Below are positions 1-32,500 of a DNA stretch of 32,500 nt, one piece after another. How positions within the stretch are numbered: the stretch's first letter is position 1; the number at the start of each line of letters is the position of its first letter. The stretch covers positions 1-32,500 of IMG/VR virus record IMGVR_UViG_3300046538_000295; one strand, written 5' to 3'. The stretch comes from a virus. Position numbers and translations under genes: made by a program. Below the pieces are notes generated by a model. That model ran no database searches, had not been told where the DNA came from, and saw only the letters and a program-made list of their open reading frames with translations.

Positions 1-408
1 ATGCTCCATTTCAGCGTATTCGAAGAAGCACAAAAAATCCGTGATCTACTAATCAGTAATCCTCCACCAACTGCAATGTTATGCAATGACGACGATCTAA
101 AGGCCTTACCATTCAAGTCAACCGATCTGGGCTTCTTTATTCTTCTAGTCCCAGGTAAAAAGAATGCCCTGACCGGTAACTTCACCTACGTGGCCGATGA
201 GCGTATGCGAGACCAAGCACGAGCATTTGTGACTAATCATACTGTCCAGCAGTTAGATGAACGACTTCTTCTAGTCAGTACAGCCTGCACCTGGGATGTC
301 GTGCCTGCCAAAGTCAGGAAAGCAATCGCATTGGGCTATGGCGCAATGGCTTTCACTACACCTGAACGATTGCAGATACTTGGTGAGAATCCGTATCACA
401 TGAAATGA
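1..408 (+). CDS. Hypothetical protein (possibly 5'-truncated by window edge)
   Basis: The reading frame opens with ATG at the first base of the window, so the true start may lie further left and no ribosome binding site can be judged. The visible 135 residues are soluble, with a hydrophobic strand around residues 43-50 (GFFILLV) and another near 88-92 (RLLLVS). No signal peptide, membrane helix or family motif was recognised. It is followed by a small membrane protein gene on the same strand after a gap of about 90 bases. Its function is unknown. It may belong to the early region of the prophage, which would continue to the left. Confidence 0.6.
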   Translation: MLHFSVFEEAQKIRDLLISNPPPTAMLCNDDDLKALPFKSTDLGFFILLVPGKKNALTGNFTYVADERMRDQARAFVTNHTVQQLDERLLLVSTACTWDVVPAKVRKAIALGYGAMAFTTPERLQILGENPYHMK

Positions 409-496
409 ATAGTCGAGCTGCCGTTGTATCTTGACACAGTTATTGATTTCTAGATACTACGGCAGCAGACTCCAGACATCTAATAGGGAGGTTCAA

Positions 497-706
497 ATGA
501 TTAAACTCGCATCAACGACATTCGTAGTGCTGATCGTCATCCTCATTCGTTTAAGTTTGCTGCCATCTACTCAAGCAAATAGAGATTCGATGAGCATTGC
601 GGGTTACTGCCTGTTCATCTGGTTCTGCTTGGTCGGAGGCTATTTGGGATGGAAGCTGCTGTTGATCATGGTTCGCCAACTGGGAGCAGCAATTCGAGGG
701 AAGTAG
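497..706 (+). CDS. Small two-helix membrane protein, unknown function
   Basis: The product has 69 residues. Start ATG 497 is chosen because GGGAGG lies 5-10 bases upstream; an in-frame start at 431 has no such signal. Two hydrophobic segments are visible, at about residues 6-22 (a run of F, V, L and I ending before RLSLLPS) and 38-57 (CLFIWFCLVGGYLGW), with a basic C-terminus (AAIRGK). It is therefore an inner-membrane protein of the size seen for superinfection-exclusion or unknown phage proteins, but nothing in the sequence decides its role. A hairpin terminator follows about 20 bases after the stop. Confidence 0.65.
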   Translation: MIKLASTTFVVLIVILIRLSLLPSTQANRDSMSIAGYCLFIWFCLVGGYLGWKLLLIMVRQLGAAIRGK

Positions 707-728
707 GCATGTGTGTTCGACCGGTATC

Positions 729-753
729 AAGGCCCACATGCAGTGGGCTTTTT
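729..753 (+). terminator. Rho-independent terminator, probably bidirectional
   Basis: The arms are GCCCAC (732-737) and GTGGGC (743-748) around the loop ATGCA. Three weaker pairs (A-U, A-U, G-U) extend the stem outward and a T run follows to 753. It lies just after the small membrane protein gene and touches the stop codon of the leftward gene at 753, so it can serve both convergent genes. Confidence 0.75.
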
Positions 754-1532
754 CATGAGTTGTCTGTAAGGCCTTTAAGCCATTCTTTCATGTCAGCTCG
801 TGTTTTCTCATCTTGCGGGTTTTCGTTTAATGCTAACCCACGAATTCCATCAGCAATGTCTCGGCGGTTTATGGCGCCCAAGATTGCGTCAATCCCATCT
901 TCCAGTTCGTAATCAAGCGAACCACACCACTGATTGATCATTCCATGAGTCGGTGATCTGGGGCGCCTTGAATTTGGATTCACCTTCGGCAGCTCGTGCT
1001 TGGCCAGTCGGATGCGGATAGCCTCAATCAAATAGAAGATGATATCTGTTCGAGCAATGTCTCTAGCCAAAACAGATACTAAGGTAGGCGTATCAATGAA
1101 TTGTTGGAGTTGCTGCTTTCGAACGATGACAGACTGATTGTAACTGCCTTCTTGCATGCCATCACGCATCTGTTCAAGAATTCTGTTTTCGCTCCATTTT
1201 AGAATGTTTTTCGCGTGGTCTCGCCAGGTACGAAATAATTCATACACGGCAAAAATCCACATGTGCGACTGCGCGGTGACGAAAATTGCTTGATCAATAG
1301 CTGTTCGTTCCTCGTCAAACTTTGCCTTTAATAACTTGTATTCCAGCTGAGTGATAAATTGGTCGACAATGCATACGTTTATGCTCTGAAGGCTCAAATC
1401 AGGACTGTCGAATAGTAACAGTGAACGAAAGCCTGCAATTGACTTACTGAAGTCAATGTCTTTAAACGCGACGTACTGCGGCGCATTGTAATTCTCCCCA
1501 TGCACTTGTTCGTCCGAGCTATCCATTCGCAT
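753..1532 (-). CDS. Hypothetical protein, 259 aa
   Basis: This is a long leftward frame with no recognised family. It is soluble and largely helical in appearance, with aromatic-rich stretches near residues 90-105 (MWIFAVYELFRTW) and 160-180 (ARTDIIFYLIEAIRIRL). There is no signal peptide or obvious catalytic motif. The next start upstream on this strand is more than 500 bases away, so it is probably monocistronic and expressed from the gene-free stretch 1533-2068. Its opposite orientation to the late genes and its place beside other leftward accessory genes suggest a lysogenic-conversion or defence gene, but this is inference. Confidence 0.6.
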   Translation of the reverse strand: MRMDSSDEQVHGENYNAPQYVAFKDIDFSKSIAGFRSLLLFDSPDLSLQSINVCIVDQFITQLEYKLLKAKFDEERTAIDQAIFVTAQSHMWIFAVYELFRTWRDHAKNILKWSENRILEQMRDGMQEGSYNQSVIVRKQQLQQFIDTPTLVSVLARDIARTDIIFYLIEAIRIRLAKHELPKVNPNSRRPRSPTHGMINQWCGSLDYELEDGIDAILGAINRRDIADGIRGLALNENPQDEKTRADMKEWLKGLTDNS

Positions 1533-2068
1533 GCCTCTTATGTTCTACGCCAACTATTGCCATCGCTTCGCCAATGAGGCTACGCGACCCACGTTGCTGT
1601 CGTGCAACAGTCACCAGATCGATTTAACACGACTCAGCTACCCTGTGTCGAATTATGCCGTTTGACGCAGCCAGTGACGTCTGGTGACGCCGTATGACAT
1701 GTTGCGAGCCAGCTAACCCTGTCGTAATCTGTTCGGATAGCTGTGATGTCGGTCGAACCGACAAGTCCATTTGTGCATTATTTGTACACGACAGGCGATC
1801 GTCATGTAAGTGCTTGATACCAAAGGCATTCTGGCGAGGTCAGTAATACTAAAGCTATTGCGCAGGTCAGGTTGCCGCACAGTTGAGTCACGTAAGCTAT
1901 TGTTTCCTATGGTGTTCCTGCACCTATTCACAATTTTAGACCAGCCTGTGAATAACTCCCCATACCTTGATCCCGAAAATGACATGCTGCTACGCTTAGC
2001 TGCTAGGTGGTAGGTGGCATCAACCAAAAATTCCACTATTCTCTAGATAGGATTTCACTTTGATTTGT
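1533..2068. other. Gene-poor stretch upstream of the 259-aa gene
   Basis: Weak frames exist on both strands (107 aa on minus, 67 aa on plus) but they lack ribosome binding sites and have unlikely composition. The stretch holds an inverted repeat GTCACCAG (1610-1617) and CTGGTGAC (1681-1688), a short hairpin GTTGC/GCAAC near 1594-1609, an imperfect direct repeat (AGCTACCCTGTGTCG near 1636 and AGCTAACCCTGTCG near 1711), and one copy of the TGTCGGT palindrome. It probably carries the promoter and operators of the leftward gene 753-1532. Confidence 0.4.
1747..1763. repeat. TGTCGGT palindrome, copy 1
   Basis: The arms TGTCGGT and ACCGACA are separated by CGA. This is one of four related palindromes in the window (others at 8916, 25199 and 26966). 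It lies in non-coding DNA about 215 bases upstream of the leftward 259-aa gene. It may be a dispersed genomic palindrome or an operator for a shared regulator. Confidence 0.7.
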
Positions 2069-2728
2069 TTAGTTTAACCACGTTGCGAGCAAGCGTTCCA
2101 CATCTCGGATCATAGCCACTACGTCCTCTTCAGTGAACTCTTGATTTTTACCATGTGCTGCACTGTTTCTTACACCGGCAATGGCAGTGATTTGCTTATG
2201 TACGATTGAGTTGTAGTGCGATGCTTTCGCGAGGTCATCGTTCATCTTGCTAAGTTTTCCGGGCGGTAGACCATTTTGAACGCAAACATCTCTTAATGCG
2301 GTTTCAAGCACGACGCCCGCGATAACCGCAGCAGGAACGTGGTATCCAGCTTCCAAAAGCGCATCGGCTTGTTGAAGTTCATCGGTAAATACATCAGCCT
2401 GAACCAAGTTCCGAATTGTGGTAAAGTATCCGCCCTCAAAATCTTCTTTAGCAGCCAGAAACACGCTGAGTAATCGACTAAAGCGTATCGGCGAGTCTTC
2501 ATAAGGCTGTGGGTCCTCTGCTTCGACAAAGGTCGTGTAATGTTCTGAAGTCTTACCGCATGTAATTGAGAGCAGATGCCTAGCCTTAACGCACCATCCA
2601 AGTATTAGGTCTGACTCAATGTACAGATAAGAGCCAATGAATTCGCTATGCTTGGCGACTTTAGTAGCTAAGACTTCCTGAGCCTGCCGTTCCAGTTCAT
2701 TGAAGCGTAATTTTAGCTGTTGATTCAT
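2069..2728 (-). CDS. HEPN-like domain protein
   Basis: The product has about 219 residues. The start at 2728 (MNQQLKLRF) is chosen because GGGAG lies about 8 bases upstream; an ATG seven codons earlier lacks such a site. Near the C-terminus AGVRNSAAHG contains the Rx4H motif (R187, H192) typical of HEPN domains, preceded by the helical segment AAVIAGVVLETALRDV that such proteins usually show. HEPN proteins are often RNases of toxin-antitoxin or abortive-infection systems, although DUF4145-like members have no proven activity. The N-terminal half (about 120 residues) was not recognised. It sits in a leftward accessory group with an H-NS-like gene, a setting that suits a defence or moron gene. 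Confidence 0.7.
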   Translation of the reverse strand: MNQQLKLRFNELERQAQEVLATKVAKHSEFIGSYLYIESDLILGWCVKARHLLSITCGKTSEHYTTFVEAEDPQPYEDSPIRFSRLLSVFLAAKEDFEGGYFTTIRNLVQADVFTDELQQADALLEAGYHVPAAVIAGVVLETALRDVCVQNGLPPGKLSKMNDDLAKASHYNSIVHKQITAIAGVRNSAAHGKNQEFTEEDVVAMIRDVERLLATWLN

Positions 2729-2761
2729 GCCTGCTCCCAAGTTATGCAATTACCTGCCAGA

Positions 2762-3076
2762 TCAGGCCTGGACTTTTACCGTTTGCAGGTTTGCACCAGA
2801 TGCCAGGAGTTCCTTCACCCATTGCGGCGGACGACCACGGCCAGACCATTCCTGTGCTGCGTCTTTGGGATTGCGGTATTGCATAGCGACTTTGCCGGTC
2901 TGCTTGCGAACGCCGTTGCCGATCAGGTCTTTGAGTGGCATACCGAGTCGATGAGCGATTGCATAGATTTCGTTGCGCGCAGCTTCGACATCAGCCTTCG
3001 CCCGTTTCTTTTCTTCCGCTGCTATACGCGCCGACAAATCCCGCAGTTCGGTCAAGCTCAGTTTCGACAAATCCAT
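2762..3076 (-). CDS. H-NS family histone-like DNA-binding protein
   Basis: The product has 104 residues. The N-terminal half is a charged coiled-coil oligomerisation region (LTELRDLSARIAAEEKKRAK). The C-terminal DNA-binding domain carries the family signature WSGRGRPPQW at residues 77-86, which inserts into the minor groove of AT-rich DNA. The start is fixed by AGGAGG 8 bases upstream of the ATG. Length and motif match the short H-NS-like proteins of Burkholderiales. On a prophage it may silence accessory genes, replace host H-NS, or counter host silencing of phage promoters. It is the only recognised DNA-binding regulator in the window. Confidence 0.93.
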   Translation of the reverse strand: MDLSKLSLTELRDLSARIAAEEKKRAKADVEAARNEIYAIAHRLGMPLKDLIGNGVRKQTGKVAMQYRNPKDAAQEWSGRGRPPQWVKELLASGANLQTVKVQA

Positions 3077-3141
3077 TTACAACCTCCTAGTGAAATTAGC
3101 CGTAATGATGGCACACATTGGCCGGGACTTACAAAGTAACG

Positions 3142-3567
3142 TCACGTTCTAAACTTCGGCGGTGGTTTGCCTGCTGCTGCACGGTTCTTGATCAACATCT
3201 TTCGCTTGTAAGCCTTCCAACTTTCCCCCATTCGACCATCATTGCGACGTTTCCACTCACGTTCGGTGCGGTTCAGCATTGGCATCCATCTGGGATTAGG
3301 GCCAACACTGGCGAAATGCATGGGACTCGCTATCTCTGCTTTCCAGCGGTCGATGATGTCCTGAAAGGGTAGTGACAGTTGATCCCAATAGCCAGATTTC
3401 CAAGTTGCTTCAAACATCGCCAACAGCACCAATTCCCGTCTTCTTGCTTCCTGCTCTCGTTCCCAGAAACCTTCACTAAACAAGTCAGTTGGTAAGCCCA
3501 GGTCACGTAACCGCTTCATGTTCTGCATCCGCACGCTGCGCAATGCGCGTCTATCGCCTTCCTTCAT
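3142..3567 (-). CDS. Hypothetical basic protein, 141 aa
   Basis: The start is well supported by AGGAGG about 6 bases upstream of the ATG. The protein is rich in Arg, Lys and Trp (motifs RREL, EREWKRRN, ESWKAYKRKM) and ends KPPPKFRT. It has no membrane helix or recognised motif. It diverges from the terminase operon, with about 50 bases between the two starts, so both promoters share this gap. The position directly before the small terminase gene suggests a role in packaging or late control, but no family was recognised. Confidence 0.75.
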   Translation of the reverse strand: MKEGDRRALRSVRMQNMKRLRDLGLPTDLFSEGFWEREQEARRRELVLLAMFEATWKSGYWDQLSLPFQDIIDRWKAEIASPMHFASVGPNPRWMPMLNRTEREWKRRNDGRMGESWKAYKRKMLIKNRAAAGKPPPKFRT

Positions 3568-3618
3568 AGGTTCCTCCTAAATAGCTCGTGGCTCCAGGTG
3601 AGCCGATGAGGTATTTAC

Positions 3619-4020
3619 GTGGAAGACAGCAATAAACCGACCAATGCGGTCGCGGAGATCAGCGCCGAGACGTTGACCAAGCTTGCAAGCCGAGAAGAAG
3701 ACATTCGCCAGAGCGGATTGATCGACATCTTCGAACAGCACTTGCCAGCCATTCCCCAAGATTACGTGTTCAAGAACCGCGATCGCCAATTTGTCGCGGA
3801 CGCGCTCAATGTCGCGTTTGACCTGATTGGTGGCATCCCGCGACTTGCGCAGTACGGCCATGAGAACCCGGGCGAGTTCTACAAGCTTTACGCACGTCTA
3901 TTGCCAGAAGCCGAGAAGAAAGACTCAGGTCCGGCAGTCGTGCAGGTATTCCACAACGTACCCGCTTCCGCGCTCGACATGAGCGATGTGGTTGACATGG
4001 ATGATGACGAAGATGAGTAA
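3619..4020 (+). CDS. terS: Putative terminase small subunit
   Basis: The product has 133 residues and a GTG start. GAGG lies 7 bases upstream of it and no better ATG exists in frame. The protein is acidic, with a helical centre (IRQSGLIDIFEQHLPAIPQDY, RQFVADALNVAFDLI) and a very acidic tail (DMDDDEDE). The call rests mainly on position: it immediately precedes and overlaps the large terminase gene, as small terminases do. The small subunit would recognise the packaging site and load the large subunit. Sequence similarity to a TerS family was not itself recognised. Confidence 0.65.
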   Translation: MEDSNKPTNAVAEISAETLTKLASREEDIRQSGLIDIFEQHLPAIPQDYVFKNRDRQFVADALNVAFDLIGGIPRLAQYGHENPGEFYKLYARLLPEAEKKDSGPAVVQVFHNVPASALDMSDVVDMDDDEDE

Positions 4021-5473
4021 CGGCGTTCAAACCGTCCATCTCTCGTATGTTCCGCGTGATGCCTTTTTACCTTTCCACACCCGCAACAAGCGCAAAACGG
4101 TAATCGTCGCTCACCGACGTGCTGGCAAAACGTACAGCGTTATTCAGGACTTGGTTGCTCGTGCGCTCAACTTCCAGAAGAAGAACGGCAAGACGGGCAA
4201 GTTATTCAGCAAGCCCATTTTTGCCTACTTGTGTCCATACAAGGGTCAGGCCAAGAAGGTTGCTTGGGAATACCTGATCGAGTTCACGAAGGCCATACCT
4301 GGCATCAAGAAGAACGAGACTGAACTGTGGATTGAAATCCCAACGGTTACTGGCGACAAGGCCCGCATCTTCCTCGCCGGCGCTGACAATCCAGATAACC
4401 TGCGCGGTCTGTATTTCGATGGCGTCGTGCTTGATGAATACGGCGACATGAAACCAGAGGTCTACAGCAAGGTCATTCGTCCAGCACTTGCTGACCGTAA
4501 GGGCTGGGTCGTGTTCATGGGCACGCCGAAGGGCAAGAACGACTTCTACAAGCGCTGGCAGTTTGCCCAGCAAAAGCCCAACGAATACTTTTCCATCTGC
4601 CTAAAGGCCAGCGACAGCGGCATTCTGGACCCCCGCGAAATCGAAGACATGAAGTCGGAGATGGAAGTCGAGGAATGGGAGCAGGAGCTTGAATGTTCAT
4701 TCGATGCGGCCTTCCGTGGTTCTTTCTACGGCAAGCACATTGCAATCGCCCAATCCCAAAACAAGTTCCGCAGCCTGATCGATAAGCAATGCCCATACGG
4801 GTATGTGGTTGGTGAGCCGGTATCACTTGCGATGGACTTGGGCCGCGCCGATGCGGCCGTAATCTGGTTCTGGCAAGTGATCAATGGCGAAGTCCGTTTC
4901 TTCGACTACTGGGAACAAAGCGGGTTCGATGCCGAAGAGGTGTGCGACATGCTCGCGCTCAAGCCGTACACATACGAAGCTGTCTGGCTTCCGCATGATG
5001 CCAAGCACCGGACGTTTCAGACCAAGCAGTCTGTCATCGACACCTTCATGGCGCATGACCTACCAGCACGTATTGCACCGGACCCAGACGCGGGCCGCCG
5101 CATCATGCACGGCATTGACGCGGTACGAAAATTCCTGCGACTCGGCCACTTCGCCATCGATTCCGACAGGTGCCATCGCGGCATCGAGGCATTGAAAAAT
5201 TACTCAAGAAAATTCAACCGTACCTCCAACACGTTCGGCAGTGATGCTGACCACAACGAGTGGTCACATGGTGCCGATGCCTTCCGCTATGCGGTGCTGT
5301 CGATCAGTGACGACGACATTGGGCGTTCAATCGAGCGGGAGCGTGATCGCCAATACCGCATTGAAAATCCCAATCAAGTAAATACCAGACGCATGACCTT
5401 TGACGAGGCGTTAGCTGATCGTGACCGCCAGCTTGCAGCCCGATCAAACAATTTAAGTCGAGCATACGACTGA
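4013..5473 (+). CDS. terL: Terminase large subunit (packaging ATPase and nuclease)
   Basis: The product has 486 residues. ATG 4013 overlaps the stop of the preceding gene by 8 bases; the upstream in-frame ATGs at 3986-4004 lie inside that gene and are less likely. The ATPase domain shows Walker A AHRRAGKT (33-40), Walker B VVLDEYGD (138-145) and the coupling motif GTPKG (170-174). The RNase H-like nuclease domain has likely metal-binding aspartates in AMDLG (D275), PHDAK (D328) and HGADAFRY (D421). Length and order match complete phage large terminases. It cuts concatemeric DNA and drives it through the portal encoded next downstream. The gene looks intact. Confidence 0.95.
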   Translation: MSNGVQTVHLSYVPRDAFLPFHTRNKRKTVIVAHRRAGKTYSVIQDLVARALNFQKKNGKTGKLFSKPIFAYLCPYKGQAKKVAWEYLIEFTKAIPGIKKNETELWIEIPTVTGDKARIFLAGADNPDNLRGLYFDGVVLDEYGDMKPEVYSKVIRPALADRKGWVVFMGTPKGKNDFYKRWQFAQQKPNEYFSICLKASDSGILDPREIEDMKSEMEVEEWEQELECSFDAAFRGSFYGKHIAIAQSQNKFRSLIDKQCPYGYVVGEPVSLAMDLGRADAAVIWFWQVINGEVRFFDYWEQSGFDAEEVCDMLALKPYTYEAVWLPHDAKHRTFQTKQSVIDTFMAHDLPARIAPDPDAGRRIMHGIDAVRKFLRLGHFAIDSDRCHRGIEALKNYSRKFNRTSNTFGSDADHNEWSHGADAFRYAVLSISDDDIGRSIERERDRQYRIENPNQVNTRRMTFDEALADRDRQLAARSNNLSRAYD

Positions 5474-5507
5474 GACATTAAGTGCGCGCAAGACGCACGG
5501 AGACCAG

Positions 5508-7613
5508 ATGATCACCGATAACAACGAAAAAGAAGGGATGGATAGCGGCGTCAGCGAAGCCCCATTTGACCACGATCCAGTCCTTACGCAGTACCAAAAT
5601 GAAGCTGAGCAGGACAAGTGGCAAAAGGGATTGGAGGCATGCCGCAAGGAGCGCAAGAGCTTCAATGAGGAAGCGGTCAAATCGCTGAACCGGTACGGCG
5701 ATGTACGTAAGGATGGCTTCGCCAATTCCCGTATGTACAACATCTACTTCATGAACACGGACATCAAGCTTGCCGCCCTGTATGCGAAAACGCCGAAGCC
5801 CGACATCAAACGCCGCAATGACGACAGCCAGGATGACGTGTCGCGTGTCGCAGCCTTGATCTTACAGCGCAATCTCAGCTACGAAATGGACAACTGCAAT
5901 TTCGATGACACGTTCAAACAAGTGCTGTTTGATAACGTGGTAACGGGCATCGGCGTTAGCTGGTTGCGACTTGAACAGGAAGAACAGCATCAGCCTGACG
6001 TTATCGATCCGACGACCGGCATGTTGATGCCGCAGCAGCCGATGATCACGCATCAGGAAGCATGTACCGACTACGTGGCATGGGATGACTTCTTCTGGAG
6101 TCCCTGCAAGGTGTGGAGCATGTGCAGTTGGGTTGCTCGCCGTATCCCGATGACTAGGGAAGCCATCAAGGCGCGCTTCGGCGATAAGGTCGATGACGCC
6201 ATCATGAAGGAGATCGCGTATAGCACCAAGTCGGAATCGCAGGATTCCAGCAAGGCGAAACTGAATCCGCAAAACCAGACGGAGCCGACTGCTGACGTGT
6301 ACGAAATCTGGGACAAGCAGCGCGAGTTGATCTTTTGGGTTACCGAGTCGTCGCCATTGCCCTTGGATGTGCAGGAAGACACGACCAACTTTGAAGGCTT
6401 CTATCCGACACCGATGCCGCCACTTGGCCGCTTCACCACATCCAACACCATTCCGATCAGCGACTACCATCTGGTCAAAGGCAAGTATGCGGAACTGGAT
6501 GAGCTGAACCAGCGCAGTACGGCATTGACGAAAGCCATGGGCGTGCGATTCGTGTACGACGCCGCCAGCTCCGAAATCAAAGACCTGTACACGACCGTTG
6601 CGGAAAACACCGGCATCGCCGTCAAGAACTGGTCCCAGTTCGCGAGTGACAAAGGCGGCTTAGCTGGAAGCATCCAGTTCGCACCGCTTGATCAAGTCGC
6701 CAGTGCGTCAGCTATCGCGACGCAGCAGATCGAGCGCATCAAGGCCCAAATTTACGAAGTTGAAGGCATCAGCGACATCATGCGCGGTCAAGCCACCCCG
6801 TATGAAACGGCGACAGCTACAACGGCAAAAAGCCAGCAGTCGTTTGGCCGCTTCGCTGGTCGTCAGGCAGATGTCGCAACGTATGTGGCAAAGCTACTGC
6901 GCCTTAAAGCACACCTGATGTGCAAATTCCACGATCCAGCCCTATTGGCAAAACGCGCCATGCCGCTGTCGCCAGTCGATCAGCAATTCATCGGCCCGGC
7001 CCTGCGGCTCTTGCAAGACGAGCAGATGAGCAGCTTCCTATTGAGCGTCAGCGTGGACAGCTTGCAGCTCGATAACTGGAATACCGAGAAGGCAGAGCGT
7101 AGCGCATCGCTACAGGCGATTACTGGTCTGTTGGGTCAGATTCTTCCGGCTGTTCAGCATACGCCTGAAATCGCGCCGTTCGGCCTTGAGATGATCAAGT
7201 GGGCTGTCAGCGGCTTCAAAGGCGCACAGCCCGTTGAAGGCATGATCGATCAGACCTTACAGCAACTCATGCAGGCTAAACAGCCAGGCGCTCCAGGTCA
7301 GGGCGCACCGAAACCGCCATCGCCTGACGATGCCAAGGCACAAGCGATCACGCAAAAGGCGCAGATCGATTTGCAGATCTCGCAGATGCAAGAGCAGACC
7401 AAAATCCAAATCGCGCAGATGCAAGCCCAACTCAAGCAGCAGGAAATGCAACTGGCGCAAATGCAGAATGAGCGCGACAGCCAATTACGCGAAACCCAAG
7501 TGCAGCTTCGCCAAGGGGAATTGGCCGCGAAGGTCGCTCATGAACAAGCCGCAACGATCCTGACCCACTCGGCAGCGCTCATGCACTCCAAACCACCATT
7601 TACAGGTCAATAA
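5508..7613 (+). CDS. Portal protein
   Basis: The product has 701 residues. ATG 5508 follows GGAG at 5499-5502. The size, the place right after the large terminase, and the N-terminal pattern (KSLNRYGDVRKDGF, MYNIYFMNTDIKLAALYAK, then a DDFFWSPCK segment) fit the large portals of P22-like podoviruses. The last 120 residues are an extended Gln-rich coiled coil with repeated QMQ units (QISQMQEQTKIQIAQMQAQ), like the helical barrel of the P22 portal. It forms the dodecameric DNA gate at one capsid vertex and binds terminase and the adaptor protein. Confidence 0.9.
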   Translation: MITDNNEKEGMDSGVSEAPFDHDPVLTQYQNEAEQDKWQKGLEACRKERKSFNEEAVKSLNRYGDVRKDGFANSRMYNIYFMNTDIKLAALYAKTPKPDIKRRNDDSQDDVSRVAALILQRNLSYEMDNCNFDDTFKQVLFDNVVTGIGVSWLRLEQEEQHQPDVIDPTTGMLMPQQPMITHQEACTDYVAWDDFFWSPCKVWSMCSWVARRIPMTREAIKARFGDKVDDAIMKEIAYSTKSESQDSSKAKLNPQNQTEPTADVYEIWDKQRELIFWVTESSPLPLDVQEDTTNFEGFYPTPMPPLGRFTTSNTIPISDYHLVKGKYAELDELNQRSTALTKAMGVRFVYDAASSEIKDLYTTVAENTGIAVKNWSQFASDKGGLAGSIQFAPLDQVASASAIATQQIERIKAQIYEVEGISDIMRGQATPYETATATTAKSQQSFGRFAGRQADVATYVAKLLRLKAHLMCKFHDPALLAKRAMPLSPVDQQFIGPALRLLQDEQMSSFLLSVSVDSLQLDNWNTEKAERSASLQAITGLLGQILPAVQHTPEIAPFGLEMIKWAVSGFKGAQPVEGMIDQTLQQLMQAKQPGAPGQGAPKPPSPDDAKAQAITQKAQIDLQISQMQEQTKIQIAQMQAQLKQQEMQLAQMQNERDSQLRETQVQLRQGELAAKVAHEQAATILTHSAALMHSKPPFTGQ

Positions 7614-7616
7614 GCG

Positions 7617-7985
7617 ATGCCCACTTACGTATCACGATGCCATACATGCGACGAATCGTATGACTACATTCGCAAGGTCGCTGACCGACACCAAACGCCT
7701 GAATGCTGCGGCGTCCCGACTGTAATGGGCCTTACCACTCCGGCCATTGGCGCGATGTCGTTTAGTGGTCACAAGGGCTTTCACATGCCAGACGGGAAGC
7801 AGGGCGGCAAAGGCACTTGGATTGAATCTGGCAATGACTATAAGAAATACCTGCGCGACAACAATAAGCTGCCAGCTCACGAAGCTGAGTCGGAAGCAAA
7901 AATCCAAAAGAAGAACATTGCAGCAGCCGACGATAAAAAACGCCGTGACGCGGTAATCAAAGTAGTGACGCAGCAAGCACCTTAA
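7617..7985 (+). CDS. FmdB-like zinc-ribbon phage protein
   Basis: The product has 122 residues. The N-terminus MPTYVSRCHTCDESYDYI with a following PECC resembles the small zinc ribbon of FmdB-like proteins: a CxxC pair at residues 8-11 and a CC pair at about 30-31. The rest is charged and ends in a Lys-rich helix (AKIQKKNIAAADDKKRRD). It is read 4 bases after the portal stop, with only a weak AGG upstream, so it may be translationally coupled. Its role in the virion is unknown; the metal site is inferred from the cysteine pattern. Confidence 0.75.
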   Translation: MPTYVSRCHTCDESYDYIRKVADRHQTPECCGVPTVMGLTTPAIGAMSFSGHKGFHMPDGKQGGKGTWIESGNDYKKYLRDNNKLPAHEAESEAKIQKKNIAAADDKKRRDAVIKVVTQQAP

Positions 7986-8033
7986 ATAGGTTCGATCCAC
8001 ATAGTGTGAGCAAATAACAATAAGAGAGACATC

Positions 8034-9068
8034 ATGGAAGACTCCAAAATCAACAGCGTAGAGCTGGAAGAAGGAATCACGACCAACGTCCCGGAAGTAG
8101 CAGAAATCGAAGTAGCTGCGCCGGAAGTCGTTGAGTCGCCTGAACCGAAAAATCTGCGCGATGCAGTGATAAAGGCATTTGAAAAAAACTCGGATAAAGA
8201 AATCGTGGCGGAAGCTGCAAGCGCCGAACCCGCGAAAGAAGTAGACCCGATTAGCGGTCGCGAGATTGAACCAATCCGCGCACCCAGCACCATGACGCCG
8301 ACCTTGCGTGAGAAGTGGGGCACAGTCCCTCGTGAATACCAGAAATTCTGGGTTGACCGCGAACGCGACATGCAGATAAAGCTTCAAGAGACAGCCGACC
8401 AACGCAAGCTGGCGAAGGACTTTCATCAAGCCGCCGAGCCATACCAGGAGACGTTCCGTAAAAACGGCATGAACGCGGTCGAACATGCCAAGGACTTGTT
8501 CAGCATGTCTCACCAACTGCACACTGGCAATGCCCAACAAAAAGCGCAAATCATTCACAAGCTAATGGTGCAGTTTCAGCCAGACGCTCAAACATTAAGT
8601 CATCTGTTTAATGGCGGACAAGTCCAGCCTGTCCAATCGGCACAGCCAGATCCCAGTGTTGATGAGTTGGTTAGTCAGTGCCTTCAAGCCCGCGAGGCAG
8701 AACAGCAGCAAGCCGCCATCCAAGCGTCCATTGATCAGTTCAAAGCTGATCCCCGTTATGAATTCACGGACGACCTGGGTGAGTTGATGGGCAAAGCGAT
8801 TGAAGCTGGCTTTGTAAAGGGCGACGACTTCCCGACACTGTTCCGCAATGCCTACGAGTTCGCTGCGAACCAACATCCAGAAGTAAAGCAGATTCTAGCA
8901 AGTCGTGCCGCTGAATTGTCGGTTCAACCGACAACCGTTAAAGCGAAAGCAGTTCAAAGCGTCAAGCCATCGCTCGCTTCTAATGGCCGAGGCGGTCAGA
9001 CACAGCCGCGTCCAAAGAGTTTGCGTGAAGCTGCAGAACTGGCTTGGAATAAGCACGCTGGTGAATAA
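8034..9068 (+). CDS. Probable capsid scaffolding protein
   Basis: The product has 344 residues. AGAGAGAC lies just upstream of ATG 8034. The protein is acidic at the N-terminus (ELEEGITTNVPEVAEIEV), helical and Gln/Ala-rich in the middle (KFWVDRERDMQIKLQE), and basic near its end (RPKSLREAAELAWNKHAGE), a layout common to podoviral scaffolds. It lies between portal and major capsid genes, where scaffolds normally sit. It would direct capsid assembly and leave before DNA filling. A perfect 19-bp palindrome of the TTGTCGGTT family lies inside the coding sequence at 8916-8934. Confidence 0.7.
   Translation: MEDSKINSVELEEGITTNVPEVAEIEVAAPEVVESPEPKNLRDAVIKAFEKNSDKEIVAEAASAEPAKEVDPISGREIEPIRAPSTMTPTLREKWGTVPREYQKFWVDRERDMQIKLQETADQRKLAKDFHQAAEPYQETFRKNGMNAVEHAKDLFSMSHQLHTGNAQQKAQIIHKLMVQFQPDAQTLSHLFNGGQVQPVQSAQPDPSVDELVSQCLQAREAEQQQAAIQASIDQFKADPRYEFTDDLGELMGKAIEAGFVKGDDFPTLFRNAYEFAANQHPEVKQILASRAAELSVQPTTVKAKAVQSVKPSLASNGRGGQTQPRPKSLREAAELAWNKHAGE
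8916..8934. repeat. TTGTCGGTT palindrome, copy 2 (inside a coding sequence)
   Basis: The arms TTGTCGGTT and AACCGACAA are perfect and separated by one C. The copy lies in the 3' part of the scaffold gene, where it encodes LSVQPT. The other copies are in non-coding DNA, so this one may be a chance match, an intragenic operator or an mRNA hairpin. Confidence 0.75.
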
Positions 9069-9122
9069 AAGCCATTTAGCTAAATAGATAAAAATTACAA
9101 ACCACACAAAGGGGATTGACCA

Positions 9123-9350
9123 ATGACTGTTTCGCTTTTCTCTTTGACTGTGGCGCGAGGTGCCGAAGTACCAGTTGTCGATCCTAGATTGGCAGCACAC
9201 ATCGAATACTCATCGCGTGTCGATAACCAAGACCAAGGTCCAGCCGAACAAGCTGATCAAACCGACAACACAAATGCTCTGGATGCGCATCCAGATAACA
9301 CGAGTGAAAGCGGCCAGACAGTTGCAAACGCACCCGCAGGTGATGAATAA
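9123..9350 (+). CDS. Small acidic protein between scaffold and capsid genes
   Basis: The product has 75 residues. ATG 9123 is preceded by AAGGGG. The N-terminus is hydrophobic (TVSLFSLTVARGAEV) and the C-terminal two thirds is disordered, rich in Asp, Asn, Gln and Thr, ending APAGDE. No family was recognised. A minor head protein or capsid-assembly helper is suggested by position only. The alternative frame at 9160-9384 lacks a good start signal. Confidence 0.6.
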   Translation: MTVSLFSLTVARGAEVPVVDPRLAAHIEYSSRVDNQDQGPAEQADQTDNTNALDAHPDNTSESGQTVANAPAGDE

Positions 9351-9395
9351 AGACTCGATTAGAAACGGTCGCTTCGTCTACTAAGGACAATAAAA

Positions 9396-10367
9396 ATGGC
9401 ATTTCCAAATCTTAGTGACCTCGCGGCAACCACCATCGAATACCGTTCGAAGGACATCGCCGATAACGTCACACAACATAACGCCGCACTTCTGGCAATG
9501 AAGAAAAGTGGTGGCTTCGCTACCTTTGATGGTGGTACTTACATCAACGAAAACCTGTCGTTTGCTGAAAACGGCAACGGTGGTTCTTACAGCGGTTACG
9601 ACGTTCTCCCAACAGCAACCGCCGACGTAGTTTCCGCTGCTCAATACGGTTTCGCGCAGTACGCGGTGCCAGTGACCTTCTCAGGTCGTGAGACATTGAT
9701 CAATAGCGGCAAGGAGGCATTGATCGACCTCGTAGAGGCTCGCGTCAAGGTCGCTGAAGCAACGATGCAAAATCTGTTGAACCGTCACTTCTATCTGGAT
9801 GGTACGGGCAACAGCGGTAAGAACATCACCGGCCTCGCTGCTGCTATCCCGCTGGCGAATACCCTTGGCACCTACGGCGGTATCAGTCGCGTTACGTCAA
9901 CCTCCTGGCGTAATCAAAAGTATCAAGCTTCGGTAGATAGTGGTGCAGTAGCGGCTACCGGCACTGCGTTGATCAATCAGTGGAACACTTTCGTTCTGAG
10001 CATGACACGTGGCACGGATCGTCCGAAAATCATCTTGGCATCGCCAACCGTGTACTCCCTGTTCCAATCGGGTCTGCAAGTCATGCAACGTGTTTCTGAT
10101 TCGAGCATGGCTGACGCCGGTTTCGTGACTACTCAGTTCCAGAACATTCCTGTTGTCTTCGACACTAATGCTGCTGGTATTGGCGCGCAGTCCGCTTACT
10201 TCCTGAATACCGACTACATGAAATGGCGCACCCACAAGGATCGCAACATGATCGCTTTGGACGACAAGAGTGCAGTCAATCAGGATAGCACTGTCAAGAC
10301 CTTGGTATGGGCAGGTAACTTGACCATGAGTGGTCCGCAGTTCTCCGGTATCTACAGCAATACGTAA
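9396..10367 (+). CDS. Major capsid protein
   Basis: The product has 323 residues. AAGGAC lies upstream of ATG 9396. It lies right after the scaffold gene and just before a terminator, a usual arrangement for the most expressed virion gene. The N-terminus (NLSDLAATTIEYRSKDIADNV), the central TFSGRETLINSGKEALIDLV helix and the C-terminal segment with NTDYMKWRTHKDRNM fit an HK97-fold coat protein of the P22-like podoviral kind. No N-terminal delta domain or protease gene is seen, which agrees with a separate scaffold. Confidence 0.88.
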   Translation: MAFPNLSDLAATTIEYRSKDIADNVTQHNAALLAMKKSGGFATFDGGTYINENLSFAENGNGGSYSGYDVLPTATADVVSAAQYGFAQYAVPVTFSGRETLINSGKEALIDLVEARVKVAEATMQNLLNRHFYLDGTGNSGKNITGLAAAIPLANTLGTYGGISRVTSTSWRNQKYQASVDSGAVAATGTALINQWNTFVLSMTRGTDRPKIILASPTVYSLFQSGLQVMQRVSDSSMADAGFVTTQFQNIPVVFDTNAAGIGAQSAYFLNTDYMKWRTHKDRNMIALDDKSAVNQDSTVKTLVWAGNLTMSGPQFSGIYSNT

Positions 10368-10384
10368 TCCGGTTTGATCTCGTG

Positions 10385-10409
10385 AAAGGCTCCTTCGGGA
10401 GCCTTTTTT
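10385..10409 (+). terminator. Rho-independent terminator after the capsid gene
   Basis: A perfect stem AAAGGCTCC (10385-10393) and GGAGCCTTT (10398-10406) closes the stable tetraloop TTCG, and the T run continues to 10409. It lies 18 bases after the capsid stop and would separate the head module from the connector and tail genes, which must then have their own promoter in the following 100 bases. Confidence 0.9.
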
Positions 10410-10518
10410 GTTGGCTGGGTAAATAGGAGAGCAGGGCAATGACGCCACTGCTGTTTGCCACCAGATCGGAGAGCCGCGATAACAAGCGTTACTCGCTCCA
10501 TCATGGCAGGAGAAATTA

Positions 10519-11208
10519 ATGAATACAGATACCAACCTGAACGAAATCAACCTGGATGTAGCAATCGCCAACCAAGGCGGCATCAACCGATTCGCGGAAG
10601 AAGAAACACGCGGTGTTCGTGACCCACGAACTGGCCGTTTGATGAAGCACACAGACTATGGCGACGACACAGCGCTGAACGTCAAATTCACCGTCGAATC
10701 GGTGTTTTCCAAGCGCGAGACGTATTTTGCTGGCGGCGTGCCCAAGTACATCGACATGGATTTCATCACGATCACGATACCTGGCAATCGCGATTTGATC
10801 GTACATGCGCCAGTGACCGACTTCTACGAATGGCGTTTTCCGCTGGAGTACGCGCAGTTCAAGCAAGGGCAAAGCGCGGTCGTGATCGGCACTCCATTGG
10901 ACTTGTGGCCCGCTATGCAGCCGGCGCAAATCGCTGAGTTGAAGCATCACGGCATTCGCACGGTCGAACAGCTTGCCGACCTCTCGGACAGTTCAAGCGG
11001 CGTGCTGCGCGGCTTCTACGCCATGAAGCATAAGGCCAAGCAGTTTTTGGAAGACGCCAAGGACAAGAATTCTACCGCTGTAGTGCGCGCCCAGATGGAA
11101 GAACAGGAAGCACGTCACAAGGCCGAACTCAAGGCAATGGAAGACCGCTTCGCTGCCATGTTGGCTCAAGCGCTTCCGAAGGAATCCAAGACGGCATCAA
11201 CTAAATAA
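10519..11208 (+). CDS. Hypothetical virion-module protein, 229 aa
   Basis: AGGAGA precedes ATG 10519. The N-terminal two thirds looks like a beta-rich domain (KFTVESVFSKRETYF, DFITITIPGNRDLIV). It is followed by a short helix-hairpin-helix-like segment (PAQIAELKHHGIRTVEQLAD) and a charged coiled coil (AQMEEQEARHKAELKAMED). It lies between capsid and adaptor genes. It could be a head-completion or decoration protein, but no specific family was recognised. The leader 10368-10518 holds the upstream terminator, a TAAATAG heptamer at 10420 and a hairpin near 10476-10496. Confidence 0.7.
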   Translation: MNTDTNLNEINLDVAIANQGGINRFAEEETRGVRDPRTGRLMKHTDYGDDTALNVKFTVESVFSKRETYFAGGVPKYIDMDFITITIPGNRDLIVHAPVTDFYEWRFPLEYAQFKQGQSAVVIGTPLDLWPAMQPAQIAELKHHGIRTVEQLADLSDSSSGVLRGFYAMKHKAKQFLEDAKDKNSTAVVRAQMEEQEARHKAELKAMEDRFAAMLAQALPKESKTASTK

Positions 11209-11233
11209 GGATTTAACGAGGCGACACAACAAC

Positions 11234-11953
11234 ATGGTTCAGAAGACCCTTTTAGAGATCGCGAAGACGATCACCACCGAACTAGGATTTCCAGCGCCGA
11301 CCACTGTTGTGTCGTCCACCGATACCAACATCTTGAAGCTGCTTGGCATGATCCAAGCCACCTGCGACGACTTGCTTCGCGAGTACGATTGGCAGGTATT
11401 ACAGACGCGCTACACATTTACCACGACTCCCGGACTTGATAACTATCCGTTCCCAACTGACGAAGAGCGCTTCATCGGCAGTTCGTTCTTTGACCAGAAT
11501 AATCGCTGGCCGATGATGGGGCCATTGACCGGACCTGAGTGGGAACAGATTAGGGTTTCGCAGTTGGCATCAAGCCCATTTATTCGTTATCGAATAATGA
11601 ACAACCGGATGTTCCTTTATCCCGTACCCGGATCGACGCCCTACACATTCGTCTACGAATACATGAGCAATGCGTATTGCACCAGCAGCGCAGGCGTTCC
11701 TCAAAGCGCATTCCAGCAGGATAGCGACAAGGTCGTCCTTGACCATCGTTGCGTGACCTATGGCGCGAAGCTGAAATGGCTGGCCAGCGTGAACATGGAT
11801 ACGACGGCGGCATTGGTCGATTACGCACGCGCTTTGGAATACGCGAAAAGCACCGACACCGCGCCACGTAGTTTGAGCATTTGCGGTCGTACTGGCGGCA
11901 TTCCGTTGCTATCAACTGCGAACATTCCAGATACCGGCTTTGGTGGCGTGTAA
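11234..11953 (+). CDS. Head-tail adaptor protein (P22 gp4 / T7 gp11-like)
   Basis: The product has 239 residues. The pattern of an N-terminal helical segment (LLGMIQATCDDLLREYDWQVL) followed by the TFTTTPGLDNYPFPTDEERFI strand region is typical of the ring proteins that bind below the portal in podoviruses. Position after the capsid genes and before the nozzle-like gene agrees. The start at 11234 has GAGG about 10 bases upstream. The stop TAA overlaps the next ATG (TAATG), so the two products are probably made in balanced amounts. Confidence 0.75.
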   Translation: MVQKTLLEIAKTITTELGFPAPTTVVSSTDTNILKLLGMIQATCDDLLREYDWQVLQTRYTFTTTPGLDNYPFPTDEERFIGSSFFDQNNRWPMMGPLTGPEWEQIRVSQLASSPFIRYRIMNNRMFLYPVPGSTPYTFVYEYMSNAYCTSSAGVPQSAFQQDSDKVVLDHRCVTYGAKLKWLASVNMDTTAALVDYARALEYAKSTDTAPRSLSICGRTGGIPLLSTANIPDTGFGGV

Positions 11954-13602
11954 TGGGAAAAACGTCATTCACGCCGCAACAGCGCAGCGCGCAAAACGTG
12001 CAGATGCCCGCGCCGTTCCGAGGCATCAACACGCTTGACCCATTGCAGTCGATGGACCCCAGCTACGGGTTAAGCATCCAAAATTTCGTTGCTACCAATC
12101 AGGGCTTGGCTGTGCGACCTGGCTATCGAAAATGGGCGACTGGTTTACCGGGAACGGTCACGAGTCTGCTCACGTATCACGGACGTTTCAACGGGGCCAG
12201 CAGGTTGTTTGCATGCAGTGGTAGTGGCATTTACGACGTGACCAGCGGCGGCGTCGTGGGCGCGCCTGTAGTGTCTGGACTAAGCGCCACGAACAACTAC
12301 TGGCAAAGTGTCGTGCAGACGTACACGCAGGCATCAGCGAGCATTCTAATAGCAGTTAATGGCGCCGATGCACCGCGCCTGTATGACGGCTCCGTTTGGA
12401 AGACATGCACTCAGGTCGCAAGCCCTGCGGGCGTTGGCCAGTTCGCGGCAACAGACGCCAATTCTAATCCGGTCAGCATCAGCAACTTCGTAGATGTCGT
12501 GTTGCACCAGCAGCGTCTGTGGTTTGTCGCGAACAATACGACTGTCGGCTATTACTGCGACATAGCTCAAGTCGGCGGGGCGTTGCATCCGTTGGATTTC
12601 GGCCCGTTCTTCCCGAATGGCGGCAAGCTGCAAAAGCTTGCAACGTGGACGATGGATAGCGGCGGATCGAGTGGCACGCAGGCGATGCTTGTCGGCGTTT
12701 CCGACAAAGGTGATGTCGTTGTATTCCAAGGCACGAATCCAAGCGATGCAACAGCATGGACGATGATCGGCCAATACAAAATTGGCTCGCCGGTTGGTCG
12801 CCGTTGCACTACGCAGTATGAAGGCGACTTGCTCATCTTGACTCAAGATGGCCTGAACCCGATGAGCAAATACCTGCAAAGCGCACGCGTTGATAACTCG
12901 TCGGCGCTCACGTACAAAATTGCGCCGACTATCAGCAATCTTGTTGCCTCGCTTTCTAATACTCCAGGCTTTGAAGCATCCGTGTACCCCGGCGCTGACG
13001 TGATGCTGTTGAACATTCCGCAGAGCCTGCAATCGAACAATTTCCAGTTCTGCTTCAACACCATCACTCAAGGCTGGACTCAATTTACCGGCTGGCCTGC
13101 ACAGTGCTACGGCCTATTCAACGACGCGTTCTACTTTGGTGGTACGGGCTTCGTAGCACTCGCGTTCATCGGCTATCAGGACGGCGCAGACATTAATGGG
13201 GCAGGGGGCAACAACATCATCGCCACGGCCATGACCGCGTTCAGCTCCATGGATGCAGCCTTCGGTAGTGGCGTCGTCAAGCACGTCAAGCAGGTAAAGC
13301 CGTTTCTGGTCACTGGCAGTTCAAGCCCGAACGTCTTTGTGGGCGTTAACACGGACTTTAATCTGACTCCGATCATTGGCAGCGCGACTGTCAACCCGGC
13401 CACAGGGGCAGTCTGGGATACCGCAAGGTGGGATGACCCAAATACCACATGGGTAGGCAGTCTCACTACAGTGAACCGTTGGACGGGCGTCGCTTCGTAC
13501 CCAGGCACGTATGTGGCGGCCACGATGTCCGTGAGTGCAACTGCCGACACTCTTTGGAGCGCGACTGATTTTCTGGTTGCGCCGGGCGGACCGTTCGCAT
13601 GA
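11953..13602 (+). CDS. Tail nozzle / tail tube-like protein
   Basis: The product has 549 residues. The start ATG 11953 overlaps the upstream stop. Internal features suit the beta-propeller nozzle proteins of short-tailed phages (P22 gp10, T7 gp12): an early GINTLDP segment, a QNFVATNQGLAVRPGYRKW stretch where many family members carry a similar RPG motif, and repeated WxxY and GxYD strands. It would cap the portal-adaptor channel and hold packaged DNA. Length is close to these families. The stop overlaps the next ATG by 4 bases. Confidence 0.75.
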   Translation: MGKTSFTPQQRSAQNVQMPAPFRGINTLDPLQSMDPSYGLSIQNFVATNQGLAVRPGYRKWATGLPGTVTSLLTYHGRFNGASRLFACSGSGIYDVTSGGVVGAPVVSGLSATNNYWQSVVQTYTQASASILIAVNGADAPRLYDGSVWKTCTQVASPAGVGQFAATDANSNPVSISNFVDVVLHQQRLWFVANNTTVGYYCDIAQVGGALHPLDFGPFFPNGGKLQKLATWTMDSGGSSGTQAMLVGVSDKGDVVVFQGTNPSDATAWTMIGQYKIGSPVGRRCTTQYEGDLLILTQDGLNPMSKYLQSARVDNSSALTYKIAPTISNLVASLSNTPGFEASVYPGADVMLLNIPQSLQSNNFQFCFNTITQGWTQFTGWPAQCYGLFNDAFYFGGTGFVALAFIGYQDGADINGAGGNNIIATAMTAFSSMDAAFGSGVVKHVKQVKPFLVTGSSSPNVFVGVNTDFNLTPIIGSATVNPATGAVWDTARWDDPNTTWVGSLTTVNRWTGVASYPGTYVAATMSVSATADTLWSATDFLVAPGGPFA

Positions 13603-14081
13603 CAAGTAAGCGCGTGATCATTACCGACCAGCGGCACGCACCGCTGTTCCTGAAGTGGATGCAGGAGCGCATTGGCTGTGTGGGCGACTTTAACGCGAGC
13701 GATTGCCTCACGATCGCGCACGTAATCCTGCATGAAGATCAAGCGCCGGAAATCCTCGCCGTCGTTGCCATCAATCGATGGAGTCCCTTCGCCTGCGAGG
13801 GAAACATTGCAAGCAATGGCTCGCGTCGTTGGCTTGCTCGCGACTTCGCTTTCACGGTCTACGACTTCGTTTTCCGTCATGCAGGCAAAAGCCGTTTCAA
13901 CTTTACGGTGTCGGTGAATAACACGGCAGCAATCACCATGCACGAGAAATTAGGTCATGTCTTTGCCGCGCGTCTCCCAGACGCATTCGGCGAAGACAAG
14001 GATGCGTTGATCTACGGATTGACGCGAAAACAATGGTTGGCAGGCCCATGGTCAAAGCCTTCAAAACATCAGGAGAAATGA
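13599..14081 (+). CDS. GNAT-like acetyltransferase-fold protein
   Basis: The product has 160 residues and starts at an ATGA overlap. The segment GNIASNGSRRWLARDFAFTV and the late NNTAAITMHEKLGH resemble the acetyl-CoA binding loop, with following helix, and the C-terminal N-x-A-x-x-x-x-E-K-L-G motif of GNAT enzymes. Such genes are frequent between tail and ejection genes of podoviruses, where their substrate is not known. The glycine-rich A motif is irregular (NGSRRW), so catalytic activity is uncertain. Confidence 0.7.
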   Translation: MTSKRVIITDQRHAPLFLKWMQERIGCVGDFNASDCLTIAHVILHEDQAPEILAVVAINRWSPFACEGNIASNGSRRWLARDFAFTVYDFVFRHAGKSRFNFTVSVNNTAAITMHEKLGHVFAARLPDAFGEDKDALIYGLTRKQWLAGPWSKPSKHQEK

Positions 14082-14082
14082 A

Positions 14083-14325
14083 ATGGGTCAAGGTACATCA
14101 CCACCACCAGTAGCACCGGCAGCAGCAGCGGCACCGGCAACAGGCGCAGCACCAAATCCGTCGTCATTGAGCGATAACCAACTGAAGGCGATAACGATGC
14201 TCATGTCGCAACTGGGCAAAGGCGGCTCCGCTGTACCTGCGGGATCGCAGCAGCAAATTCGTCCCGGCATGCAAACGCAAACGATACAGGGCGGTACGGT
14301 CTTCAATCCGAATCAGCAGCGTTAA
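14083..14325 (+). CDS. Small Pro/Ala/Gln-rich virion-module protein
   Basis: The product has 80 residues. AGGAG lies about 5 bases upstream of ATG 14083, which follows the previous stop by one base. The N-terminus is a low-complexity Pro/Ala run, with a short helix (DNQLKAITMLMSQLGKGG) and a Gln-rich tail. It is probably disordered. It lies in the late operon before the ejection proteins. Function unknown. Confidence 0.65.
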   Translation: MGQGTSPPPVAPAAAAAPATGAAPNPSSLSDNQLKAITMLMSQLGKGGSAVPAGSQQQIRPGMQTQTIQGGTVFNPNQQR

Positions 14326-14403
14326 TTCATTCGTCGGCTACGACAGAAAGGAGTGTCATCACTCGCTAAATAGCAACTGAACACATTATGGAAGGACGCG
14401 CAG

Positions 14404-15939
14404 ATGTCCAAAGGATCAGCACCACCAGCACCGGATTACACAGGTGCAGCGCAAGCGACTGCCGCAGGCAACGCACAGAATTTAAACGCGCAAACATACG
14501 CAAACCGACCGGATCAAATTACTCCGTGGGGTTCTTCGACATGGGCATCAACTTCAGATAATGCCGCCTACAATACGGCGCTCGCGAACTGGCAAGCGTC
14601 AGGTTCTGACCCGAAGACCAGACCGGATGCGAACACGTACACGAAGTGGACAAATACCACTACGCTGACGCCAGCGGAGCAAGCTGCGTTGAACGACCAG
14701 CAGAAAATCCAGCAAAACCAGTCGTCATTGGCAACGACCCTGCAAGGTCAAGTCGCAAGCCAGATGGCGAACGGCTTTAAACCGCCTGACATGGCTTCGT
14801 ACCTAAATGGCGTGCCGGGTATCAGTACCAATTTCCAAGGCTTCAATCCTGCGGCCTCCGGTGTCGGCGCTGTCAATCAAACGCAATACGATCCATCGAG
14901 CTATACCGGCGCGTACAAGGGACTGAACCAGAACTTCACGTCTAGCGCCAAGCCCTTGCAAAGTTCGGTATCCAGCGCACCTGTGCAGACTGATCCGAAC
15001 GCGTACACGTCGGCGGCAGGCAGCGTCAATTTGAACGCGCCGAAGTTCGATCAAGCGACAGCAGATGCGGGAACCCAAGCAGCCTACAAGGCATCGACTG
15101 GCTTGCTCACCGATGGATGGCAGCAAGACCAAAACAATCTCGATTCCAAGCTGCGCATGCAGGGTTTGACGCCGGGAACCGAAGCCTACAACAACGCGAT
15201 GCAGAACACCTTGCGCGTGCAAGGCCAGCAGCAAGACCAGTTGGCCAATCAAGCGGTCCTCACCGGCAACCAGCTTGCCAACACCAATTACGCGTCGGCG
15301 CTGGCAGGCTATCAGGCAGGTAATGCAGCCCAAAATCAAGCCTACTCGCAAGGCCTTAGCAGCTTTGGCGCGGCCAATACGGCAGCAGGTCAGCAGTACA
15401 GCCAGAACATGGGCAATGCCACATTGAATAACTCGGCAGCGGCGCAGCAGTACAGCCAAGACCTGTCGGGATTCAATGCCAACAATGCGGCTGCAACGCA
15501 GGGCTTGAGCAATGGCTTAGCGCAGAATTCAGCTGCCTTGCAAAATCAAGCCGCGTACAACACTGCAGCCGGCCAAGCTTACAGTCAGGCGCTCGGCACG
15601 TATGGCACGAATCAGCAAGCGACTCAAAACGCCAATGCCGCGCAGCAGCAGTCGTACGCGCAGGCGATGCAGCAATACATGACCGCCTATCAGAATCAGT
15701 ACCAGAATTATTTACAGCCGCTGAATAGCATGAACGCGGTTCTGACAGGTCAGCAAGTCAACAGCCCATCAATGCCTAGCTTCACCGCAGCAGGTTACAC
15801 GCCGGGTGCGGATTACACGGGCGCGGCAGGTGCGGCAGGTCAGTACGCCTCTGGTGTCGCCGCACAAAACAGCGCGAACGCGAGTACGACGATGGGCACA
15901 GTCGGTTCGCTCGCGGCAGCAGCTGCCATTGCGTTCTAA
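14404..15939 (+). CDS. Internal virion / DNA ejection protein, Gln-Ala-Asn rich
   Basis: The product has 511 residues. GGAAGGA lies upstream of ATG 14404. It opens PPAPDYTGAAQAT and has an ITPWGSSTW motif, a head pattern often seen in podoviral ejection-module proteins. The centre and C-terminus are extended helical repeats built from AAxQQYSQ-like units (AGQQYSQNMG, AAQQYSQDLS). The tail is Ala-rich and hydrophobic (GSLAAAAAIAF) and could insert in a membrane. The likely role is a structural protein released with the DNA. The stop overlaps the next ATG (TAATG). Confidence 0.65.
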   Translation: MSKGSAPPAPDYTGAAQATAAGNAQNLNAQTYANRPDQITPWGSSTWASTSDNAAYNTALANWQASGSDPKTRPDANTYTKWTNTTTLTPAEQAALNDQQKIQQNQSSLATTLQGQVASQMANGFKPPDMASYLNGVPGISTNFQGFNPAASGVGAVNQTQYDPSSYTGAYKGLNQNFTSSAKPLQSSVSSAPVQTDPNAYTSAAGSVNLNAPKFDQATADAGTQAAYKASTGLLTDGWQQDQNNLDSKLRMQGLTPGTEAYNNAMQNTLRVQGQQQDQLANQAVLTGNQLANTNYASALAGYQAGNAAQNQAYSQGLSSFGAANTAAGQQYSQNMGNATLNNSAAAQQYSQDLSGFNANNAAATQGLSNGLAQNSAALQNQAAYNTAAGQAYSQALGTYGTNQQATQNANAAQQQSYAQAMQQYMTAYQNQYQNYLQPLNSMNAVLTGQQVNSPSMPSFTAAGYTPGADYTGAAGAAGQYASGVAAQNSANASTTMGTVGSLAAAAAIAF

Positions 15940-16694
15940 TGGATAACGTGGATTTCAACTCCGTGATCGATGCGCATAAGCGCATTGCTGTTCAGTTCAG
16001 CGGTGGCCGCGACAGCCTAGCTTTGCTGCTTGCCTTGCGCCCGTATTGGGATCGCATCACGGTCTACTACACGAACAGCGGTGACGCGTATCCAGAAACA
16101 ATGGCGCTCATCGATGCGGTGAAAACTGTAGTGCCGCGTTTCGTTGAAATTATGGGGCGTGTCAACGAGGTTCACGAGCAGATGGGCTGGCCGAGTGATG
16201 TCATGCAACCGGGTACAGGCTTCCAGTTTGCCCGCGATGACATCGACGGCTACGTGCCATTGATCGACCGCCACAACTGCTGCTTCCACTCGATTATGGT
16301 TCCCATGCACGAGCGCATGAAGGCAGACGGCATCACGTTGCTGATGCGCGGGCAGCGAGACCAAGATAGCACCAAAAGCCACGTCGTGAATGGATCGGTA
16401 ATCGAAGGCATCCAACTGCTATTCCCGATAGCCCATTGGACAACGGCAGATGTCGAAAAGTGCATTGCCGATCACGGTATCCCTTTGCCGCCGTTCTATG
16501 CCGCAGGCATGACCTCGACGCCCGACTGCATGCGTTGCACTGCATGGCTTGAGCATGGTGCCCATAAATACCTAGCAGTGAACCATCCAGAAGTCGCTTC
16601 CGAAGTGAATGCGCGTCTGAAGAAAATTAAAGTGATCGTGGAGCCGTTTATTCGTCGTCTCAACGAAGCACAGGAGACATTGAATGACAAATAA
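15939..16694 (+). CDS. PP-loop ATPase of the PAPS/APS reductase family with Fe-S type cysteines
   Basis: The product has 251 residues. The PP-loop motif SGGRDS (21-26) binds ATP or an adenylyl group and places the protein in the PAPS reductase / ATP pyrophosphatase fold. Cysteines occur as CC (114-115) and CxxC (197-200, PDCMRC), about 81 residues apart, the pattern that holds a [4Fe-4S] cluster in bacterial APS reductases. The C-terminal ECGLH-type catalytic cysteine of those reductases is absent, so sulfate reduction is unlikely. Nucleic-acid thiolation like DndC, or tRNA modification, are alternatives. It overlaps both neighbours in the ejection-protein operon, so it is made late in infection. 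Confidence 0.85.
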   Translation: MDNVDFNSVIDAHKRIAVQFSGGRDSLALLLALRPYWDRITVYYTNSGDAYPETMALIDAVKTVVPRFVEIMGRVNEVHEQMGWPSDVMQPGTGFQFARDDIDGYVPLIDRHNCCFHSIMVPMHERMKADGITLLMRGQRDQDSTKSHVVNGSVIEGIQLLFPIAHWTTADVEKCIADHGIPLPPFYAAGMTSTPDCMRCTAWLEHGAHKYLAVNHPEVASEVNARLKKIKVIVEPFIRRLNEAQETLNDK

Positions 16695-18522
16695 CTGGTT
16701 CGGCGGTTCGTCAACGCCATCTGATCCAAGCACCTTTAATTACGACATTGAAACGCAAAAGCTGGCACGCCAGCGGCAAGCTGCTCAGGCGTTACAGGCA
16801 TTGGCCGCGCAGTCCAATCAAGGGCAATTCATCAAGAGCGGCGATTTTACTGGCTTCGCAGGCGGCAATACCGCCGGTTCGACACTAGCCCGCATCCTTG
16901 CGTCTGTTCTGGGTGCCAACGCCAATAGTGAAGCTGATGACAAACAGAAGCAACTCGCGCAAGATTCGCAAGATGCTTTGACCTGGGCGATGGACCCGAA
17001 GAATTCACTAGCCGGTCAACGCGCTGCCGCAGCACAGGCTAAATCGGAAAGCGATGAGGAGCTTCAACGCGAAGCAAGCCGCACGATTCAAGGTGGCGAG
17101 CGCATCGACCCGAATGCGGATCAATCACCCGACGTACAGACCTTCGCAGTTGCTACGCCGACGACGACGACAATCCCACTCGCGCAAGCAGCCGCTAAGG
17201 CACTTGGATCGATGCAAGGTGCTGCGTCGTCAGGTGCTTCGCCATCTGGTGCAGCTATTCCCGCTGCGAATGCGCCGACAGGCCCAACGCAGTCAGTGAC
17301 AGGTGGCCCGCAAAGTTTCGGATCAGGTGGCGGTGTGTCGCGCAAGCTTGGCTCACCGACTAAGCTGCCGACTGGTGCAAGTGGTAGCCTAAGTCCAAGC
17401 GACATCGCCTTCGCTGCAAAATTATTCGGTGGTGGTTCGCCATCGCCAGCTCCGGCCCTAGCAGGCAATGTACCTGGCACGTCACAGAACGTCACTGGTG
17501 CGACTGGGCCTACACCGTCAGCACCTGCGATGCCTCCAATGCCGCAACAGAGCCAATCGCCTGTGCCGCAGCCACAACCGCAAATGGCAGCACCAGCAGC
17601 ACCACAGCCACAAATGGCTCAGCAGCAGGAGCCGACGGCGCCAATTGGCGATCCGCGTTCCATGATCGATCAGGCTGTCGCCAATGCGCAGCCGACACAA
17701 GCTGAACAGATTGCGCAGTTGCAGGCCATTGCCCGCACTGGTCCGATGGGTCAGCAAATGGCAACGGCACAAATGAACAACCTGTTCGGCAGCAAAGTTG
17801 GCCGCTACAAAACGACTGTCATGGCTGACCCGGTTAACGGCGGTTTTATTCAAGTCACGGAAGATTCGGCGACTGGCGCAACACAGCATCAGCGCATTGG
17901 TGGTGGTGGCGAAAAGCTCGTGACAGGGCAAACTACAGACGAGCACGGCAACCGCCTGAACGTACACAAAGACGGCAGCACATCAGCAATGCTCGATGGC
18001 AGCGGTAAACCTGTTGTCGATTCCAGCGTCGTTGCGCGCAATGACGAACAGACTGCGAAGATCGGCGCTGCTGTCCAGTCGAACGCAAATGCGCAGGCAG
18101 CTATTGATACGGCCTTGGCGCGAAACAAGCGAATTGCGGAACTGTACGACTCGACGGAAACAGGCCCCTTCGTTGGCCATCTACCTAACTGGTCCAAGGA
18201 GCGTCAAGAGCTGCAAGCGTTGCTTGCACAGGACTTGTTCGGCGAAACCCGTAATGCACTTGCGGGTGCCGGTGATGCTGGCGGCGCTCCACGAATGGCG
18301 CAAAGCGAATTCAGATACATGCAGGAAAACGGCGGCTTGAAACAGACGACCAACGCGCAGACCGCAAAGAATCTTATCGCCAGTATGAACGAGCAATTGC
18401 TCAAGCAAAAGCAGGCATTGCAGGATTACGCGGCCAAATTGCAGACCACTGCTCCGAGTGCCGCGAGTGCTGTTCCAGGTCGCGGCCAACAGGTTAGCGC
18501 CGCACAATACGGGTTCAAATAA
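16684..18522 (+). CDS. Large internal virion / ejection protein, 612 aa
   Basis: The start ATG 16684 lies within the end of the preceding gene. The first 130 residues are helical and Gln/Ala-rich. Residues about 150-330 are low-complexity Pro/Gln/Ala (PVPQPQPQMAAPAAPQPQM). The C-terminal 250 residues appear folded and helical (ARNKRIAELYDSTETGPFVG, KQTTNAQTAKNLIASMNEQL). Its place between an ejection protein and the transglycosylase protein suggests an injected core protein. No catalytic motif was recognised. The stop overlaps the next start (TAATG). Confidence 0.65.
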   Translation: MTNNWFGGSSTPSDPSTFNYDIETQKLARQRQAAQALQALAAQSNQGQFIKSGDFTGFAGGNTAGSTLARILASVLGANANSEADDKQKQLAQDSQDALTWAMDPKNSLAGQRAAAAQAKSESDEELQREASRTIQGGERIDPNADQSPDVQTFAVATPTTTTIPLAQAAAKALGSMQGAASSGASPSGAAIPAANAPTGPTQSVTGGPQSFGSGGGVSRKLGSPTKLPTGASGSLSPSDIAFAAKLFGGGSPSPAPALAGNVPGTSQNVTGATGPTPSAPAMPPMPQQSQSPVPQPQPQMAAPAAPQPQMAQQQEPTAPIGDPRSMIDQAVANAQPTQAEQIAQLQAIARTGPMGQQMATAQMNNLFGSKVGRYKTTVMADPVNGGFIQVTEDSATGATQHQRIGGGGEKLVTGQTTDEHGNRLNVHKDGSTSAMLDGSGKPVVDSSVVARNDEQTAKIGAAVQSNANAQAAIDTALARNKRIAELYDSTETGPFVGHLPNWSKERQELQALLAQDLFGETRNALAGAGDAGGAPRMAQSEFRYMQENGGLKQTTNAQTAKNLIASMNEQLLKQKQALQDYAAKLQTTAPSAASAVPGRGQQVSAAQYGFK

Positions 18523-20711
18523 TGGCTGATCTACTCATCGATAATCCGAACTGGCAGCAGTTCGCAGGCGGTCTTGAACAGGATCGCGGTTTGCATCCGG
18601 GCTTGCTCGCAGGCGTCTTGAAAAACGAAACGGCGGGCGGTCATCCAGATGTGGTTGGCCGCACCTCGCCCGCGGGCGCTCAAGGTGCATTCCAGTTCAT
18701 GCCCGGTACTGCTAAACAGTACAACGTCAATGTCCTCGATACTGCTGACTCGACTCGTGGAGCTGCCGACTACCTGGGTGATCTATCGAAGAAGTACGGT
18801 GATCCCTTGCTTGCGGGTGCTGCTTACAATTGGGGACCGGGCAACGTAGACAAGGCCATCAAGGCGGCTGCGGGTGCCGGTATTCCCACTGATGCGTTGT
18901 CGCTTGCTAATCACGGCTTTCTACCGAAAGAGACCTCCGCTTATGTTGCGAAGCTGGCCGGGCATTTGGATTCGGCGTCTTCCGGCGTCCAGCCGTTCAG
19001 TCCTGACGTAGTGGCCTCGACCCAAAATGCTGTCGTGGGCCTGATCCAAAGTGGCGCATCTGCTCAAGCAGTCGTGCAGGAGCTTGCGAAATCGCCTGTG
19101 GCGTCCATGATCCAGCGCATGACATCGAGCGGCATGTCGGCAGACGACATCGTGCAGCAGGTTGGCGGCTCGCCATTAGCGCAATACCAAGCAGCTCGAC
19201 AGAAAGTAAATGATCAAGGCTTCGCGACGAACCTCGTACAGGGCGTGGGCAATGCCGTTTCTGACATGGCCGGTGGTATTCGTCAATTGGCAAATCGCGT
19301 AACTGGCGACGATGCCACGCTTAAGCAGTTACAAGCACAACAGGCCAAGGCCGAAGCCGATCCAACACGTCAGGCACTCGGTAACACAGTAGGCGGTCAG
19401 ATCGGTAATGTGGGTACGAAGGCATTGCCATACGTCGCTGCCGGTCTGGTTGCTCCCGAAGGATTGATTCCGGCCTTGATTGCAAACAGCGCTGCCGGTG
19501 CTGCATCGGGTGCAGTGACGCCGACAACTGGCGACGGTCAGATTTTGAAGAACATCGCTACCGAAGGCGCATTTGGCGCGGTCGGCGGTGGCGTCGGTTA
19601 TGGGGCAGGGAAGGGCTTGGCTGCGATCGCATCTAAATCTCTAGGTGGCGATGCCGCTGCAACTGCACGACTCGCTGATGCACAAGCTCAAGGATTGCCG
19701 ACCACCGTTGCAGGAGTTAACGGGCCGAATGGCTTCTGGCGCAACATCGTGGATTCGATGCCGACATCCAAGGCCGTCATCAGTAGTCAGGCAGACGGCG
19801 AAGCTGCAATTGCGGGCAAGGTCGCGGAAGGCATGGGACTAAAGAACTATGCGGGACCAATCGATACCAACATGTTGAATGCCGCACGTCCTGGCATCAA
19901 GCAGGCATTGGACGACGCCACGAACGTGCAAGTCTTGTTGCCGCAGTCGATGAAAGCCGATCTTCAAGCACTCGTGAAGCAGGGCACGAACCCACTCACG
20001 GAAGGTATCGCCAATAACAATGTCGTGCATACCGCAATCGGAAATCTCACCAAAGCTATTGACGCGGGCACGCCGGTTGCTGGTGCTGATGTCCAGGGAC
20101 TAGCGAGTGAACTGAAAAGCGTTCTGTACAACCAAGGCACGACGCATAGTGAAAAGCAGTTGGCCGGACAAGTAATCGACAAGATCAACTCTTCGCTGAC
20201 CAGCAACATGACGCCTGAACAGCAGAGCGCTTTCAAGGCCGCGAACGATCAGTATCGCAGTCTGCTTGCGGTGCAAAAGATGGTCAAGACCAGCAACGAT
20301 ACTGGCGTCGTCACTCCGCGCCAGATGCTACAAGCAGCAAAGACCGGCTCATTCAGCAATGCGTTCCTGAAAGGCGATGCGCCGTATCAAGACCTCGCGG
20401 GTGTTGCGGCCGATTTGTACGGACCTTCAGGCGGTCACGGATTGGGTTCGATTATCGGTAAGGCCATCGGCGGCCATGGACTCGACACAGCAGCAGTGCT
20501 CGTGCATCCAAGTCCTGTGACGCTCGCAGGCGTAGGCGCGAAGCAGCTTGTCTCAAGCTTACTCGCAAGAGCAGCAACTTCGCAGAACCCGACCATGATC
20601 CGCATGCTCACAGGTGCGGGTGGTAAGCAACTCGATCCCGTACTCGCAAACGCCATTGCGAAAGCGCTGGGCGCGACTACGGCAGGAAGCGCAGGTTCGC
20701 TTGGCGATTAG
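18522..20711 (+). CDS. Internal virion protein with lytic transglycosylase (SLT) domain
   Basis: The product has 729 residues. The N-terminal 130 residues form a lysozyme-like SLT domain: catalytic glutamate E36 in LKNETAGG, SPAGAQGAFQFMPGTA at 49-64, and AAYNWG at 100-105, in the expected order. The remainder has Gly/Ala-rich, possibly membrane-active stretches (AGLVAPEGLIPALIANSAAGA) and long helices. By analogy with T7 gp16 it would be ejected first and locally open peptidoglycan for DNA passage. It carries the only cell-wall hydrolase domain recognised in the window. Confidence 0.85.
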   Translation: MADLLIDNPNWQQFAGGLEQDRGLHPGLLAGVLKNETAGGHPDVVGRTSPAGAQGAFQFMPGTAKQYNVNVLDTADSTRGAADYLGDLSKKYGDPLLAGAAYNWGPGNVDKAIKAAAGAGIPTDALSLANHGFLPKETSAYVAKLAGHLDSASSGVQPFSPDVVASTQNAVVGLIQSGASAQAVVQELAKSPVASMIQRMTSSGMSADDIVQQVGGSPLAQYQAARQKVNDQGFATNLVQGVGNAVSDMAGGIRQLANRVTGDDATLKQLQAQQAKAEADPTRQALGNTVGGQIGNVGTKALPYVAAGLVAPEGLIPALIANSAAGAASGAVTPTTGDGQILKNIATEGAFGAVGGGVGYGAGKGLAAIASKSLGGDAAATARLADAQAQGLPTTVAGVNGPNGFWRNIVDSMPTSKAVISSQADGEAAIAGKVAEGMGLKNYAGPIDTNMLNAARPGIKQALDDATNVQVLLPQSMKADLQALVKQGTNPLTEGIANNNVVHTAIGNLTKAIDAGTPVAGADVQGLASELKSVLYNQGTTHSEKQLAGQVIDKINSSLTSNMTPEQQSAFKAANDQYRSLLAVQKMVKTSNDTGVVTPRQMLQAAKTGSFSNAFLKGDAPYQDLAGVAADLYGPSGGHGLGSIIGKAIGGHGLDTAAVLVHPSPVTLAGVGAKQLVSSLLARAATSQNPTMIRMLTGAGGKQLDPVLANAIAKALGATTAGSAGSLGD

Positions 20712-20768
20712 TAGGTAAATAACGATAGCGGCACGTAAGCTGCAATGAATAATAAGAGGGTCAACCCC

Positions 20769-22613
20769 ATGTCATTTAATGGTTCCGGGACGTATGTTCC
20801 GCCTGCTGGTCAGCCAGTAGCAACAGGTACTGTCATCCAGTCTGCCACGTTCAATACGCTCGTGACAGACATCGGCAATACGTTCAACAACGTGCTGCCA
20901 CGCGACGGCCAAGCGTCAATGTCTGGTCAGCTCAAGCTCATCGACGGCACCAGCAGCGTGCCGGGCATCGCGTTCAACAGCGAAGCATCGTCGGGTATCT
21001 TTCGTCCCGCATCCGGAATGCTGGCGTTGGTTGCTTCGGGTGTCGAGAACCTGCGTATCAACAGCGCAGGTCGTGTGCTGATTGGCACTACAACGGACGA
21101 CGGCACCAACAAGCTGCAAATCAACGGCCCTACCAAAGTCACAGGCGCTCTAACTGCGACATCGTTTGTCGGTCCGTTGACCGGCGCTGTGACTGGCAAC
21201 GTAACGGGCAACCTAACAGGCTTCAAGAACGTTGACAATACTAACGAGATGACGCTTGCCAACGGATTTACGGGCGGGCAGCTAACCATGAACTACCGGG
21301 GAGCATCCGGCGCAATCACGCAGGTGAATGTGGGTAACGGTATCGCTGCTAGTGGTGTTCTTGCCAAAATAGTTGCATTGAACATCGACGCATCAGGTAA
21401 CACAACTGGTAATGCTGCAACTGCTACTAACGTAGCATGGACAGGCGTGACAGGTAAGCCGACTACAGTAGCAGGCTATGGCATCACAGATACTTATACC
21501 AAAGCGCAGACTGACGCGGCTGATGCCTTAAAGGCTAATGTAGCCAGCCCAACCTTCACCGGCATTGTCAACATGGGCGGCGGCGCACTTGAGCTTGGAA
21601 CTCAAGGAGTTGCTGGTTCCCCGTTCATTGACTTTCACTCGTCTGGGCCGGGAAGCGATTACGACGTTCGCATCGGTGCAACGGGCGGCTCTGGTACACC
21701 GGGGCAAGGCACCCTCTCAGTCTTAGCAGCAGGGCTTGATCTTACCGGCGCTGGCAATGTAACGGTGGCGACCAAAGCCCAAGGCAACAACAGCACGTCA
21801 GCCGCGAGCACGGCTTATGTTGATACTGGTCTAGCAACAAAAGCCACGATGGTTGCGGCGCTGAATAACTACGTCTGGAATGCCGCGACGTTGCCAGTTT
21901 CTTACCCTGCTGGTATCCAGTCGAGCTTTGTGCAAGGTGTTGACGGCTGGCCTAACTACGGCTCGGTAATGACCATGCGCACGTTCTCGGGCGGTGGCGG
22001 CAGCTTGCAGATGTACGTACCTTATTCGCCGACCAATGGCGGCGGCAGCATGAAAGTCCGTTTCGGTAACTTCGATGTCTCCAGCGGTAACTCATGGACA
22101 GGTTGGAAAACGCTGCTGGCTGACGATAGTCCTGCAACCATCACCTATAACACGTTCGGCAACATTATGAATCTGATCAACACCAGTGGCTCCGGTGTAC
22201 AGATCAACATGCTTGGTAACGGAGCCAATCCCTCGAAGACGTTACGCGTGACAGGCGGCAACTTTGAAATCGTCAACAGCGCATACACCAATGTAATTAT
22301 GAGCTTGACCGATGCTGGAGCACTTGCAGCCGTTACCGTGACTCAGACCTCCGATGATCGAAAAAAGAAGAACTGGAAGCCATTAACCGATGCCCAACTC
22401 GACGCATTGGCAGACATGAAGCTGGCTGGCACCTTTGACTGGATCGACGGCACTGGTCCGTCTGTTGGTGGTTCCGCGCAAGAGATTCGTGCCATCGTCC
22501 CAGAAGCGGTGCTTGTATCAAATGACGATGCCCGCAGCTTGACCGTCAACTATGGTGGCCTGAACTTCGCAATCTTGCAGGCAATGCTGCGCCGTCAGAA
22601 GGGGGCTGTATGA
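20769..22613 (+). CDS. Tail fibre protein with C-terminal intramolecular chaperone domain (Peptidase_S74)
   Basis: The product has 614 residues from ATG 20769, which follows GAGGG; an ATG at 20745 is possible but has no clear ribosome binding site. The N-terminus should attach to the tail. The middle has fibre repeats such as GAVTGNVTGNLTG and YTKAQTDAADALKANVASPT. The last 90 residues begin QTSDDRKKKNWKPL, the hallmark of the S74 chaperone that trimerises the fibre and is then cut off. It determines host adsorption. The 3' end overlaps the next gene by an ATGA. Confidence 0.85.
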   Translation: MSFNGSGTYVPPAGQPVATGTVIQSATFNTLVTDIGNTFNNVLPRDGQASMSGQLKLIDGTSSVPGIAFNSEASSGIFRPASGMLALVASGVENLRINSAGRVLIGTTTDDGTNKLQINGPTKVTGALTATSFVGPLTGAVTGNVTGNLTGFKNVDNTNEMTLANGFTGGQLTMNYRGASGAITQVNVGNGIAASGVLAKIVALNIDASGNTTGNAATATNVAWTGVTGKPTTVAGYGITDTYTKAQTDAADALKANVASPTFTGIVNMGGGALELGTQGVAGSPFIDFHSSGPGSDYDVRIGATGGSGTPGQGTLSVLAAGLDLTGAGNVTVATKAQGNNSTSAASTAYVDTGLATKATMVAALNNYVWNAATLPVSYPAGIQSSFVQGVDGWPNYGSVMTMRTFSGGGGSLQMYVPYSPTNGGGSMKVRFGNFDVSSGNSWTGWKTLLADDSPATITYNTFGNIMNLINTSGSGVQINMLGNGANPSKTLRVTGGNFEIVNSAYTNVIMSLTDAGALAAVTVTQTSDDRKKKNWKPLTDAQLDALADMKLAGTFDWIDGTGPSVGGSAQEIRAIVPEAVLVSNDDARSLTVNYGGLNFAILQAMLRRQKGAV

Positions 22614-23095
22614 CCCTACAAGCAAGCGGCGTCATCAGCCTGACCGACGTCATGAATGAGATTCGCCTAGTCAATCCGGGCCGCGCTTACCCCATTAGCC
22701 TTGGCGATGCCGATGTGCGTGCGCTGGCCGGTGTGCCGTCCGGGGCTATCGGCCTGTCCAATCTGTATGGCAAAAGCTCGTACATTCCCATGAACGTAAC
22801 GGGTAATAGCGACAGCCAGAGCGCAAGCTCTGCCAGTGGTGGCACGGTGACATGCCATCCAAGCGTATCCGTCATCAACGGCAGCGGCGGCTATACCTAC
22901 AGCTGGTCATTTACCAGCAACCCGAATAGCTGCGGGTTGGGTGCATCCACGAGTGCCGCGTGCAACGTCTCGCACGGCTACACCACGAACGCCAATGGCG
23001 GCGCGACCGCTACGCTTCAATGCATCGTGACCGACAACACAGGCCATGTAGTGACAGCCTCAGGCATCACCGCTGCCTTGGACTGGTCAAATTAA
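22610..23095 (+). CDS. Tail-associated protein with Ig/PKD-like C-terminal domain
   Basis: The product has 161 residues and starts at an ATGA overlap with the tail fibre gene. The N-terminal 55 residues (MTLQASGVISLTDVMNEI, then LAGVPSGAIGLSNLYGKSS) form a short conserved module often found at the start of phage tail or baseplate proteins. The rest is beta-rich, with Cys residues and a GYTYSWSF strand, like an Ig or PKD fold. It may be a receptor-binding accessory. No diversity-generating repeat was seen in it. Confidence 0.75.
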   Translation: MTLQASGVISLTDVMNEIRLVNPGRAYPISLGDADVRALAGVPSGAIGLSNLYGKSSYIPMNVTGNSDSQSASSASGGTVTCHPSVSVINGSGGYTYSWSFTSNPNSCGLGASTSAACNVSHGYTTNANGGATATLQCIVTDNTGHVVTASGITAALDWSN

Positions 23096-23108
23096 CAGGT
23101 AACTAACA

Positions 23109-23336
23109 ATGGATTTTTTCAAACACATGGTTACTGGCATCGATAATCAGACTGTCGATGTCGCCCGCGTACTCTGGATCGTAGGCGCGCTGTCGTTCCT
23201 TGGCCTGTCAGCTTACGACATCTACAAGTCAGGGCATTTCGACATGGCTAACTTCGCACTCGCGTATACGGGTTTGCTGACCGGTGGCGCGGCCAGCGTG
23301 CGGATCAAAGCAATCACGGAGCCTGACCCTAAATGA
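23109..23336 (+). CDS. Small membrane protein, candidate holin
   Basis: The product has 75 residues. AGGT lies before ATG 23109. It has two hydrophobic segments, about residues 20-37 (VLWIVGALSFLGLSAYDI) and 46-64 (MANFALAYTGLLTGGAAS), with a polar tail ending EPDPK. Size, two helices and position after the tail genes fit a class II holin that perforates the inner membrane. It overlaps a second small membrane protein gene by ATGA. No lytic activity can be proved from sequence. Confidence 0.7.
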   Translation: MDFFKHMVTGIDNQTVDVARVLWIVGALSFLGLSAYDIYKSGHFDMANFALAYTGLLTGGAASVRIKAITEPDPK

Positions 23337-23533
23337 GCAGCGAAGTAATAGCAGCAGTTAAACATACCCTGGACGTTATCGCAGCGAGTGTGACCGTGCT
23401 TACAATCATCAAGGTCTTACCAGCGATCACGGCTGGGCTTGCGGCAATCTGGTATGTAATGGGGCTGTACGAGAAAATCGCTGGCCGCCCGTTCAGTGAG
23501 TCCAGGTTCGCTCGATTCCTGACAGGCAGATAG
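23333..23533 (+). CDS. Small membrane protein, holin partner or second holin
   Basis: The product has 66 residues. It starts at an ATGA overlap with the upstream candidate holin. One long hydrophobic region spans residues 14-45 (ASVTVLTIIKVLPAITAGLAAIWYV), probably one or two membrane passes, and the C-terminus is basic (SESRFARFLTGR). It could be a holin, antiholin or pinholin component. A strong terminator begins one base after its stop, so this is the last gene of the late transcript. Confidence 0.65.
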   Translation: MSSEVIAAVKHTLDVIAASVTVLTIIKVLPAITAGLAAIWYVMGLYEKIAGRPFSESRFARFLTGR

Positions 23534-23555
23534 AAAAGGCCCGCTGGGGCCTTTT
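23534..23555 (+). terminator. Bidirectional rho-independent terminator ending the late operon
   Basis: The perfect arms AAAAGGCCC (23534-23542) and GGGCCTTTT (23547-23555) enclose the loop GCTG, giving a T run on either strand. It separates the rightward late operon from the convergent leftward gene ending at 23558. Confidence 0.93.
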
Positions 23556-23557
23556 AC

Positions 23558-23851
23558 TTAGTTCCACGTAAGTTTGAAGAGCAGGAAGTCGCTGTCTTGA
23601 GTGAATTGGAACATCAGACCTTCGTATTGGGCAATGCGAGCTTTGGGCCAAGTCCTGTAAAGCTGATTGAGTGTGTAATGGGTGATGTCTTGTTGTTCGA
23701 GCCATCGCTTTAACTCTTCGATGTCCTGATATTTGTCTACCAGCCCTTGGAGACGACTTTCCTTGAGCTTGTTCGGTTCCTTGAGTACCTTGTCTACATT
23801 AAACTTTTGCGACATTGCTTGACGCCATGTACATGGAACGATTACCTTCAT
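23558..23851 (-). CDS. Hypothetical protein, 97 aa
   Basis: The start at 23851 (MKVIVPCTW) is preferred because GGAG lies 6 bases upstream; two earlier in-frame starts at 23863 and 23857 overlap that site. The protein is soluble and Lys/Leu-rich, with helical segments (NKLKESRLQGLVDKY, IEELKRWLEQQD). No family was recognised. It is read against the late genes and away from the structured non-coding stretch, so its promoter probably lies at about 23870-23920, where a TTAG/CTAA inverted repeat (23872-23883) could be an operator. A moron or late-phase control role is possible. Confidence 0.7.
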   Translation of the reverse strand: MKVIVPCTWRQAMSQKFNVDKVLKEPNKLKESRLQGLVDKYQDIEELKRWLEQQDITHYTLNQLYRTWPKARIAQYEGLMFQFTQDSDFLLFKLTWN

Positions 23852-24073
23852 TTGCATCTCCACAGTTATTGTTAGCGGACTAATAAGTTAACACAAGCAA
23901 TTGCATGTTCATAACATTTAGTTTGAGCATTATTTCAGGTTTGATTACCGCATCACACCTGCCAACATAATCGCTTCTTTCATTCAACCACCTGGGTTTG
24001 CAATAAGCGAAGCGCTGGGAGCTTGCGACCTTCTGGCTGTTGGTGTTTGGTTTTCTTCCAGGTGGCGAGCCGG

Positions 24074-24222
24074 GGAGCGATAGCGACGAGGCCGCTGGAA
24101 CGCAGTGACTTTCTGGGGTTTGAGAAGGAAATTGGTTTTCTCGAAAGCGACTGAAATGCCAGGTTACTGAGCGACAGCGAAGTTCGGCATTGAAGTCCCC
24201 TGACGCCTGAGCGACAGCGAAG
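24074..24222 (+). repeat. Repeated GAGCGAYAGCGA motif in hairpin loops
   Basis: CTGAGCGACAGCGAAG occurs exactly at 24167-24182 and 24207-24222, 40 bases apart. A variant, GGAGCGATAGCGACG, is at 24074-24088. Each sits in the loop of a different stem. The pentamer AGCGA occurs eight times between 24006 and 24220 on the plus strand. The pattern suits a repeated protein-binding loop or a sponge RNA. Confidence 0.7.
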
Positions 24223-24700
24223 ATGTCAGGTGACTTTGATTCAAGAAGAATTCCTCAAAAATTCTTGACGAATCAAGTCAGAGAAGTACCTAAAAGAAAA
24301 ACGAAATAGGGAATAACATCTGTCAGGTATTAACAGTGCTCGCCTGCTGCGTGCTTCGCTTGCATCAGGGGAGTACTCGTTGCAGCGTTGTTTGTTTCAC
24401 GCACAACGCCTTTCAACTCATACTCGCTCCACATAACACATCTGCAAAACATCTAAAATCAACAGTCACAATTATTCCTTAATCCTCCTCCCGTTTTGTT
24501 CGAAAGGTTTTGCCCAACCACATCCTCCTCTGCGAGTCAGCTCCTGCTGTTACCCGTTCGATGTTCTACCTGCAGTCTGCCAAGTTTCTGGTCTTACGCC
24601 GGGATACTCCGTGGTGTCCTAGGGATTTAGGTTTATTTTCCCCTCTTTGCCCAAGCCATCGACTTCCCTTGGGTGACTAAAACTTCAGTACGTCTGGCAG

Positions 24701-24733
24701 TCCCGTAGTTGGCTGCTCCCGTACATTGGCTAC
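24701..24733 (+). repeat. Imperfect tandem repeat, two units
   Basis: TCCCGTAGTTGGCTGC is followed directly by TCCCGTACATTGGCTAC. Both lie inside the candidate RNA region and add to the impression of modular structure. Confidence 0.6.
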
Positions 24734-24803
24734 TATCTCATGTGAAACAGTATTGATCAGCGTTGTGTGATCGTTTGGCAATGGGGAAGTTGGGTGACAA
24801 AAG

Positions 24804-24838
24804 AAAAACCCCACATGGGACGAGCACGTGGGGTTTTT
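24804..24838. terminator. Strong bidirectional rho-independent terminator
   Basis: The arms AAAAACCCCAC (24804-24814) and GTGGGGTTTTT (24828-24838) pair perfectly over 11 bases around a 13-base loop. No coding sequence ends nearby on the plus strand, so its natural customer is a non-coding transcript from the left. Confidence 0.92.
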
Positions 24839-25198
24839 GGGTACTATGCAGTGAGACTTCACTACACCTAGAAAACCTTAACCATCGCAACCTCGTCCGC
24901 TGCCTATACACCTATTTAGGAACCGGCGTCTAAACGCTGGAACACATCCATGGTACGCGAACGGTGGCGGAGTTCAAATTGTTCCTGTCGGATGCTCAAA
25001 AATGTCGACGTGCTGATGTGTGATCGCTTTCGCTGTTCAATCCAGTGGCAGCTAGTTAGATCACATTTTCGTGGTCATCTACGACTGCCAGATGTCAATC
25101 TGGCTCTGGAGCCCGCATAGGCTCTGGCTTTCCCATCGAGGAAATCGCTCTCCTGTACCAGTACACGCGAAATCACGGATTATCAGGTTTGCTCGCAG
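24839..25198. other. Gene-free stretch with further hairpins
   Basis: No credible gene is seen. Stems include AGTGA/TCACT near 24850-24864, TGTGATC (25019-25025) with GATCACA (25059-25065), TGGCAG (25046-25051) with CTGCCA (25085-25090), GCCAGAT (25087-25093) with ATCTGGC (25098-25104), and CTGGAGCC (25106-25113) with GGCTCTGG (25120-25127). The last uses two G-U pairs that favour the plus strand. It may be a second structured RNA or a leader of the gene at 25288. Confidence 0.4.
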
Positions 25199-25217
25199 TT
25201 ATCGGTTAAACCGATAA
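25199..25217. repeat. TTATCGGTT palindrome, copy 3
   Basis: The perfect arms TTATCGGTT and AACCGATAA surround one A. It is a variant of the TTGTCGGTT family, with compensating changes in both arms (G to A, C to T). Its centre lies 42 bases before the -10 box of the next gene, so it could be an operator or activator site. Confidence 0.8.
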
Positions 25218-25249
25218 TGCCAAGCGGAAATTCTTGCAACTTTCCAAGC

Positions 25250-25255
25250 TATAAT
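25250..25255 (+). promoter_or_regulatory. Promoter -10 box TATAAT for the 214-aa gene
   Basis: A perfect TATAAT lies 32 bases before ATG 25288. No good -35 hexamer occurs at the usual spacing (TTGCAA at 25234 is too close), so an activator may be needed, possibly at the palindrome 25199-25217. Transcription would begin near 25262. Confidence 0.55.
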
Positions 25256-25287
25256 ACAAGCAACATTGTTCCCCGACCCGAGCCCCC

Positions 25288-25932
25288 ATGACCGCAACAT
25301 CTGTAGCCAAAAAAGCAATTGGCGCATTCAACTTAGAAGCCGATTCAATCGACCAAGCCACTGATGAACTCATCGCGCGGCTTATCATGCAATACCGCCT
25401 AATACAGCCGTGGAAGTCGGGTGACGACTTCCTTGAAGAGATTTTTGAACCTCTTTTCGCGAGCACGCTGGAAGATCCGATACATCTCAACGTCAGTGGA
25501 AAGACCATGTATTCCGCACAGGCAAATCGCGGCTTTATGATACTGCTTGTGACAAGCTGTGCGCATTGTGTTGAGGCCTTGAAAGCAGATGAGGGGGGCA
25601 ATCAGATGAGAGCTTGGAATCAGATCGCCAGTGCCACGTACTATTTGGGAAAGTTAGAAGGGTTGAGTAAGGTCGAGCCTGCGATTGACCACATCATTGC
25701 GTCGCGTAGTGCTAAGGGTGCTAGCAAGCGCAGCGAGAAGTTCGCCCCGATCCGGGAGTTCGCGAGAGAGTTAGCCTCCCATCAGACGCATGAAACGAAG
25801 CGCAAGGCTGCTCTGCTCATTAAAAAGGCAGTCCTTGCTTTCGCTGACAAAAGCGAAGTCGAAATGTCGGAATACGAAGCCGAAAGGACCATCATCAAGT
25901 GGTTGGACGGCATGACGTTTGCCACCAAGTAA
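25288..25932 (+). CDS. Hypothetical protein of the accessory cassette, 214 aa
   Basis: The product is soluble and mainly helical, with a central hydrophobic stretch (NRGFMILLVTSCAHCVEAL) and a basic segment (SAKGASKRSEKFAPIREFARELASHQT). No family was recognised. The leader before ATG 25288 (CGACCCGAGCCCCC) has no Shine-Dalgarno sequence, unlike most genes here, although a perfect TATAAT box lies upstream. Translation may start in a non-canonical way or at a later codon. It is followed by paired palindromes and another unknown gene, and the pair is bounded by two copies of the TTRTCGGTT palindrome. A regulatory, defence or lysogenic-conversion role is possible but unproven. Confidence 0.65.
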   Translation: MTATSVAKKAIGAFNLEADSIDQATDELIARLIMQYRLIQPWKSGDDFLEEIFEPLFASTLEDPIHLNVSGKTMYSAQANRGFMILLVTSCAHCVEALKADEGGNQMRAWNQIASATYYLGKLEGLSKVEPAIDHIIASRSAKGASKRSEKFAPIREFARELASHQTHETKRKAALLIKKAVLAFADKSEVEMSEYEAERTIIKWLDGMTFATK

Positions 25933-25936
25933 GGTA

Positions 25937-25969
25937 GGTTTGGTACCAAACCGCCCACCTTTGGTACCA
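25937..25969. promoter_or_regulatory. Paired TTTGGTACCA palindromes, likely operator
   Basis: GGTTTGGTACCAAACC (25937-25952) is a perfect 16-bp palindrome. The decamer TTTGGTACCA recurs at 25960-25969, exactly 21 bp from its first copy at 25939, which puts both on the same DNA face two turns apart. The second lies just before a possible -10 (TAGTAT, 25976-25981) of the 298-aa gene, in the place of a -35 box. This is a typical layout for a cooperative dimeric regulator. Confidence 0.6.
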
Positions 25970-25982
25970 CGTTCATAGTATC

Positions 25983-26057
25983 TAATTCGCCCTTAAATTA
26001 AAGTTCAGTTATCCAATCAAGCGATTGGAATCAAACGAACTTAGATAGGGCGAATTA
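25983..26057 (+). promoter_or_regulatory. Nested hairpin sequestering the start of the 298-aa gene
   Basis: Three concentric perfect stems are seen: TAATTCGCCCT (25983-25993) with AGGGCGAATTA (26047-26057), AAGTTC (26001-26006) with GAACTT (26037-26042), and CCAATC (26013-26018) with GATTGG (26023-26028) around AAGC. The outer stem contains the only Shine-Dalgarno-like AGGG and reaches the A of the ATG, so in mRNA it would block ribosome entry. As DNA the 11-bp arms could also be an operator. Confidence 0.7.
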
Positions 26058-26953
26058 TGATTATCAACAACAGTCTGCAATCCCAACCGAACAATTCCAA
26101 CTTTCCCGTTGCAAATGCTAAAGTCGGAAATAAAGTGCCGAGTTATCCCATCGCTGTTTATGTAAATGGCGGTGCCGAAAAAAGTGACTTTGAGAAGGCA
26201 TTGGACGAAATCGAAATTGCGGGTGATGCGTTCGAGCGAAACAGCCGTAATGCTGCAATTTCCGGTCTCGCTAAAATCTTGGGCATTTACACCAAGTTTT
26301 TCGCGAATGCCACCAAAAGCGAAATTACTAGTTTGAAGAGTAAGTTGAAAGAGAGATGTGGCCTTGAGGAAAATAAGAAGACATCTGAATTTCACCTGCT
26401 GTCGCGGATTTATCGTCGCAATGATACTAAACAGGCTTCTGGTGACGCTAAAATCCTGAAACAAGCGATTTCTGCTGAAAAAGACGAAAACAGCTTTGCC
26501 GAATGGGTCGCGTCGAAAGGTGGTCTGGACGCGATCAAGAAGGGCGTGACCGATCAGCAAAAACAACAAAGGGCAGCGCAGCCTCCTAAGAAACCTAACC
26601 CAAAAGACTTGTGGGAGCGGGCGGCGAACGCTATCAAAGCTCTCGTCCATAATGGGCAGATCACAGAAACTTTTACCTTTGAGAAGAAAGAGTGGCCTGA
26701 TTTGTTCAAAAAATTGCGGCCAGACTTCAACAACACTTCGCGATTGGTAATTGTGAACCATACGGATGACGACCTGCATTTTCACATTTTGGAAAGTTTC
26801 CAGCCATTTGGTCCGGACTACGTACCTAAACACCCAGTCAACGTAGACGGCACTAGCACCAGTACATGGCCCGCCTGGATGATTGGTACCGAACCTGAAG
26901 CTCCTGAAGAGAGCAACGATGATTCGGGCAGTGTGAAAGAAACGGTGGTCTAA
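26057..26953 (+). CDS. Hypothetical protein under leader-hairpin control, 298 aa
   Basis: The N-terminal 40 residues are Asn/Ser-rich and probably disordered. Residues 40-175 are charged and helical (EKALDEIEIAGDAFERNSRN, GIYTKFFANATKSEI, FAEWVASKGGLDAIKKG). A Lys/Pro linker follows (AAQPPKKPNPKD), then a folded C-terminal part with strands (RLVIVNHTDDDLHFHILESF) and an acidic tail. No family was recognised. A 367-residue frame exists on the opposite strand but has unlikely composition. The start lies inside a strong nested hairpin, which predicts regulated translation. The protein may bind nucleic acid through the basic centre, but this is inference. Confidence 0.7.
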   Translation: MIINNSLQSQPNNSNFPVANAKVGNKVPSYPIAVYVNGGAEKSDFEKALDEIEIAGDAFERNSRNAAISGLAKILGIYTKFFANATKSEITSLKSKLKERCGLEENKKTSEFHLLSRIYRRNDTKQASGDAKILKQAISAEKDENSFAEWVASKGGLDAIKKGVTDQQKQQRAAQPPKKPNPKDLWERAANAIKALVHNGQITETFTFEKKEWPDLFKKLRPDFNNTSRLVIVNHTDDDLHFHILESFQPFGPDYVPKHPVNVDGTSTSTWPAWMIGTEPEAPEESNDDSGSVKETVV

Positions 26954-26965
26954 GGTCACGAGTGA

Positions 26966-26988
26966 GATTGTCGGTTGAGCCGACAATC
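26966..26988. repeat. TTGTCGGTT palindrome, copy 4
   Basis: The arms GATTGTCGG and CCGACAATC are perfect around TTGAG. Aligned with the 19-bp family, one inner pair is T-G. It follows the stop of the 298-aa gene by 13 bases and lies about 16 bases before a TATTAT box (27005-27010). No T run follows, so it is not a standard terminator. Confidence 0.8.
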
Positions 26989-27027
26989 TAGCCGCCCAAA
27001 CAAGTATTATCCCGTGGAATAGGTGTG

Positions 27028-27357
27028 ATGAATAACAAACTGCAATACAAGTGTTCGCCCGATTACGGTGAAGGAGTACGTTTCCAACACGAATGGAAAC
27101 TCGATCGCGCATACCTTGACGACATCGCGACGCTGCAAGAAATGGTCGCTTGGTGTTACCAGAATTGGGACGATGATCCGAGCGGCGAAAATGAATGGGA
27201 GTACGAGTTGAGGGCCGAAATTAACTGTTTGTATGTTGGGAAAATGGCTTCTTTGTCTTGGATTACTCTGGAGTCGCCGAAACGATTTTATCTTGGCACC
27301 AATGATGAAGCGTGGGCTGCTTTGTTCAAGCTGACGTGGTCTGACGCAGTCGAGTAA
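27028..27357 (+). CDS. Hypothetical acidic protein, 109 aa
   Basis: The start is taken at ATG 27028; the GTG one codon earlier is also possible. AGG lies close upstream. The protein is acidic and Trp/Tyr-rich (MVAWCYQNWDDDPSGENEWEYEL), soluble, and has no recognised motif. It follows the 298-aa gene after about 70 bases, with a palindrome and possible TATTAT box between, so it may have its own promoter. A strong terminator follows its stop. It is the last gene of the unknown cassette. Confidence 0.65.
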   Translation: MNNKLQYKCSPDYGEGVRFQHEWKLDRAYLDDIATLQEMVAWCYQNWDDDPSGENEWEYELRAEINCLYVGKMASLSWITLESPKRFYLGTNDEAWAALFKLTWSDAVE

Positions 27358-27376
27358 ATGGGAGCGGAAGTAAACA

Positions 27377-27412
27377 AAAATCCCCTAACGCGGTAAAACG
27401 TTAGGGGATTTT
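27377..27412. terminator. Strong bidirectional terminator
   Basis: A perfect 14-bp stem AAAATCCCCTAACG (27377-27390) and CGTTAGGGGATTTT (27399-27412) encloses CGGTAAAA. It separates the rightward 109-aa gene from the leftward histidine kinase and probably marks the edge between the phage-linked cassette and chromosomal-type genes. Confidence 0.95.
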
Positions 27413-27476
27413 GTACAACGGGAGATACGGCTATGACAAAACCGTGCAAGTATTTATAAAATTGGCCCCACGTATG

Positions 27477-28607
27477 TTATCCGTTGCGAGGAAATGTGAC
27501 TGAAAATACTGTTCCTTCGGCTTCGGAGGACGTAACGCTGATTGTTCCATTGTGGGCGGCGACTGTTTCTTGCGCTATGAACAATCCCAGGCCCAAGCTA
27601 GTTCTGGGCCGCCCTTCTTCTTCGATGTGGTGGTCTAGTTGAACCAATGGCTGGAAGATGGTTTTAAACGATTCTGGTGGGATAACCGGCCCCCAATTAG
27701 TTACGTTGATGGTGATCGCGTCTTCGCTCCCAACTGCATCCAGTTTCACGTCCTTACCGGCAGAGCCGTACTGTGCGGCATTGATTAAAAGGTTAGTCAC
27801 CAATTGCCGCAGACGAGTACCATCGAATGCCCCTGAAAGGTTACCGCTGGGATGAAAGACAATTGTGTTGTTCGGGTACATGGCACGCGCATCAGCCACC
27901 GCAGCTTTACATACCTCTAGGGTATCGAGATTGACACGCACGATCGGCATGCCCGCTCCCAGTTGCAATCTTGCAAAACCCAAAAGGTCAGTCACCATCG
28001 CGCTCATCAGTATTGCATTGCGCTTCGTCTTTTGCGCGAGGGCAACCACTTGCTCTTCGGACACTACCGTCCGCATAAGAAGGTCTCCGACTAGCGAAAT
28101 GTTGGCGAGAGGTGCCCGTAAATCGTGCCCAAGCACCGCCAGGAACATGTCCCGCGTCCGGTCTGCTCTTGCAGAATACGTCACTATCGATTCCGCGAGC
28201 GCCTGATCAATTGCCTCGTTAAACCGAATCATTTCATGAATCGTCGTTTCCGACATTTGATGAACGGAGGGCAACCAGCGGCGCAACACGGTCGCCCTAA
28301 GGGCGCGAAATTCCGAACTGAGCTGAAGCAATGAAAAATTGCTTTCTTGCCGTAGTCGACCATGAGTTGCCGCTGGGCTTTCCTTTTCGTGAGTGTCTTC
28401 CCCTTCACCTTGAGACTTGTCGTACTGCTGTTGTCTACTTTGGTGCGTCTCGATGTCGGTAGCAATAGCGCAAAGTATGGCCTCGGCATGATCCGTCAAT
28501 GCCAAGTTAGACATCGCGCTTTCCGGTGGGGCTGTTTTTTTAGCGAAAGCCGTCCATTCGGCGAGGATCACGGTCATGTCAGACCGTATGAAGGCTGAGA
28601 GGCTCAT
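27477..28607 (-). CDS. Soluble sensor histidine kinase
   Basis: The product has 376 residues from the start at 28607 (MSLSAFIRSD), which follows AAGGA by 5 bases; an earlier start at 28634 lacks a good site. The N-terminal 100 residues resemble an RsbRD-type sensory region and there is no membrane helix. The kinase core has the phospho-acceptor H161 in LGHDLRAPL, N276 in NLLINAAQ and the G2 box GLGL (339-342). No response regulator gene lies beside it. Its 3' end is echoed by a decayed copy near 31348-31440. It may feed a stress or light response, judging by the domain layout only. Confidence 0.88.
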   Translation of the reverse strand: MSLSAFIRSDMTVILAEWTAFAKKTAPPESAMSNLALTDHAEAILCAIATDIETHQSRQQQYDKSQGEGEDTHEKESPAATHGRLRQESNFSLLQLSSEFRALRATVLRRWLPSVHQMSETTIHEMIRFNEAIDQALAESIVTYSARADRTRDMFLAVLGHDLRAPLANISLVGDLLMRTVVSEEQVVALAQKTKRNAILMSAMVTDLLGFARLQLGAGMPIVRVNLDTLEVCKAAVADARAMYPNNTIVFHPSGNLSGAFDGTRLRQLVTNLLINAAQYGSAGKDVKLDAVGSEDAITINVTNWGPVIPPESFKTIFQPLVQLDHHIEEEGRPRTSLGLGLFIAQETVAAHNGTISVTSSEAEGTVFSVTFPRNG

Positions 28608-28746
28608 GAAATTCCTTCGCAGAAAAAGTAGCATTCATGTTCAGCAGCTTGCGAAGAAATCAGCAAAGCATGAGGTCAGTGTATCCTGACTTGAGTTGCC
28701 ATGCTCCTGGACCAACGAATTTGCTCTGGGAAGGCATCTCACATGA

Positions 28747-28850
28747 TCGCCTTTGGGTTACCTAAGGCGACTTGCATGCGCCAGCATTTCGAGTCGCCCC
28801 CAGTACAGCTATTGTTACGAGCATAGGGGGCCTTCCCCCGCAACTGCGGG
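28747..28850 (-). promoter_or_regulatory. Hairpin-rich leader region upstream of the kinase gene
   Basis: TCGCCTT (28747-28753) can pair AAGGCGA (28764-28770), while GGCGACT (28766-28772) can instead pair AGTCGCC (28792-28798), so the two stems exclude each other. Further right are GGGGG/CCCCC (28826-28839) and CCCGC/GCGGG (28837-28850). Whether any belongs to the leftward kinase transcript is unknown. Confidence 0.3.
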
Positions 28851-28870
28851 CGTTTCTTGCCTTCGAGTGA

Positions 28871-29188
28871 TCAATCGATCTCGTGGTGACGTGCGCTCGA
28901 GCGCGAAGCGCACGGCGTATCGCTGCGTTCGCAAGTTTCTGCTGACCGGCGCTGGCGTAGCCAATCGAATAGACTTCTCATCCCGTGCACGTTGGAGCCC
29001 TTCCAGGCCGGGGAGCTGTCACGGCGCATTTTGGCAGTTCGCCGTACGCGCCCGCCGCCAAAGAGCAACCGCTGGATGATTGGGGCAGGGACTTCTTCAC
29101 TGATGAGATAGGCGAGGGCGTAGCGCCATCCACATTCCTCAGCCAGGTCAAGCGCATCATCAATGACGCCTGCCAGGCAAACGCTCAT
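28871..29188 (-). CDS. Small GWRYALAYL-family protein, unknown function
   Basis: The product has 105 residues from the ATG at 29188, chosen because AGGA lies 7 bases upstream; longer in-frame starts have no such site. The first 50 residues form a conserved-looking helical block, ALDLAEECGWRYALAYLI, followed by EEVPAPIIQRLLFGGGRVRR. The rest is Arg/Ser-rich and probably disordered. Similar small proteins are known to me from Oxalobacteraceae-type genomes, without a function. The gene at 29454 repeats the VPxxxIxRxLxxG pattern, so the two look like paralogues. Confidence 0.6.
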   Translation of the reverse strand: MSVCLAGVIDDALDLAEECGWRYALAYLISEEVPAPIIQRLLFGGGRVRRTAKMRRDSSPAWKGSNVHGMRSLFDWLRQRRSAETCERSDTPCASRSSARHHEID

Positions 29189-29453
29189 GCGGCGTTCCTG
29201 AACATTAGGTAGCACGGTGTCTCCATCTTCGCTCGGCTGCGGTTGGCCATGCGATGTTTTAGGTGGTCTAGCCACCTTACCATGCCTGCTTTGTCAGAGC
29301 GATTTAGGATCTCAATCATCGGGGAAAATGTTGGCGCCTAGCCACAGCTATCAATGAAGTACCATGCCCTACTTGCGTATCCCGGCTTCCAATGCTGAAT
29401 GCTGACAAGGACCTGTTGCTCTTTGCCCTCGGGCACGTATTTCCAAATTGCAA

Positions 29454-29687
29454 TTAGACCGTCTGCACCACGGTCGGGACAGACACCAGCGGACTTCGTG
29501 AAGGCTGTCTACAGCTTCCGCTCATTAGCACCCGCTCGATCACTTCCGGTGGTACTTGATGATAGCGAAGGTAATGGGCGGCTTCGGCGGCCCCAGCCAG
29601 CGACATCAGTGTCATCGCGTGTTGGACGATGGTTGCAGTGCGTAAGTCTTTTCTCACTTCTTCCGATGCAATTGAAAGCTCAGACAT
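29454..29687 (-). CDS. Small protein, likely paralogue of the 28871 gene
   Basis: The product has 77 residues. The start at 29687 (MSELSIASEE) has GGAGGG 9 bases upstream; an ATG three codons earlier abuts that site. The core AGAAEAAHYLRYHQVPPEVIERVLMSG matches the ALAYLISEEVPAPIIQRLLFGG block of the neighbouring gene in spacing and key residues (A, L, VP, I, R, L, G). Function unknown. The repeated presence of small leftward genes of this type suggests local duplication. Confidence 0.6.
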   Translation of the reverse strand: MSELSIASEEVRKDLRTATIVQHAMTLMSLAGAAEAAHYLRYHQVPPEVIERVLMSGSCRQPSRSPLVSVPTVVQTV

Positions 29688-29868
29688 GGCATTCATCCCT
29701 CCAACTAATGAGCTTGGATTCGTGGCGCACTCAAGTGTAGAACTGGTCTACATCTGAATGTTAGCTCGTCCGAACGGCGGTCGCAAGCGTGCGGCAATTG
29801 TGCGCCAGCGCACAGAACGCAAGTCACTTATTTACTATATTGATGGCGATAAAAGTGAGGAGAACGTG

Positions 29869-30045
29869 ATGTACGACGATCGCGAGAAGGGTGATCACCA
29901 AGACCGGGCGCGGATAAATACAAACGATGCATGGCAAATTACATACTGGACGCGGGTCCTCGGGCTAACGGAGCAGCGACTAGTGGCGCTGATTAAAGAA
30001 GTCGGCCCTATGGTCGCCAATGTTAAGAAAAAGTTAGGAAGTTAG
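29869..30045 (+). CDS. DUF3606 family protein
   Basis: The product has 58 residues from ATG 29869, which follows GAGGAG; the open frame extends upstream to 29758 but without a ribosome binding site. The segment DRARINTNDAWQITYWTRVLG, then LTEQRLVALIKEVGP and VKKKL, matches the short DUF3606 pattern (a D-x-x-R-I-N start, the YWT motif, then an L-x-x-x-V-G-P helix). These are about 60-residue proteins of unknown function, common in proteobacterial stress islands. Length is as expected. Confidence 0.8.
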   Translation: MYDDREKGDHQDRARINTNDAWQITYWTRVLGLTEQRLVALIKEVGPMVANVKKKLGS

Positions 30046-30064
30046 GGAGTTAGGAGGGGATCTC

Positions 30065-30316
30065 ATGAAGCCGAACATCTATCGAGGTTTTGAAATCGAT
30101 TGTTCTGTCAAAGGGATTAAGCGGGGCAAGGCAAGCATCAAGTGGAATTGCGTTGTCCATGTTGCAGCTCCAGATGCCAGGGCACACTCAGACCTGGAGA
30201 TTATCGTAAGTGCTTGGAGTGCGGCCAGTGCTCGCGCTCATGGTGTCAAGTATGCGATGACCTATGTTGATGAGTTTCTTGGACCGGAGGAGTATTGCTG
30301 CGGGAATTTTGCGTAG
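30065..30316 (+). CDS. Hypothetical protein, 83 aa
   Basis: GGAGGGG lies about 5 bases before ATG 30065. The protein is a small alpha-beta type, MKPNIYRGFEIDCSVKGIKR with strands IKWNCVVHVAA and LEIIVSAWSAASARAHG, ending in Cys-rich EEYCCGNFA. It follows the DUF3606 gene by 19 bases, so the two are probably cotranscribed. Its 3' end overlaps the convergent small gene 30246-30446. No family was recognised. Confidence 0.65.
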   Translation: MKPNIYRGFEIDCSVKGIKRGKASIKWNCVVHVAAPDARAHSDLEIIVSAWSAASARAHGVKYAMTYVDEFLGPEEYCCGNFA

Positions 30317-30446
30317 CGCCAATGTCATTGAGAAATGCAGCCGCGAACTCAGCCCCATGCATGCGCTCCAGTTCGGCGGCCACGGCAATGCAGCGATCGA
30401 GCAGCCAAGCCGGCATAGGTGCGACTGGCTCGTTTTGAATGTCCAT
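30246..30446 (-). CDS. Small hypothetical protein, 66 aa
   Basis: AGGAGG lies 5 bases before the ATG at 30446, one of the best sites in the window. The helical part (AWLLDRCIAVAAELERMHGA, EFAAAFLNDIGA) resembles the first half of the GWRYALAYL-type proteins nearby, but the VPxxxIxRxL half is missing, so kinship is tentative. The tail is polar and disordered. Its 3' end overlaps the 83-aa rightward gene by about 70 bases. Confidence 0.55.
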   Translation of the reverse strand: MDIQNEPVAPMPAWLLDRCIAVAAELERMHGAEFAAAFLNDIGATQNSRSNTPPVQETHQHRSSHT

Positions 30447-30518
30447 GTCAACCTCCTGAGCTTAGTATAGGTCATGGGGTTGGCTCAAGATTGGTCTAAC
30501 TCAAAGGGGAGTGGAGTC

Positions 30519-30797
30519 ATGTCGAAGAAGTCATTTGCTATCGCCTCTATAGTCGCCGCACTCATTTGTGGAACATTCTTTTATCCACAGTCGCCTCGAA
30601 GAATTACGCCTATTGCAGCGTCAACTTCCAGTGGTGCGCCCAGGATAGTTTCTTGCCACGAAGTGCCGAATACATCCCTCCAGCAGTCGACAAGTCGTAT
30701 CGATACAAAGGGCGAGCGCGTGGTTGGCTGCGACGTCGCTGCATTGAACACGAAATCCACGCCAACCAGCTACGTCGCATACGGGATGGTCAAATGA
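30519..30797 (+). CDS. Small exported or membrane-anchored protein, 92 aa
   Basis: The start ATG 30519 (MSKKSFAIASIVAALICG) has GTGGAG just upstream; an in-frame ATG at 30474 lies further from any good site. The N-terminus is a signal peptide or anchor: KK followed by a hydrophobic run to about residue 20, with a Cys at 17. The remainder is Ser/Thr-rich with two Cys that could pair outside the cytoplasm. Function unknown. The stop overlaps the next ATG (ATGA). Confidence 0.55.
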   Translation: MSKKSFAIASIVAALICGTFFYPQSPRRITPIAASTSSGAPRIVSCHEVPNTSLQQSTSRIDTKGERVVGCDVAALNTKSTPTSYVAYGMVK

Positions 30798-30967
30798 GAT
30801 CCGACCTATTCAACTCATGCCCAAAATGTGGCGCCAACTTTACAGTTCGGATACGCCGGTCACTATGGATGCGACTGTTCCAGAGAAGTATTGCTGTCCG
30901 TTGTAATCTGTGCGGCCAGATATCAATGCTGATCAAACCTCGTCAAAGTGAATTGCCCCGGGCTTGA
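30794..30967 (+). CDS. Small zinc-ribbon protein, 57 aa
   Basis: The start ATG 30794 overlaps the previous stop and GGGATGG lies upstream. The open frame reaches further left, but that part overlaps the preceding gene in another frame. The protein has two zinc-ribbon pairs, CPKCG near residue 9 and CNLCG near residue 40, separated by a basic segment (RIRRSLWMRLFQRSIAVR). It may bind nucleic acid. It ends just before a histidine kinase remnant. Confidence 0.55.
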   Translation: MRSDLFNSCPKCGANFTVRIRRSLWMRLFQRSIAVRCNLCGQISMLIKPRQSELPRA

Positions 30968-31091
30968 TGATATGTGCCTGCCTTTCACCCAGCGCGGCGC
31001 TGACAAGATCGGCATGGGAATGGGGCTATCCCTTGCACGGTGTAGCGTCGAGGCTAATGGAGGCCAACTGACCATCGAGAGTAAATTTTAA
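30963..31091 (+). pseudogene. Remnant of a histidine kinase C-terminus
   Basis: Reading from CTT 30963 gives LDDMCLPFTQRGADKIGMG and then MGLSLARCSVEANGGQLTIE to a TAA at 31091. This is the G1-G2 part of a HATPase domain (PFxQRGADxxGxGxGLSxxRxxVEANGG), with no start codon, H-box or N-box upstream. It belongs to a different kinase type from the intact gene at 27477. It is evidence for deletion or recombination at this spot. Confidence 0.8.
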
Positions 31092-31116
31092 CCACTTCTA
31101 TCCGGGAAGGAAGATT

Positions 31117-31350
31117 ATGCCAAGAGGAGCCAGCCCGAAGCGCGAGCGAGAGTACAAAATGCTCGAGCGCAAGTTCAAGAAGGAAGGACGTTATTCCGGA
31201 CGCGAGGAGGAAGTTGCGGCCCGTATTGTGAACAAGCAGCGCGCCGAATCCGGCGAAACCAAGTATCGTCATAAGCCACCACGCCGTACTGCATCAAGGC
31301 GCAAGAGCAGAGGTACGCGAGCAGCAACACGTCGCAGTAGGGCAGCCTGA
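31117..31350 (+). CDS. Small basic conserved protein, plasmid-stabilisation-like annotation
   Basis: The product has 77 residues. GGAAGGAAG precedes ATG 31117. It begins MPRGASPKREREYKMLERKF and continues with REEEVAARIVNKQRAE, a pattern I know from a widespread small proteobacterial protein often labelled plasmid stabilisation protein without proof. The tail is Arg/Lys/Ser-rich (RRTASRRKSRGTRAATRRS), like a nucleic-acid binding extension. It lies between two kinase remnants. Confidence 0.7.
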   Translation: MPRGASPKREREYKMLERKFKKEGRYSGREEEVAARIVNKQRAESGETKYRHKPPRRTASRRKSRGTRAATRRSRAA

Positions 31351-31440
31351 CTGAAAACACTGCTCCCTAGGCTTCGGAGGACGTTACGTTGATAGTCTCG
31401 CGTCTCTTTGCGTAATGAACAAGTTAGGTTCCGGTTTCCT
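31341..31440 (-). pseudogene. Decayed 3' end of a second histidine kinase gene
   Basis: From 31348 the sequence follows the 3' end of the intact kinase gene at a constant offset of 3851 bases (27497-27546 aligns with 31348-31397), including the identical 15-mer GGCTTCGGAGGACGT. Read leftward it gives TINVTSSEA, a TAG stop, then GAVFSVRLP, against TISVTSSEAEGTVFSVTFP in the intact gene. A short gap follows, then a weaker match around ATGAACAA. It is a broken paralogue, not an att repeat by itself. Confidence 0.7.
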
Positions 31441-31462
31441 TCACCTAGCCCAAGAGACTGGC

Positions 31463-32500
31463 CTAGTCAGCTGAGTTGAACACTGCCATGGCTTTACTCG
31501 CTACCTCGCTAGGCAACGAGTGCAGGTAAACCATCGTGCTGCTGATCTGCTTGTGGCCTAAGAACTTCTGAACCATGGTGATGTCCATGCCCGCCCGCAA
31601 AAGACGCGTAGCGGTCGTATGCCTGAACGTATGACTGGTGATCTTGCCGCCGTCGTCAGTTATGCCTGCACGTTTCACCGCGTCTCTTACCCACGTCGAT
31701 AGACCATTTTTCTCGCCGCATTTAAGCGGGAATACAAAGTTGTTCGTTCGTGTCAGGTAGCGACGTTCCATGACGGCCCGTAATGCGTTGGACATCAGGG
31801 CCAATGTGTCGTTGCCATTTTTTAGCCGCCTGACGAGGATCGTGTTTTGTTCAAAGTTGATGTCCGACCACTGCAAGTTGCTTGCCTCGGTGATGCGCGC
31901 AGCTAAGTGCGACAGACAAACGATTAGATCGTGGTTGTCTTGGCGATGCCCATCGACCTTTGCGCACTTGCCGGGATACTTGGTATGCGGAGAAAGCTGG
32001 GCAAGGATTGCGGCTTCCTCGTCGAGTGTGATCACTCGGAAGCGGGTAAGGGCTGGCTTGATACGATCTAACTTAGGTCCGGGAGATAGGCGTTTGTCAA
32101 CGCAGTAGTTGACGAGCGCATTCCAGTAGGTGATGAAGATTGACACGGTGTTTGTCGCTCGACCAAGCGTGATCATGTGATGTACAGCGGCTTGCACCTG
32201 GTGCTTTTGGATCGACTTCATCGGCCTGTCTCGCAATAGCTCTTTCCAGCGGCGCATGTGCAGTTCCGCCACGCCGTAACCTTTTGTGTGCTTGCGGATT
32301 GCTAGAAAGCCGTCGATTGCTTCATACAGCGTCACCGGCCGTTCGCCCAAGACCTTGATTTGCTGGACGGCTTCATGGTCCCACTTACGAGCGATCTTAG
32401 TCGCTAGTGCCTTGTCGGCCGTTTTTGTCGAGCGCTGTAGCATTACGCCATCGACCATTTTGCGCCATTGCCAAATGCCGTTGCGCTGAGTGATTGCCAT
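31463..32500 (-). CDS. int: Tyrosine recombinase / phage integrase
   Basis: The product has 345 residues. The ATG is at the last bases of the window (complement of 32498-32500), so the true start could lie further right. The catalytic set is complete: R202 in AARITEA, K227 in RRLKNGN, H290 and R293 in SHTFRHTTATRL, H316 in FLGHKQ, and nucleophile Y325 in TMVYLH. The N-terminal half has an arm-type and SAM-like core-binding region. It catalyses site-specific integration and excision. Its 3' end faces the kinase remnants, where an attachment site could lie. Confidence 0.92.
   Translation of the reverse strand: MAITQRNGIWQWRKMVDGVMLQRSTKTADKALATKIARKWDHEAVQQIKVLGERPVTLYEAIDGFLAIRKHTKGYGVAELHMRRWKELLRDRPMKSIQKHQVQAAVHHMITLGRATNTVSIFITYWNALVNYCVDKRLSPGPKLDRIKPALTRFRVITLDEEAAILAQLSPHTKYPGKCAKVDGHRQDNHDLIVCLSHLAARITEASNLQWSDINFEQNTILVRRLKNGNDTLALMSNALRAVMERRYLTRTNNFVFPLKCGEKNGLSTWVRDAVKRAGITDDGGKITSHTFRHTTATRLLRAGMDITMVQKFLGHKQISSTMVYLHSLPSEVASKAMAVFNSAD

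Follow-up and report, generated by a model that had tools for sequence, protein, structure and literature searches.

The question raised by this locus is what a deep hairpin lying across the Shine-Dalgarno (SD) sequence and start codon of a phage gene might do for that gene. The window, by which we mean the whole 32.5-kb stretch of DNA that was analysed, is a virus record with phage structural genes, and its host is probably a member of the Oxalobacteraceae, to judge from the histidine kinase gene (27477-28634), which shares 70-75% identity with genes of Duganella and Massilia. The hairpin occupies positions 25983-26057 of the plus strand, on which all features given below for the cassette also lie. 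It begins 50 nt past the stop codon of ORF1 (25288-25932, 214 aa), the upstream gene of a small cassette, and ends at the start of ORF2 (26057-26953, 298 aa), the gene that it is a candidate to control. Neither ORF1 nor ORF2 has a significant match in Pfam, PHROGs or NCBIfam, and an AlphaFold2 prediction for ORF2 alone, with a pLDDT of 41, was not used. Together with a 110-aa ORF, the two genes are bracketed by terminator-like hairpins at 24804-24838 and 27377-27412.

The sequence-only reading of this region had described nested stems of 11, 6 and 6 bp without mismatch. The outer stem, formed by a 5' or anti-SD arm at 25983-25993 (TAATTCGCCCT) and a 3' arm at 26047-26057 (AGGGCGAATTA), does comprise 11 bp with zero mismatch, and the middle stem pairs AAGTTC (26001-26006) with GAACTT (26037-26042), but the apical stem at 26012-26029, in which TCCAATC (26012-26018) faces GATTGGA (26023-26029) across an AAGC loop, has 7 bp rather than 6. 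As had been claimed, AGGG (26047-26050), 6 nt ahead of the ATG, and the A of this ATG (26057-26059) can be read directly within the outer stem. RNAfold joins all the stems into a single continuous hairpin, with additional predicted 3-bp helices between AUU 25997-25999 and GAU 26044-26046, and between GUU 26008-26010 and AAC 26034-26036. The predicted pairing of the SD in the 75-nt leader is about 0.99, both here and in the homologous locus described below, supporting the proposed burial of the SD and placing the hairpin, as modelled, among leaders in which the SD and start codon are paired in a stable fold.

The minimum free energy (MFE) of the 75-nt hairpin is -30.0 kcal/mol, compared with -9.3 on average for 3000 shuffled sequences, 0 of which matched it (z -8.0); for a 106-nt segment containing it the value is -32.3 kcal/mol (z -6.4; 0 of 200 shuffles). 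The earlier assertion that such order is rare by chance thus stands against shuffled sequence, but not in terms of raw MFE, since 42 of the 6485 75-nt windows along the whole stretch are equally stable. Three places in the 32.5 kb, this hairpin included, have perfect inverted repeats of 11 bp whose arms are separated by no more than 70 nt, and the other two are the terminator-like hairpins that bracket the cassette. The candidate hairpin was not itself found by the terminator scan, and its 3' arm is followed by ATG ATTATC with no U-run, so that we set aside its interpretation as an intrinsic terminator. The complementary strand also folds (-30.5 and -21.5 kcal/mol); energy therefore cannot pick the strand, and the choice of the RNA strand rests on the gene start. 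With the raw MFE unexceptional, the case for the hairpin is carried by its position and its conservation.

A search of 393 genomes of the host family for homologues of ORF2 recovered one diverged copy, in genome G173 (E 5e-40). Its locus, L018, contains the matching gene pair, with ORF1 at 4615-5274 (41% identity) and ORF2 at 5411-6460 (38% identity), as well as an integrase resembling that of the window (85% at the protein level). The two ORF2 proteins align from Met1, which supports the assigned start codon. Between the integrase and ORF1 of L018 lies a minus-strand gene (2639-4030) for a 463-aa protein that looks polymerase-like by eye (DYDIQACAP and HDGW motifs) and has no match in Pfam or PHROGs and no confident one in NCBIfam.

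At the same intergenic position L018 has a hairpin (5337-5411; z -5.6, 0 of 3000 shuffles), with its SD (AAGGA) and start region within the outer stem, the arms of which (TTCCTTTTAATT and AATTAAAAGGAA) correspond to those of the window. The outer stem has been rewritten (UUCCUUUUAAUU/AAUUAAAAGGAA in L018 versus UAAUUCGCCCU/AGGGCGAAUUA in the window) and nevertheless pairs fully. Hand alignment guided by the structure shows four pairs of the outer stem with both sides changed: two from C-G to U-A beside the SD arm, one from G-C to C-G, and a last one again from C-G to U-A. In the apical stem one pair is changed on both sides, from A-U to G-C, and two U-A pairs have become U-G. By contrast with these arms, blastn matches to L018 a conserved core at 25995-26036, comprising AAATTAAAGTTCAGTTATCC, the apical stem-loop and GGAATCAAAC, in which AATTAAAGTTCAGTTATCC is identical at 19 positions; the aligned segment, 25990-26039 (80%, E 4e-6), is the sole non-coding DNA of the window that aligns to L018.

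When the letters identical in the window and L018 were held fixed and only the differing letters were permuted, an equally stable fold arose in 1 of 5000 permutations for L018 and in 0 of 5000 for the window. A column-wise count of paired changes in a MAFFT alignment found 2 double changes, a number reached by 136 of 500 shuffles; this count is powerless because the alignment has two rows only and MAFFT shifts the outer arm by one. Loss of complementarity in homologues had been named beforehand as an observation that would speak against the hairpin, and the sole diverged homologue has kept its complementarity with changed bases. The comparison, which covers two independent sequences, thus points to a structure conserved with compensating changes between diverged homologues, and the same fold built from a different stem sequence makes the hairpin very probably a real on/off switch.

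These results also bear on two readings in which the hairpin has no role in the translation of ORF2. The first, that it arose by chance or is functionless sequence inherited from a recent common ancestor, can draw on the equally stable windows and on the number of independent loci being two, but we regard it as highly improbable in view of the permutation results and of the non-coding surroundings of the same age, which are not alignable. The second supposes a DNA-level element, such as a dyad operator or a single-strand hairpin used in replication or recombination, or else an RNase III site, with the overlap with the SD being incidental. Both strands do fold equally well, the cassette is flanked by palindromes, and integrases are near in both loci; however, a duplex operator would be expected to keep the sequence of its arms, whereas the outer arms have changed with their complementarity kept, and the overlap with the SD and start recurs in the window and L018. 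Nor are integron attC-like boxes of the GTTRRRY/RYYYAAC type common to both loci by eye, and we rejected an attC identity; a DNA-level explanation as a whole appears very unlikely to us.

Palindromes in and around the cassette were recorded as observations in their own right. Hairpin 1 (TTGGTACCAAA type, 25940-25969), 3' of the ORF1 stop, has no U-tail, and in L018 a hairpin of other sequence takes the same place; the surrounding region, 25937-25970, reads as a GGTTTGGTACCAAACC palindrome followed by a second TTTGGTACCA, and is a possible repressor operator or hairpin. Hairpin 3 (AGATTGTCGGTTGAGCCGACAATCT, 26964-26990) lies 3' of ORF2, again with an L018 hairpin in the same place (~6485-6510). 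Palindromes of the TTATCGGTTTAACCGATAA type are found before ORF1 (25197-25216) and after ORF2 (26965-26990) in the window and after ORF2 in L018, at that same position, and may represent cassette ends or 3' stabilising hairpins. Upstream of the cassette, positions 23900-25250 form a region of ~1.3 kb with few ORFs, in which the motif CTGAGCGACAGCGAAG is repeated at 24167 and 24207, with a variant at 24073, in hairpin-like sequence that has no Rfam match. A 46-bp piece of the histidine kinase gene, at its 3' end (27497-27542), recurs with 87% identity at 31348-31393, beside the integrase gene, as either the remnant of a second kinase copy or the trace of an attachment site.

Other candidate relatives and explanations of the conserved sequence were sought and set aside. 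The same cassette is present in a second phage record, IMGVR_UViG_3300047320_000168 (L004), with zero mismatches between 24900 and 28000, and this identity deprives it of evolutionary information and makes it useless for covariation. The 5.5-kb module at 23340-28850 is nearly 100% identical in L004/L005, with flanks that diverge by as much as ~15% in bins of 250 bp, a distribution suggesting that the module was exchanged recently between phages. A search of viral contigs with the outer-arm pattern gave two loci (L015, L016) of dissimilar sequence that lack the core and look like chance matches, and the core pattern matched once (L029), inside a DNA polymerase gene, which we also attribute to chance. 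The 15-mer AAAGTTCAGTTATCC led to 28 new loci, none matching the RNA model, and this model recovered G173 alone from 245 family-level genomes. Distant blastn searches yielded two weak matches in phages (E 0.2), none in plasmids, and nothing useful; ORF2 itself was found in none of the phage and plasmid records. Conservation of the core through an upstream peptide was rejected by inspection, as in the window the frame shared with L018 has a TAA directly before ATT AAA GTT and lacks a start codon. The sequence AATTCGCCCTT...AAGGGCGAATT resembles the flanks of TA-cloning vectors, but it occurs in two records inside phage DNA and its right arm is TAGGGCGAATT, so a cloning artefact was rejected.

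If the hairpin acts on translation, the point at which transcription starts becomes decisive. With RNA beginning at 25988 the predicted pairing of the SD is 0.99; from 25992 onwards it drops to about 0.6 (0.66 at 25992), in silico confirmation of the earlier proposal that burial depends on the start site and requires an intact 5' arm. The position of the 5' end would thus decide between a regulated leader and mere insulation from read-through. The sequence-only reading had offered TAGTAT (25976-25981) as the -10 box of a local promoter; these letters are present, but the promoter scan recognised no sigma-70-like pair there or elsewhere between ORF1 and ORF2. Judging from the sequence, co-transcription with ORF1 is no less likely than a local promoter, and is made plausible by a TATAAT at 25250-25255, upstream of ORF1, a possible -10 of a cassette promoter.

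In the insulation reading, long transcripts from ORF1 or from host promoters would fold and be silent for ORF2, and transcripts starting inside the 5' arm would escape, with no need for any ligand or factor. This is the principle of fold-back inhibition in the transposase mRNAs of IS10 and IS50, in which RNA initiated upstream folds over the SD. The drop in pairing past 25992 is what such a mechanism would need, and some of the AlpA-type relatives considered below (L033, L035, L036, L045) carry TCTAAACT immediately ahead of the anti-SD arm; this is a possible -10, and used as such it would start the RNA inside the arm. The window has TATCTAATTC at the place of this box. The present hairpin resembles the IS10/IS50 case in that RNA begun upstream would cover the SD of a mobile-element gene by folding back; it differs in its conserved internal core, in yielding no internal promoter on scanning, and in preceding a gene that encodes no transposase. 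Only a weak TATCTAAT-like box, with no sigma-70-like pair, lies at the edge of the arm, no promoter was recognised in the window, and insulation leaves the near-identical core in the loops and inner stems unexplained. Our search of the literature on fold-back inhibition and AlpA leaders found nothing direct. We judge the insulation reading to be unlikely, albeit deserving of consideration.

Temperature had been listed among the possible triggers, along with a ligand, an sRNA or a protein. Burial of the SD in a hairpin is the usual layout of RNA thermometers, in which warmth melts the stem and frees the SD, and to this extent the hairpin is like them. From this class (described, for example, in PMC10639063) it differs in stability, being predicted as too stable to melt: modelled SD pairing up to 60 C remains above 0.98 for the window hairpin and above 0.91 for that of L018, so that in the model the SD helix melts within the physiological range in neither and simple thermal melting is unlikely. 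The outer stem is moreover fully matched and lacks the weak pairs that are usual close to the SD, and thermal control would leave the conservation of the core unexplained; a thermometer is accordingly an extremely improbable reading of this locus.

The closest likeness is to translational operators and riboswitches that sequester the SD, with which the hairpin shares a perfect stem that pairs the SD together with the start of the gene that follows, and a conserved core of the kind that a ligand or protein could contact. It is unlike them in matching no Rfam family and in being represented by two independent examples. At the Rfam gathering score there were 0 matches in the whole window, and a relaxed search of 23850-26300, up to E 5, returned nothing relevant. 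The hairpin is hence best filed as an undescribed leader of an already known kind, the SD-sequestering regulators.

A wider pattern may exist around ORF1. A profile search found weak ORF1 relatives in 16 of 324 family-level genomes, several of the distant ones adjoining a P4-type integrase and then an AlpA-like gene. This arrangement recalls the int-alpA integration zone of P4 and PICI satellites (PMC10111431), inasmuch as the distant relatives of ORF1 are flanked by P4-type integrase and AlpA-like genes, and several have a paired SD; the window cassette differs in having ORF2 in place of AlpA and in lying in a record with phage structural genes. The leader of P4 vis has no comparably deep hairpin. 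In the ORF1-relative loci the SD of the next gene has a median pairing of 0.79, versus 0.54 in 58 control genes (Mann-Whitney p 0.001 with the window and L018, 0.0026 without both), and a comparison with shuffled leaders at 11 loci, leaving out the window, L018 and L045, gave Fisher p values of 0.003 (SD pairing) and 0.0002 (MFE); all these p values are optimistic because the idea arose from viewing some of the loci. The clearest case among these loci, L048, was found after the idea: an unrelated three-tier hairpin, with an outer stem TTTCTTGAGTTT/AAACTCAAGGAAA and middle and apical stems, buries AAGGA (p 0.003 for SD pairing and MFE). At L052, also found later, the pattern is absent (p 0.65), and L049 lacks a recognisable SD.

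Several shared motifs were noted in these leaders. TCTAAACT or a close variant stands directly 5' of the anti-SD segment in the AlpA-like leaders L033, L034, L035, L036, L039 and L045, as a possible -10 box or operator, and TTCAGT recurs in the leaders of the window, L018, L031, L038 and L046. Weak relatives of ORF2 were found in four other loci, and such relatives lack the hairpin. In L025-L028, weak ORF2 relatives lie near small XerC-like recombinases (188-212 aa), and two of these loci also have AAA clamp-loader-like genes; they form an uncharacterised family of integrative elements. The broader proposition is that ORF1-family genes beside integrases mark a class of integrative elements whose following gene, an AlpA-like regulator or ORF2, is silenced by a hairpin burying its SD, with ORF1 or the controlled product as the RNA-binding switch. 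It is put forward very tentatively, and we consider it quite unlikely to hold in full.

For the hairpin itself, the reading that we favour, and hold to be probably correct, is that of a conserved cis-acting mRNA leader of a two-gene phage and integrative-element cassette, which hides the SD of ORF2 and has a core that is read by a factor. In transcripts starting upstream of ~25990, including those reading through from ORF1, the outer stem would pair the SD and start of ORF2 and thereby keep its translation low. The core (AAAGUUCAGUUAUCC, the apical stem-loop and GGRAUYAAAC) would probably be the surface contacted by a trans-acting factor; the simplest candidate is a protein encoded by the element, the product of ORF1 or ORF2, which would stabilise or open the hairpin. 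The leader RNA of this locus would be compact and previously undescribed, with a conserved core, and its repression and trigger are accessible to simple reporters. Should the link to the integrase-adjacent ORF1 family hold, the implication would be that genes governing the retention or departure of such elements are controlled at the level of translation.
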